Source: Rubrivivax sp. (GTDB taxonomy: Bacteria > Pseudomonadota > Gammaproteobacteria > Burkholderiales > Burkholderiaceae_C). From it: a DNA stretch of 64,000 bases. The notes below the pieces were generated by a model. It ran no database searches. It worked only from the letters and a program-made list of their open reading frames with translations, and had not been told where the DNA came from. The stretch is from contig JADYZZ010000070.1 in NCBI GenBank assembly GCA_020852865.1, positions 51,935 through 115,934 on the forward strand, written 5' to 3'. Both the position numbers and the translations under genes were made by a program. This document shows positions 1 through 64,000 of the stretch, piece after piece. Every line of letters begins with the position of its first letter. The stretch's first letter is position 1.

Positions 1-212
1 ACGCGCTGGCCGTGACCGTAGCCGCGTGCGGCGTAGCGCTCCATCAGGCGCTGCACTTCGGCCTGCGCGCTGCGGTAGCCGATCGCGTAGCCGGCGGGAT
101 GGTAGCTGCGCGCGGGGTTGGGCGGCACGGCGACGAACTCGGCGTCGCCCCAGCGCTCGGCCGCTGCGGTCAGGGCGGCGCCGATGGTGCTGTGCGCGTC
201 GATCTCGATCAT
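1..212 (-). CDS. AMP-dependent acyl-CoA synthetase/ligase, N-terminal part (truncated by window edge)
   Basis: Reverse-strand translation MIEIDAHSTIGAALTAAAERWGDAEFVAVPPNPARSYHPAGYAIGYRSAQAEVQRLMERYAARGYGHGQR resembles the N-terminus of class I acyl-CoA ligases; partial. Confidence 0.5.
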   Translation of the reverse strand, partial: MIEIDAHSTIGAALTAAAERWGDAEFVAVPPNPARSYHPAGYAIGYRSAQAEVQRLMERYAARGYGHGQR

Positions 213-278
213 GCCGGGGCCTCCTTGCCTGTCGCGACTCCGCGCAATGTAGCGTCAGGAGCGCGGCCCCCCGCGCCC

Positions 279-1040
279 CTAGCGGAAGTTGCCGAGCATG
301 CGCTCGAGCGCCAGCGTGAACGGCGACTGCAGCGCCGGCAGCGTGAGCAGCATGCCGAGCAGGCCGACGGCCAGCGTGAGCGGAAATCCGATCGCGAAGA
401 TGTTGATCTGCGGCGCCACGCGCGAGATGGCGCCGAGCACGAGGTTGACGAAGAGCAGCATGGTCAGCAGCGGCAGTGCGATCCAGGCGCCGGTGGCGAA
501 CAGCTCGGCGCCCCAGCGGTGCGGCGCCGCCGCGGCGAGGAAGGCGAAGGGCTCCGGGCCGGCCGGAAACGCGGCGAAGCTCTGCACCAGCGCCGCCACC
601 ACCAGCAGGTGACCGTTGACGACGATGAACAGCCATGCGATGGTGGTGCCGAAGAAGCGGCTCGTCGCCGTGCTGCTGGCCGCGCTCACGGGGTCGAAGA
701 AGCCGGCGAAGTTCAGGCCCATCTGCAGCCCGATCAGCTCGCCGGCGAACTCGACGGCGGCGAACACGAGCCGCGCCGCGAAGCCCAGCGCCAGCCCGAT
801 CACGAGCTGCTGCGCGACCAGGCCCAACGCGAGCGGCGAGTCCAGCGCCACCGACGGCGGCGCCGCCAGCATCGGCTGCGCGCACCAGGCGATGAACGCG
901 GCGAGTGCCACGCGCACGCGGCGCGGCACGGTGCGCGTGCCCAGCACCGGCAGCGAGGTGAACAGCGCCAGCGCGCGCAGGAAGGGCCAGGCCAGCGGCG
1001 TGATCCAGGCCAGCAGCTGCGCTTCGGAGAACGTGAGCAA
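279..1040 (-). CDS. fliR: Flagellar biosynthetic protein FliR
   Basis: MLTFSEAQLLAWITPLAWPFLRALALF..., FliR-type membrane protein, next to fliQ/fliP. Confidence 0.93.
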   Translation of the reverse strand: MLTFSEAQLLAWITPLAWPFLRALALFTSLPVLGTRTVPRRVRVALAAFIAWCAQPMLAAPPSVALDSPLALGLVAQQLVIGLALGFAARLVFAAVEFAGELIGLQMGLNFAGFFDPVSAASSTATSRFFGTTIAWLFIVVNGHLLVVAALVQSFAAFPAGPEPFAFLAAAAPHRWGAELFATGAWIALPLLTMLLFVNLVLGAISRVAPQINIFAIGFPLTLAVGLLGMLLTLPALQSPFTLALERMLGNFR

Positions 1041-1235
1041 GGGGGCGCTGGCCGCGCGGCGGCCGGTGAATCGTCAGGAGCCGTGAATGAATCCGGCGCG
1101 CCCGAACGGGCCGCCGGAACGTCGCCAAGCAAGGCGCACAGCGCAGCCATAGATCGAGCTGTGGCGAGCACGTGCAACGCCGAGCGGCGGCGTTCTGGCG
1201 GCACGAGCGGGTGTGCGGGGTTCGTTCACGGCTTC

Positions 1236-1505
1236 TCAGCCCACCGCCGCGGGCAGCGCCTGCAGCGTGCGCTGCAGGTACTCGACCAGCGTCGCGATCA
1301 TCCAGGGGCCGGCGAACGCGAGCACGGCGAAGGCGGCGACGATCTTGGGCACGAAGGACAGCGTCGCCTCGTTGATCTGCGTCGCCGCCTGGAAGACGCT
1401 GACGACGAGGCCGACCACGAGCACGACGCCGAGCACCGGACCCGAGACCATGAGCAGCGTCGTCAGGCCCTGCTGGCCGGCGGTGAGGACTTGCTGGGCA
1501 TCCAT
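1236..1505 (-). CDS. fliQ: Flagellar biosynthetic protein FliQ
   Basis: 89 aa, two TM helices, synteny with fliP/fliR. Confidence 0.93.
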   Translation of the reverse strand: MDAQQVLTAGQQGLTTLLMVSGPVLGVVLVVGLVVSVFQAATQINEATLSFVPKIVAAFAVLAFAGPWMIATLVEYLQRTLQALPAAVG

Positions 1506-1516
1506 GGGCGGTCCGT

Positions 1517-2305
1517 TCAGGTGGCGAAGGAGGCGGCGAGCGAGCCCATCAGCAGGTTCCAGCCGTCGGCGAGCACGAACAGCATCAGCTTGAAGGGCAG
1601 GGCGACGAGCACCGGGCTGAGCATCATCATGCCCAGGCTCATCAGCACGCTGGCGACGATCATGTCGATGATCAAGAAGGGGATGAAGATCATGAAGCCG
1701 ATCTGGAACGCGCTCTTGAGCTCGCTCGTCACGAAGGCCGGCACCAGCACCGAGATCGGCACCTCCTCGGCCGCGGTGCCCTCGGCCACCTTGCCCAGGC
1801 GCGCGAACAGCTGCAGGTCGGCCTGGCGCGTGTTCTTCAGCATGAACGCGCGCAGCGGCTCGAGGCCGGTCTGCAGCGCCTGCTCGGCTGCCATCTGGCC
1901 GGCGCTGTACGGCGCCCAGGCCTGCCGGTAGATCTTGTCGAAGGTCGGCCCCATGACGAAGAAGGTGAGGAACAGCGCCAGGCCGAGGATTACCTGGTTC
2001 GGCGGCGCGGCCTGCGTGCCCAGCGCCTGGCGCAGCAGCGACAGCACGATGACGATGCGCGTGAACGCCGTCATCAGCAGCAGCACGGCGGGCAGGAACG
2101 ACAGCGCCGTGAAGAACAGCAGCGTCTGGATCGGCACCGAGTAGCTGGTGCCGCCGGCACCCTGGCCGACGAGCAGCGGCAGCGTGCCCGCCGTGCTGCC
2201 CTGGGCGGCGGCACCGGCGGCGAGGGCGGCCAGCGCGAGGCCGGCGAGTGCCGCCTTCACGCGGCGCCGACCGCGGCCGCGCGCGACGAGCGCGCTAGCG
2301 CGCAT
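1517..2305 (-). CDS. fliP: Flagellar biosynthetic protein FliP
   Basis: [57 protein letters not shown] is a FliP signature. Confidence 0.96.
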
Positions 2306-2660
2306 CGCCGCCGGACTGCCGGCGCAGCCGGCCGAGCAGTTGCGCGAAGGTCGCCGCCGGTGCGCCGGCGGCGTCGGGCAGGCCGGCCGGCGCCAGCGCC
2401 GACTGCGCGCCCATCGTGTGCAGCGTGCGCACGCTGTGCGCCGTGACGCCGAGCACCAGCCACAGGCGCTCCTCGCCCTGGCCGACCTCGACCGTGACCA
2501 GCCGCTGCGACGGCGACAGCGCCAGCACCGCCACCGTGCGCGGCGCGCCCGCGGCGGCGCGCGCGGCGCCGGCGACGCCGCTGCGCCGCAGCAGCCACAG
2601 CGCCAGCGGGATCACCGCCACGACGGCGGCGAACCACAGCAGCGGCACGAAACCGGTCAT
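2295..2660 (-). CDS. fliO: Flagellar biosynthetic protein FliO
   Basis: Small protein with one N-terminal TM helix between fliN and fli[27 protein letters not shown]. Confidence 0.85.
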
Positions 2661-2707
2661 CGCCGCAGCCTGGCTTCAGAGTCCGTGACTCATGTCGTCA
2701 CCGGTGC

Positions 2708-3166
2708 TCAGACGCGCGACAGGCGGCGCATGCGCTCGCTCGGCGTCACGATGTCGGTAAGGCGGATGCCGAACTTGTCGTTCACCACCACCACCTCGCC
2801 CTGCGCGATCAGGTAGCCGTTGACGAGCACGTCCATCGGCTCGCCGGCCAGCGTCTCGAGCTCGACCACCGAGCCCTGCGCCAGCTGCAGGATGTGCTTG
2901 ATCGGAATCCTCGTGCGGCCCAGCTCGACGGTGAGCTGCACCGGGATGTCGAGGATCATGTTGAGATCGTTGCCCGGCGTCGTGCCGATGCTGTTGCCCG
3001 GCGCGAACTGTGCGAAGGCGGCCGGCGCCACCGATTCGGCGGCCGGCGCCAGCTCGCTCGCGACGTCGCCGCCCTTGTTCTCGGCGAGCGCGGCAGCCCA
3101 CTCGGCGGCCATGCGGTCCTCTTCGGTCATGCCGCCGTCGGCGGCGGCGCTGGCGGGCTCAGACAT
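2708..3166 (-). CDS. fliN: Flagellar motor switch protein FliN
   Basis: IPVQLTVELGRTRIPIKHILQLAQGSVVELETLAGEPMDVLVNGYLIAQGEVVVVNDKFGIRLTDIV. Confidence 0.96.
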   Translation of the reverse strand: MSEPASAAADGGMTEEDRMAAEWAAALAENKGGDVASELAPAAESVAPAAFAQFAPGNSIGTTPGNDLNMILDIPVQLTVELGRTRIPIKHILQLAQGSVVELETLAGEPMDVLVNGYLIAQGEVVVVNDKFGIRLTDIVTPSERMRRLSRV

Positions 3167-4163
3167 GGTTCTGTTCTCCGAGCCAGCCCAGGTTGGAGCT
3201 GGCGATGAGGCGGTCGATGCGGATCGCGTAGCGGTTGTTCGAGGTGCCGTAGTGGCAGTCGAACACCGGCACGCCGTCGACCTTGGCCTGGATCATCGGG
3301 TCGAGGTCGAGCTCGACGAAGTCGCCCGGCTTGAACGACAGCAGCTGCTCGACGGTGGCCGGCGCCCGGGCCAGCTCGGCCACGAGGTCGACCTCGGCCG
3401 CCTGGATCTGCTGCTTGAGCAGGTTCACCCAGCGCCGGTCGGGCTCGACGCTGTCGCCCTGGATCGTGGAATAGAGCAGGTCGCGGATCGGCTCGAGCGT
3501 GCTGTAGGGCATGCACAGGTGCACCGAGCCGGTGACCTCGCCGATCTCGAACGTGAAGGTGGTGGCGATCACGACCTCGCTCGGCGTGGCGATGCTGGCG
3601 AACTGCGGCTGCATCTCCGAGCGCTGGTACTCGAGCTCGACCGGGTAGATGCCGGTCCAGGCCTTCTTGTACTCGGTGGCGATGGCCTCGACCAGGCGCA
3701 GGATGACGCGCAGCTCGGTCGGGCTGAAGTCGCGTCCCTCGATGCGCGTGTGGAACTTGCCGGCGCCGCCGAACAGCGCGTCGATCACGGCGAACACCAG
3801 GCTCGGATCGCACACGATCAGCCCGCTGCCGCGCAGCGGCTTGACCGAGACGATGTTGAAGTTGGTCGGCACCACGATCTCGCGCAGGAAGGCGCTGAAC
3901 TTCTGCACCTTGATGCCGCCGATCGAGACCTCGGGGCTCTTGCGGATCAGGTTGAACAGGCCGATGCGGATGTTGCGCGCGAAGCGCTCGTTGATGACCT
4001 CCATCGTCGGCATGCGGCCGCGGACGATGCGCTCCTGGCTCGACAGGTCGTAGTCGCGGATGCCCGTGACATGCGCCTCCTCCTGGTCGAGCTTCTGGCT
4101 CTCGCCGGTGATGCCCTGCAGCAGGGCATCGACTTCGTCTTGGGACAGGATCTGCTGGTTCAT
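3159..4163 (-). CDS. fliM: Flagellar motor switch protein FliM
   Basis: MNQQILSQDEVDALLQGITGES... canonical FliM N-terminus. Confidence 0.97.
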   Translation of the reverse strand: MNQQILSQDEVDALLQGITGESQKLDQEEAHVTGIRDYDLSSQERIVRGRMPTMEVINERFARNIRIGLFNLIRKSPEVSIGGIKVQKFSAFLREIVVPTNFNIVSVKPLRGSGLIVCDPSLVFAVIDALFGGAGKFHTRIEGRDFSPTELRVILRLVEAIATEYKKAWTGIYPVELEYQRSEMQPQFASIATPSEVVIATTFTFEIGEVTGSVHLCMPYSTLEPIRDLLYSTIQGDSVEPDRRWVNLLKQQIQAAEVDLVAELARAPATVEQLLSFKPGDFVELDLDPMIQAKVDGVPVFDCHYGTSNNRYAIRIDRLIASSNLGWLGEQNHV

Positions 4164-4196
4164 CGCGGCCTTGCCGTCGTCGTCGCGCCCCGGGGC

Positions 4197-4796
4197 CTAC
4201 TGGATGATGAAGTTCGAGAAGTGCACGGCGCGCACCGGCAGCGCATCGTCCTTGGCGCCCTTGCGGCGCGCCTTGGCGCCGTCTTCGGCGTCGTCGTCGT
4301 TCGTGCGCGGCACCTCGTAGCCGAGCGCGCGCGCCGTCTCGCGGCGGATCTCGCCGGCCAGGCGCCGCTTGCCGTCGCGGTCCATCAACTGCGCGGCCGT
4401 CTTGTCGGCGATCGCGAGCAGCACGTTGTTGCGGATCGCCGGCATGTAGCTCTTGATCTGATCGGCCAGTTTGGCGTCGCCGATCTCGAGCGTCACCGCC
4501 ACCTGCGCGTAGCGCTCGGCGTCGCGGTCGGCGAGGTTGACGGTGAACGGCTCGAGCGCGACGAAGCTCGGCGTCGCCTTGTCCTCGTGCCGGGCGGGCT
4601 TGGCCGGCCTGGCCGTCTCGGCCGCGCTTTCGCCTTCGCCCTCGGCGTCGTGCGCGGGCTTCTTCTTGAGCAGCAGCGCGGCGGCGCCGCCGGCCACCGC
4701 GAGCGCCAGCACGGCCGCGCCGACGATGAGGATCAGCTTCTTCTTGCTGCCCTTGGCGGGTGCGGGCGTGGCATCGACGGTGGTGGCGGTGGACAT
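4197..4796 (-). CDS. fliL: Flagellar basal body-associated protein FliL
   Basis: KKKLILIVGAAVLALAVAGGAAALLL TM plus FliL-like C-terminus; position between fliM and fliK. Confidence 0.9.
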   Translation of the reverse strand: MSTATTVDATPAPAKGSKKKLILIVGAAVLALAVAGGAAALLLKKKPAHDAEGEGESAAETARPAKPARHEDKATPSFVALEPFTVNLADRDAERYAQVAVTLEIGDAKLADQIKSYMPAIRNNVLLAIADKTAAQLMDRDGKRRLAGEIRRETARALGYEVPRTNDDDAEDGAKARRKGAKDDALPVRAVHFSNFIIQ

Positions 4797-4930
4797 CGGC
4801 GCTCCGGGCTTGCGCGTTCACGCGAATCGCGGCGGCACCCCTGCGCGCGGCAGGAGGGCCGTCTGCAGCCCATTGTTGGGTGCGCCGCGCGGCTCGAAAC
4901 GTCGATAAGGGCGGCGAATCGGGCGCTCAC

Positions 4931-5000
4931 CGTGCGCCGCGCGCCGCGCGCCGTGCGCCGTGCGCCGTGCGCCGTGCGCCGTGCGCCGTGCGCCGCGCGC
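4931..5000. repeat. Tandem 7-bp repeat (CGTGCGC/CGCGCGC), 10 uninterrupted copies
   Basis: Read directly: heptads alternating only at one base (T/C) immediately 3' of fliK, in the fliK-fliL gap. Confidence 0.9.
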
Positions 5001-5010
5001 CGGCTTGCGC

Positions 5011-6246
5011 TCAGGCCACCAGGTCGACCACGCCGCGCCGGCGCGGCGCGACCGGCGCAGCAACGACGGACGGGCGCGGCGCGGCCGGGTCGGCATCGCG
5101 CTCGTCGCCCGGCCGGGCCTGCGCGGTGTCGCCGTCGCCGCGCCGCGGCTGCTGGAAGACGCCGCCGCCGGCCAGCGTGAGGCCGGCGTCGCGCAGGCAA
5201 CCGGCCAGCGTGGGCAGCGCCGCGTCGAGCGCCTGGCGCGTGTCGGCCTGCGCCGCGGCGAAATGCACCTGGGCGGCCTGGCCTTCGAGCCGGATCTGCA
5301 CGGTGACCGGGCCCATGTCGAGCGGGTGCAGCTCGATGCGCGCGAACTCGATGCCGCCGCGCACGAAGGCCGTGAGCTGCGCGCCGAGCCGGGCGGCGAA
5401 TTCCGGGTGTCCCGGGCCGAACGGCAGGCGGGTCTCGGCCACCGCGGCGGCCGCACTGCGCGCCGCCTGCGCCTGCGATGCGCTCGCCGCGGCTGCGGCG
5501 GCCGCGCCGGCTGCCGCCGGCCAGGGTGACGGATCCGAAGCCGCAGGTGGCCTGGCGGCCGGCGCTGCGGCGCCGACGGCAGCGCAGCGCAGCTCGGCCG
5601 TGAAGTCGCCCGTCTGCGCCGCCGCGGGCGGTCCGGACCGAGCATCGGCCGCACCCTCGGCCGCAGATGAAAGGCGGCGCCGAACCTGGCCCGGTTCGGT
5701 CCGCGCCGTGCCCGCGCCGCCGCGCGCGCCGGCGGTTTCGGACAGGTCCGGGCGCGGGCCCTTGGGCGGCTGCGGCGCGGCGACTTGCTGGCCCAGCAGC
5801 AGCGCGATCAGATCCGACGGATCGCTGCCCGCCGCGCCTGCGGGCAGGTTCTGCGCGGCCTCGCAGCCGAGCCGCGCGTCGATGTCCTGCTCGGCCGCGG
5901 CCGCGTCGTCCGGCCGGCCTGCGGCCCGCGCCGCGGCGTCTTCGCCCGGCACCGTGGCCGCGCCGGGCCGGCTGCATGCCGCGGCGCCGCGCTGCGGCGC
6001 GCCGACGTGGGGCGCGTCGTCCGCGGCCGGCTCGCCGCGTGCGCGCGCGGCGTCGAGCGCCTGCGCAAACGCCCGAGGTGCATCGCCTGGCGCGAAGCCC
6101 GCCGGCCTGGCCTGGACCGCGTCGCCGGGCGTGGCCGCCGCGGGCAGCGCCGCCGCGGACAATCCCGACGCGCACGAACCCGCCGCGCACGAGGCGGCCG
6201 CGGGCGCCACGGCGACGGGTGCGGCGAGCGCGGACGCGGCGGGCAT
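5011..6246 (-). CDS. fliK: Flagellar hook-length control protein FliK
   Basis: Low-complexity Ala/Pro N-terminus, conserved C-terminal ELHPLDMGPVTVQIRLEGQAAQVHFAAAQADTRQALDAALPTL. Confidence 0.92.
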   Translation of the reverse strand: MPAASALAAPVAVAPAAASCAAGSCASGLSAAALPAAATPGDAVQARPAGFAPGDAPRAFAQALDAARARGEPAADDAPHVGAPQRGAAACSRPGAATVPGEDAAARAAGRPDDAAAAEQDIDARLGCEAAQNLPAGAAGSDPSDLIALLLGQQVAAPQPPKGPRPDLSETAGARGGAGTARTEPGQVRRRLSSAAEGAADARSGPPAAAQTGDFTAELRCAAVGAAAPAARPPAASDPSPWPAAAGAAAAAAASASQAQAARSAAAAVAETRLPFGPGHPEFAARLGAQLTAFVRGGIEFARIELHPLDMGPVTVQIRLEGQAAQVHFAAAQADTRQALDAALPTLAGCLRDAGLTLAGGGVFQQPRRGDGDTAQARPGDERDADPAAPRPSVVAAPVAPRRRGVVDLVA

Positions 6247-6251
6247 CGTGC

Positions 6252-6713
6252 TCAGCCCGCTGCGCTGCGCGCGCGTTGCGTCCAGGCCGCGCGCTGTGCC
6301 GCTTCGTCGTGGCGCCGCTGCTCGCTGCGCGCCGCGCGCTGCTGCTGCTGCACTTCGCGCCGTTCGAGCAGCTTGCCGACCGAAGCCACGCGCAGCTCGA
6401 GCGCACGCAGCGCCTCGCGTGCGGCGGCGGCGTCGCGCTCGGCCGCCTCCTGCTGCGCGCGCTGCTGCTCGATCGCCTGCTCGAGCCGCTGCATGAAGTC
6501 GCGGTGACTGCGCACGAGCGCGATGCCCGCCGCCTGTGCGCCGTGGGCCGGCGCGCGCCGGCGGTAGTCGTCGCGGTAGGCGAGCAGCTGCTCGGCCTGC
6601 CGCGCCAGCTGCTGCGCGCGCGCCGCCGCGCCGAGCAGCGCGGCCTGCGCCGCGTCGCGCTCGCTCTCGGCATGCCGCAGCAGCGCCTGCAGCGGGATTC
6701 GGTGGTCGTGCAT
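6252..6713 (-). CDS. fliJ: Flagellar export protein FliJ
   Basis: Coiled-coil MHDHRIPLQALLRHAESERDAAQAALLGAA...; between fliI and fliK. Start chosen at internal ATG. Confidence 0.85.
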   Translation of the reverse strand: MHDHRIPLQALLRHAESERDAAQAALLGAAARAQQLARQAEQLLAYRDDYRRRAPAHGAQAAGIALVRSHRDFMQRLEQAIEQQRAQQEAAERDAAAAREALRALELRVASVGKLLERREVQQQQRAARSEQRRHDEAAQRAAWTQRARSAAG

Positions 6714-6785
6714 CGGGATCGGGCTCCGGTCAACGGGGCTGTGCGGGCGCGCCGGCGCCATCGCGCCTCATGTCCGCGCCGGCCT

Positions 6786-8201
6786 TCAATGCGCCGTCAG
6801 CGCGTACAGGTGGGCGCGGCAGGCGTCGAGCGTGGCGCACTCGTGCATGTCCTGCTGCAAGAAGGCGTCGAGCGGCGCCGCGTGGCGCACGGCGACGTCG
6901 AGCTCGGCGTCGTGGCCGGGCTGGTAGGCGCCGAGCTGGATCAGGTCGCGCGCCTTGCTCAGGCGCGACAGCCAGTGACGCACGCGGCGCGCCGCCGCCT
7001 GCTGCTCGCGCGGCGCGACCGCGCTCATCACGCGCGAGATCGAGCGCTCGACGTCGATGGCCGGGTAGTGCCCCGACTCGGCCAGCTCGCGCGACAGCAC
7101 GATGTGGCCGTCGAGGATGCCGCGCGCCGCATCGGCGATCGGGTCCTGCGGATCGTCGCCCTCGGTGAGCACGGTGTACAGCGCGGTGATCGAGCCGACG
7201 CCGGCGAGGCCGTTGCCGCTGCGCTCGACGAGCTGCGGCAGCTTGGCGAAGACGCTCGGCGGATAGCCCTTGGTCGCCGGCGGCTCGCCGATCGCCAGCG
7301 CGATCTCGCGCTGCGCCATCGCGTAGCGCGTCAGGCTGTCCATCAGCAGCAGCACATGCTGGCCGCGGTCGCGGAAATGCTCGGCGACGGCGGTGGCGTA
7401 GCCCGCGCCCTGCAGGCGCAGCAGCGGCGGCGCGTCGGCCGGCGCGGCGACGACGACGCTGCGCGCCAGGCCATCGGTTTCGAGGATGTCCTCGATGAAC
7501 TCCTTGACTTCGCGTCCGCGCTCGCCGATGAGGCCGACGACGATGACGTCGGCCGCGGTGTAGCGGGCCATCATGCCGAGCAGCACCGACTTGCCCACGC
7601 CGGTGCCGGCGAACAGGCCCAGGCGCTGGCCGCGGCCGACGGTGAGCAGCGCGTTGATCGCGCGCACGCCGGTGTCCAGCGGCTGGCGCACCGGATCGCG
7701 CTCCATGGCGTTCATCGGCCGGCGCGTCATCGGCTCGGCCTGCACCCCGTGCAGCGCGCCCAGGCGATCGAGCGGCTGGCCCTGCGCGTCGACCACGCGG
7801 CCCAGCAGGCCCGGCCCCATCGGCAGGTGCAGCCCGCGGTCCTCGCTGCGGCGCCAGGGGTGGTGCTCGGCGCCCAGGCGCGGGCGCACGCGCGGCGCCG
7901 GGCGCGGCACGACGCGCGCGCCGCTGGCCAGGCCGTGCAGCTCGCCGTAGGGCATCAGGAAGGCGCGGTCGCCGCTGAAGCCCACGACCTCGGCCAGCAC
8001 CGGCTGCGCCGGCGCGTGCACCTCGCACACCGAGCCGACCGGAGCGCGCACGCCGGCCGCCTCGAGCACGAGGCCGGTCACGCGCAGCAGCGTGCCCTCG
8101 GCCGCGGGCGGCTGCGCCAGCGCGCTGCACTGCTCGAGGCGGGCGCGCCAGCGCGCCCAGCGCTCGGCGCGCGCCTCGAGCCGCTCGGCCAGCGGCGTCA
8201 C
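6786..8201 (-). CDS. fliI: Flagellum-specific ATP synthase FliI
   Basis: [47 protein letters not shown] start overlapping the fliH stop. Confidence 0.95.
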
Positions 8202-8941
8202 GCGTCGTCCTCGCCGCGCCAGGCCAGCTCGCTGCCGAGCGCGGCCGCCGCCTGCGCCCAGCGCGTCTCGATGCGCGCGTCGACGGCGCCGGCGTCGGAT
8301 TCGACGCGCACGCCGCCGCGCTGCAGCGTCGCGTCGGGCAGCAGCCGCGCGCCGCGCGCGCTCAGCGTGTCCTCGGCCCCTTCGGCGACGAGCGGCAGAT
8401 CGGCCGGGTGCACGTGCACGCGGATGTGGCGCGCCGACAGCATCACCGCATTGACGGCATCGGCAGCCACGTGCGCGACGAGTTCGGGCCGCAGCGCCAG
8501 CTCGCTGCGCACGACCTGCTGCGCGAGCTGCAGCGCGCAATGGGCGAGCGTGTCGGCGAGGGCCGCGTCGAGCTCGCGCTGCTGCGCGTCGAAAGCGTCG
8601 AGCAGGCTGCCGATCTGCGCCGTGGCCTGCGCAGCGAAATGCTGCTTGAAGTTCTCGAGCGCGACCAGGCCGTCGCGGTAGCCTTCCTGATAACCGGCCT
8701 GATGCAGCGCCTGGCGCTCGCCGTCCTGGCGTTCGCGCAGCGACTCGGGCGCGGCGTCGGCGGGGGCCTGTGGCGGCGCGGCACTCGCGGCGCCGGCGCC
8801 GAAGGGGCCGGGCCGCCAGCTCGCCACCTCGCCCAGCTCCTCGCGCGGGATGAAGCGCGCGTAGGGGCTCGCCCCCTTGCCGTTGGCGCCGCGGCCGGCC
8901 GGCGGCGGCACGTTGCGGATCGGCGGCTTGCCCGCGCTCAT
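8198..8941 (-). CDS. fliH: Flagellar assembly protein FliH
   Basis: [17 protein letters not shown]...; synteny with fliG/fliI. Confidence 0.92.
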
Positions 8942-9939
8942 ACGAACTGCTCGTCACCCGAGCCGGCGACCACGATCTGGCCCTCGTCCATCAGGCGGCG
9001 CACGACCTTGAGCATCTCCTTCTGCTCGGCCTCGACCTCGGACAGCCGCACCGGCCCGCGCGACTCGAGATCCTCCCTGAGCGCCTCGGCGGCGCGGGTG
9101 GACATGTTCTTGAAGACCTTGTCGCGCAGCGTCGGCGGCGCGCCCTTGAGCGCGACGACGAGCGACTCGGTCTGGACTTCCTTGAGCAGCGCCTGGATGC
9201 CCTTGTCGTCGACCTTCTCCAGGTCGTCGAAGGTGAACATGTTGTCCATGATCTTCTGCGCCAGCTCGTTGTCGACCTCGCGCACGTAGTCCAGCGCCGT
9301 GGTCTCGACGGCGGCGCCGAGCATGTTCAGGATCTCGGCGGCGGCCTTGGCGCCGCCGAGCGAGCTCTTGCGGCTGCGGTCGCCGCCGGCCAGCACCTTG
9401 GTCATCACCTCGTTGAGGTCCTTCAGCGCCGCGGGCTGGATGCCGTCGAGCGTGGCGATGCGGATCAGCACCTCGTTGCGCTGGCGCTCGGTGAGCTGCT
9501 TGAGCACGTCGGCCGCCTGGTCGAACTCGAGGTGCACGAGGATCGCGGCGACGATCTGCGGATGCTCGTTGCGCAGCAGCTCGGCCACCGAGCCCGGGTC
9601 CATCCATTTCAGGCTCTCGATGCCGGTGATGTCGCTGCCCTGCAAGATGCGGTCGATCAGCAGGTTGGCCTTCTCGTCGCCGAGCGCCTTGCGCAGCACG
9701 GTCTTGACATACTCGTTGCTGTCGGAGACGAGCATCTGCTCGTTGACGGCGATCGTCTCGAAGCGGTCGATCACGTCGTCGAGCCGGTCGCGCGTCACCG
9801 ACTTGATGCCGGCGATGGTCTCGCCCAGGCGCTGCACTTCCTTGGGCGAGAGGTGCTTGAAGATTCCGGCCGCCTCCTCCTCGCCGAGGCTCATCAGCAG
9901 GATGGCGGCGTTCTCGAGGCCCTGGTCGTTCGTCGCCAT
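8938..9939 (-). CDS. fliG: Flagellar motor switch protein FliG
   Basis: [37 protein letters not shown]... FliG. Confidence 0.97.
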
Positions 9940-9957
9940 CGCGCCGTCCCCGCGCGT

Positions 9958-11670
9958 TCAGGCCTGTTCGCCGCTCACCCAGCCGCGCACGATGTGGGCC
10001 ACGGCTGCGGGGTTGTCGCGCGCGAGCTTGCGTGCCGCCTCGAGCTTGGCCGAGGCGCGCGGGCCTTCGAGCGCGGGCAGCATCGGGTTGCCCGCCGCCG
10101 CGGGCGCGGCGTCGCCGACGACTTCGCTCAGCTGCGCGCCGGGCGCAGCTGCCGCCGCGGCGGGCGCCGCCGCGAGCAGCGCGACGACGGCCGGACGCAC
10201 GAGCGTGAACACGATCACCAGCGCCACCAGCGCCAGCGCCGCCGGCGCGGCCGCGCTGCGCAGCAAGTCGGTGAGCCAGGGCTGCTGCCACAGCGGCACC
10301 GCCTCGGGCGCACTCACCGGCTCGCTGCGGAACGGCACGTTGACGACCTTGACCTGGTCGCCGCGCGCGGCGTTGTAGCCGATGCCCTGCTGTACGAGTG
10401 CGGTGAGCTGCTCGAGCTCCTTGTCGGCCAGCGGCGCGCTCGTCGTCTTGCCCTTGGCGTCGGTGCTGGTGCGGTGGTTCACCACCACCGCCGCCGACAG
10501 GCGCTTGACGCTGCCGACGGCGTTCTTCGTCACCGTCACCGTCTTGTCGACCTCGAAGCGCGTGGCCTGCTCGCGGCGGCTCGTGCCGCCGCCGCTGCTG
10601 CCGCCGCCGGCGGCCTGCAGCGTCTGCGCCGCGCCGTTGACGGGCGCCGTGGCCGGCACCGGCGGCTGGTTGCTCTGCGCGCCGGGCACGCCGGCCGCCG
10701 TCGTGCTGCCGGGCTGGCTGCTTTCCTCGGTGCGCTGCTCGCGCACCGTGGGCTTGGCTTCGCCGCCCTGGTTGGGGCTGTAGGCCTCGGCCGTCTGCAG
10801 CACCTGCGCGAAGTCGATGTCGGCGCTGACGCTGGCGCGCACGTTGTCGCGGCCGACCACCGGCTCGAGCAGCGCGACGACGCGCTTGAGCAGCGAGGCT
10901 TCGATTTCGCTGCGGTAGGCGAGCTGCTGCGAGTCCAGGCCTTCGCTCTCGCCTTCGCCGCGCCCGGCGCCGGCCAGCAGCGTGCCGTTGCTGTCGATCA
11001 CGCTCACCGCCTTCGGGGCGAGCTCGGGCACGCTCGAGCTGACCAGGTGCACGATGCCGGCGACCTGGCTGCGCTCGAGCGCGCGGCCCGGCTGCAGGTT
11101 CAGCACCACCGAGGCGGCGGGCTTTTGCTGCTCGCGGAAGAAGCCGTTCATCTGCGGCAGCGCCAGGTGCACGCGCGCCGACTGCACCGGCGAGAGCGAC
11201 TGGATCGAGCGCACCAGTTCGCCTTCGATGGCGCGCTGCATGCTCATGCGCTCCTGCCCCTGCGTCTGGCCGAACGGCGATTTGTCGAGCACTTCGTAGC
11301 CGCTGCTGCCGCCGGCGCTGCCCGCGCCGCCGCTGGGCAGACCGGCGGCGGCGAGCTTCATGCGCAGCTCGTGCACGCGCGCGGCCGGCACCATGAGCGC
11401 GCCGCCTGCGCCCTCGGCGAAGCGGTACGGCACGTTCATCTGCGCCAGGCGCTCGATGACCTGCCCGCCGTCCTTTTGCGACAGGCCGGCGAACAGCACG
11501 CGGTACTCGCCGTCGCGCGCACCGCCGACCAGCGCGACGACGATGGCGGCGAGCGCGGCCAGACCGAGCAGCGCCGCGAGCTGCGTGCGCCCGGGCAGGG
11601 CGCGCCAGCGTGCGGCCAGCGCGGGCGGCGCGGGCACGAGCGGGGCGGATTCGACGACGGCGTTGTCCAT
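9958..11670 (-). CDS. fliF: Flagellar M-ring protein FliF
   Basis: YRVLFAGLSQKDGGQVIERLAQMNVPYRFAEGAGGALMVPAARVHELRMKLAAAGLP; start set at MDNAVVESAP. Confidence 0.96.
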   Translation of the reverse strand: MDNAVVESAPLVPAPPALAARWRALPGRTQLAALLGLAALAAIVVALVGGARDGEYRVLFAGLSQKDGGQVIERLAQMNVPYRFAEGAGGALMVPAARVHELRMKLAAAGLPSGGAGSAGGSSGYEVLDKSPFGQTQGQERMSMQRAIEGELVRSIQSLSPVQSARVHLALPQMNGFFREQQKPAASVVLNLQPGRALERSQVAGIVHLVSSSVPELAPKAVSVIDSNGTLLAGAGRGEGESEGLDSQQLAYRSEIEASLLKRVVALLEPVVGRDNVRASVSADIDFAQVLQTAEAYSPNQGGEAKPTVREQRTEESSQPGSTTAAGVPGAQSNQPPVPATAPVNGAAQTLQAAGGGSSGGGTSRREQATRFEVDKTVTVTKNAVGSVKRLSAAVVVNHRTSTDAKGKTTSAPLADKELEQLTALVQQGIGYNAARGDQVKVVNVPFRSEPVSAPEAVPLWQQPWLTDLLRSAAAPAALALVALVIVFTLVRPAVVALLAAAPAAAAAAPGAQLSEVVGDAAPAAAGNPMLPALEGPRASAKLEAARKLARDNPAAVAHIVRGWVSGEQA

Positions 11671-11839
11671 GCGGCGGGGTGTCCAGGCTCCGGCTGCCGC
11701 GGCGCGGGGCGCGCACGGCGGCTGTCCGAGGAGCATTCTTCAGCCGCGGCCGCAAGACGGTGGGGCGAGAAGGCGGCCAAAGCGCGGGCTGTTCGCACCA
11801 CCATGCCGCGCCGATGCCGCCTACAGTGCCACGGCCGCC

Positions 11840-12169
11840 ATGAACGATCTGCGCATCAAGCCTTTCGACTTCCAGGCCGCCGTCGCACGGGCCGGCCTGC
11901 GGCCCGACGGCACGCCCGCTGCGGGTGCGCCGGCCGGCGCCGTGCCGGGCGGGTTTCGCACGGCGATGGCCTCGGCGCTGCAGGACGTGAGCCGCAGCCA
12001 GCTCGAGGCGCAGCGGTTGCAGCGCGAACTCGCGCTCGACAACCCCGGCGTCAGCCTCGAGCAGACGATGCTCGCGATGCAGAAGGCCCAGCTCGGCTTC
12101 ACCGCAGCGGTGCAGGTGCGCAACCGCCTGCTGCAGGCCTACAGCGAGATCATGAACATGCAGGTCTAG
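11840..12169 (+). CDS. fliE: Flagellar hook-basal body complex protein FliE
   Basis: MNDLRIKPFDFQAAVARAG...NPGVSLEQTMLAMQKAQLGFTAAVQVRNRLLQAYSEIMNMQV. Confidence 0.95.
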   Translation: MNDLRIKPFDFQAAVARAGLRPDGTPAAGAPAGAVPGGFRTAMASALQDVSRSQLEAQRLQRELALDNPGVSLEQTMLAMQKAQLGFTAAVQVRNRLLQAYSEIMNMQV

Positions 12170-12188
12170 ACCTGCACCCGGCCTGCCC

Positions 12189-12791
12189 TCAGCAAGCCGG
12201 CGTGCCCGGCAGCGCGCCGCGCAGGCTGCATACCCGCGCGCGGCCCAGCACACCGAGATCGACGCGCAGCTGCCCGGGCCCCGCCTCGAGCAGCGCTTCG
12301 ACGCTGGCGTCGGCGCGGCCGTCGGCGTCGAAACGCACGCTGCGCGCCGCGATCAGCCGCACGCCGCGGTGGTCGTCGGCCTGCACGCTCGCGAGCCGGC
12401 AGGCGCCCGCCTGGTCGCAGCGGCAGCCGGGTGCGCTGGTCACGGCCCAGCACCAGGATGCGCCGGCGCGGGCCTCGAAGTGCAGCGGCACGCCGCGGCG
12501 CGCCGCCTCGAAGCGCGCTTGGGCCAGGTCGGCGACGAGCGCCTGGGCGGCCGCCTGCAGCCGGTGGCGCTCGAGCGCGCTGCCGAGCGAGGGCAGGGCC
12601 AGCGTGCCGAGCACGGCGAGCACGGCCAGCGTGATGGCGAGCTCGATCAGCGTGAAGCCGCGCCGGCGACACGCGCTGCGCTGCGTGCGGGCAAACCGGC
12701 GCGCCTCGCCGCCCGTGGGGGTACCGGGCGCGCGCTCCACGGCGGCACGCCGTCGCAGCCTGCAAGGCTGCGAATCATGCCCGCGGTTCAT
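12189..12791 (-). CDS. GspH/FimT-type pseudopilin (prepilin-like)
   Basis: RRRGFTLIELAITLAVLAVLGTLALPSLGSALERHRLQAAAQALVADLAQARFEAARRGVPL class III signal peptide and GspH/FimT pattern. Confidence 0.82.
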   Translation of the reverse strand: MNRGHDSQPCRLRRRAAVERAPGTPTGGEARRFARTQRSACRRRGFTLIELAITLAVLAVLGTLALPSLGSALERHRLQAAAQALVADLAQARFEAARRGVPLHFEARAGASWCWAVTSAPGCRCDQAGACRLASVQADDHRGVRLIAARSVRFDADGRADASVEALLEAGPGQLRVDLGVLGRARVCSLRGALPGTPAC

Positions 12792-12805
12792 GTCTTCACC
12801 GGCAC

Positions 12806-13204
12806 TCAGCGATTCCAGCAGCGCGCGTGCGGGCCGCTGCGCGCGAAGCCGGCATCGACCTCGAGCGTGAGCACGGCGCAGGCGCTGTCGTCGGACTGCG
12901 CCCCGAGCGCGGTGGCGCGCGCGCGGTAGGCCTCGACCCCGGCCGCTTCGAGCGCGATGCGGTAGCGGCCCTGCACGCTGCGTGCGGGCAGGGCCAGAGC
13001 CGCCAGCCGGTCCGCGTACAGACCGTGGGCGGCGCGAAAGCGCTCCTGCGCCGCCTGCAGCGCGGTGAGCGCGTGCACGGCGTCGGCGCGTCCGGCGCGC
13101 TGCAGCTCGCTGCGGTAGCCGGGCAGCGCGACGCCCAGCAGCAGCGCCGTCGCGGCCAGCACGACCAGCAGTTCGATCAGCGTGAAGCCGCGCGCACCGT
13201 GCAT
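12806..13204 (-). CDS. Type IV pilin-like protein (PilE family)
   Basis: MHGARGFTLIELLVVLAATALLLGVALPGYRSELQRAGRADAVHALTALQAAQERFRAAHGLYA. Confidence 0.82.
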   Translation of the reverse strand: MHGARGFTLIELLVVLAATALLLGVALPGYRSELQRAGRADAVHALTALQAAQERFRAAHGLYADRLAALALPARSVQGRYRIALEAAGVEAYRARATALGAQSDDSACAVLTLEVDAGFARSGPHARCWNR

Positions 13205-13209
13205 CGTCT

Positions 13210-13962
13210 TCACCTCGGCGCGGACAGCCGGTGCCGGCGCTGGGCCTGGTCGATCCACAGCTGCAGATCGCGCTCGGCTGCAGGGGCGAGGGTCCATGCG
13301 CAGCCCAGGCGCGTGCCGCGCGCCGAGGCTGCCAGTGCGCCGGTGTGCTGCAGCTCGAGCGCGGCACGAAAGCGCGTTTCGGCGTCGAGCGTGATCTCGG
13401 CGCCGGCGATCGTGGTGCCGGCGGCGAGCGGCGGGAGATCGTCGGGCTGAAGGAGCGCGCAGCCGCCGATGCTGACGTCGAGCACGCGCAGCGCGAGCGC
13501 CGCGCCGGGAACGCCCGGGTGCTGCAACCGCGCTGTCGGCGCGTGCCGCTCCTGCGTGCGCACGCGGTAGGCGCCGCGGCGCTGGAAGCGGTAGATCTCA
13601 CGCGGCAGCCCGGCGCGCAGCGTGCTCGCGCGTGCCCCGTGCACCAGCATCAGACCCTGCAGGTCGAACTGCAGCTTGACGCTGTCGAGGTAGGCCACGG
13701 CCACCGCCTCGTCGGCGTCGAGCAGCCGTTCGAGCTGCGGCACGGTGGGGTCGGCGGCGAAGCCCAGGCCCTGTTCGTCGAGCGCCCACAGCGTCACGGT
13801 GAGGGCCGTGCCGTCGGACGCGTTGAGGATCACCGGCACGCTGCCGTCGCGCAACTGCCGCAGCAGCGCGCGCCGCTCCTGCGGATGGCCGACGCGGAAG
13901 TCCGCCCGGCGGTCGGCGCCGCCGGCGGCGTCGAGCGCTGCGGGCCGCGTCTCGGCGTACAC
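13210..13962 (-). CDS. Flagellar brake protein, YcgR-like (N-domain plus PilZ)
   Basis: ...REIYRFQRRGAYRVRT...LRVLDVSIGGCALLQPDDLPPLAAG (RxxxR ... D/NxSxxG PilZ motif); start (GTG) inferred. Confidence 0.75.
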   Translation of the reverse strand: MYAETRPAALDAAGGADRRADFRVGHPQERRALLRQLRDGSVPVILNASDGTALTVTLWALDEQGLGFAADPTVPQLERLLDADEAVAVAYLDSVKLQFDLQGLMLVHGARASTLRAGLPREIYRFQRRGAYRVRTQERHAPTARLQHPGVPGAALALRVLDVSIGGCALLQPDDLPPLAAGTTIAGAEITLDAETRFRAALELQHTGALAASARGTRLGCAWTLAPAAERDLQLWIDQAQRRHRLSAPR

Positions 13963-13973
13963 GGCGGCCGCCT

Positions 13974-14291
13974 TCAGTGCAGCGTGCGGCGCCGCCCGGC
14001 CAGAGCGTCGTCGAGCGTTGCCAGCCAGGGTTCGGCGAGCTGGCGGATCTCGGCGTCGTTGACGAGGATGCGCTGCATGAGGCGCGACTTGCTGCGCGCG
14101 GCGTCGAGCGAGGCCTGGCGGTCGCCGGCAGCGGCCGGCTGCTCGCTGGCCTGCTTGAGCCGGCTGATGAGCAGCACGCAGGCGCCCTCGAGCTTGACGA
14201 CGCGGTCCCAGTGGCCGGCGCGCGCGGCGGCCAGCATGTCCGCGCTGGCGCGCTCGATCGCTTCGTAGTAGTGGAGCAGTTGCGGGTCCAT
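13974..14291 (-). CDS. fliT: Flagellar chaperone FliT-like protein
   Basis: Small helical protein MDPQLLHYYEAIERASADMLAAARAGHWDRVVKLEGAC directly downstream of fliS. Confidence 0.8.
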   Translation of the reverse strand: MDPQLLHYYEAIERASADMLAAARAGHWDRVVKLEGACVLLISRLKQASEQPAAAGDRQASLDAARSKSRLMQRILVNDAEIRQLAEPWLATLDDALAGRRRTLH

Positions 14292-14312
14292 TCGGCGGTC
14301 CTGGGGTTCGGC

Positions 14313-14753
14313 TCAGCGCGCGCCGTCGGCGGCGCGCACCTGGGCGGCGATCGAGGCCCAGGCCTGCTGCAGCGGCAGCACCAGGCGCTGGCACTCGTCG
14401 AGCGCGGCTTCGTCGTTGCGCAGGTTGGCCTGCGTCAGGCGCACGGTGAGGTAGCGGTAGAGCTCGTTCAGATCGCTTGCCAGCGTGCCGCCGGCACGCA
14501 GGTCGAGGCCGCCGCGCAGGCCCTCCTCGACGATGCCCACGGCGCGCCGCAGCGCCGCGCCCTTGGCTTCGAGCCGGCCTTCGCGCAGCGCGCCGCGCGC
14601 CACCGCGATGGCTTCCATGAAGCCGTCGAAGAGCATCGCCACCAGCGTGTGCGGCGAGGCGACCGCGACCTGCGACTCGACGCCGATCTGCTGGTACAGG
14701 CCGCCGTGCTGGCGGGCGGCCGGGTGGCGGGAAGCTTGCGGGGAGGTGAACAT
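14313..14753 (-). CDS. fliS: Flagellin chaperone FliS
   Basis: YQQIGVESQVAVASPHTLVAMLFDGFMEAIAVARGAL. Confidence 0.95.
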   Translation of the reverse strand: MFTSPQASRHPAARQHGGLYQQIGVESQVAVASPHTLVAMLFDGFMEAIAVARGALREGRLEAKGAALRRAVGIVEEGLRGGLDLRAGGTLASDLNELYRYLTVRLTQANLRNDEAALDECQRLVLPLQQAWASIAAQVRAADGAR

Positions 14754-14846
14754 CGGTCGTCGCGCTCGCGGCTGGATGCGCTGTTATCGGCCCGCGGTGC
14801 ACGCGCTTGAGCGCGGCCCGGGCGCGACGGCGCCGACCGATTCGCG

Positions 14847-16286
14847 CTACGACTTCCTGTTCGTCATGGCGGCGAGCTGCTGCGTGACGTAGCTGCCCAG
14901 CGCCTGCAGCTTGGCCACCTGCGTGTCCATCGCGGTGAACTGCTTGACCAGGCGCTGCTGGTAGGCGTCGACGCGCTGGCTCAGCGCGTCCTGCGCCGCG
15001 CCGTTGAGCGTCAGGCGCTTTTGCAGCGAGGCCTGCGCGGCGCTCAGGCTGCCGTCGCTGCCGAGCATGTCGGCGGCCAGCCTAGCGGTGCGTCGGGCGA
15101 AGCCGTCGCCGGCGGTGTCGCCGGGGTCCAGGTTGGTGAAGGCCTTCTTCATCTCGGCGAGGTTGCCGAGCGCGGCGTCGAGCTTGCCCTGCGCGAGCGC
15201 GAGCGTGCCGTCGCGCTGCATCTCCAGCCCGAGCGAGGAGAGCGTGGGAAACAGCGACGAGGCCGACGAAGGGATGTTGACGATGCCGCGCAGCCGGTTG
15301 AGCAGCGTCAGCACCGAACCTTCGCCCTGCAGCGGGCCGCCGACGCGCGTTGTCGGGTCGTACTTGGTCTGCGCGGCGATGTGGCCGACGAGCGCGTTGT
15401 AGGCGTCGGCGAAGGACTTGACCGCCGCCTGCAGCGCCGCCTTGTCCGACGCCACGGTGATCTGCACCGGCGTCGCCGATACCTTGTTGAGCTGGAGCGT
15501 CAGGCCCTGCACGACGCCGGTGAGCTGGTTCGACGTCGAGCTGACGGCGATGCCGTTGACGGTGGCCCGGGCGTCGGCGGCGGCCTGCGCGCGCTGCATC
15601 GCGGCGGCGCCCGAGGGCGGGTCGTAGGCCAGGCGCGACAGCCCGGCGGCGTCGGTGTCGTTGCCGTCGGCGTCGGCGGCGGTGATGCGAAAGCCGTTGC
15701 TCGCGCCCGTGGCCGTGGAGTTCAGCGCCAGGCGCACGCCGCTGGCGTCGGTGATCAGCGACGCGGTCACGCCGGCGCCGCTGGCGTTGATCTTGTCACG
15801 CAGGCTCTGCAGCGTGTCGTCGGCCGCGACGTCGATCGCCACCGGCGTGGCGCCGCTCTTGGCGCCGAAGGTGGTGGCGCCGGCGTCCCAGCTGCCCAGT
15901 TCGATCGTCAGGCGGCCGGCGCCGACGAGATCCGTCGCCGCGCCGAACACGCCGGTCGAGGCCAGCGTCTGGCCGCTGGCGAGCGCCTGCACGGCCACCG
16001 CGTAGCTGCCCAGCGCAGCGGAGCCTGCGCTGGCGGAGACGACGGCCGCGTCGCTCGACGCAGCGGTCGAACTCGCCCACAGCGTCGGGTTGTTCAGCGC
16101 GCCGCTGGCGTCTTGCAGCGCGCCGAGCAGGCTTTGCATGCGCCCGAAGGCCGAGACCTGGGTCTGCATGACGTTGGCCGCGGCCTGCATCTGCCTGAGC
16201 GGCTGCTTCTCGAGCGCCACGAGCTGCGTGACCATCGAGTTGATGTCGATACCGCTGCCGATTCCGAGCGACGTGATGGCGGGCAT
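14847..16286 (-). CDS. fliD: Flagellar capping protein FliD
   Basis: MPAITSLGIGSGIDINSMVTQLVALEKQPLRQM... Confidence 0.96.
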   Translation of the reverse strand: MPAITSLGIGSGIDINSMVTQLVALEKQPLRQMQAAANVMQTQVSAFGRMQSLLGALQDASGALNNPTLWASSTAASSDAAVVSASAGSAALGSYAVAVQALASGQTLASTGVFGAATDLVGAGRLTIELGSWDAGATTFGAKSGATPVAIDVAADDTLQSLRDKINASGAGVTASLITDASGVRLALNSTATGASNGFRITAADADGNDTDAAGLSRLAYDPPSGAAAMQRAQAAADARATVNGIAVSSTSNQLTGVVQGLTLQLNKVSATPVQITVASDKAALQAAVKSFADAYNALVGHIAAQTKYDPTTRVGGPLQGEGSVLTLLNRLRGIVNIPSSASSLFPTLSSLGLEMQRDGTLALAQGKLDAALGNLAEMKKAFTNLDPGDTAGDGFARRTARLAADMLGSDGSLSAAQASLQKRLTLNGAAQDALSQRVDAYQQRLVKQFTAMDTQVAKLQALGSYVTQQLAAMTNRKS

Positions 16287-16331
16287 GTCTGACTCCTGCG
16301 CGGGGCATGGGGCGGCGCCGGACGGGCACGT

Positions 16332-16378
16332 GCGAAGGGGCTCCGCGCGGCCCCTTCGCGGGCCTCTCGGAGCCCCTT
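16332..16378. promoter_or_regulatory. Two overlapping perfect 10-bp hairpins in the fliC-fliD intergenic region (possible terminator/attenuator)
   Basis: GCGAAGGGGC(16332-16341)/GCCCCTTCGC(16350-16359) and AAGGGGCTCC(16335-16344)/GGAGCCCCTT(16369-16378) share bases and so are mutually exclusive. Confidence 0.6.
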
Positions 16379-16423
16379 ATCGGCAGGGCGGGTGGGGACT
16401 TGAGCCCGAGCCCGCCGGACGCG

Positions 16424-17290
16424 TCAATTCCTGAGCAGCGCCAGCACCTGCTGCGGCAGCTGGTTGGCCTGCGCCACCATGGCGTTGCCGGCCTGCTGCA
16501 GGATCTGCGCGCGCGACAGGTTCGCCGTCTCGGCGGCGTAGTCGGCGTCCATGATGCGGCTGCGCGCGGCGCTCTGGTTCTCGGTGGCGATCTGCAGGTT
16601 GGAGATCACGTTTTCGAAGCGGTTCTGGATCGCGCCGTAGATGGCGCGCTGCGAGTTGATGGTGGCGAGCGCCTGGTCGATGTTGCCGATCGCCGACACC
16701 GCGCCGGCGAACGTGGCAATGCTGGCCGGCGGCGCGCCCGTGCCGGTGAGCACGGCGCTGCCGAGCACGGTGGTGATCGAGGCCGCGCCGCTCCAGTTGA
16801 AGCCGTCGACCGAGATCTGGTCGATCTTGCTGCTGTCGTTGGCGCCGATCTGGTACGTCGATGCGGCGGTCGTCGCCAGGATCGACACGCCGTTGAACTG
16901 CGTGCCCTGCAGCGTGCGCGTCGCTTCCTGGGCGAGCTGCACGAACTCCTGGTTCAGGCTGGCCGCGTCGGTGGTGTTGTTGGTGCCGTTGGCGGCCTGC
17001 ACGGCGAGCTCGCGCATGCGCTGGAACAGGTTGGTCACGCTGCCCAGGGCGCCTTCGCCGACCTGTGCCTGCGAGATGGCGTCGTTGGCGTTGCGCGCCG
17101 CCGCCGTCATGCCGCGCACCTGCGTGTTCATGCGGTCGGCGATGGCCAGGCCGGCTGCGTCGTCCTTGGCGCTGTTGACGCGCAGGCCCGAGCTCAGGCG
17201 CTGCATCGACGTGGAGAGCAGGCCCTGGCTGGTGTTCAGGCTGCGCTGCGCATTCAGCGAGACCAGGTTCGTGTTGATCGTCTGCGGCAC
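16424..17290 (-). CDS. fliC: Flagellin (copy 1)
   Basis: MPQTINTNLVSLNAQRSLNTSQGLLSTSMQRLSSGLRVNSAKDDAAGLAIADRM... flagellin N- and C-domains. Confidence 0.97.
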   Translation of the reverse strand: MPQTINTNLVSLNAQRSLNTSQGLLSTSMQRLSSGLRVNSAKDDAAGLAIADRMNTQVRGMTAAARNANDAISQAQVGEGALGSVTNLFQRMRELAVQAANGTNNTTDAASLNQEFVQLAQEATRTLQGTQFNGVSILATTAASTYQIGANDSSKIDQISVDGFNWSGAASITTVLGSAVLTGTGAPPASIATFAGAVSAIGNIDQALATINSQRAIYGAIQNRFENVISNLQIATENQSAARSRIMDADYAAETANLSRAQILQQAGNAMVAQANQLPQQVLALLRN

Positions 17291-17460
17291 GGCATTTCTC
17301 CAGGCTGGTGGCGTTCGGTTCGGCGGGGCGTTTCGAGCCGCCGATCGACCGAAGCGCTGGATCGCAGCTTAGGGCGCCGCCTGCCGCGCCGCTCGCCGGA
17401 AATGCGCCGGCATCGTCGATCAATTCGACCCTGCCGCCGCCGTCGCACGGACAAAGACGA

Positions 17461-17486
17461 AGGGCCCGCCGTCGCCGGCGGGCCCT
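17461..17486 (-). terminator. Strong hairpin downstream of flagellin copy 2
   Basis: AGGGCCCGCCG-TCGC-CGGCGGGCCCT perfect 11-bp stem; minus-strand 3' flank TCGTCTTTGT is only weakly T-rich. Confidence 0.65.
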
Positions 17487-17519
17487 CTGCGCCTGCGCGC
17501 CTGCGCGCCTGGCGCTGCG

Positions 17520-18383
17520 CTACCTGAGAAGCGACAGCACCAGCTGCGGCAGCTGGTTGGCCTGCGCCACCATCGCGTTGCCGGCCTGCTGCAGGATCTG
17601 CGAGCGCGACAGGTTGGCCGTCTCGCTGGCGTAGTCGGCGTCGACGATGCGGCTGCGCGCGGCGGTCTGCGTCTCGACGCCGGTCTGCAGGTTCGAGATC
17701 ACGTTCTCGAAGCGGTTCTGCACGGCGCCGTAGATGGCGCGCTGCGAGTTGAGCGTGGCCAGCGCCGAGTCGAGGTTGCCGATCGCCGACACCGCACCGG
17801 CGAACGAGCTGATGTCGGCCGTCGGCGTCCCGGTGCCGGTGAGGATCGCGCTTCCGAGCACGGTGGTGAGGGTGGACTTCGCGGTCCAGTCGAAGCCGTC
17901 GACGGTGATCTGGTCGATGTTGCTGGTGTTGTTGGCGCCGATCTGGTAGGTCGAGGCGGCCGTCGTGGCGAGGATCTTGTTGCCGTTGAACTGCGTGCCG
18001 CCGAGCGTGCGCGTCGCTTCCTGCGCGAGCTGGACGAACTCCTGGTTCAGGCTGGCCGCGTCGGTGCTGTTGTTGGTGCCGTTGGCGGCCTGCACGGCGA
18101 GCTCGCGCATGCGCTGGAACAGGTTGGACACGCTGCCCAGCGCGCCGTCCGCGGTCTGCGCCTGCGAGATCGCGTCGTTGGCGTTGCGCGCCGCGACCGT
18201 CATGCCGCGCACCTGCGAGTTCATGCGGTCGGCGATGGCCAGGCCGGCGGCGTCGTCCTTGGCGCTGTTGACGCGCAGGCCCGAACTCAGGCGCTGCATC
18301 GAGGTGGCGAGCGACGATTGACTCAGGTTCAACTGGCGCTGCGCGTTGATGGACACCATGTTGGTGTTGATCGTCTGGGGCAT
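17520..18383 (-). CDS. fliC: Flagellin (copy 2)
   Basis: MPQTINTNMVSINAQRQLNLSQSSLATSMQRLSSGLRVNSAKDDAAGLAIADRM...; tandem paralogue of 16424-17290. Confidence 0.97.
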   Translation of the reverse strand: MPQTINTNMVSINAQRQLNLSQSSLATSMQRLSSGLRVNSAKDDAAGLAIADRMNSQVRGMTVAARNANDAISQAQTADGALGSVSNLFQRMRELAVQAANGTNNSTDAASLNQEFVQLAQEATRTLGGTQFNGNKILATTAASTYQIGANNTSNIDQITVDGFDWTAKSTLTTVLGSAILTGTGTPTADISSFAGAVSAIGNLDSALATLNSQRAIYGAVQNRFENVISNLQTGVETQTAARSRIVDADYASETANLSRSQILQQAGNAMVAQANQLPQLVLSLLR

Positions 18384-18899
18384 GGTAGCTCTCCTATCGT
18401 TGACTGAAACCGGGCCGAGGCCCGGCGGTTTCGGCTTACGACGGCGAGAGTCGCGCCGCTTGGGCCTGCATCCTGGCGCCTCGGGCCTTGCGGCCTTCGG
18501 CTCCTGGTCACCGCCCGCGACTGCGGTGCCGGCCGGAGCGGACTCCGGATCCGTCACCGCCTTCGCTGCGGGACAACGCGGAAGATGCAACCACGCGTTG
18601 CTCCGGTTTTCGGTGCCGGCCGCGGGGGCTTTAGTCCTTTTCGCTGCCGCGCCGCGACGGCGAGCTTGTGCGCACGCACGCGATCGGCAGCCGCACTCGG
18701 CGCAACAGGCCCCTCGGCGTGGCGGAATTCCCGGATTCCGGGTGCCCCTGGCGCCGCCCGGCGATCCAACAGCGGGCGGGAGGCGGCGCTGTTCCGGCCG
18801 CAGGCCGCAAGCCGTCTTCCTAGACTGGCGTGCCGCCGGCATCGGCTGGTGCGCCGCTTCGCGGCGTGCCGTCGGCCGGCCCGAACACGGAGTCCGCCG

Positions 18900-20831
18900 A
18901 TGCACGCACGCCAGAATCCCTCGACCCCCGCGGCAGCACGCCAGGCGCGCGCGCAGCGGCAATGGCAGCTCGGCGTCGCGCTCAGGGCGCACGGCAAGGA
19001 TGCACAGGCGCTCGACGCGTTCCGCCGGGCCGCCGCGCTGGCGCCCGGCGACGGCGTGTACTGGCTCAACCTCGCGGCGGCGGCGGCGCGCGTGGGCCGG
19101 CGCGACGTTGCGCTGGCTGCGGCGCGACGCGCGCTCGAACTCGACCCGACGCTGGTGCCGGCCTGCGAGCTCGGCGCCGAGCTGCTGCTGCGCGCGCACC
19201 GCTGCCAGGAGGCGGCGGCGCTGATCGATGCGCTGCCCGGCGACGTCGCGCGCAGCCGCGATCTGCAACTGCTGCATGTGACGGCGCTGCTCGGCACGCC
19301 CGACAAACGGCGCGCGCTCGACGCGGCGCTGGCGGCGATCGCCGTCGATCTGGCGCATCCGCGCAGCCATTACCTGCTTGGCTGCGTGCTGTCGGAGCTG
19401 CAGCTGTTCGAGGAGGCGGCCGAGGCTTTCCGTACGGCCTGGGTGCTCGAGCCGCGCCTGCTCGAGGCGCTCGAGATGAGCGTGCATCGGCGCCAGCATG
19501 CCTGCCTCTGGGACGGGTTCGACGCCGATGTCGAGGCCATCCGGCGTGCCCACGCCGCCGGCGCGGCGACGCGCAGCGTGCCCTTCGCGCTGTTCACCCT
19601 GCCGCTCGACGCCGCGACGCAGCGCGCCAGCGCGGCCGTGCAGGCCAGCCTGCATCGGTACCCGGCGGCGCCGCAGGCGCCGCGCCGCGTGCGGGCGCAG
19701 GGCCGGCTGCGCATCGGCTACGTGTCGAGCGATTTCGCGCGCCACGCCACGACGCAGCTGATGATCCGCATGCTCGAGCGGCACGACCGCGACGCCTTCG
19801 ACATCGTGCTCTATTCGCATGGCGCCGACGACGGCACGCCGATGCGCCGGCGCGTCGAGGCGGCGTGCACGCGCTTCGTCGACATCGCGCGCGTCGACGA
19901 CGAGCAGGCGGCGGCGCAGATCCGGCGCGACGGCATCGACATCCTGGTGGACCTGAAGGGCTACACCGCGGGCGCGCGCAGCGGCATCTTCGGGCGTCGG
20001 CCGGCGCCGCTGCAGGTGGGCTTCCTCGGCTTCCCGGGCACCTGCGGCGCCGGCTTCCTCGACTATTTCGTCGGCGACCGCGTGACGACGCCGCCGGCCC
20101 TGGCGCCGCAGTTCGCCGAGAAGCTGGCGCAGATGCCGCACTGCTACCAGCCCAACGACGGCACGCGGGCGCTGCCGGCCGCCGCCGCACGGCGCGAGCT
20201 CGGCCTGCCCGAGGACGCGTTCGTGATGGCCTCGTTCAACCAGGCCTACAAGATCACGCCGGCGGTGTTCGACACCTGGTGCACGCTGCTGCGCGAGATC
20301 CCCGACAGCGTGCTGTGGCTGATGCAGACCAACGAGCAGGCGGCGCGCAACCTGGCGCGCGCGGCGCAGGCGCGCGGCATCGGGCCCGGGCGCCTGTTCT
20401 ACGCGCCGCCGCTGCCGCTCGAGCAGCACATGGCGCGGCTGCAGTCGGCCGACCTGTTCGTCGACACCACGCCCTGCTCGGCGCACACGACGGCGAGCGA
20501 CGCGCTGTGGCTCGGCCTGCCGCTGGTCACGGTGTGCGGCGAGACCTTCGCCTCGCGTGTGGCGGCCAGCCTGCTGACGACGCAGGGCGTGCCCGAGCTC
20601 ATCGCGCCGGATCTCGACGGCTATGCCGACATCGTGCGCGCGCTCGCCGCCGACCGCGGCCGGCTGGCGGCATTGCGCGAGCGGCTCGTGCGCGCACGCA
20701 GTGAGCGGCCGCTGTTCGACGCGACGCGGTTCGCGCGCGACCTCGAGGCGCTGTATCGGCGCATGGCCGAGCGCGCGCGCGCCGGGCTGGCGCCGGAGCA
20801 TCTGTGGGCCGAAGCGGCCGAAGCCGGCTGA
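18900..20831 (+). CDS. TPR plus O-GlcNAc transferase-type (SPINDLY/GT41-like) glycosyltransferase
   Basis: TPR N-terminus; LRIGYVSSDFARHATTQLMIRMLERHDRDAFDIVLYS...GIDILVDLKGYTAGARSGIFGRRPAPLQVGFLGFPGTCG...DLFVDTTPCSAHTTASDALWLGLPLVT. Confidence 0.9.
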   Translation: MHARQNPSTPAAARQARAQRQWQLGVALRAHGKDAQALDAFRRAAALAPGDGVYWLNLAAAAARVGRRDVALAAARRALELDPTLVPACELGAELLLRAHRCQEAAALIDALPGDVARSRDLQLLHVTALLGTPDKRRALDAALAAIAVDLAHPRSHYLLGCVLSELQLFEEAAEAFRTAWVLEPRLLEALEMSVHRRQHACLWDGFDADVEAIRRAHAAGAATRSVPFALFTLPLDAATQRASAAVQASLHRYPAAPQAPRRVRAQGRLRIGYVSSDFARHATTQLMIRMLERHDRDAFDIVLYSHGADDGTPMRRRVEAACTRFVDIARVDDEQAAAQIRRDGIDILVDLKGYTAGARSGIFGRRPAPLQVGFLGFPGTCGAGFLDYFVGDRVTTPPALAPQFAEKLAQMPHCYQPNDGTRALPAAAARRELGLPEDAFVMASFNQAYKITPAVFDTWCTLLREIPDSVLWLMQTNEQAARNLARAAQARGIGPGRLFYAPPLPLEQHMARLQSADLFVDTTPCSAHTTASDALWLGLPLVTVCGETFASRVAASLLTTQGVPELIAPDLDGYADIVRALAADRGRLAALRERLVRARSERPLFDATRFARDLEALYRRMAERARAGLAPEHLWAEAAEAG

Positions 20832-20941
20832 GCCCCGGCGGCGCCGGCGCTGGAACTGGCGGCCTGGGCGGAGGCTTTTCGCGCCTTCGGCCCGAGCGCC
20901 TTGCGGTCAACATCGGCCGCAGCACAGCCGAGGGCCGAACC

Positions 20942-22069
20942 ATGAACGCCTGCACGATCCCCGTCTATCGCCCCGACCTCGGCGGCAACGAGAAGGCCTA
21001 CGTGCTCGAGTGCCTCGAGTCGAGCTGGATCTCGTCCAAGGGCCGGTTCGTCGAGGAGTTCGAGTCGGCGTTCGCCGCCCACCTCGGTGTCGCCCATGCG
21101 ACCTCGGTGTGCAACGGCACGGTGGCGCTGCACCTGGCGCTGCTGGCGCTGGGCATCGGCCCGGGCGACGAGGTGATCGTGCCGACCCTGACCTACGTCG
21201 CCTCGGCCAATGCGGTGGCCTATACCGGCGCGGTGCCGGTGTTCGCCGACGCCCAGCCGGGCAGCTGGCAGCTCGACCCGGCCGACGTCGCACGCAAGCT
21301 CACGCCCCGCACCAAGGCGGTGATGGCGGTCCACCTGTACGGCCATCCCTGCGACATGGACGCACTGCAGGCCCTGTGCCGCGCCCACCGGCTGTTCCTC
21401 GTCGAGGACTGCGCGCAGGCCATCGGCGCCGCCTACAAGGGCCGCGCCGCCGGCAGCTTCGGCGACGTCGCCACCTTCAGCTTCTTCGGCAACAAGACCA
21501 TCACCACCGGCGAGGGCGGCATGGTCGTGAGCGGCGACCGCACGCTCATGGCGCGCGCACGCCACTTCAAGGGCCAGGGACTGGCGGCGCACCGGGAATA
21601 CTGGCACGACGTCGTGGGCTACAACTACCGCATGACGAACATCTGCGCCGCGCTCGGGCTGGCGCAGCTCGAGCGCGTGGACGCTTTCGTCGAGCGCAAG
21701 CGCCAGATCGCAGCGCTGTACCGGCGCGGCTTGCGCGGCGCGCCGGTCACGCTGCAGGCCGAGTCGGCCGAGGTCGCGCACGCCTGGTGGATGGTGACGC
21801 TGCTGTGCGACGACCCGGCCGACCGCGACGCGCTGCGCCGGCACCTGGCCGCGCGCGGCATCGAGACGCGGCCGGTGTTCTACCCGGTGCACACGATGCC
21901 GATGTACGCGCAGCGCTTCCAGCGTAACCCGGTGGCCGAGGACACCGCCTGGCGCGGCGTCAACCTGCCGAGCTTCCCGGCGCTGGCCGACGCCGAGGTC
22001 ACCGCCGTATGCGACGCGGTGCACGAGTGGTATGGGTCGCGCCGAGGCGATCTCCAGCTCGCCGCCTGA
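20942..22069 (+). CDS. DegT/DnrJ/EryC1/StrS-family PLP aminotransferase
   Basis: ...VCNGTVALHLALLALGIGPGDEVIVPTLTYVASANAVAYTGAVPVFAD...FSFFGNKTITTGEGGMV (PLP lysine). Confidence 0.93.
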   Translation: MNACTIPVYRPDLGGNEKAYVLECLESSWISSKGRFVEEFESAFAAHLGVAHATSVCNGTVALHLALLALGIGPGDEVIVPTLTYVASANAVAYTGAVPVFADAQPGSWQLDPADVARKLTPRTKAVMAVHLYGHPCDMDALQALCRAHRLFLVEDCAQAIGAAYKGRAAGSFGDVATFSFFGNKTITTGEGGMVVSGDRTLMARARHFKGQGLAAHREYWHDVVGYNYRMTNICAALGLAQLERVDAFVERKRQIAALYRRGLRGAPVTLQAESAEVAHAWWMVTLLCDDPADRDALRRHLAARGIETRPVFYPVHTMPMYAQRFQRNPVAEDTAWRGVNLPSFPALADAEVTAVCDAVHEWYGSRRGDLQLAA

Positions 22070-22079
22070 GCCCGCACCG

Positions 22080-23276
22080 ATGCGAGCGTTTGCGGTGGCC
22101 TTCCTGGCCGACTACTTCGTGAGCTGGATGGGCGGTGCGTCGCTGCTGGGCTTCGTCGTCAACGGGGTGATGCGCGCGGCCGCGGCGCAGAACACGCGCG
22201 TGCATGTGCTGCTGTCGGCGCAGCAGCTCCCCGAGGCCCTGCGGCGCGAAGTGCGCGACTTCCTGCCGCTGCCGCGCGCGCAACTCGACGCCGAAGGCCC
22301 GCTCGCTTGCCTGCTCGACAACCTGCCGGCGCTCGAGCTGGTGCTGTTCTATCGCGACCTCGACGCCACGCTCGACGCGCTCGGGGTCGACGTGATCGGG
22401 CCGACCGGTCAGGACCTCGGAACGCAGCAGCGCCGACCCTGGTTCGCCTACGTTCCCGACTTCCAGCACCAGCATCTTCCGCGCTTCTTCACGCAGCGCG
22501 AGCGCCAGTTCCGGGACGGTCAGTTCCGTGCGTTGCTCGAGAACAGCGCCGGCCTGTTCGTCAACTCGGGCACGGTGGTGGCCGATCTCGAGCGCTTCTA
22601 CGGCGCCGCGGCGCGCTCGGCGCGCGTGCTGCGCCTGCCGCAGGTCTATCCCGACCTGGACGGCGCGTTCGGCGACCGCGAGGCCGAGGTGCGCGCACGT
22701 TACGGCCTGGCGCGGCCCTATCTTCTCAGTTGCAGCCAGCGCTGGCTGCACAAGCAGCACGAAGTGCTGGTGGCGGCGTTCGCCGAGCATCGCGCGCGCA
22801 ATCCGCGATCGGCGCTGCAGCTCGTGTTCACCGGCGAGCGCAGCGACTACCGCGATCCCGCCTACGCCGACGCGGTTGACGCGCTGGTGGCCGAGCTGGG
22901 CCTGACCGAGCACGTGCGCCATGTCGGCCTCGTGCCGAGGGCCGACCAGCTGCAGTTGATCCGCGGCGCGCGCGCACTGCTGCAGGCCAGCCTGTTCGAG
23001 GGTGGCCCCGGCGCCAGCGGCACGCTCGAGGCGGCGCTGCTCGGCGTGCCGGTCGTGGCCTCGGACATCGGCGCCAACCGCGAACTGCAGTTCGGGCAGT
23101 TCCGGTTCTTCGAGGCCGGGCAGCCCAAGGCGCTGGCGCGCGAGCTGGAGCGCTTCGAAGGCGAGGGCGTCGCGGCGGCGCGCCGTGAACCGGTGTTCGA
23201 CGCCGAGCAGATCGAGTTCCTGCGCCTGGCCAGCGGCCTGCAGACGATCGCTGCGTTGCGCTCGGCGGCCGCCTGA
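22080..23276 (+). CDS. Glycosyltransferase family 1/4-like
   Basis: LSCSQRWLHKQHEVLVAAFAEH...LLQASLFEGGPGASGTLEAALLGVPVVASDIGANREL. Confidence 0.85.
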   Translation: MRAFAVAFLADYFVSWMGGASLLGFVVNGVMRAAAAQNTRVHVLLSAQQLPEALRREVRDFLPLPRAQLDAEGPLACLLDNLPALELVLFYRDLDATLDALGVDVIGPTGQDLGTQQRRPWFAYVPDFQHQHLPRFFTQRERQFRDGQFRALLENSAGLFVNSGTVVADLERFYGAAARSARVLRLPQVYPDLDGAFGDREAEVRARYGLARPYLLSCSQRWLHKQHEVLVAAFAEHRARNPRSALQLVFTGERSDYRDPAYADAVDALVAELGLTEHVRHVGLVPRADQLQLIRGARALLQASLFEGGPGASGTLEAALLGVPVVASDIGANRELQFGQFRFFEAGQPKALARELERFEGEGVAAARREPVFDAEQIEFLRLASGLQTIAALRSAAA

Positions 23277-23294
23277 GCCGGCGTGCGAGAGACG

Positions 23295-23975
23295 ATGCGC
23301 GTCGCCGTCATGCAGCCGTACCTGTGGCCCTACGCGGGCTACTTCCGCCTGCTCGCGGCCAGCGATGTGTTCGTCGTCTTCGACTGCGTGCAGTTCATCC
23401 GCCGCGGACGCATCCACCGCAACGAATTCACGCGCGTCGACGGCGCCGGTGACTGGTTCACGCTGCCGCTGGCACCCGCCGCGCAGAGCGAGCGCATCGA
23501 CCGCATGCGCTTCGCCGACGATGCGGCGCTTGCCTTCGACGCGCGCCTGCCGCGCTTCGCGGCGCTGGCCTCGGCCTGGCGGGCCTGCGCGTCGCGCCAT
23601 GGCCTGGCTGCGCCGCGGCCCGGCGCGCCGCTCGTCGACTGGCTGCAGGAACAGATCGCGGCGCTGGCGCTCGCGCTGGGTCTGGGCACGCGCATCGTGC
23701 GCTCGAGCGCGCTGGCCGTCGATCCGGGGCTGCGTGCCCAGGAGCGCGTGCTCGCGCTCTGTGAGCGGCTGGGTGCGCGGCACTACCTCAATGTCGCCGG
23801 CGGGCGCGCGCTGTACGACGAGGCCGGCTTCGCCGAGCGCGGCATGACGCTCGAATTCCTGGCCGACTACCCCGGTCCGAAGACATCGGTGATCGAACGC
23901 CTGTTCGGCCCCGCTGCCGAAGCGGCCGAGACGGTGCGCGGCGAGATCCTCGCATCGCTCGCGTGCGTGCGATGA
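23295..23975 (+). CDS. WbqC-family protein
   Basis: MRVAVMQPYLWPYAGYFRLLAASDVFVVFDCVQFIRRGRIHRNEF WbqC signature. Confidence 0.9.
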   Translation: MRVAVMQPYLWPYAGYFRLLAASDVFVVFDCVQFIRRGRIHRNEFTRVDGAGDWFTLPLAPAAQSERIDRMRFADDAALAFDARLPRFAALASAWRACASRHGLAAPRPGAPLVDWLQEQIAALALALGLGTRIVRSSALAVDPGLRAQERVLALCERLGARHYLNVAGGRALYDEAGFAERGMTLEFLADYPGPKTSVIERLFGPAAEAAETVRGEILASLACVR

Positions 23976-24592
23976 AGACGCTCGTGCTGCTGACCTCGCG
24001 CGGCGGCGGCCATTGCATGCACATCGCCGAAGAGATCGAGCGCGGCACCTTGCCCGGGCTGCGGCTGGCAGCGGTCGTCACCGACAACCCCGATGCCGAG
24101 GTGCTGGGCAAGTGTCGCCGGCGCGGCCTGCGCTGCGATGTGCTGCCCTGGCCGGGGCGCGAGCGCGCCGGCGAACACGACGAACGCCTGGCGCGTCATC
24201 TGCAGGCGCTGGCGCCCGACCTCGTGGGCCTGGTTGGCTACCTGCGCATCGTGCGCCAGGCCACGCTGTCGCGCTGGGGCGAACACCTGTTCAACCTGCA
24301 TCCGTCGCTGCTGCCGGCGTACCCCGGGCTGGACGCCATCGCGCGTGCCTGGCATGCGGGCGAAGCGCGGCTCGGCGCGACGCTGCATCGCGTCGACGCC
24401 GGAGTCGACACCGGCGCCGCGCTCGCCCGCATCGCCGTGCGTGCGGGTGCCGTGGGTTCGCTGGAGGCGGCGACGGCGGCCGTGCACCGTGCCGAAGCCC
24501 TGCTGCTCGGTCGCGCATTGCGCGCCTGGCTCGACGGCGGCGGCTGGCCGGCCGCGCCGCTCGAGTGGTCGGAGCCGGAGGACAGGCCATGA
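23972..24592 (+). CDS. Formyltransferase-family protein (sugar N-formyltransferase-like)
   Basis: LFNLHPSLLPAYPGLDAIARAWHAGEARLGATLHRVDAGVDTGAALARIAV: HxSLLP and D motifs of formyl_trans_N. Confidence 0.82.
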   Translation: MKTLVLLTSRGGGHCMHIAEEIERGTLPGLRLAAVVTDNPDAEVLGKCRRRGLRCDVLPWPGRERAGEHDERLARHLQALAPDLVGLVGYLRIVRQATLSRWGEHLFNLHPSLLPAYPGLDAIARAWHAGEARLGATLHRVDAGVDTGAALARIAVRAGAVGSLEAATAAVHRAEALLLGRALRAWLDGGGWPAAPLEWSEPEDRP

Positions 24593-25812
24593 AGATCGTG
24601 TACTTCGACCCCGGCCTGGCCGGACGCGGCGGCCACAACTCGGCGATGCTCGCCGAGTTCGAGCAGGCGCTGGTGCAACAGGGCGGCAACCAGGTCACCG
24701 TGCTCGCCGCGGCGCGCCTCGCGCCGGCGGCGTTCGCGGGCTCGGCGCTGCGCTTCGTGCCGCTGTTCGAGATCGAGGGCTACCAGACCTTCGACAGCGC
24801 TGCGCTCGCCTCGGGCCATGCGTTGGCTGCCGTCGGCAGTGCGCTCGAGCGTGCGGACGACTTGCTGGCATGCGCCGACGCGGTGCTGATGCCCACGGCC
24901 TACCCGCTGCACGTTCAGGCGCTCGGGCGGTGCGCGGCGAGGCTGGCGGGGCGGCGCGTCGTGCTGGCTCTGATGCTGCCGGCCTCGTACTGGGCGCAGG
25001 ATGCCCTGGCGGTGCCGGCGCTCGATGCGGCCTTCGCCGAGGGTCTGGGGGCGCTGGCCGGGCACTGCGAGCTGTTCGCGTACTCGGAGACGGGTGGCTT
25101 CGATCTCGGCGGCGAGCGCTTGCGCCTGCCGACGCTGCTGCCGCCGGTGGCCGCGCCGACGATGGCGCTGTTGCGCGGCCTGGCGACGTCGCCGCGCGCG
25201 GCCGCCGCCGACCGCCCGCCGGTGATCGGGTTCTTCGGCTCTGCGTTCGGCAGCAAGGGCTTCGAACGGCTCGCCGCCGCGGTGCGCAGCCAGCTCGCCG
25301 ACGGTCGCGTGCCGCGCTGTCGGCTGCGTCTGGCTCTGCCGCCGCAGCAACGGCATCTTGCGCGCGCCGTCGCGCTGGCGCCCTGGGTCGAGGTCGTCGA
25401 CGTGGGCACGAGCAACGAGGACTATCTGCGCGCGATGGCCGCCGTCGACGCCGTCTGGACCTTCTACGACCCAGGGCACTACGGACAGAAGATGAGCGGC
25501 ATCGTTCCCGAAGCGCTCGCGCTGGGCAAGCCGCTGCTGGTGGCCGAGGGCTGCCAGGGCATCGTCGACTTTCTCGAGCACCACGCCCCGGGCTCCTATG
25601 TCGTCGGGCCCTACGATGCCCGAACGGCACGCGCGTTGCTCGATCTCGATCCCGCCACGCTCGCGCGGGCCGGCCAGTGCGCGCGCCAGCACGCGCCGAT
25701 CGCGCGTTCGCTCAAGGACATGGAGCGCTACCTCGCGGTGTGCGGGCTGCTCGGGGCCGAGCGCGCGGTGCCGCCGGCGCCGGCCGAGGCGCCCGCGCCG
25801 CAGGTCGCGTGA
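24589..25812 (+). CDS. Glycosyltransferase (GT4-like)
   Basis: MKIVYFDPGLAGRGGHNSAMLAEFEQALVQQGGNQVTVLA...VDAVWTFYDPGHYGQKMSGIVPEALALGKPLLVAEGCQGIVDFLE. Confidence 0.78.
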   Translation: MKIVYFDPGLAGRGGHNSAMLAEFEQALVQQGGNQVTVLAAARLAPAAFAGSALRFVPLFEIEGYQTFDSAALASGHALAAVGSALERADDLLACADAVLMPTAYPLHVQALGRCAARLAGRRVVLALMLPASYWAQDALAVPALDAAFAEGLGALAGHCELFAYSETGGFDLGGERLRLPTLLPPVAAPTMALLRGLATSPRAAAADRPPVIGFFGSAFGSKGFERLAAAVRSQLADGRVPRCRLRLALPPQQRHLARAVALAPWVEVVDVGTSNEDYLRAMAAVDAVWTFYDPGHYGQKMSGIVPEALALGKPLLVAEGCQGIVDFLEHHAPGSYVVGPYDARTARALLDLDPATLARAGQCARQHAPIARSLKDMERYLAVCGLLGAERAVPPAPAEAPAPQVA

Positions 25813-25840
25813 GCGGCGTCGTTGCGCAGGAGCCGAGAGC

Positions 25841-26698
25841 ATGCCAGGAGCGAATGCCCGCGCAGCCGCGCTTTGCGGCGGCAGCGCGTCGAGCGAAGCG
25901 TGCGGCGCGCCGGCGCCGCCGGTCTGCCGCCTCTGCGGCGGCGCGCTCACGCCGAGCTTCCGCCTGCAGGTGCTGCGCCGGCACGACGTGGCGTATCTGC
26001 AATGCGCACAGTGCGGCTCGCTGCAGACGGAGCGACCGTACTGGCTGGCGCAGGCTTATGCGCCCGGCGCCGCGGCACTCGACGTCGGCGCACTGCAGCG
26101 CAACCTCGAGAACTTCGCCTACTGCCTGGCCTTCGCGCGGCTGTTCGACGTGCGCAGCGCGGTGGACTACGGCGGCGGCGATGGGCTGCTGTGCCGCTTC
26201 CTGCGCGACCACGGCATCGATGCCTACACCTGGGACAAGTATGCCGCCTCGTCGTTCGCGCGCGGCTTCGAACGGCCCGCGGGCGGATCGCCGGATCTCC
26301 TGACCGCATTCGAAGTGCTCGAGCATCTGGCCGATCCGGCCGTCGAACTGGAGCAGATCTTCGCCTGTCGACCGCGCTACCTGGTGTGCACGACCGAGCC
26401 CTACGCGCAGCAGGGGGCGGACTGGTGGTATCTGGCGCCGCTGGGCGGCCAGCATGTTTTCTTCTACAGCGTCCAGGCCCTGGTGGCGCTGGGCGAACGC
26501 TTCGGCTACGGAGTTGCGCAGGTCGGCGCCAAGATCGTCTACGTGCGCAATGATCTGGGTGAGGAGGCGATGCGCCGCGTCGCGCTGGCCAAGGACGTGC
26601 TCTCGGGCTGGATCTTCCAAGCCATCCGCGGTTACGTCTTCACCCAGCCGACGCCGGGCGTGGCTTCCGACTTCGCGCTCGTCAGCCGCGTTCCGTAG
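25841..26698 (+). CDS. Class I SAM-dependent methyltransferase with N-terminal zinc-finger-like motif
   Basis: CRLCGGALTPSFRLQVLRRHDVAYLQCAQCGSLQTERPYW...AVDYGGGDGLLCRFLRDHGIDAYTWDK...LTAFEVLEHLADP. Confidence 0.85.
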   Translation: MPGANARAAALCGGSASSEACGAPAPPVCRLCGGALTPSFRLQVLRRHDVAYLQCAQCGSLQTERPYWLAQAYAPGAAALDVGALQRNLENFAYCLAFARLFDVRSAVDYGGGDGLLCRFLRDHGIDAYTWDKYAASSFARGFERPAGGSPDLLTAFEVLEHLADPAVELEQIFACRPRYLVCTTEPYAQQGADWWYLAPLGGQHVFFYSVQALVALGERFGYGVAQVGAKIVYVRNDLGEEAMRRVALAKDVLSGWIFQAIRGYVFTQPTPGVASDFALVSRVP

Positions 26699-27746
26699 GC
26701 GGTGCGGTGCGCGTCGCGCCGGGCGCCGGATGCCGGGCGCGCAGCGCGGCGGCCTGCGCCGCGTCGCCCAACACCTCCAGCACCACCGCCAGGTTGTGCG
26801 CCGCCAGCCAGCTCCCGCGCCCGGGCACGGCGCCGGGCTGGTCGGGCCGCTCGCCGATCGCCAGCGCCTGCTGCCAGGCCTGCTGCGCCAGCGCCACGCG
26901 CTCGGCGCCCCGCTCGGGCTCGTGCGCGGCCCAGTCGAGCATCAGGTCGCCCAGCGCGAAGTGGAAGTCGGGCGACGCGCTGCATTCGGGCAGCAGCCGC
27001 TCGGCCAGCGCCAGCCCCTCGGCGTGGCGCGCGAGCTTCTTCAACGAGAAGAGCCGACGCGCCGCGAGTTCCAGGTGCCAGGGCACCGCGCCGCGCAAGG
27101 CCTGCGCACGCGCGAAGGCGGCGGCGGCCTCGGCATGCTCCTCGTACACCGCATGGTCCTTGCCGAGCTGGAACCACAGGTAGGCCTCGTCGGGGCGCTG
27201 CGCGAGCTCGGCTTGGAGCAGCGCGCGGTTGCGCCCGCGCTTGGCGGCCATGCGCGCGGCGGCGTAGCCGTCGTGCCCGATCGTCAGGGCCAGCCGCCGC
27301 ACCGCCAGCGCGTGCTGCGGCTGCTCGTGCACGCGGCCGGCGTAGCGCACCTTGCCGGGCAGCACGCGGCTGATCCAGTCGCTGCCGCCCGAGGCGGCGC
27401 CGTGCTCGACGATGCGCAGCGCGCCCACGAATCCGGGCGGCGTCGCGCGCAGCGCGGCGAGCTGCTCGCCGCCTTCGACGATCCATTCGTCGGCGTCGAG
27501 CACGACATGCCAGTCGGCGCCGGCGCGCTCGAGCGCGGCGTTGCGAGCGGCGGCGAAGTCGTCGCACCAGACGAAGTGCTCGACGCGCGCGCCTGCGGCG
27601 CGCGCCAGCGCCCGCGTCGCGTCGCGCGAGCCGGTGTCGAGCACCAGCATCGCGTCGACCCAGGGCGCGGCGCTGGCCAGCAGGCGGCCGATGCGCGGCG
27701 CCTCGTCGCGCGCGATGACGACGAGTGCTATGCGCCGGGCGTCCAT
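26682..27746 (-). CDS. Family 2 glycosyltransferase (WaaE/SunS-like) with C-terminal TPR-like region
   Basis: MDARRIALVVIARDEAPRIGRLLASAAPWVDAMLVLDTGSRDATRALARAAGARVEHFVWCDDFAAARNAALERAGADWHVVLDADEWI. Confidence 0.87.
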   Translation of the reverse strand: MDARRIALVVIARDEAPRIGRLLASAAPWVDAMLVLDTGSRDATRALARAAGARVEHFVWCDDFAAARNAALERAGADWHVVLDADEWIVEGGEQLAALRATPPGFVGALRIVEHGAASGGSDWISRVLPGKVRYAGRVHEQPQHALAVRRLALTIGHDGYAAARMAAKRGRNRALLQAELAQRPDEAYLWFQLGKDHAVYEEHAEAAAAFARAQALRGAVPWHLELAARRLFSLKKLARHAEGLALAERLLPECSASPDFHFALGDLMLDWAAHEPERGAERVALAQQAWQQALAIGERPDQPGAVPGRGSWLAAHNLAVVLEVLGDAAQAAALRARHPAPGATRTAPPTERG

Positions 27747-28154
27747 GCTCCAGGATCTGCGCGCGCAGCCGCGTTCGGCGCCGCAGGGCCGAGGCGCGCG
27801 GCCGGCGCCAGGGCATGCGGCGACGGTGCGGCAACGGGCGACGGGCAGGGACTCATGGCGCCACTGTAGCCGCAGGCGGGTCGAGCCGGCATCGGGGGCG
27901 GCCGAGGCTTCGGTCGCGGTCGCTGCGCGCCGAGCTGCAGGCTGAGCTGCAGGCCGCCCGGGCCGCGCTGCCGGCTGCGGCCGGTTCAGCCGGGCTTGGC
28001 GGCGGCGCGGGCCGGGACGCGCCCAATGCCCTGACGCCCGCCGCGGGCTGCGCGCGCGGGTTGACCCGAGGCGCGTTTGCGGCCAAGGTCCGGGCTCTGG
28101 CGGCCGCCTGCCGGCGCACCGGTGCGGCCAGCGCCTGCAACCGAAGACGCCGAC

Positions 28155-29075
<921 letters not shown>

Positions 29076-29126
29076 CGCCGCGGGCCGGGAGCGCGTCCGG
29101 GGCTCCTGTGGCCCACGCGCGCACGG

Positions 29127-29465
29127 CTACCCGCCGCGCCGCAGGGGCGGCGGCAACGCCTCGCCGGCCTGGCGCCCGCGGAACAGCGCCGCACGCGCGA
29201 GCAGCATCGCCGTCACCGGCGCCGTGATCGCCAGCGCGATGGCCGCCAGCCAGGGATGGAGCACCGGCGCGCCGGCGCGGCTGCCGAAGAAGACGATCGA
29301 GGCCAGCGCGACCAGCATGACGGCCAGCGACGAGGCCAGCGCCGGTGCGTGCATGCGCGTGAAGAAATCCGGCAGGCGCGCCAGGCCGAGCGCGGCCAGC
29401 AGCGCGGCGGCGGCGCTGGCCAGCAGCAGCACGGCGACGGCGATGTCCGCGGCCGGCGGGCTCAT
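29127..29465 (-). CDS. mrpG: Monovalent cation/H+ antiporter subunit G
   Basis: GLARLPDFFTRMHAPALASSLAVMLVALASIVFFGS; operon position. Confidence 0.9.
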   Translation of the reverse strand: MSPPAADIAVAVLLLASAAAALLAALGLARLPDFFTRMHAPALASSLAVMLVALASIVFFGSRAGAPVLHPWLAAIALAITAPVTAMLLARAALFRGRQAGEALPPPLRRGG

Positions 29466-29740
29466 TCGATCGCCTCGCCGCGCAGCAAGAACTTGGCCAG
29501 CGCCACCGAGCCGACGAAGCTCAGCAGCGACACCAGCAGCGCCGCCTCGAACAGCATGCGGCTGGCGTGGCGGATGCCCAGCACCAGCAGCACGAGCAGG
29601 CCGAGCACGTAGATCAGGTCGAGCGCGAGCACGCGGTCCTGCGCGCTCGGACCGCGCAGCACGCGCGTGAGCGCGAGCGCGACGGCCAGCGCGTACAGCG
29701 CGAGCGTGAGGTCGACGGCCGACGCGAGCAACGGACTCAT
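29462..29740 (-). CDS. mrpF: Monovalent cation/H+ antiporter subunit F
   Basis: RVLRGPSAQDRVLALDLIYVLGLLVLLVLGIRHASRMLFEAALLVSLLSFVGSVALAKFLLRGE. Confidence 0.9.
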   Translation of the reverse strand: MSPLLASAVDLTLALYALAVALALTRVLRGPSAQDRVLALDLIYVLGLLVLLVLGIRHASRMLFEAALLVSLLSFVGSVALAKFLLRGEAIE

Positions 29741-30222
29741 TCGAAGATCTCCTGCAGCGGCCGTTCGTAGGCCGCCTTGTAGTGGGCGACGAAGGCGGCC
29801 TCGTCGCCGAGGTCGAAGACGTGCAGCAGCAGCGCGCCGCGGTCGGGCGCGAGCTCGTTCCACACCGTGCCCGGGATGAACGCCGTGATCATCGCCAGCG
29901 CGGCCAGCGCGTGCACGTCGCGCAGATCGAGCGGGATGCGCACATGGGTGCCGCGCGGCGGCTCGGCGCGCAGCACGCCGCGCGCCACCACGAGCGCCGA
30001 GTGCAGCATGTCGCGCCCGACGCGCAGCAGCAGCCGGGCCAGCACGCCCCAGCGCCGCAGCGCGCCCGCACGCGGGCGCAGCGGCCGCACCAGCAGCGGC
30101 ACGCCGACGGCCACCAGCAGCGCGAGCAGCGCCTGCGCCGGCGTGACGGCCGGCGCCAGCAGCAGCCAGCCGGCGGCGAGGCCGAACGACAGCCAGGGCG
30201 AGGGCAGCCAGCGCTTCATCAC
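29737..30222 (-). CDS. mrpE: Monovalent cation/H+ antiporter subunit E
   Basis: MITAFIPGTVWNELAPDRGALLLHVFDLGDEAAFVAHYKAAYERPLQEIFE. Confidence 0.9.
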   Translation of the reverse strand: MMKRWLPSPWLSFGLAAGWLLLAPAVTPAQALLALLVAVGVPLLVRPLRPRAGALRRWGVLARLLLRVGRDMLHSALVVARGVLRAEPPRGTHVRIPLDLRDVHALAALAMITAFIPGTVWNELAPDRGALLLHVFDLGDEAAFVAHYKAAYERPLQEIFE

Positions 30223-31862
30223 GACACCGGCTCCGGGGCGCGTTCACGCGGGCGCGCGCCCAGCACGGCCTCGATGTAGCGTGCCGGCTCGTGCAGCGCG
30301 CGTGCGGTGGCTTGCGTGTACTCGAGCAGCGGCCCGCCCTGCGCGGCCAGCGCGAGCAGCACCAGCGCCAGCGCGGCGATCGGCGCGCCTTCCGCGAGGC
30401 GCAGCCGCGGCGGCGGCCGTTCGCCCGCACTCCAGAAGTGGCGCATGCCGGCGCGCACCAGCGCGAGGGCCGCCAGCAGCCCCGAGCCGAGCAGCAGCAC
30501 GAACATCACCGCGGCCGCCGGCGTGGCCAGCGGCAGCAGGGCCTGCAGCATCGCGAGCTTGCCGACGAAGCCCGACAACGGCGGCAGCCCGGCGACGACC
30601 AGCGCGCAGACGACGAAGGCGATGCCGAGGAAGGCCAGCGCGGCCGGAAAGGCACGGCCGATGAGCGCTTGCTCGTCGTCGTCCAGGTTGATGCTGGGCG
30701 CAGGCTTGGCGTCGAAGAAGGCCGGCAGGGCCGCGTTGCCGTCGTCGAAATCTTGGGGTCCGAGCTCGACCTGGCGCGCGCGCTCGAGCGGCTCGACGAG
30801 CAGGAACAGCAGGCAGGCTGCCAGCGTCGAACTCGCGAGGTAGTAGAGCGCGCCGCCGGTGAGCGCCGGCGCGCCGAAGCCCAGCGCCGCCAGCACCGTG
30901 CCCGACGAGGCGACGACGCCGTAGGCGGCCAGGCGCCCCAGCTGCTGCGAGGCCAGCATGCCGAGCGCAGCGAAGCCGAGCGTGGCCAGTCCGCCCCAGA
31001 CCAGCGCGACGCCGCCGAAGCCCGCCGAGGCGCCGGCAGCCGGCGGAAACCACAGCGTCCACAGGCGCAGCAGCGCGTACACGCCGACCTTGGTGAGGAT
31101 GGCGAACAGCGCCGCGGCCGGCGCGCTGGCGGCGCTGTACGCGGCCGGCAGCCACCAGCCCAGCGGCCACGCCGCCGCCTTGGCCAGGAAGGCCACGGCC
31201 AGGATGGCCGCGCCGGCGTGCAGCAGTCCGCGATCGCCCGCGGGCACGCTCGGCAGCACGCGTGCGATGTCGGCCATGTTCAGCGTGCCGGTCACGCCGT
31301 ACAGCACGGCCACGCCGACCAGGAACAGCAGCGAGGCGGCGAGGTTGACGGCGATGTAGTGCAGCCCGGCACGCACGCGCGCCAGCCCGCTGGCGTGCAG
31401 CAGCAGCGCATAGCTCGCGGCCAGCAGCACCTCGAAGAAGACGAACAGGTTGAACAGGTCGCCGGTGAGGAAGGCGCCGTACAGGCCCGCGAGCTGGAGC
31501 TGGAACAGCGGGTGGAAATGCACGCCGGCGTGCTGCCAGCGTGCGAGCGCGAACAGCAGCGCCGCCAGTCCCACGCTGCCGGCCAGCAGCGCCATCAGCG
31601 CCGACAGATGGTCGGCCACCAGCACGATGCCGAACGGCGCCGGCCAGTTGCCCGGCAGGTGCACGGCGTAGGCCAGCGGCAGCGGCTCGGCGTGCAGGCG
31701 CAAGGCCAGCGCCGCGACCAGCGTCAGGCCGAGCACGGCCGAGCCGACGCCGAGGACGGCACGCAGCCGCCGGCGGCGCCCGCCCAGGCCGAGCAGCAGG
31801 GCCGCCGTCGCCAGCGGCAGCAGCACCGGCGCGACGACGAGCGGCTCGGGCGGCGGCGTCAA
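30219..31862 (-). CDS. mrpD: Monovalent cation/H+ antiporter subunit D
   Basis: NuoN/MrpD-like, LQLAGLYGAFLTGDLFNLFVFFEVLLAASYALLLHASG. Confidence 0.93.
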   Translation of the reverse strand: MTPPPEPLVVAPVLLPLATAALLLGLGGRRRRLRAVLGVGSAVLGLTLVAALALRLHAEPLPLAYAVHLPGNWPAPFGIVLVADHLSALMALLAGSVGLAALLFALARWQHAGVHFHPLFQLQLAGLYGAFLTGDLFNLFVFFEVLLAASYALLLHASGLARVRAGLHYIAVNLAASLLFLVGVAVLYGVTGTLNMADIARVLPSVPAGDRGLLHAGAAILAVAFLAKAAAWPLGWWLPAAYSAASAPAAALFAILTKVGVYALLRLWTLWFPPAAGASAGFGGVALVWGGLATLGFAALGMLASQQLGRLAAYGVVASSGTVLAALGFGAPALTGGALYYLASSTLAACLLFLLVEPLERARQVELGPQDFDDGNAALPAFFDAKPAPSINLDDDEQALIGRAFPAALAFLGIAFVVCALVVAGLPPLSGFVGKLAMLQALLPLATPAAAVMFVLLLGSGLLAALALVRAGMRHFWSAGERPPPRLRLAEGAPIAALALVLLALAAQGGPLLEYTQATARALHEPARYIEAVLGARPRERAPEPVS

Positions 31863-32202
31863 GGCGGCTCCTCGCGGCCGTCGACATGGTCGCCGCCGGA
31901 CAGGCCGCGCAGGGCCAGCAGCACGACGAGAAACAGCGCCGTCGTCGCGAAGCCGATCACGATGGCCGTCAGCACCAGCGCCTGCGGCAGCGGATCGGTG
32001 TAGTGCGCGAGGTCGGCCGGCAGGCCCGCGTGCACGATGGGCTCCTTGGCCAGTGCCAGGCTGCCGACGCTGAAGATGAACAGGTTGACCGCATACGACA
32101 GCAGCGCCAGCCCGATCAGCACCTGGAACGTGCGCGGCCGCAGCAGCAGCCAGGTGCCGGCGGCGGCCAGCAGACCCACGGCGAGCGAGACGACGAGTTC
32201 CA

Positions 32203-32203
<1 letters not shown>
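31859..32203 (-). CDS. mrpC: Monovalent cation/H+ antiporter subunit C
   Basis: NuoK-like: QVLIGLALLSYAVNLFIFSVG...DPLPQALVLTAIVIGFATTALFLVV. Confidence 0.92.
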
Positions 32204-35103
<2,900 letters not shown>

Positions 35104-35176
35104 TGCGGCCCATTCTAGGAACGCCGGCCGCGCCGCCTGTCCCCGATCCCCTGCCCGCTGCCGCGGGCGCGCCGCT

Positions 35177-35791
35177 TCAGTCGGCCAGCCTTGCTGCGGC
35201 GGCGTCGATGGCCGCCTCGAGCTCGGCGTAGTTCGAGCACACCGGGTACTGCGGGAACTGCGCGGCGATGGCCGGCGGCGGGTGGATGAAGAAGCCGGCG
35301 TCGGCGGCGCCCAGCATGCCGGTGTCGTTGAACGAGTCGCCGGCGGCGATGACGCGGAAGTTCAGGCCCTTGAGCGCTTCGACCGCGCGCCGCTTCTGAT
35401 CGCTCTGGCGCAGCCGGTATGCGGCGACGAAGCCGGCGTCGTCGACCTGCAGGCGGTGGCACATCAGCGTCGGCCGGCCGAGCTGGCGCATCAGCGGGTC
35501 GGCGAACTCGTAGAAGGTGTCCGACAGGATCACCACCTGGAAGCGCGCGCGCAGCGCGTCGAGGAAGGCGCGCGCGCCCGGCAGCGGCTCCATGCCGGCG
35601 ATCACGGCCTGGATGTCGGCGAGCTTGAGGCCGTGCTCGCGCAGCAGCGCCAGGCGCCAGCGCATGAGCTTGTCGTAGTCGGGCTCGTCGCGCGTCGTGC
35701 GGCGGAACGCGGCGATGCCGGTGCGCTCGGCGAAGGCGATCCAGATCTCGGGCACGAGCACGCCTTCGAGATCGAGGCAGATCACTTGCAT
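35177..35791 (-). CDS. thrH: Bifunctional phosphoserine phosphatase/homoserine phosphotransferase ThrH
   Basis: MQVICLDLEGVLVPEIWIAFAERTGI...LSDTFYEFADPLMRQLGRPTLMCH...AAGDSFNDTGML HAD motifs. Confidence 0.93.
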   Translation of the reverse strand: MQVICLDLEGVLVPEIWIAFAERTGIAAFRRTTRDEPDYDKLMRWRLALLREHGLKLADIQAVIAGMEPLPGARAFLDALRARFQVVILSDTFYEFADPLMRQLGRPTLMCHRLQVDDAGFVAAYRLRQSDQKRRAVEALKGLNFRVIAAGDSFNDTGMLGAADAGFFIHPPPAIAAQFPQYPVCSNYAELEAAIDAAAARLAD

Positions 35792-35992
35792 GGAAACTCC
35801 CCGGGGACGGGCGATTCTCGCCGAGGCGGCGGCGCGGCCGCGGCGCGCCCTTGCCCGCCCCACGCCGGCGCCGCGCCGCCGCCGCGCGCGGTGCCGGGGC
35901 GGCGGCGCGCGTTGCGACGATACTTCGCCTGGCCGATGCGCCGCGCCGCCGTGCCGCGCGTCTTCCTCCTCCCGGATCCAGAAAGGCTGCAG

Positions 35993-36658
35993 ATGAGCGA
36001 CCCCACGCTCGCGCCGACCGCGCTGCTCGACAGCGACCATCCCGCGGTGGCGGCCTTCGCGCACGAACACGCGCGCGGCGGCGGCGACCGCGAGCGCGCC
36101 GTGGCGCTGTACTACGCGGTGCGCGACGGCTTGCGTTACGACCCCTACCGCATCGACCTCACGGTGCCGGGCATGCGCGCCAGCACCGTGCTCGAGCTCG
36201 GCTACGGCTGGTGCGTGCCCAAGGCGGCGCTGCTGGCGGCGGCCTGCCGTGCCGCCGGCCTGCGCGCGCGCGTCGGTTACGCCGACGTGCGCAACCACCT
36301 CAGCACCGAGCGTCTGCGCCGCGTGATGGGCGGCGACGTGTTCGCCTGGCACGGCTATGTCGACGTCTGGCTCGACGGCCGCTGGATCAAGGCCACGCCG
36401 GCGTTCAATCTCGAGCTCACCGAGCGCTTCGGGCTGCTGCCGCTCGAGTGGGACGGGCGCAGCGACTCGATCTACCACCCGTTCGACAAGAGCGGCCAGC
36501 GCCATATGGAGTACCTGCGCCAGCACGGCGCCTTCGACGACATGCCGCTGGCGGCAATCGTCGCCGACTTCGAGCGCGTCTACCCGCGGCTGATGGCCGA
36601 GGCCGATGCGATGCGGCGGGCCGATTTCATGGCCGACGTGGCGCGCGAGACGCGATGA
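35993..36658 (+). CDS. Transglutaminase-like domain protein
   Basis: VLELGYGWCVPKAALLAAACRAAGLRARVGYADVRNH...GDVFAWHGYVDVWLDGRWIKATPAF (Cys-His-Asp). Confidence 0.9.
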   Translation: MSDPTLAPTALLDSDHPAVAAFAHEHARGGGDRERAVALYYAVRDGLRYDPYRIDLTVPGMRASTVLELGYGWCVPKAALLAAACRAAGLRARVGYADVRNHLSTERLRRVMGGDVFAWHGYVDVWLDGRWIKATPAFNLELTERFGLLPLEWDGRSDSIYHPFDKSGQRHMEYLRQHGAFDDMPLAAIVADFERVYPRLMAEADAMRRADFMADVARETR

Positions 36659-37098
36659 CGGCCGCTGCGATCCCGCCCGGCTTCGCGCCGGTGCGCTTCG
36701 GCGGCGCCTTCATCGAAGGTGTGGGGCCGCTGTACGTGCGCCACGAGGACGGTCTGTTCAGGCTGGGCCTGCGCGTCGAGCCGCGCCACTGCAACCCGCG
36801 CGGCGTGTGCCACGGCGGCATGCTCGCCACGTTCTGCGACATGCTGCTGCCGATCGGCACGCATTACCTGAGCGCCGAGGCCGGCCGGCGCTTCCTGCCC
36901 ACGGTGAGCCTGCAGCTCGACTACCTGGCGCCGGTGGCGCTGGGCGCCTGGCTCGAAGGCCGTTGCGAGGTGCTTCGCGTGGCGCGCTCGATGGTGTTCG
37001 CGCAGGGCCTGGTGCTGGCCGACGGCGTGGCCGCCGTGCGCTGCAGCGGCACCTTCAAGATCGGGCCGCCCTTCGGCGACGACGCGCGCTCGCCCTGA
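36655..37098 (+). CDS. PaaI-family hotdog thioesterase
   Basis: NPRGVCHGGMLATFCDMLLPIGTHYL; ATGA overlap with upstream transglutaminase gene. Confidence 0.85.
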   Translation: MTAAAIPPGFAPVRFGGAFIEGVGPLYVRHEDGLFRLGLRVEPRHCNPRGVCHGGMLATFCDMLLPIGTHYLSAEAGRRFLPTVSLQLDYLAPVALGAWLEGRCEVLRVARSMVFAQGLVLADGVAAVRCSGTFKIGPPFGDDARSP

Positions 37099-37156
37099 AG
37101 CCCGCGGCGGCGCGCGCCGCGCCGGGCGGCCCGGATCGCGCGCTCCATGCCTGCTC

Positions 37157-38284
37157 TCACTCGCCGCTGCCCAGCGTGACGGCCTGCCGGCGCGTCTGGC
37201 CGCCGCGCCACACGCTGAGCGTGACCTGCTGCCCGGGCTGGTGGCGTTCGAGCACGGTGAGCATGTCGTCGAGATCGTGCACCGGCTCGTCGTTGATCGC
37301 GGTGACGACGTCGCCGCCGATCACCTCGCCGCGCGCACCGCGGCGAAACGGCTGCAGCCCGGCGCGCGCCGCCGCGCTGCCGGGCGACACCTGCACGATG
37401 ACCACGCCGCGCGGCAGCTCGAGCGCGCGCTGCAGCTCGGCCGGGCCGGCGACGATGCCGATCGTCGGGCGCACGAAGCGGCCGTCGCGGATGAGGCGCG
37501 GCACGACGCGGTTGACCTCGTCGACCGGGATCGCGAAGCCGATGCCGGCGCTGGCGCCGCTCGGGCTGGCGATCTGCGAGTTCACGCCGATCAGCCGCCC
37601 GGCCGAATCGAGCAGCGGCCCGCCGCTGTTGCCGGGGTTGATGGCGGCGTCGGTCTGGATCACGCCGCGGATCGTGCGGCCGCCGAAGGACTCGATCTCG
37701 CGGTTGAGCGCGCTCACGATGCCCACCGTGAGCGTCTGGTCCAGGCCGAACGGATTGCCGATCGCGTAGACGCGCTGGCCGACCTGCAGGTCGCGGCTCG
37801 TGCCCACCGGGATCGGCGGCAGCTTGCCGCGCGGCGCCTTGATGCGCAGCACCGCGAGATCGCGATCGGGGAAGGCGCCCACCAGCTCGGCGTCCCAGCT
37901 GCTCTGGTCGGCAAGCGTGACGCGCGCGCCATTGGCGTCCTGGATGACGTGGAAATTGGTGACGATGTGGCCGCGCTCGTCCCAGACGAAGCCGGTGCCG
38001 GTGCCGCGCGGAACTTCCTGCACGCGCAGCGAGAACAGGTTGCGCTGCACGCCCAGCGAGGTGATGTGCACCACCGAAGGCGAGGTGCGCTTGAACAGCT
38101 CGATGTTGGCCAGCTCTTCGGCAGCCAGCGCGCCGCGCGGCGCGACGGCGCGCGGCGCGGCGTCGGCGCCGTTGACGGGCGTGGGCACGGCGAAGAAGGC
38201 GACGGCGGCGGCCAGCAGGCCGCCGCCGGCGAACAGCGCGAGCAGGGCGAACAGGGAGGGGCGGGCGAGAGCAGGCGGCTTCAT
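37157..38284 (-). CDS. HtrA/DegP-like serine protease with PDZ domain
   Basis: GTGFVWDERGHIVTNFHV...DLAVLRIKA...QTDAAINPGNSGGPLLDSAGRLIGVNSQI plus PDZ. Confidence 0.93.
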   Translation of the reverse strand: MKPPALARPSLFALLALFAGGGLLAAAVAFFAVPTPVNGADAAPRAVAPRGALAAEELANIELFKRTSPSVVHITSLGVQRNLFSLRVQEVPRGTGTGFVWDERGHIVTNFHVIQDANGARVTLADQSSWDAELVGAFPDRDLAVLRIKAPRGKLPPIPVGTSRDLQVGQRVYAIGNPFGLDQTLTVGIVSALNREIESFGGRTIRGVIQTDAAINPGNSGGPLLDSAGRLIGVNSQIASPSGASAGIGFAIPVDEVNRVVPRLIRDGRFVRPTIGIVAGPAELQRALELPRGVVIVQVSPGSAAARAGLQPFRRGARGEVIGGDVVTAINDEPVHDLDDMLTVLERHQPGQQVTLSVWRGGQTRRQAVTLGSGE

Positions 38285-38417
38285 GGCAAGCGTGGATGCG
38301 GCAGCCGCGATGCTGCCAGATACGGCGAGGCCGAGGCTGCAGCGGCCGGCCGGCGGCCCTGGCCGGCAAGGCCGGGGACCCGTGACGACGCGACGACGTG
38401 CGTCACCCCGCTGCGAT

Positions 38418-38753
38418 TCATGCCGGCGCCGCCTGCGCGCCGCGCTGCGTGCTCTCGACCACCCAGTCGTGGTACGGCGCGCTCGCCTCGACCACCTCGA
38501 GCGTGTACAGCGCCGGCAGCGCGTACGGGTGCTGCGCGAGGAGCAGCGCGCGCAGCGGCGGCGCCGCGGCTTCGGTGGTCTTGAAGACGAGTTCGAACTC
38601 CTCGTCGTGCTGCACCGCGCCGGCCCAGCGGTAGACGCTGGCCAGCGGCCTCAGGTGCACGCAGGCGGCGAGGCGTTGCGCGACGGCGGCGTCGGCCAGA
38701 CGCCGCGCGTCGTCGGCGCTGCCGACCGTGGTGTGGATCTCGAGCAGCTTCAT
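38418..38753 (-). CDS. cutA: Divalent-cation tolerance protein CutA
   Basis: ACVHLRPLASVYRWAGAVQHDEEFELVFKTTEAAAPPLRALLLAQHPYALPALYTLEV. Confidence 0.93.
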   Translation of the reverse strand: MKLLEIHTTVGSADDARRLADAAVAQRLAACVHLRPLASVYRWAGAVQHDEEFELVFKTTEAAAPPLRALLLAQHPYALPALYTLEVVEASAPYHDWVVESTQRGAQAAPA

Positions 38754-38823
38754 CGCGCGGACCTCCGGTCGCGGCCATCGTACGCGGGCGCCGGCCGCCA
38801 GGCCACGCCGGTGCGCTGCGCCC

Positions 38824-38881
38824 GCGCTGCCGACGACGGCCGCGGGGCTACGAAGCGCCGGCGCTGCCGACGACAGCCGCG
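38824..38881. repeat. Direct repeat, 21 bp with 20/21 identity, period 37
   Basis: GCGCTGCCGACGACGGCCGCG at 38824-38844 and GCGCTGCCGACGACAGCCGCG at 38861-38881, in the cutA/meaB-paaI gap. Confidence 0.8.
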
Positions 38882-38899
38882 CGGCCGTCGCGGCGGCGC

Positions 38900-40174
38900 T
38901 CATCCATCGCTGTCGTGCTCGTGCCGCCGGTTCGTGAGGTAGACCGTGCCGGTGAAGCTCGAGATCGCTCGCCCGTCGGCGCGCGCGACGTCGACGCGGT
39001 ACACCGCCAGGCGCCGGCCGCGCGAGACCTCGTGCGCACGCGCCACCAGCGTGTCGCCGGCCTGCGCCGCCTGCTGGTAGGTGATGTGCGCGTCGATGCC
39101 GGCGGCCACCGCGCCGCGCGAGTTCGAGGCCAGCCCGAACGCGGTGTCGGCGAGCGCGAAGATGACGCCGCCGTGGCAGCTGCCGTTGAAGTTGAGCTGG
39201 TCGGGGCGCAGCGTCAGGCGCACCTCGGCCTCGCCGAGGCCGGCGTGCGTGCAGACGATGCCGGCCGCCCGCGCGAAGGGGTCGGCGGCCGCCAGGCGCA
39301 GCACGCGCGCCGCGGCGGCGGCCACCGCCGGGTCGCGCGGCAGGCGCTGCCCGTGCCCGCAGGCGGCGCCGTGCGCGAGCGCGCGCCCGGCCAGTTCCTC
39401 GATGCCCTGGCCGGTGGCGGCGCTGACGCCCAGCACCGGCACCTGCCAGTCGCCGGCGCGTGCCGTGCGTGTGCGCAGCGGCAGCATCTCGCGCAGGTCG
39501 CGCGCGGCGGCCTCGGCGCCGGGCAGGTCGGACTTGGTCACCACCAGCAAGTCGGCGATCTCGAGGATGCCGGCCTTGATGGCCTGCACCGCGTCGCCCA
39601 GGCCGGGCGGCGAGACGACGATGCGCGTGTCGGCCAGCGCCATGATGCCGACCTCGGACTGGCCGGCGCCCACCGTCTCGACGATCACGGGGTCGAAGCC
39701 GGCGGCGTCGAGCACGTCGACCGCGCCGCGCGTGGCCGGCGCCAGGCCGCCCAGGCGGCCGCGCGAGGCCAGCGAGCGGATGAAGACATCGGGGTGCGCG
39801 CCGTGCTCGCCCATGCGCACGCGGTCGCCGAGCACGGCGCCGCCCGACAGCGGGCTCGACGGATCGACCGCCACCACGCCGATGCGCCGGCCGCGCGTCA
39901 GCAGCGCGCCGACGAGCGCGTGCACCAGGGTCGACTTGCCCGCGCCCGGCGCGCCCGTGACGCCGATGACCTGTGCGCGCCCCAGCTGCGGCGCCAGCGC
40001 CGCGTGCAGCGCCGCGGCGTCGGCCGCGCCCTGCTCGAGGCGGCTGATGGCGCGCGCCACGGCACGGCGCTCGCCTTGCAGCAAGCCGGGCGGCAGCGCG
40101 GGCGACGGCGCCGACGATGGCGCTGACGATGGCGGCGCAGCGCCGCCGCGCGGGGGCGGCGCTGCGCCGGTCAC
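38900..40174 (-). CDS. MeaB/ArgK-type GTPase (acyl-CoA mutase chaperone) fused in frame to a PaaI-type hotdog thioesterase
   Basis: Single uninterrupted frame: MeaB part [17 protein letters not shown]...[22 protein letters not shown]...ETVGAGQSE...[25 protein letters not shown]; then PaaI part [103 protein letters not shown] start overlaps the mutase stop (GTGA). Confidence 0.88.
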
Positions 40175-41859
40175 ACGAAGGCCTGCACGTGGCCGAAGCC
40201 GAGCTCGCGGCGCAGCGCGGCGCAGATCTCGCCGTGCGTGCAGTCGGCCTCGGCGGCCTCGACGACGCGGCCAAAGAGGTTGTCGTGCGGGTCGCCGGCG
40301 GCGCGCGCCAGCGCGTCGAGCGCGCGCTGCACCGCGCAGTGCGCGCGCTCGGCCTTCCAGACGCGGAACGCGTCGAGGTGTGCGCGCATCGCCGCCGCGT
40401 CCGGGCGCGCGTTGATCGGGCGCGCGTCGCCGTCCTCGTCCACCCGATAGGCGTTCACCCCGACCACGGTCTGCGCGCCGCTGTCGATGCGTGCCTGGTG
40501 GCGCCGCGCCGACTCGCCGATCATGCGCTGCACGAAGCCGCTTTCCACCGCGCGGTACATGCCGCCGGCGTCGTGCACGAGGTCCAGCACGCGCTCGATC
40601 TCGGCTTGCATGCGGTCGGTGAGCGTCTCGACGTAGTGGCTGCCGCCCAGCGGGTCGATGACGTCGGTGAGGTGCGCCTCCTCGCGCAGGATGTTCTGCG
40701 TGGCGATGGCGATGCGCGCGCCGGCTTCGCCCGGCACCGACAGCGCCTCGTCGTAGGCGTCGGTGTGCAGCGACTGCAGGCCGCCGAAGATGCCGGCCAT
40801 CGCCTGCACCGCCACGCGCGCGATGTTGTTGAGCGGCTGCTGGCGCGTCAGGTCCACGCCCGAGGTCTGGCCGTGGAACTTGAAGCGCCACGAGCGGGGG
40901 TCGCGCGCGCCCAGGCGCTCGCGCGCCAGGCGCGCCCAGATGCGGCGCGCGGCGCGGAACTTGGCGATCTCCTCGAAGAAGCTGATCGAGATGTCGAAGA
41001 AGAACGTGAAGCGCGGCAGGAAGGCGTCGGGGTCCATGCCGCGCGCCATGCAGTCCTCGGCCGTCTGCAGCGCGGTGGCGAGGGTGAACGCCACCGCCTC
41101 GGCCGGCGTGGCGCCGGCTTGCTGCATGTGCTGGCCGACCACCGACATCGGGTTCCACTTGGGCAGGTGGCGGCTGCAGTAAGCGATGTGGTCGCCGAGG
41201 AGGCGCCGCGCGCCGGGCAGCGCGATGCGGAAGAACATGTGGTTGGCCGCGTAGTGGCTGAGGTAGTCGCTCTGGTTGCTGGTGCCGGCGAGGCGGCGCC
41301 AGTCGGTGCCGCGCCGGCGCGCCGTGGTCAGCAAGAAGGCGAGCAGCGTGAACGGGCTCGGGTCGTTCATGGCGCAGGACGTGCTGCCGAGATCCACGCC
41401 CTGCAGCGCGCGTTCCATGTGCGCGGCCGAGTTGACGACGGTGCCGCAGGTGCCGAGCAGCTCGAAGGGCGCCTCGTCCATGTCGATGCCGCGGAACACC
41501 GAGTTGCACGGGATCAGCGAGACGGCGTTGCCGCCGGCGCCCAGCACTTCGAGCAGGCGTGCGTTGTACTCGGCCGGCGTGCCGTGGCCGATGAGCTGGC
41601 GCTGGGTCCAGGTGCGGCCGCGGTGCATCGTCGCGTAGATGCCGCGCGTGTAGGGCGCCTGGCCCGGCAGGCCCATGGCGGCTTCGCCTTCGGGGTGCCA
41701 GTCGGCGGCGGTGTAGAGCGGCTGGATCGGCACGCCGCTGCGATTGGCGACGGTGCGGTCGCGGCCGACCTGCGCGGCGTACTCGCGCTGCCACTGCGCC
41801 AGCGCCGGATCGGCATCCGGGCGCTCGGGGTCGAAGCGGGCGTCCTCGGGCCGGTTCAT
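40171..41859 (-). CDS. Adenosylcobalamin-dependent acyl-CoA mutase, large (catalytic) subunit; substrate unknown
   Basis: [25 protein letters not shown]..., [104 protein letters not shown]: mutase-family motifs with divergent pocket. Start set at MNRPED (an upstream ATG at 41934 is possible). Confidence 0.88.
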
Positions 41860-41911
41860 GTTCGGCTCCGCGTCGTGCGATCGGGGCGGCGTGCCATGGC
41901 GTCGCCGCGGC

Positions 41912-42346
41912 TCAGGAGGCGGCGCGCTGCGCACGCACGGCGGCGGCCAGTTCGCGCATGCCGTCGGCGATGGCGGCGAGCGCGGCGCCCGGATGGAATA
42001 CGCGCGCGACGCCCGCTTCGAGCAGCAGGCGCTCCTCGTCGTCGGGGACGATGCCGCCGACGACGACGGCCAGGTCGTGCAGGCCGGCGGCGCGCAGCGC
42101 GTCCATCAGCCGGGGCACGATGAGGTGGTCGGTGGCGAGCGAGCTGATGCCGATCACGTCGACGTCCTCCTCGGCGGCGAGCTTGACGACGGCGGCGATC
42201 TCCTGCCACGGCGGCGTGTAGATCACCTCCATGCCGGCGTCGCGCAGCGCCGCGGCGACGACGCGGCTGCCGCGGTCGTGGCCGTCGAAGCCGATCTTCG
42301 TGATCAGCACCTTGGGGATGAACGCGTCCGGGGCGTCGGCCGTCAT
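41912..42346 (-). CDS. Acyl-CoA mutase small subunit, B12-binding domain
   Basis: [48 protein letters not shown]...[12 protein letters not shown]...[11 protein letters not shown] (DxHxxG ... SxL ... GG). Confidence 0.92.
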
Positions 42347-43023
42347 GCGCGGGGCTCCAGGCCCTGCCGCAGCAAGGCGACGAATTGGCGGGCGATGCCC
42401 GCGGGCGAATGCGCGCCGCCCGCGCGGTACCAGCGCGGTGACCCGTTGAGGGCACCCAGCAGCATCAGGCGCAGTGCACGGCGGTCGGTGCGCCGCGGCA
42501 GCGGCAGCGCAGCGACGAAGCCGCTCCACAGCGCCTCGTAGCGGTCGCGCAGTTGCACCAGGCGCGCGGCGGCCGCCGGCACGTCGGGCGGGAACACGCG
42601 CACCACCACGCGGGCGTAATCGTCGTCGCGCAGGATGGCCTCGAGGTGCGCCACGCAGGCCGCCTGCAGCCGCTCCCAGGGCTCGGCCCGCGGCAAGACG
42701 GCCGCTTCGACGGCGGCGCAGATCTGCTCGACGCCGCGCTGGTACACGGCGACCAGCAGATCGTCCTTGGTCGCGAAGTGGCAGTACAGCGAGCCCGGCA
42801 GCATGCCCGCGGCGCCGGCGATCTCACGCACCGAGGTGCCGTCGAAGCCGCGCCGGCCGAACAGGCGCGCCGCGGCGTCCAGCACCAGCGGGGCGCGGCT
42901 GTCGGCGTGCGGCTGCCTGGGCGCCGTCGGTGCCGCGGCAGGCCGGACAGACCGGGCAGGTGCGGCCCGCCGGCGCGTGGCGGCGGGCGGCGCGACCGGA
43001 GGGCGGACGAAGGTGCGTGGCAC
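42343..43023 (-). CDS. TetR/AcrR-family transcriptional regulator
   Basis: VLDAAARLFGRRGFDGTSVREIAGAAGMLPGSLYCHFATKDDLLVAVYQRGVEQI; overlaps B12 subunit start (ATGA). Confidence 0.92.
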   Translation of the reverse strand: MPRTFVRPPVAPPAATRRRAAPARSVRPAAAPTAPRQPHADSRAPLVLDAAARLFGRRGFDGTSVREIAGAAGMLPGSLYCHFATKDDLLVAVYQRGVEQICAAVEAAVLPRAEPWERLQAACVAHLEAILRDDDYARVVVRVFPPDVPAAAARLVQLRDRYEALWSGFVAALPLPRRTDRRALRLMLLGALNGSPRWYRAGGAHSPAGIARQFVALLRQGLEPRA

Positions 43024-43057
43024 GTCGGCGCGAGCGGGGCGGCAAGGCGCGCCACTA

Positions 43058-43077
43058 TACCAAACAACTGTTTGTTA
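43058..43077. promoter_or_regulatory. Imperfect 20-bp palindrome upstream of tetR (candidate TetR operator)
   Basis: TACCAAACAACTGTTTGTTA, with core AAACA-AC-TGTTT; 8/10 positions pair; sits in a locally AT-rich stretch about 35 bp upstream of the tetR start. Confidence 0.55.
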
Positions 43078-43193
43078 AAAAGCAATGCCGGGCCGGCTCG
43101 CCGACGACAGGGCGGCCGCACGGCGGCGGGCCGGTGCGCATTCGGCTCGAACGCAGCGTCGGCGGCGCGCGGGCGGGCATCGGCGCGGCATCG

Positions 43194-43270
43194 GCGCCGC
43201 ACCAGTGCCGCACCAGCGCCGCATCAGCGCCGCACCAGTGCCGCATCAGCGCCGCATCAGCGCGATGCCA
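43194..43270. repeat. 11-bp tandem repeat (GYGCCGCAYCA), about 7 copies
   Basis: GCGCCGCACCA-GTGCCGCACCA-GCGCCGCATCA-GCGCCGCACCA-GTGCCGCATCA-GCGCCGCATCA-GCGCGATGCCA read directly; overlaps the DUF349 stop codon. Confidence 0.9.
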
Positions 43271-46172
43271 GCGAGCCGCGCCGGCGCAGGCCGGCCAGAA
43301 CCGCGTCCAGCCGGGCACGCTGCGTGCCGTCCAGGCCCGGTCGCCGCAGCAGCTCGGCCAGCATCTGCACGGGCGCCGGCGGCGCCGCCGCGGGCCGCCG
43401 CGTCTCGAGCGCAGCCTTCATGGCCTGCAGCTTGAGCGCGCGGCGTGCCGCCTCGAACGCCGACGGCGACGCCAGACCCCAGGCGGCTTCGAGCTGCAGC
43501 AGCAGCTCGTCGCTCGGCAGCGGCAGGCGCGACACCGCCGGGTTGGCTGCGGCCAGCCCGGCGCGCCCGGCGAGTGCCGGCTCCAGCGGATCGGGCAGCG
43601 CCGGCCAGGCGGACCAGCGCTGGTCGATCCCGGCGGCTGCGTCGCTGCCCTCGTTGGCCTCGGCCGCATTCGCGGCGGCCTCCAGCGCCAGGCACAGCGC
43701 CAGCTTGGCCTCGAGGGCATCGCACAGGGCATGCCACTGGCGCTGGGCGCTCTGGCCCAGGCGCCGGTCGGCGGCTTCGCAGGCGCGGCGCAGGCGCTGC
43801 TCGAGCGCGGCGGCCGGCTCGCGCGCCGGCGCACCGAGACGCTGCCACTGCGTTTGGACCTCGGCGAGCACGCGGCGGATCTGCGTCGGCGGCGTGGCGT
43901 CGTCGACCGCCTCGAGGCGTTCGATCAGCGCCCGGCGTTCGGCATCCTGCACGGCGAACTGCGCCTGGCGCGCATCGAACGCGGCCTGGCGCGCGGCGAA
44001 CGCGCCGTCGAGTGCGGACCTGAACTCCTGCCACAGCGCCGCCTCGTCGGCGCGCGCCAGCGGCAGGCTCTGGGCGTGCTGCTGCCAGCGCGCCTGCAGC
44101 GCGCGTGCCAGCGGCACGAGGTCGCGGCCCGCGGCGTCGGCGGCGAGGGCGCGCGCCTCGGCCACGAGCTGCTCGCGCTCGGCGCGCGCAGCCGCGCGCA
44201 GCGCCTGCAGCGGCTCGGCCAGGCGCCGCAGTGCGGCGTCGGCGCGGTCGGCGAGCGGCTTGCGCGCTTCGGGCGGCACGGTGTGCGCCAGCGGACCGAG
44301 CTTGCGCCAGGCGGCGTGGAACTGCTCGAGACGGCCGGCCGGCGAACGCCACGCGGCCGCTGCTGCCGTGCCGTCGCCGGCGGGCACCGGCACGGCCTCC
44401 AGCGCGGCCAGCAGGCGCTCGCGTTCGTGCAGGTTGCGCGCACGCGCGTTGCGCTGCGCCTCGAGCTGCAGCGCCACCGGTCGGTAGGCGGACTCGAGCG
44501 CGGTGTCGAAGCGCTTCCACAGGGCGTGGCTCACGCTGCCGCCCTGGTGATCGAGCGCCTTCCAGCGCGCGCGCAGATCGGTGATCGTCTCGACGAGCTG
44601 GCGCGTCGTGAGCTCGGGGCCTTCCTTCCCGCGCCTCTTGCCCGCGTGCCGGGGCTCGCCCGTCGCCCAGGCTGCGTCGGCGCGCCCGGCGCCGGGTACG
44701 TCGCCCGCGGCGCCTTCGGCGTTGGCCGGAGGGTCGGGCATGACTTCGGTCCTGATCTCGGGCTTGGCGTCGGCACCGGCGTCGGACGCGACCGCGGCAT
44801 TGGCGACGCGGCAGTCGCTCCCGGGGTCGCCGCCGCTGACTGCAAAGCTCGCGCCGTCCTTGCCGCCGTCCGTGCTGCCGTCCGTGCCGCCGTCCGTGGT
44901 CGTGCTTGCCGACACCGCCGCGGCCAGCGCCTCGGCCTGCTGCAGCAGTTCGTCGCGCGCGCGGCTGCCGGCCCAGCGCCGCCAGCCTTCGAGCTGCGCC
45001 AGACGCGCCTGCAGTGCATCGATGCGTCCACGCTGCGCCGCCGGCGGCGTTCCGGGTTGGCGTTCGATCCGGGCCAGCAACGTGCGCGCCGGCGTGAGCT
45101 GGCCCGCCTCGAGCGCGCCCTCGGCCTCGTCCAGCGCTGCCGCCAGCGCCTGCTGGACCTCGCGCCGGCGCAGCTCGCGCAGCCGGCTGCGGTGTGCCGC
45201 GATGGCCATGGCGCGTGCTTGCTGCTGCTGCGCCACGTGGTGGCGCATCGCGTCGTCCCAGACCGGGCGACCGAGCGGCGCGAAGGCCGCCCAGCGTTGC
45301 AGCCAGGCGTGCCAGGCGTCGTCTTCCGCGCGCACCGGCGCGCGGCCGGGCTCCCCCGCTGCGTCGTCGTCCGACAGGGGCAGGGGCAACTGCCGCAGCT
45401 CGTCGAGCAGGGCCAGGCGCGGCGCGAGCGCGTCGGCCGCTTCGAGGCCGCGCCGCAGCAGCTCGCAATGCGTGGGCGCAGCCTCGGGCGGCGCGGCGTC
45501 GAGGGTCGCGCGGGCTGCGGTGGCGGCGGCAGCCAGCGCGCCGCCTGCGCCGCCGTCCTCGATGCCTTGCACGCCGGCCGCCTCGAGTCCGGCGAGCGCG
45601 GCCAGTGCCCGCTCCGTCCACAGGCGCAGGAGGCGCGGCCGGTCGGCGTGCGCGCGCGTTGCGGCAGCCATCTGCGCCATGAGCGCGGCGAACTCGGCCG
45701 CGACGGCGCCGTCGACGAGCCTTGCGTCGAGTGCGCGCCAGGCGCGGTCGAGTTCGACCAGTTCGTTGAGCGCCAGCGCAGGCTGCGCCGCGGCGAAGCG
45801 CGCCGCGGCCAGCACCGTGGCCGCGCCTTCGCCGGCCTGGCGCCGCGCCGCCGCGGCGCTCAGGCGGCGCTTGGCCAGGCTGTGCAGGCGGCGGTCATGG
45901 CTGCGGGACGCGCCCTCGACGCGGCGCAGCGCGGCTTCGCCCTGCAGCGCCTCCACCGCTGCCAGCCTGAGCTCGAGCGGCGCCGGGCCTTCGGCCAGCT
46001 CCAGCAGCGCCGCGTCGTCGCCCTGCGCCGCGCGCAGGCGCTCGTGCCAGTCGACTGCAGCCGCTGCGGCCTTGGCGGCGGCAGCAGGCGCAGCAGCGGC
46101 CGGTCGGCCGGCCGGCGGTGTCGCCGCCCCGTTGTCGGATTGGCGTTGGCGTTCGAAGATCCAGCGGCGCAT
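43257..46172 (-). CDS. Large DUF349-containing protein (971 aa)
   Basis: Repeated W-x2-L/coiled DUF349-like segments (e.g. LRARWKALDHQGGSVSHALWKRFDTALESAYRPV..., FHAAWRKLGPLAHTVPPEARKPLADRADAALRRL, LQARWQQHAQSLPLARADEAALWQEFRSALDGAFAAR). Confidence 0.8.
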   Translation of the reverse strand: MRRWIFERQRQSDNGAATPPAGRPAAAAPAAAAKAAAAAVDWHERLRAAQGDDAALLELAEGPAPLELRLAAVEALQGEAALRRVEGASRSHDRRLHSLAKRRLSAAAARRQAGEGAATVLAAARFAAAQPALALNELVELDRAWRALDARLVDGAVAAEFAALMAQMAAATRAHADRPRLLRLWTERALAALAGLEAAGVQGIEDGGAGGALAAAATAARATLDAAPPEAAPTHCELLRRGLEAADALAPRLALLDELRQLPLPLSDDDAAGEPGRAPVRAEDDAWHAWLQRWAAFAPLGRPVWDDAMRHHVAQQQQARAMAIAAHRSRLRELRRREVQQALAAALDEAEGALEAGQLTPARTLLARIERQPGTPPAAQRGRIDALQARLAQLEGWRRWAGSRARDELLQQAEALAAAVSASTTTDGGTDGSTDGGKDGASFAVSGGDPGSDCRVANAAVASDAGADAKPEIRTEVMPDPPANAEGAAGDVPGAGRADAAWATGEPRHAGKRRGKEGPELTTRQLVETITDLRARWKALDHQGGSVSHALWKRFDTALESAYRPVALQLEAQRNARARNLHERERLLAALEAVPVPAGDGTAAAAAWRSPAGRLEQFHAAWRKLGPLAHTVPPEARKPLADRADAALRRLAEPLQALRAAARAEREQLVAEARALAADAAGRDLVPLARALQARWQQHAQSLPLARADEAALWQEFRSALDGAFAARQAAFDARQAQFAVQDAERRALIERLEAVDDATPPTQIRRVLAEVQTQWQRLGAPAREPAAALEQRLRRACEAADRRLGQSAQRQWHALCDALEAKLALCLALEAAANAAEANEGSDAAAGIDQRWSAWPALPDPLEPALAGRAGLAAANPAVSRLPLPSDELLLQLEAAWGLASPSAFEAARRALKLQAMKAALETRRPAAAPPAPVQMLAELLRRPGLDGTQRARLDAVLAGLRRRGSLASR

Positions 46173-46298
46173 GTGGCTTGCAAGGCAGGGCGCGTCCGGC
46201 GCGGGCGCTGCGCCGATTGTCGGCGCCCGGCCGCGGCCCAGGCCACGGTACGACCGGGCGGCGCGGTCGTGCCGTGGCGCGCGCCCGCCGCAGGACGC

Positions 46299-46793
46299 TC
46301 AGGCGATGACGAACGCCGCCGCTGCGGTGGCGATCAGCAGGCCTTCGTCGTTGTGCAGCGTCATCTGCGTCGAGCCGATGCGTCCGCCCAGGCGCGTGAC
46401 GCGCGCCACGGCGTCGAAGCGCTTGCCGATGCCGGGACGCAGGAAGTCGATGCGCAGGTCGATCGTGCCCATGCGGGCGAAGCGGTGCAGCACCTGGTCG
46501 GCGCTGTCGTTCGGGTGGCGCGCGGCGAGCTCGGCCATCAGCGCCAGGCCGGCCATGCCGTCGAGCACCGAGGAAATGACGCCGCCGTGCAGCCGCCCGT
46601 AGAGGAAATGGCCGACGAGCTCGGGGCGCATCTCGAAGCTGCCGCGCACGTCGCCCGCCTTGACCGAAGCGATCTTCAGTCCGAGCAGGCGGTTGAACGC
46701 GATCTGCTCTTCGAAGATGGCCTTGACCAGGGTGTCGAAGCGCGCCTGCTCCGCGGCGCTGCGCGGCGTGCCGGCGGCGGCGCGCTGGCTCAT
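46299..46793 (-). CDS. Hotdog thioesterase-family protein
   Basis: MSQRAAAGTPRSAAEQARFDTLVKAIFEEQIAFNRLLGLKIASVKAGDVRGSFEMRPELVGHFLYGRLHGGVISSVLDGMAGLAL. Confidence 0.85.
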   Translation of the reverse strand: MSQRAAAGTPRSAAEQARFDTLVKAIFEEQIAFNRLLGLKIASVKAGDVRGSFEMRPELVGHFLYGRLHGGVISSVLDGMAGLALMAELAARHPNDSADQVLHRFARMGTIDLRIDFLRPGIGKRFDAVARVTRLGGRIGSTQMTLHNDEGLLIATAAAAFVIA

Positions 46794-48721
46794 TCGGCGC
46801 TGTCCAGCTCGACCAGCAGCGCGCCGGCAGCCACGCTGGCCTTCGGCACCGCGTGCACGGCCTTGATGCGGCCGGCTGCGGCGGCGTGCAGCCAGATCTC
46901 CATCTTCATGGCCTCGACGCAGACCAGCGGCTGGCCGAGCGCGACCCGTTCGCCCACGGCCACCGCCAGCTGCGCCACGACGCCGGCCACCGGCGCGCAG
47001 GCACGACGCGGATCGGCGGCCGCGTCGGCGGCCGGCAGGGGCGAGGGCTCGCGGAAGCCGAACACCGCGCCGTCGATGGCGAGCTGCAGGCCGGCCTCGG
47101 TGCGCACGGCGTGCAGGCGGCGGTGCCGGCCGTCGATCGCCACGCGCAGCGCGCTGCCTTCGAACGACTCGACGCGCACGCCCGGCGGCGGTGCGCGCAG
47201 CGTGCGCTGCTGCCCGTCGCACTGCAGCGTGAGGTCGAAGCGCGAGACGCTGGCCGGCCGCTGCGCCTCGTCGCCGGCCAGCAGCGCCGCGGCGATGCGC
47301 CAGGCGTCGTCGTGCGGCACGGGCCGCTGCAGCAGCGGCGCGCCGCCGGCCTGCCACTCGTCGAGCAGCGTCGTCGTCATCGTCGCGGCGGCGAAGCGCG
47401 GGTGCTGAATCAGGTCGCGCAGGAAGCGGGCGTTACTCGCGGGGCCGAACAGCGGTGCCTGCTCGAGCGCGCGCACGAGGCGCCGGACGGCATCGGTGCG
47501 GTCGCGGCCGTGCGCGATGAACTTGGCCAGCAGCGCGTCGTAGTGGGGCGTGACCTCGGTGCCGGCGGCGATGCCGTGGTCGATGCGCACGCCGCCGCGC
47601 GGCGTGCCGTGGCCCGGGCTCTCGGCGGCCTCGGGCCGCCAGCCGGTGATGCGGCCGCTCTGCGGCTTCCAGCCGTCGTAGGGGTCTTCCGCGTACAGAC
47701 GCGCCTCGATGGCGTGACCCTCGAAGCGGATCTCGTCCTGCCTCAGCGGCAGCGGCTCGCCGGCAGCCACGCGCAGCTGCCACTCGACGAGGTCGAGCCC
47801 GGTGATGCACTCGGTGACCGGATGCTCGACCTGCAGGCGCGTGTTCATCTCGAGGAAGTAGTGCTGCAGGCCGGCGTCGACGATGAACTCGACGGTGCCG
47901 GCGCCGCGGTAGCCGACGGCGCGCGCGGCGGCGACGGCGTCGCGGCCCATCGCGGCGCGCAGCGCCGCAGTGACGACGGGCGAAGGCGCCTCCTCGACCA
48001 CCTTCTGCCGGCGCCGCTGCGCCGTGCAGTCGCGCTCGCCCAGGTGCACGGCGTGGCCGTGGCCGTCGGCGAAGACCTGGATCTCGATGTGGCGCCCGCC
48101 TTCGATCAGGCGCTCGAGCATCAGCCGCCCGTCGCCGAACGCGCTCTCGGCCTCGCGTCGCGCAGCGGCCAGCGCGGCCGGCAGCTCGGCCAGCGCACGC
48201 GCGTCGCGCACGAGGCGCATGCCGCGGCCGCCGCCGCCGGCCACGGCCTTGACGAGCAGCGGCGTGCCGAGTGCCCGCGCTTCGGCGGCGAGCCGCTCGT
48301 CGCCCTGGTCTTCGCCCAGGTAGTCCGGCGCGCAGGGCACGCCGGCCGCTCGCATGCGGCGCTTGGCGGCGGCCTTGTCGCCCATCGCCTCGATGGCCTC
48401 GGGCGGCGGGCCGATGAACACGAGACCGGCGTCGACGCAGGCGCGCGCGAAGTCGGCACGCTCGGAAAGAAAGCCGTAGCCGGGGTGGACGGCGTCGGCG
48501 CCGGCCTGCTTCGCCGCGGCGATGAGGGCCTGGATGTTCAGGTACGAGGCGGCGGCCGGCGCCTCGCCGATGCCCAGCGCCTCGTCGGCCAGCGCGACAT
48601 GCGGCGCCTGCGCGTCGGCCGCCGCGTACACCGCCACCGTGCGCCAGCCCAGGCGCTGCGCCGTGCGCAGCACGCGGCAGGCGATCTCACCGCGATTGGC
48701 GACCAGGATCTTGCCGAACAC
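46790..48721 (-). CDS. Acyl-CoA carboxylase alpha subunit (biotin carboxylase plus BCCP)
   Basis: MFGKILVANRGEIACRVLRTAQRLGWRTVAVYAAADAQAPHVALADEA...; C-terminal CVEAMKMEIWLHA biotinylation motif. Confidence 0.95.
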   Translation of the reverse strand: MFGKILVANRGEIACRVLRTAQRLGWRTVAVYAAADAQAPHVALADEALGIGEAPAAASYLNIQALIAAAKQAGADAVHPGYGFLSERADFARACVDAGLVFIGPPPEAIEAMGDKAAAKRRMRAAGVPCAPDYLGEDQGDERLAAEARALGTPLLVKAVAGGGGRGMRLVRDARALAELPAALAAARREAESAFGDGRLMLERLIEGGRHIEIQVFADGHGHAVHLGERDCTAQRRRQKVVEEAPSPVVTAALRAAMGRDAVAAARAVGYRGAGTVEFIVDAGLQHYFLEMNTRLQVEHPVTECITGLDLVEWQLRVAAGEPLPLRQDEIRFEGHAIEARLYAEDPYDGWKPQSGRITGWRPEAAESPGHGTPRGGVRIDHGIAAGTEVTPHYDALLAKFIAHGRDRTDAVRRLVRALEQAPLFGPASNARFLRDLIQHPRFAAATMTTTLLDEWQAGGAPLLQRPVPHDDAWRIAAALLAGDEAQRPASVSRFDLTLQCDGQQRTLRAPPPGVRVESFEGSALRVAIDGRHRRLHAVRTEAGLQLAIDGAVFGFREPSPLPAADAAADPRRACAPVAGVVAQLAVAVGERVALGQPLVCVEAMKMEIWLHAAAAGRIKAVHAVPKASVAAGALLVELDSAE

Positions 48722-48796
48722 CGGCTGCTCCGATCGGGGCGGATGCGTCTGCTCGCGTTGCGCGCACCGACGGTGTCGCGTCCGCAGCCGAGGCTC

Positions 48797-49951
48797 TCAG
48801 TGCGCGCCCTTGGGCAGCGTGCCCTCGAGCTTGCAGATGATGCCGAGCATGATCTCGTCGGCGCCGCCGCCGATCGAGACGAGGCGCGAGTCGCGGTAGG
48901 CCTGCGAGGCCGGGTTGTCCCAGGTGTAGCCCATGCCGCCCCAGTACTGCAGGCAGGTGTCGGCGACCTCGCGCGACAGGCGCCCGCACTTGAGCTTGGC
49001 CATGCTGGCGAGCTTGGTGACGTCCTTGCCGCCGACGAACATCTCGACCGCGCGGTAGGTGAGCGCGCGCAGCGCCTCGACTTCGGTGCGCAACTCGGCC
49101 AGGCGGAAGTGCACCACCTGGTTGTCGAGGATGCTCTTGCCGAAGGCCTTGCGCTGGCGCGTGTACTCGATGGTCTGGTCGATCAGCCGATCCATGCTGC
49201 GCAGGCTGCTGGCGGCGCCCCACAGGCGCTCCTCCTGGAACTGCAGCATCTGGAACGTGAACCCCAGCCCCTCCTGCCCGATGAGGTTGCGCTGCGGCAC
49301 GCGCACGTTGTCGAAGAACAGCTGCGCGGTGTCGGAGCTGTCCATGCCGATCTTGCGGATCGGCTGGCGCGTGATGCCGGCGGCGTCCATCGGCACGACG
49401 ATGAGGCTCTTGTTCTTGTGCGGCGGTCCGTCGCCGGTGTTGGCGAGCAGGCAGCACCAGTCGGCCTGCATGCCGTTGGTGATCCACATCTTGGTGCCGT
49501 TGACGACGTAGTCGCCGCCTTCCTTGCGCGCGCTGGTGCGCACGGCGGCCACGTCGCTGCCGCCGCCGGGCTCGCTCACGCCCAGGCAGCCGACCAGATC
49601 GCCGGCGATCGAGGGCGCCAGCCACGCGCGGCGCAGTTCGTCGGAGCCGAAGCGCGCCAGCGCCGGCGTGCACATGTCGGTGTGCACGCCGATGGCCATC
49701 GGCACGCCGCCGCAGTTGCACTCGCCCAGCGCCTCGGCCATCACCATGCTGTAGCCGAAGTCCAGGCCCGCGCCGCCGTATTCCTCGGGGTACTTGAGGC
49801 CGAGCAGGCCGAGCCGGCCGAGCTTCTTGAACACCTCGTGGCTGGGGAACTGCTGGGCGCGCTCCCACTCGGCGACATGCGGGTTGAGCTCGTTGCGGCA
49901 GAACCTGACCACCGTGTCTTCGATCTGGCGGTGCTCCGGGGTGAAATTCAT
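48797..49951 (-). CDS. Acyl-CoA dehydrogenase
   Basis: MNFTPEHRQIEDTVVRFCRNELNPHVAEWER...CLGVSEPGGGSDVAAVRTSA...VNGTKMWITNGMQADWCCLLANT. Confidence 0.95.
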   Translation of the reverse strand: MNFTPEHRQIEDTVVRFCRNELNPHVAEWERAQQFPSHEVFKKLGRLGLLGLKYPEEYGGAGLDFGYSMVMAEALGECNCGGVPMAIGVHTDMCTPALARFGSDELRRAWLAPSIAGDLVGCLGVSEPGGGSDVAAVRTSARKEGGDYVVNGTKMWITNGMQADWCCLLANTGDGPPHKNKSLIVVPMDAAGITRQPIRKIGMDSSDTAQLFFDNVRVPQRNLIGQEGLGFTFQMLQFQEERLWGAASSLRSMDRLIDQTIEYTRQRKAFGKSILDNQVVHFRLAELRTEVEALRALTYRAVEMFVGGKDVTKLASMAKLKCGRLSREVADTCLQYWGGMGYTWDNPASQAYRDSRLVSIGGGADEIMLGIICKLEGTLPKGAH

Positions 49952-49993
49952 TGCTTGCTCCTGGAGAGGGGGTCGGACCGGGCGCCGGCGGCG

Positions 49994-51604
49994 CTAGAGC
50001 CGGGCGACGCCGAAGGTGTTGGGCCGCAGCGTGCGCGCGTCGCCCTCGGCGGCGATGGTCAGGGCGAGGCCGAGGATGCGCCGCGTGTCGCGCGGATCGA
50101 TGATGCCGTCGTCCCACAGGCGCGCCGTGCCGAACAGCGCCGCGCTCTCGGCATCGAGGCGCCGGCGCAGCGCGTCGCTCAGCGCCGCCAGCGCCGCGTC
50201 GTCGGGCTGCTGGCCCATCTTGGCGAGCTTGTTGCGGTTGACGATGTCCATCACCCTGGCCGCCTGCGCGCCGCCCATCACCGCGGTGCGCGCGCTCGGC
50301 CAGGCGAAGATGAAGCGCGGGTCGAAGCCGCGCCCGCACATGCCGTAGTTGCCCGCGCCGTAGCTGCCGCCGAGCACGACGGTGAGCCGGGCGACGCGCG
50401 CGTTGGCCACGGCCTGGATCATCTTGCTGCCGTGCTTGATGGCGCCGGCCTGCTCGGCCGCCCGGCCGACCATGTAGCCGGTGGTGTTCTGCAGGAACAG
50501 CAGCGGCGTGCCGCTCTGGTCGCACAGCTGGATGAACTGGCCGGCCTTGGCGCTGCCCTCGGGCTGGATCGGCCCGTTGTTGCCGACGATGCCCACCGCA
50601 TGGCCGCACAGGCGCGCGTGGCCGCAGATCGTGTCGGTGCCGTAGGCGGCCTTGAACTCGAGGAAGTCGGAGCCGTCGAGCAGGCGCGCGAGCACCTCGC
50701 GCACGTCGTAGGGCTCGCGCTCGTCGGCCGGCACCACGCCCATCAGCTCCTCGGCGGCGAACCGCGGCTCGGGTGCGTCCGGCCGCGCGGCGATGCGGTC
50801 CCAGGGCAGCTTGTCGACGAGCTCGCGCGCCAGCGCGATCGCGTGCGCGTCGTCGTCGGCGAGGTATTCGCCCAGGCCGGTGACGCTGGCGTGCATGCGG
50901 GCGCCGCCGAGCTCCTCGTCGCTGGCGTCCTCGCCGATGGCCGCCTTCACCAGCGGCGGGCCGGCCAGGTAGATGCTGCTGCGTTCCTTGACCAGCACGA
51001 CGTAGTCCGAAAGGCCCGGCAGGTAGGCGCCGCCGGCGGTGGACGAGCCGTGCACGACGGCGACTTGCGGAATGCCGGCGGCCGACAGCCGCGCCTGATT
51101 GGCGAAGGTGCGGCCGCCGTCGACGAAGATCTCGGCCTGGTAGAGCAGGTTGGCGCCGCCCGACTCCACCAGCGCCACGAGCGGCAGCTTGTTCTCGCGC
51201 GCCAGCTCCTGCGCGCGCAGCGCCTTCTTCAGGCCCATCGGGGCGATGGTGCCGCCCTTGACGGCGCTGTCGCTGGCCGTGACCAGCACGCGCTTGCCGG
51301 CGACGACGCCGATGCCGACGATGCTGCCGCCGCCGAGCACGCTCTTCCTGCCGTCGTCGTCGTGCAGCCCCAGGCCGGCGAGCGTCGACAGCTCGAGGAA
51401 GGCGCTGCCGCGGTCGAGCAGGCGCGCCACGCGCTCGCGCGGCAGCAGCTGGCCGCGCGCTTCGAAGCGGGCGCGCTTGCTCGCCGACTCGGCCACCACC
51501 AGGGCCTCGAGGCGCCGCACCTCGGCCAGGCGCTCGTGCATGCGCGCGGCGTTGGCGGCGAAGGCGGGCGAGTTCGGGGCGAGCCGGGTGCCGAGGGCGC
51601 TCAT
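49994..51604 (-). CDS. Acyl-CoA carboxylase beta subunit (carboxyltransferase; methylcrotonyl-/geranyl-CoA carboxylase family)
   Basis: LVESGGANLLYQAEIFVDGGRTFANQARLSAAGIPQVAVVHGSSTAGGAYLPGLSDYVV...LLFLQNTTGYMVGRAAEQAGAIKHGSKMIQAVANARVARLTVVLGGSYGAGNYGMCGRGFDPRF. Confidence 0.92.
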   Translation of the reverse strand: MSALGTRLAPNSPAFAANAARMHERLAEVRRLEALVVAESASKRARFEARGQLLPRERVARLLDRGSAFLELSTLAGLGLHDDDGRKSVLGGGSIVGIGVVAGKRVLVTASDSAVKGGTIAPMGLKKALRAQELARENKLPLVALVESGGANLLYQAEIFVDGGRTFANQARLSAAGIPQVAVVHGSSTAGGAYLPGLSDYVVLVKERSSIYLAGPPLVKAAIGEDASDEELGGARMHASVTGLGEYLADDDAHAIALARELVDKLPWDRIAARPDAPEPRFAAEELMGVVPADEREPYDVREVLARLLDGSDFLEFKAAYGTDTICGHARLCGHAVGIVGNNGPIQPEGSAKAGQFIQLCDQSGTPLLFLQNTTGYMVGRAAEQAGAIKHGSKMIQAVANARVARLTVVLGGSYGAGNYGMCGRGFDPRFIFAWPSARTAVMGGAQAARVMDIVNRNKLAKMGQQPDDAALAALSDALRRRLDAESAALFGTARLWDDGIIDPRDTRRILGLALTIAAEGDARTLRPNTFGVARL

Positions 51605-51646
51605 CACGGGGCGGACGAAGCCGGGACGCCGCATTGGACCCTCGGG

Positions 51647-51660
51647 TGACGTTAACGTCA
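51647..51660. promoter_or_regulatory. Perfect 14-bp palindrome TGACGTTAACGTCA upstream of the carboxylase operon (candidate MerR/LiuR-type operator)
   Basis: Read directly; on the minus strand it contains TTGACG followed 17 nt later by TCCAAT, placing it over a possible promoter for 49994-51604. Confidence 0.65.
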
Positions 51661-51790
51661 ATCGGATAACATGTAGGGGATTTCGAGAGGACGGACGGCA
51701 TGCGGCGACGCTAGCATCGCGTGCAGCCGGCGCAATGCGCCGCCAAGGAGCGGCGCGAGAGCGGCCCGACAGCAGCCCGAGAGCACGACC

Positions 51791-52087
51791 ATGGACCTGC
51801 ACGCCATCACCCAAGCCCTGCGCACCAAGGTCGGCGACGCGAGCGGCCTCGATGCGACCCTCAAGTTCGACTGCGGCGCCGACGGCTGCGTCTACGTCGA
51901 CGGCCGGAGCGTCCCGAACCGCGTCGACAACGAAGACCGCGATGCCGACTGCACGATCGCGATCGCGCTCGACAACCTGGCGGCCCTGGTCGGCGGCGAG
52001 CTCGATCCGGCCACCGGCTTCATGACGGGCAAGTTCAGGGTCGCGGGCGACATGAGCGTCGCGCTGCGCCTGCAGCGCGTGGTCTGA
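51791..52087 (+). CDS. SCP2 sterol-binding domain protein
   Basis: MDLHAITQALRTKVGDASGLDATLKFDCGADGCVYVDG...DADCTIAIALDNLAALVGGELDPATGFMTGKFRVAGDMSVALRL. Confidence 0.92.
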   Translation: MDLHAITQALRTKVGDASGLDATLKFDCGADGCVYVDGRSVPNRVDNEDRDADCTIAIALDNLAALVGGELDPATGFMTGKFRVAGDMSVALRLQRVV

Positions 52088-52354
52088 GAGCCTGTGAAGA
52101 TATGAATCACGCCCGCGTGGGGCCCCGGAAAGGGCCCAATCTAGGCGCGAAGCGCAGCCGGGGTTGGGCCCCGGCGAGGCTTCGCAACGACGAGTGGGCC
52201 CTTTCCGGGGCCCCACCCGAAGGGCCGGGGTGCCAGAGGGCGCTGCGCGGCGTTCCAGCGCTTGCGCGGGCGTCCAGCCCGCGCTGCGCGCTGCGCCTTG
52301 CCCAGCGCCCTCTGGCGCCCCGGCGCGGGCGCGATTCATATCTTCACAGGCTCT
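52087..52354. repeat. 268-bp nested inverted-repeat element (outer stem plus two long internal hairpins)
   Basis: Outer arms 52087-52117/52324-52354 (first 22 bp perfect: AGAGCCTGTGAAGATATGAATC); hairpin A 52117-52138/52195-52216 (22 bp perfect: GTGGGGCCCCGGAAAGGGCCCA); hairpin B 52225-52245/52303-52323 (20/21). Confidence 0.9.
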
Positions 52355-52370
52355 GAGGCCGGTGGCGGCG

Positions 52371-52832
52371 ATGCTGCAGCGCGCGCCGCGCGCCGGCCGC
52401 CGGGCGGCGCTGCCGAGCGCGCGCGAGGTGCTGGCGTCGCACCGCGACGAGGGCACCGGCGAGCTGTTCGGCATCACCGAGCTGTGCCGCGAGTTCGGCA
52501 TCACGCTGCGCACGATCCGCTTCTACGAGGACAAGGGCCTGCTCGCGCCGCGGCGCGTCAACGGCACGCGCGTGTACACGCGGCGCGACCGCGCGCGCCT
52601 GGCGCTCATCCTGCGCAGCAAGGCGATCGGCGCCAGCCTGGCCGACATCAAGCAGTATCTCGATCTGTACGGCAAGGCCGGCGAAGGCCGGCAGCGCCAG
52701 CTCGCCTGGCTGCTCGGCCGCACCGACGCGGCGATCGCCGAGCTCGAGCAAAAGCGCGCGCACATCGAGGCCACGCTGGCCGAGCTGCGCCTCATCAACG
52801 CCGAGGCGCGCACCCATCTGGAGGAGCGATGA
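52371..52832 (+). CDS. MerR-family transcriptional regulator
   Basis: ELFGITELCREFGITLRTIRFYEDKGLLAPRRVNGTRVYTRRDRARLALILRSKAIGASLADIKQYLDLY. Confidence 0.93.
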   Translation: MLQRAPRAGRRAALPSAREVLASHRDEGTGELFGITELCREFGITLRTIRFYEDKGLLAPRRVNGTRVYTRRDRARLALILRSKAIGASLADIKQYLDLYGKAGEGRQRQLAWLLGRTDAAIAELEQKRAHIEATLAELRLINAEARTHLEER

Positions 52833-52967
52833 GGCGGCCGCCGGGTGCGCCGTCCGGCGGCTCGTGGGTGCGGCGCGCGCCGCCGGTGCGGCGCCTGCCG
52901 TGTATCGACGGCAGCAGCCGCGAGGTCATGACGCCGCCGGCGAACCGGTTCATGTGAGGAGTCCGAA

Positions 52968-54173
<1,206 letters not shown>

Positions 54174-54175
54174 TC

Positions 54176-56326
54176 ATGAGCAACGCAGTCACCCTGGAAC
54201 TGGGCGGCGACGGCATCCTCGTCGCCACGATGAACCTGCCCGGACGGCCGATGAACGTCGTCGGCGAGGCGCTGATGGAGGGCATCGTCGCCGCCATCGA
54301 CCGGCTCGCCGAGCCCGGCGTCGCGGGCATGATCCTCGCCAGCGGCAAGTCGGACTTCTGCGCCGGCGGCGACCTCGACCGCATGGTCCGCTGGAGCCGG
54401 CCCGAGGAGCCCTTCGAGGCGACGATGGCGATGAAGCACGTGCTGCGCCGCCTCGAGACGCAGGGCAAGCCGGTGGTGGCCGCCATCGCCGGCCATGCCC
54501 TGGGCGGCGGGTTCGAGATCGCGCTCGCCTGCCACGCGCGCATCGCGCTGGACGATCCCAAACTCCAGCTCGGCCTGCCCGAAGTCAAGCTCGGCCTGCT
54601 GCCGGGCGGCGGCGGCACGGTGCGCGTGACGCGCCTGGTCGGCATCCAGCAGGCGCTGCAGATCTGCGGCGAAGGGGCCGAGACCGCGCCGGCCAAGGCC
54701 AAGGGCATGGGTCTGCTGACCGACCTGGCCAGGGACCGCGACGAACTGATGACCAAGGCGCGTGCCTGGATCCTGGCCAATCCGAAGGCCGCGCAGCCCT
54801 GGGACCAGCCCAAGTACCGGATCCCCGGCGGCGACTCGCGCAGCCCGGCGGTGGGGCAAGTGCTGGCCATCGCGCCTTCGATCGCGGCCGCCCGGAGCTG
54901 GGGCAACTATCCCGCCGTGCAGCACATCATGAGCGCGATCTTCGAGGGCGGTCTGCTCGACTTCGACTCGGCCTGCGTGGTGGAAAGCCGCTGGCTGGCG
55001 GCCTGCGCGCTGAGCCGCGAGTCCAAGAACCTCATCGGCACGCTGTGGTTCCAGCTCAACGCCATCAAGAAGGGCGCGTCGCGGCCGGCGGGCACCGCTC
55101 CCTCGAAGGTGGCCAGGCTCGGCATCCTCGGTGCCGGCATGATGGGCGGCGGCATCGCCTACGTCTCGGCCAAGGCCGGCATCGAGGTCGTGCTGCTCGA
55201 CACCACGCAGGAGGCGGCCGACAAGGGCAAGGCCTATGCGCAGGGCCTGCTCGACAAGGCGGTGAGCAAGGGCCGCAGCACGCCCGCCCGGCGCGACGCG
55301 CTGCTGGCGCGGATCCGCCCCACCACGCGCTACGAAGACCTGGCCGGCTGCGACCTCGTCATCGAAGCGGTGTTCGAGGACCGTGCCGTCAAGGCCGAGG
55401 TCACGCGCAAGGCCGAGGCCGTGCTGGGCGCCGACAAGGTGTTCGCGTCCAACACCAGCACCTTGCCGATCACCGGGCTGGCGCAGGCCAGCAGCCGGCC
55501 GGGCAACTTCATCGGCCTGCATTTCTTCAGCCCGGTCGACAAGATGGCGCTGGTCGAGATCATCGTCGGCAAGGACACGAGCGAGGCGACGCTGGCGCGC
55601 GGCTTCGATTACGTGCTGCAGATCGGCAAGACGCCGATCGTCGTCAACGACAGCCGCGGCTTCTACACCAGCCGCGTCTTCGCCACCTACGTGATGGAGG
55701 GCCTGGCGCTGCTCGCGGAGGGCGTGCACCCGCGCTCGATCGAGGTGGCGGGCCTGCAGGCCGGCATGCCGATGCCGCCGCTGGCGCTGCAGGACGAGCT
55801 GTCGCTCAGCCTGTCGCTGCACGTGGCCGAACAGACGCGCAAGGACCTGGCCGCCGAGGGCCGGTCGGTGCCCGAGCACCCGGGCCTGGGCGTCATCCGG
55901 CAATTGTGCGAGCTCGGCCGCATCGGCAAGAAGGCCGGCAAGGGCTTCTACGACTACAGCGCCGAGGGCAAGTCGCTGTGGCCCGAGCTGGGCCGGCTGT
56001 ACCCGCTGGCGGCCGAGCAGCCGGCCCAGCAGGAACTGATCGACCGCCTCATGTTCGTGCAGGCCAACGAGGCCGCGCGCTGCTGGGAGGAGGGCGTGCT
56101 GCGCACGGTGGCCGATGCCAACGTCGGCAGCATCTTCGGCTGGGGCTTCGCGCCCTTCCACGGCGGCGTGCTGCAGTTCGTCAACGCGATGGGCACGCGT
56201 GCGTTCGTGGCGCGCGCGCGCGCGCTCGCGCAGCGCCACGGCGCGCGCTTCGAGCCGGCCGCGGTGCTGGTGAAGATGGCCGAGACCGACGCCACCTTTG
56301 CCGACCGCGAGGCGGCAAGGCCATGA
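54176..56326 (+). CDS. Multifunctional 3-hydroxyacyl-CoA dehydrogenase/enoyl-CoA hydratase (FadB/FadJ type)
   Basis: N-terminal crotonase [18 protein letters not shown]..., NAD-binding [29 protein letters not shown]-terminal HAD domain. Confidence 0.94.
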
Positions 56327-56388
56327 CGCGCGCGCGCGCCGGGCTGCGTCGCGGACCCTGAGGTCGAAGCGGCGGCCGCCGCGCGGCG

Positions 56389-57138
56389 ATGGAGCCTGGC
56401 GACGATTTCGTCGCAGCCCGGCGCGTGCTGCAGGCCGCGCGCAGCCTGGTCGCGCTCACCGGCGCGGGCATCAGCGCCGAGAGCGGGATCCCGACCTTTC
56501 GCGACGCGCAGACCGGACTGTGGTCGCAATTCGACGCGATGGCGCTGGCCAGCGAGCCGGGCTTTCGTGCCCGGCCCGAGCGGGCGTGGGACTGGTACGC
56601 CGAGCGGCGCGCCGGTGTGCAGCGTACCGAACCCAACGCCGCGCACCGGGCGCTGGCCGCATTCGAGCAGCGCCATCCGGGCCGCCTGCGCATCGTGACG
56701 CAGAACGTCGACGACCTGCATCAGCGCGCCGGCAGCCGCGACGTGCTGCGCTTGCACGGCGACATCCTGCGCGTGCGCTGGCTCGACCCCTGCCCGCTGC
56801 AGCCCGCCTGCGACACCGATGCCGCGGCTGCCGGGCGGCCGCCGCGCTGCGCGCGCTGCGGCAACCTGCTGCGCCCCGACGTCGTGTGGTTCGGCGAAGT
56901 GCTGCCGGCCGCCGCCCTGGCCGCGGCCGAAGCCGCCGTCGCACGCTGCGACGCGCTGCTCGTCGTCGGCACCTCGGGCAGCGTGTGGCCGGCGGCCGGC
57001 CTGGCCGGGCTGGCGCGGCGTGCCGGGGCGCAGGTGCTGATCGTCAACCGGGCGGCCAGCGAGATCGACAGCGAGGCGACACAGATCCTGCGCGGGGCCG
57101 CGGCCGCGCTGCTGCCGGCCCTGCTCGCACCGATCTGA
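56389..57138 (+). CDS. cobB: Sirtuin NAD-dependent deacylase, CobB/SIRT5-like
   Basis: [24 protein letters not shown]...AWDWYAERR (Tyr-x2-Arg desuccinylase-type motif)...[23 protein letters not shown]...CPLQPAC...[17 protein letters not shown]. Confidence 0.93.
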
Positions 57139-57184
57139 CGGTGCCCCGTGCCTGGCCCCGGCCGCCGGCGCGGGGGGGCTAAGG

Positions 57185-57268
57185 CGGCCGGTCGGAACGC
57201 GGCCGGTCGGAACGCGGCCGTTCGGAACGCGGCCGTTCGGGACGCGGCCGTTCGGGACGCGGCCGTTT
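57185..57268. repeat. 15-bp tandem repeat (CGGCCGKTCGGRACG), about 5.6 copies
   Basis: Units at 57185, 57200, 57215, 57230, 57245 and a partial copy from 57260; between cobB and the Xre-type antitoxin gene. Confidence 0.93.
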
Positions 57269-57337
57269 GCGCTCGGCCTGGCGCAGAGTCCGGTATCGGA
57301 TTACCATCGAACCAGAATCCACAACCGGATCCACCGC

Positions 57338-57754
57338 ATGAGCGCTGTCCCGGCTCCGGCGCACGCCGCCGCCGTCACCCCCGAGCACATGGCCGCGGCC
57401 GGGCTGCGCGCCTTTGCGCGCATCGCCGAGGCCTGGGGTCTGAGCGTCGACGAGCAGTTGTGCCTGCTCGGCCAGCCGCCCCGCAGCACCTACTTCGCCT
57501 GGCGCAAGCATCCCGAGCGGGCGGCGCTGCCGCGCGACACGCTCGAGCGCCTGTCCGAGCTGCTCGGCATCTGGAAGAGCCTGCAGATCCTGCTGCCCGA
57601 GCCGGCCGCGGCCGATGCCTGGGTGCGCAAGCCCAATGCGGCACCGGGCCTGGGCGGGCGCAGTGCACTCGCGCGCATGCTCGCGGGCAACGTGAGCGAT
57701 CTGCACTTCGTGCGCCGCTACCTCGATGGCGTGCGCGGCGGCGGCTGGTCTTGA
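57338..57754 (+). CDS. Xre/MbcA/ParS-type antitoxin (DUF2384 toxin-binding)
   Basis: ITEAWGLSVDE-like pattern: GLRAFARIAEAWGLSVDEQLCLLGQPPRSTYFAWRKHPERAALPRDTLERLSELLGIWKSLQILLPEPAAADAWVRKPNAAPGLGGRSALARMLAGNVSDLHFVRRYLDGVRGGGW. Confidence 0.9.
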   Translation: MSAVPAPAHAAAVTPEHMAAAGLRAFARIAEAWGLSVDEQLCLLGQPPRSTYFAWRKHPERAALPRDTLERLSELLGIWKSLQILLPEPAAADAWVRKPNAAPGLGGRSALARMLAGNVSDLHFVRRYLDGVRGGGWS

Positions 57755-58476
57755 CGGCGCTCCTGCCCCCGCGCGCGGCGCGGCTGACAACCGGAGCGCC
57801 GGCGCTGCGCCGCGTGCGCTGGCCCCAGGCCTGCCGCATCGTGCCCACGCGACACCCATCGGTGAACCTGTTCGACCGCGTCGCCGACGCCGCCGACTTC
57901 GACGCGCTGTACGCGCTCGAGGCGCTGACCAACGACCGCATCCGCGACGAACTCGGCCAGATCGAGCGCGTGCCGCGTGCCCAGCGCCAGTACGGCCCGG
58001 GCAGCGGGCCGATCATGGCTGCGTTCACGCATGTCAACACGCAGGGCAGCCGCTTCGCGGACGGCCGCCACGGGATGTTCTACGCTGCGCGCGAGCGCGC
58101 CACCGCGGTGGCCGAGACGCGCCACCACCACGCGCGCTTTCTGGCCGCCACGCGCGAAGGCCCGCTGCATCTGCCGATGCGTCTGTACCACGTGGCGATC
58201 GACGCGCGCCTGCACGACCTGCGCCCGGCCGGTGCCGTGCCGGAGGCGGTGTTCGATCCCGACGACTACACCGCCGCGCGTGTGCTCGGTGCGCACCTGC
58301 GCGCCGCGGGTTCGCAGGGGGTCGTCTACCCGAGCGTGCGCCAGACGCACGCGCCGCGCGGTCATTGCGTGGGCCTGTTCACGCCCCAGGGCGCGCGCCG
58401 CTGCCTGCACGCCGCCGTGCTGCTCTACGCCTGGGACGGCACGCGCTTCACCGACGTCTACGAGAAGACGGCGTGA
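57751..58476 (+). CDS. RES-domain toxin
   Basis: RIVPTRHPSVNLFDRVADAADFDALYALEALTNDRIRDE...GPIMAAFTHVNTQGSRFADGRHGMFYAARERATAVAETRHHHARFLA...SQGVVYPSVRQTHAPRGHCVGLFTP; candidate TTG start overlapping antitoxin stop. Confidence 0.9.
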   Translation: MTALLPPRAARLTTGAPALRRVRWPQACRIVPTRHPSVNLFDRVADAADFDALYALEALTNDRIRDELGQIERVPRAQRQYGPGSGPIMAAFTHVNTQGSRFADGRHGMFYAARERATAVAETRHHHARFLAATREGPLHLPMRLYHVAIDARLHDLRPAGAVPEAVFDPDDYTAARVLGAHLRAAGSQGVVYPSVRQTHAPRGHCVGLFTPQGARRCLHAAVLLYAWDGTRFTDVYEKTA

Positions 58477-59282
58477 GCCCACCGGCGCGCGGCCAAACCG
58501 CCCACCGCGATGCCCGTGGCGGTGCCGCGCGCAGCCCGAGCCCGGTGGCGCCGGCCGGCAGCACCGGCGCGAGGGCCGATCGCCTCGACGCGCTGCGTGG
58601 TCTGGCGATGCTGTGGATGGCGGCCTACCACTACCTGTTCGACCTCAACCACTTCGGCTACCTCGTGCCGCACCAGGACTTCTATCACGCGCCGCTGTGG
58701 ACGCTGCAGCGCACCGGCATCCTGAGCCTGTTCCTGCTGTGCGCGGGCCTCGGCCAGGCGGCGGCGCAGGCCGCGGCGCAGCCGGGGGCGCGCTTCTGGC
58801 GGCGCTGGGCGCAGGTGCTGGCCTGCGCGCTGCTGGTGAGCGCCGGCTCGGCGCTGATGTTTCCGAAGAGCTGGATCTACTTCGGCGTGCTGCACGGCAT
58901 CGCGCTGATGCTGCTCGTCGCGCGCTGGGCCGCGCCGCAGGGCCGCGGGCTGCTGTCGCTGGCGGCGCTGGCGATCGCGCTGCCGTGGTTCGTGCAGCAC
59001 CCGTTCTTCGAGACGCCGCTCACGAACTGGGTGGGCCTCGTGTCGCGCAAGCCCGTCACCGAGGACTACGTGCCGCTGCTGCCCTGGCTGGGTGTGATGC
59101 TGCTCGGGCTCGCCGCCGGGCAGTGGCTGCTGGGCCGGCACCGGACCTGGTTCACCGCATCGCTGCCGCCCGTGCTGGCGCCGCTGGCGCGGCTCGGGCG
59201 CTGGCCGCTCACCTTCTACATGCTGCACCAGCCGCTGTTCCTGGGGCTGTTGCTCGGCGGTCGGGCGCTCGGCGCGTGGTAG
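58473..59282 (+). CDS. Heparan-alpha-glucosaminide N-acetyltransferase-like membrane protein (DUF1624/acyltransferase-3-like)
   Basis: RADRLDALRGLAMLWMAAYHYLFDLNHFGYL..., multi-TM, RWPLTFYMLHQPLFLGLL; GTG start overlapping RES stop. Confidence 0.85.
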   Translation: MSPPARGQTAHRDARGGAARSPSPVAPAGSTGARADRLDALRGLAMLWMAAYHYLFDLNHFGYLVPHQDFYHAPLWTLQRTGILSLFLLCAGLGQAAAQAAAQPGARFWRRWAQVLACALLVSAGSALMFPKSWIYFGVLHGIALMLLVARWAAPQGRGLLSLAALAIALPWFVQHPFFETPLTNWVGLVSRKPVTEDYVPLLPWLGVMLLGLAAGQWLLGRHRTWFTASLPPVLAPLARLGRWPLTFYMLHQPLFLGLLLGGRALGAW

Positions 59283-59297
59283 GCCGCGGCGCGCGCC

Positions 59298-60104
59298 TCA
59301 GCGTGATGCCGTCAGCGCGTCGTCGAAGATCGCCACGGCGCGCGTCCAGCCGGCCGAGGCGCCGCGGATCTTGTGCGGGAAGCAGCTGATGAAAAAACCC
59401 GTGGCCGGCAGCGCCTCGAGGTTGTGCAGCTTCTCGAGATGGCAGTAGCCGATGTCGCGGCCCGCCTTGTGGCCTTCCCAGATCAGGCTGGCGTCATGCG
59501 TCTGGCCGTACTTGCGCGCCGTGTGCACGAAGGGCGCGTCCCAGCTCCAGGCGTCGGTGCCGGTGAGGCGAACGCCGCGCTCGAGCAGATGCATCGTCGC
59601 CTCGTAGCCCATGCCGCAGCCGGCGCTTACGTAGTCGGGATGGCCGTAGCGGCTGCCCGCGCGCGTGTTGACGACCACGATCTCGAGCGGCTGCAGGCGG
59701 TGGCCGATGCGCGCCAGTTCGGCCTCGACGTCGGCGGCGCTGGCGACGTAGCCGTCTTCGAAGCGGCGGAAATCGAGCTTGACCGCCGGCTGGAAGCACC
59801 ACTCGAGCGGCACCTCGTCGATCGCGATCGCCGGCTTCTTCGCGCCCAGCGCCTTGTCCATCGTCGAGTGGAAGTGGTAGGGCGCATCGAGATGCGTGCC
59901 GTTGTGCGTGGTCAGCTGCACCATCTCCACCGCCCAGCCCTCGCCGTCGGGCAGATCCTCCTTCTTCAGCCCCGGAAAGAACGGCTCGATCTGTGCGAAG
60001 GTGTGCTCGTGCGTGAAGTACTGGATCTTCGGCGCGAACGCGGGCGGATCGCTCAGCACGTCGTTCTCGAGGTAGATCGACAGGTCGACGAAGCGGCGCG
60101 GCAT
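59298..60104 (-). CDS. Cyclase-family protein (kynurenine formamidase-like)
   Basis: MPRRFVDLSIYLENDVLSDPP...VQLTTHNGTHLDAPYHFHSTMD (HxGTHxDxPxH motif). Confidence 0.92.
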   Translation of the reverse strand: MPRRFVDLSIYLENDVLSDPPAFAPKIQYFTHEHTFAQIEPFFPGLKKEDLPDGEGWAVEMVQLTTHNGTHLDAPYHFHSTMDKALGAKKPAIAIDEVPLEWCFQPAVKLDFRRFEDGYVASAADVEAELARIGHRLQPLEIVVVNTRAGSRYGHPDYVSAGCGMGYEATMHLLERGVRLTGTDAWSWDAPFVHTARKYGQTHDASLIWEGHKAGRDIGYCHLEKLHNLEALPATGFFISCFPHKIRGASAGWTRAVAIFDDALTASR

Positions 60105-60122
60105 GGTCTGGCTCCTTGGCTC

Positions 60123-60887
60123 TCAGGCCGGATGTTGCCACGCGAGCAGCCGGCGCTCGGCCAGCGCCAGCAGCGCGTTGCTGGCCAGCCCGAGCGCGCC
60201 CAGCAGCGCGATGCCGGCAAACAGCTCGCTGGCGCGGAAGGCGCGCGCGGCGAGCAGGATCGCCTGCCCCAGACCCGGCTGCGAGGCGATCATCTCGCCG
60301 ACCACCGAGACGATGAGCGAGACGGTGAGCGCGACCCGCATGCCGGCGACGATGTCGGGCAGCGCATTGGGCAGCCCGATCCGCAGCACGAAGGCAGCGC
60401 GCGAGAGCTCGAGCGCGCGCGCCACCTCGTGCAGGCGCTCGTGCACCGCCGCCAGCCCGTGCACGGTGGCCAGCAGCACCGGCCACATCGATCCGAAGGC
60501 GACCACGGCCAGCACCATGCCGTCGGACAGCCCGAACAGCGCGATCGCCAGCGGCATCACGGCCGAGGCGGGCAGCGGCCGCACGAACTCGAGCGTCGGC
60601 CCGATCCAGGCGCGCAGCGTGGACGACAGACCCACCGCGCAGCCCAGCGCCACACCGCACGCGCTGGCCAGACCGAAGCCGAGCAGCATGCGTTGCAGCG
60701 TGCTCCAGGTGAACGCGGCGAGCTCGCCGGCGGCCAGGCCCTCGACCAGGCTGCGCGCCGTGGCCTCGGGGCTGGGCAGGAAGACCGGACTGAGCCAGCC
60801 GGCGTGGCTGGCGAGCCACCACAGCGCGACGCAGGCGGCCAGCGCCGCGGCCGAGGCGGCGAGGTCACGCGGGCCGAGCTGCCTCAT
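60123..60887 (-). CDS. ABC transporter permease (NitT/TauT type)
   Basis: EFVRPLPASAVMPLAIALFGLSDGMVLAVVAFGSMWPVLLATVHGL... Confidence 0.92.
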   Translation of the reverse strand: MRQLGPRDLAASAAALAACVALWWLASHAGWLSPVFLPSPEATARSLVEGLAAGELAAFTWSTLQRMLLGFGLASACGVALGCAVGLSSTLRAWIGPTLEFVRPLPASAVMPLAIALFGLSDGMVLAVVAFGSMWPVLLATVHGLAAVHERLHEVARALELSRAAFVLRIGLPNALPDIVAGMRVALTVSLIVSVVGEMIASQPGLGQAILLAARAFRASELFAGIALLGALGLASNALLALAERRLLAWQHPA

Positions 60888-61657
60888 CGGCGCGGCGCCG
60901 CTGTCGGTTCCGGCGCCGCGCCCATGCGCCGCGCGAGGCGCCGCTCGAGTGCCAGCGCGCCGGCGTTGACGGCCCAGCCGACGACGCCGATCCAGCCCAG
61001 CCAGGCGAGCATCGCCGCCGGGTCGAGGCTTTGCTGCGCGATCGTCATCGCGTAGCCCATGCCGTTGGGGTTGGCGGCGATCTCCACCGTCACCGCGACG
61101 ACGAGGGCAATCGCCACGCCCAGGCGCAGCGCGACGAACAGGCGCCCTGCCATCGCCGGCAGCAGCACGCTCGTGAGCAGCGCGCGCGGCGCGAGCTCGA
61201 GCGCGGCGGCCACTTCGAGCAGCCGGGGCTCGACGCCGCGCGCCGCGGCCTGCGCCAGCACCAGCATCGGCCAGAAAGTGGCGAAGGCCACCACCGACAC
61301 CTCCATCGCGAGGCCGAAGCCGTAGATCAGCATCGCCAGAGGGATCAGCGCCACCGACGGCACCGGGCGCAGCAGTTCCACCGTCAGGAACGCCGCGGCG
61401 GCGCTGCGCCGCGACAGGCCGAGCACGATGCCCAGCGCGCCGCCGGCCAGCGCGCCCAGCGCGAGGCCGAGCGCGGCACCGCCCAGCGTGAACGCGCTGG
61501 CCGACCACAGCGAGCCGTCGGCGGCAAGCCCGGCCAGCGCACGTGCCGCCGCGCTCGGCGCAGCCAGCGCGTCGCTGCCGCGCCCCGCGGTGCGCGCCCA
61601 GGCTTCGAGCAGCGCCAGCAGCGCGGCGGGGAAGACGAGGGCGCGCCAGCGCTTCAT
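60884..61657 (-). CDS. ABC transporter permease (NitT/TauT type), second permease
   Basis: ELLRPVPSVALIPLAMLIYGFGLAMEVSVVAFATFWPMLVLAQAAARGV... Confidence 0.92.
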   Translation of the reverse strand: MKRWRALVFPAALLALLEAWARTAGRGSDALAAPSAAARALAGLAADGSLWSASAFTLGGAALGLALGALAGGALGIVLGLSRRSAAAAFLTVELLRPVPSVALIPLAMLIYGFGLAMEVSVVAFATFWPMLVLAQAAARGVEPRLLEVAAALELAPRALLTSVLLPAMAGRLFVALRLGVAIALVVAVTVEIAANPNGMGYAMTIAQQSLDPAAMLAWLGWIGVVGWAVNAGALALERRLARRMGAAPEPTAAPRR

Positions 61658-61724
61658 CGCAACGGACTGCGCCGGCGTGCGGCCAGGGCTTCGGGCAAGG
61701 ACATGGCGGCGCGTCGCGGAAGCT

Positions 61725-62516
61725 TCAGTCGTGCCCGAGATGGCCGTAGAGCGCGCGGCGCAGGCGCAGGAACTCGGGGTGCTCCTTGGTGGTGAGCTGC
61801 TCGCGCGGACGCGCGATCGGCACCTCGACCAGAGCGGCCACGCTCGGTCGGCCCGGGCCGGGGTGTGCGCGCAGCGCGACGACGCGGTCGCCCAGGTACA
61901 GCGCCTCCTCGAGGTCGTGCGTCACGAACATCACCGTCAGACCCTGCTCGCGCACGAGGCGCGCCAGCTCGTCTTGCAGCGTCTCGCGCGTCATCGCGTC
62001 GAGCGCGCCGAACGGCTCGTCCATCAGCATCAGCACCGGCTGCTGCGCCAGGCAGCGCGCGATCTGCACGCGCTGCTGCATGCCGCCCGAGAGCTGCGCC
62101 GGAAACTTGCGCGCATGCTCGACCAGGCCCACGGTGGCGAGCACGGCCTTGATGCGTGCGCCGCGTTCGGCCGCCGGCACACCGGCCGCCTCGAGCGCCA
62201 GCGCGACATTGCCCTGCACGCTGCGCCAGGGCAGCAGCGCGCGCCCGTAGTCCTGGAACACGAAGGCGACGGCGCGCGACGGTGCCGTGACCACGCGCCC
62301 CTGGCGCAACACGCGCCCGGCGCTGGGCACCAGGAAGCCCGCGGCAGCGCGCAGCAGCGTCGTCTTGCCGCAGCCCGAAGGGCCGATCACGCAGACGAAT
62401 TCGCCGCGGCGCAGCACGAGCGAGGTGGGCGAGAGGATCTCGCGTCCGCCCAGCGTCACCGCCACGCTGTCGAAGGTGAGCAGCGCGTCGCTGTCGGGAG
62501 CCGGGGCCGGGTTCAA
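61725..62516 (-). CDS. ABC transporter ATP-binding protein (NitT/TauT type)
   Basis: VIGPSGCGKTTLLRAAAGFL...QLSGGMQQRVQIARCLAQQPVLMLMDEPFGALDAMTRETLQDELARL. Confidence 0.96.
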   Translation of the reverse strand: MNPAPAPDSDALLTFDSVAVTLGGREILSPTSLVLRRGEFVCVIGPSGCGKTTLLRAAAGFLVPSAGRVLRQGRVVTAPSRAVAFVFQDYGRALLPWRSVQGNVALALEAAGVPAAERGARIKAVLATVGLVEHARKFPAQLSGGMQQRVQIARCLAQQPVLMLMDEPFGALDAMTRETLQDELARLVREQGLTVMFVTHDLEEALYLGDRVVALRAHPGPGRPSVAALVEVPIARPREQLTTKEHPEFLRLRRALYGHLGHD

Positions 62517-62592
62517 GCCGAGGCCGGCGGGCGCGGCGCGCCGTCGGAGGCAAGGGGTCGCGCGCGCAGGCGTGCGCCGCAGCGCCGGTGCA

Positions 62593-63531
62593 TCACCGCG
62601 CGATCAGCGTCGCGATATTGGGTTCGCCCCTGAGCATCTCCTGGTCCTTCATCAGGCCCACCCAGTAGGCAAGCTGCCGGTCGTTGACGATCGGGCCCGG
62701 CGGCGAGATCTGGATCTTGCCCAGCACCTCCGGCGGCAGCTTGATGTACTTGCCGATGTGCCGGCGCACGCGGGCGTCGTTGGCCGGCTTGGTGACGAAG
62801 GCGGCGGCTTCGACCACCGCCTCGCGGAAGGCCTTGGTCGCGGCCGCGTTGCGCGCCACCCAGTCGCGCCGCGCGGCGTAGACGATGGTCGGTTCGCCCT
62901 CGGGCAGGAAGGTCGAGTAGTAGCTCGCCACGTAGCCCACGCCGCTGTCGACGATGCGGCTCATGAACGGGTCGGCGCTGACCACGGCGTCGAGCGAGCC
63001 GCCGCGCAGCAAGTCGCCGTGCTGCGGGAAGGCGGCCTCGACGAAGTTGACCTTCCTGTAGTCGACGCCGTTCTGCTTGAGCCAGGCGCGGAAGGTCACG
63101 TGCAGGAAGGCACCGAGCCCCGGCACGCCGATCTTGCGGCCGACGCAATCGGCCGGCCTGCGGATGCCCGAGCCGGCCCGCGCGACCAGGCCGAAGCCGG
63201 TGATCGTCTTGCTCGTGACGCCGCCGCCGGCCACCACGACATGGTCGAGCCCGCCGTCCACGGCCTGCAGGAACACGCTCGGCGTCGGCCCGCCGATCTG
63301 CAGCGAGTCGGCCTGCACCGCGGCCGGGATCGTGGAGTTGAGCGGGATGAACTTGGGCTCGACGTCGAGCCCGCGCTTGTCGAAGTAGCCTTCCTCCTTG
63401 GCGACGAAGACCGTCGCGAAGTCGGTGACGGCGGTGTAGCCGAAGACGATCTTGGTCGCCTGCGCCCGCACGGCGAGCGGCGTGCCGATGCCGGCGGCGG
63501 CGAGCGAGGCGAGGACTTGGCGGCGATGCAT
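62593..63531 (-). CDS. ABC transporter substrate-binding protein (NMT1/SsuA-like)
   Basis: MHRRQVLASLAAAGIGTPLAVRAQATKIVFGYTAVTDFATVFVAKEEGYFDKRGLDVEPKFI... Confidence 0.92.
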   Translation of the reverse strand: MHRRQVLASLAAAGIGTPLAVRAQATKIVFGYTAVTDFATVFVAKEEGYFDKRGLDVEPKFIPLNSTIPAAVQADSLQIGGPTPSVFLQAVDGGLDHVVVAGGGVTSKTITGFGLVARAGSGIRRPADCVGRKIGVPGLGAFLHVTFRAWLKQNGVDYRKVNFVEAAFPQHGDLLRGGSLDAVVSADPFMSRIVDSGVGYVASYYSTFLPEGEPTIVYAARRDWVARNAAATKAFREAVVEAAAFVTKPANDARVRRHIGKYIKLPPEVLGKIQISPPGPIVNDRQLAYWVGLMKDQEMLRGEPNIATLIAR

Positions 63532-63635
63532 CGAGCGGGACTCCGGTGGATTGAACGCAGGCGTCGCGGCAGATGCGGCGGCCCCCGGCTGAGGCGCCCG
63601 GCGCGGCGGCGCCTCGCGCGAGCTACGATCATCGC

Positions 63636-64000
63636 ATGAGCGCCCGGATCCTGATCGGTTTTCACGCCGTCACGGTGCGTCTGAAGACGGCGCCGCAGAC
63701 GGTGCTCGAGGTGCATGTCGACGTCGCGCGGCGCGACGCGCGCATGCGCCGCTTCGTCGAGCGCGTCGCCGCGGCGGGCATCAGGCTCGTCGACAGCGAC
63801 GCCGAGCGCCTGGCGCGACTGGCGCGCAGCGGCGCCCACCAGGGCGTGGCGGCGCGCGTCGAGCCGCTCGCGACGCGGCATTCGCTCGACGACATCCTCG
63901 ACGCCGTGCGCGGCGCGCCGCTCGTGCTGGTGCTCGACGGCGTCACCGACCCGCACAACCTCGGTGCCTGCCTGCGCGTGGCCGACGGCGCCGGCGCGCA
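63636..64000 (+). CDS. rlmB: 23S rRNA 2'-O-ribose methyltransferase (TrmH/RlmB family), 5' part
   Basis: MSARILIGFHAVTVRLKTAPQTVLEVHVDVARRDARMRRFVERVAAAGIRLVDSDAERLARLARSGAHQGVAARVE...LVLVLDGVTDPHNLGACLRVADGAGA; truncated by window end. Confidence 0.93.
   Translation, partial: MSARILIGFHAVTVRLKTAPQTVLEVHVDVARRDARMRRFVERVAAAGIRLVDSDAERLARLARSGAHQGVAARVEPLATRHSLDDILDAVRGAPLVLVLDGVTDPHNLGACLRVADGAGA

Follow-up and report, generated by a model that had tools for sequence, protein, structure and literature searches.

The window, the 64,000-nucleotide stretch of Rubrivivax sp. DNA analysed here, carries a gene of the SCP2 sterol-transfer family (open reading frame at 51791-52087, + strand; Pfam PF02036, E=6e-14) followed by a gene for a MerR-family regulator (52371-52832, + strand; Pfam PF13411, E=1e-16). 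Between the two lies a near-perfect nested palindrome of 266 bp (52088-52353), recognized by its sequence and folding and also by its copies and their alignment. As RNA, the element has a minimum free energy of -250 kcal/mol, as compared with a mean of -146 for shuffled sequences (z = -18.6), and its DNA fold gave z = -15.9; in both cases, 0 of 200 shuffles were as low. A preliminary description of this DNA had noted a folded palindromic element between SCP2 and merR, which these values bear out. The fold it had drawn over 268 bp is real, but the extra base on each side belongs to the flanking TGA triplets, which happen to pair, and the element proper has 266 bp.

The outer stem is formed by a 5' arm with the terminal inverted repeat (TIR) GAGCCTGTGAAGATATGAATC (52088-52116; alignment helix 1) and by a 3' arm with the right TIR (52325-52353; inverted-repeat match and alignment). 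Its pairs 1-21 are all perfect, the two TIRs of the window copy matching at 21/21 bp. The stem encloses hairpin 1 (52117-52216; fold and alignment helices 2-4), a central mini-hairpin CC-GAA-GG at the centre of the nested palindrome (52217-52223; alignment columns 131-137) and hairpin 2 (52224-52324; fold and alignment helices 6-9). The outer stem and two hairpins had been described as a three-way junction; because of the mini-hairpin, the junction is four-way, that is, a cloverleaf. Open reading frames within the element are fragments or merged frames only, in agreement with the earlier statement that protein coding is not supported there.

A TGA stands on either side of the element, in the target context C-TGA-G. 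The left copy (52085-52087) is the stop codon of SCP2, which the left arm abuts as previously described, and the right copy (52354-52356) is separated by 14 bp from the merR start at 52371. We found the SCP2-merR pair without the element in dozens of Burkholderiales relatives (Rubrivivax, Piscinibacter and Rhodoferax, among others), where the gap from the SCP2 stop to merR is short, as a rule no more than a few tens of bases. One such empty site (L065) reads CGTGGTCTGAGCGCTTCGGCATGCTGCAG, as compared with CGTGGTC-TGA-(266 bp)-TGA-GGCCGGTGGCGGCG-ATGCTGCAG in the window; the insertion has thus moved merR 269 bp further from SCP2. The short spacing in the relatives suggests that the two genes may be translationally coupled. 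Structures after stop codons have been described as lowering re-initiation on the next gene (PMC7518266). By analogy, the insertion, which separates SCP2 from merR by a very stable structure, may lower re-initiation on merR, and an incidental effect of the element on merR translation is possible. In two relatives, a different GC-rich inverted repeat of the CCCCCGAGGGGG type occupies the SCP2-merR gap (L068 2842-3000 and L076 2789-3000), indicating that unrelated repeats also invade it.

Copies, target duplications and size derivatives

The element of the window belongs to a subfamily, family 1, that is dispersed over the host genome. The first 13 bases of its TIR, with at most one mismatch, occur at 115 sites (61+54) in the 4.19-Mb host draft, as compared with 0 sites for the reversed pattern. 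A covariance model of the short form gave 140 strand hits at about 75 places in the host genome that share these ends. Most host copies are 50- to 52-bp palindromes without the internal hairpins; 266-bp copies of the window type were found at other loci of the congeners G016, G021 (with two copies) and G026. No copies were found in the plasmid and viral contig collections searched. The window itself holds a second, degenerate 50-bp family-1 palindrome at 12756-12805 (model hit, E about 5e-4), and a 128-bp composite elsewhere in the host genome (L012 1506-1633) consists of a family-1 end, an unrelated stem-loop and a nested 50-bp palindrome.

The left and right 3-mers flanking family-1 copies were direct repeats of each other in 13 of the 62 rows, a few of which are alternative alignments of one copy, as compared with 5.7 expected, and 0 of 1000 shuffles reached 13; identity as reverse complements was seen in 1 row versus 7.2 expected. 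The target duplication of family 1 is TNA (TCA, TGA, TCG), usually inside CTNAG, and these family-level statistics back the reading of the TGA pair in the window as a direct duplication. Many further family-1 copies agree with a TNA target if the GAGA or CTCT run at their junction is taken to have collapsed by 2 bp.

A sister family (family 2) has the TIR GAGCGTGGGCGGCAGAA and the target CTAG, and is present in at least 10 copies of 267 bp in the host. These have the ends GAGCGTGGGCGGCAGAAATCC, CTAG on both sides and a core homologous to that of the window element. Matches to the sister-family element occurred in 23 of 81 congeneric genomes, and further end types were seen in G070, G027 and G017. 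One such end type, GAG[G/C]CTGTCGGGCTTT, is found at a 267-bp element and beside an IS1182-like fragment (L221 in G070 and L405 in G092), which suggests that another element-partner pair may exist. Nearly all full-length copies measure 266-267 bp, lie in either orientation and adjoin unrelated genes, with identities down to about 70%.

Shorter derivatives come in discrete sizes. In G083, elements with the same ends measure 267 bp when both hairpins are present, 159-177 bp when one of them, the first or the second, has been lost, and 52-83 bp when there is none. A 167-bp one-hairpin form is identical at two separate G083 loci (L408 and L410), each flanked by CTAG, indicating that the derivatives multiply too.

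Probable transposase partner and proposed mechanism

A decayed transposase gene in G088 has its start immediately internal to a family-2 end. Intact relatives are found in the congeners G096, G005, G025 and G023; they are IS1182-type elements that measure 1549-1556 bp, are bounded by CTAG and end in perfect inverted repeats of 16 bp of the family-2 type. By locus, the IS1182-family insertion sequences (ISs) with perfect 16-bp TIRs and CTAG flanks are L398, L401, L402 and L403, and both proteins scanned against the NCBIfam model NF033551 (IS1182), those of L401 (441 aa) and L403 (439 aa), exceeded its cut-off. Among named elements, the relative ISKpn6 (plasmid pCOL-1) has the ends GAGCCTGCGCGGCAGA and GAGTCTGCGCGGCAGA with CTAG flanks. 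Since the intact ISs and ISKpn6 share ends and CTAG with the sister family, ISKpn6-like IS1182 transposases very likely mobilize the latter. Only 17-21 end bases of the element match the partner IS, to which its core is unrelated; the element is therefore not a simple internal deletion of the IS.

The window copy stands apart from this pairing. The TIR expected of an IS1182/ISKpn6-derived element, GAGCNTGNGCGGCAGA, fits family 2 but not the window copy (GAGCCTGTGAAGATA), and the 4-bp CTAG target also fits family 2, whereas the window copy is flanked by TGA/TGA. The window subfamily shares only GAGCCTG of its TIR with the IS1182 partner, and duplicates TNA rather than CTAG. Searches of the host and its congeners yielded no autonomous element with the TIR GAGCCTGTGAAGATATG of the window subfamily and a TNA target, and no ISKpn6-like IS gene was found in the host draft.

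Other candidates for the partner were rejected. The PF01609 match in the host is only an IS4-like gene with unrelated ends, and the end of the IS5-type L295, CAGGCTGTTGAA with CTAA, resembles the TIR loosely and does not match. The IS701 of L312 and the IS1380 of L311 have ends of their own and merely used a CTAG at the element edge. In two different genomes, the CTAG bordering a family-2 element is occupied by an IS701-family IS with the ends TCTTACTGTG (L312 912-2397 in G083; L313 from 707 in G099). The IS1380-family element (L311 787-2404 in G077) has the ends CC[T/C]GGATCTTTCACCA, is flanked by CTAG and lies directly against a 266-bp element, indicating that the CTAG target is common here to IS families whose ends differ.

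Taken together, these comparisons make it highly probable that the element is a protein-less miniature TIR transposable element (MITE) that landed in the TGA stop of SCP2 and duplicated the TGA. Its TIRs would be recognized by a DDE transposase acting in trans, and its body, two hairpins around a small central palindrome, could fold or extrude as a whole into the cloverleaf. Insertion into the SCP2 TGA (C-TGA-G) would have duplicated the triplet, so that the SCP2 stop and the merR start were both kept. The window copy was presumably moved by a related transposase, absent from our finds in the host draft, and the folded DNA form may matter for transposition or persistence. No transposition was observed. 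A non-autonomous palindromic mobile element of the MITE kind was among the readings offered in the preliminary description, and it has held up through the dispersed copies, the element-free relatives, the direct target duplications, the compensatory change between copies described below and the autonomous partner of the sister family.

Covariation, stop codons and alternative explanations

The structure alignment comprised 21 distinct, diverse copies with a consensus of 101 pairs. Pairing holds in 96.2% of pair cells, and 77 of the 101 pairs show two-sided (compensatory) change. Two-sided cells numbered 410, as compared with 115 in shuffles and 47-83 with the partner slid. There were 404 two-sided Watson-Crick changes versus 59 single-step intermediates, the latter being divided equally between G-U (29) and A-C (30). 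RNA acting from one strand should favour G-U intermediates. Since G-U and A-C are equal, the constraint on the arms looks like the palindromy of double-stranded DNA rather than an RNA.

One possible explanation for this pattern is that the arms are kept identical by template switching or hairpin-templated correction, in which case the covariation would reflect a mutational process and not selection for the fold. We regard this as a serious contender, although somewhat short of an even chance. The unusually few intermediates relative to two-sided changes and the symmetric behaviour of the strands speak for it; correction of the arms alone, however, leaves the conservation of internal loop motifs and of total length unexplained. 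It concerns the cause of the covariation, not the identity of the element as a mobile element. As the few intermediates also fit hairpin-templated correction, the covariation is worth less as proof of a selected function. More tentatively, the transposon may be one defined by its DNA shape, whose fixed length and fold are selected, because a hairpin-recognizing IS1182-type transposase or the replication fork acts on the extruded or single-stranded form; we consider this conceivable but rather unlikely. If it were true, one constant shape could be shared by subfamilies (TNA/TGA and CTAG/TAG) that differ in sequence, ends and target.

The position of the window copy at a stop codon is common in both families. 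A single classifier placed 39 of 54 short family-1 copies next to the stop codon of a neighbouring gene, mainly TGA, and 24 of 42 family-2 or similar copies, mainly TAG. At L214 and L222, the copy separates two convergent genes and has a TAG stop at either end. These figures would suit an insertion process targeted to stop codons and coupled to the ends of translation or transcription, beyond any preference for DNA sequence. In 464 kb of host DNA, however, the share of non-coding sites that are already stop codons is 59-68% for CTSAG and about 35% for CTAG. Target preference together with the loss of gene-breaking insertions thus explains the association with stop codons entirely for family 1 and for the most part for family 2; the modest excess of stop codons that remains for family 2 is relative to a background from the host genome only. 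We therefore judge such coupling improbable. With a TNA or CTAG target, the element can restore the stop codon at which it inserts, so that even 15-bp intergenic gaps can be colonized without gene breakage.

The preliminary description had also raised the idea of a large RNA structure coupling SCP2 to merR. The corresponding alternative, in which selection on the RNA maintains a large, structured 3' UTR or a small RNA to terminate, stabilize or uncouple SCP2-merR expression, could draw on the extreme predicted stability, the strong covariation and the location directly after a stop codon, a position that allows stable structures to control re-initiation (PMC7518266). We found no positive support for it. 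The element is missing from the SCP2-merR locus in the relatives examined, its copies lie beside unrelated genes in either orientation, and the lack of a G-U over A-C bias is unexpected for one functional strand. A search of Rfam 15 with the element gave no match at the gathering score, and the absence of a T-run 3' of its stem in the window sequence means that it is not a standard intrinsic terminator. A functional RNA is accordingly a highly improbable explanation. Palindromes of the REP/BIME type spread by a RAYT (Y1/HUH) transposase, the REP-like identity also proposed earlier, are least likely of all, since, despite short high-copy palindromes near gene ends and one Y1_Tnp gene in the host genome, we observed direct 3-bp duplications, 266-bp full-length copies, no GTAG/CGTC foot, and no family-1 or family-2 TIR near ten congener Y1_Tnp genes.

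Comparison with known systems

A MITE is a known kind of element, of which this is a cloverleaf variant: its length is fixed, its arms covary, it comes with more than one end type and target, and one branch has an IS1182 partner. We found no description of this variant in the open-licence literature. The analysis ties a large, unexplained palindrome family of a Rubrivivax-like genus to a named transposase family, the ISKpn6-like IS1182 elements, and the full-length elements, conserved in fold and diverged in sequence, form a natural data set with which to examine whether bacterial transposition can depend on DNA secondary structure.

Like MITEs and other non-autonomous IS derivatives, the element is short and protein-less, has TIRs, target duplications and many dispersed copies, and, for the sister family, a partner IS with the same ends. 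Unlike them, it has a core that does not stem from the partner IS, folds into four helices with extensive covariation, keeps a length of 266-267 bp across diverged species and loses hairpin modules stepwise. The family-2 TIR GAGC[C/G]TG[C/G]GCGGCAGA with CTAG flanks is shared with ISKpn6-like IS1182 ISs and identical to the left end of ISKpn6, whereas the element has no transposase; in the window subfamily, the common part is confined to the initial GAGCCTG, and the target is TNA.

REP/BIME sequences with RAYT (PMC3733652) are likewise high-copy extragenic palindromes near stop codons; the element differs in being longer, in its target duplications and in having no GTAG/CGTC foot. The Betaproteobacterial repeat element BRE (PMC3110155) is also a GC-rich dispersed repeat found in part at ORF ends, but is set apart by its description as a 75-91 bp repeat of the tandem VNTR type. 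Ribosome termination structures (PMC7518266) share a stable structure directly after the stop codon, whereas the element is an insertion missing in relatives and is not conserved as part of the gene pair. Two members of the IS1182 family, IS1272 and TnSha1, are reported to target DNA hairpins, which they replace with no duplication of the target (PMC5678879, PMC4923244). The element resembles them in the transposase family of the sister-family partner and in its relation to hairpin DNA; unlike IS1272, it shows direct target duplications, and the palindrome here is what moves, rather than being the target. By analogy with IS1272/TnSha1, a role for the folded form is plausible.
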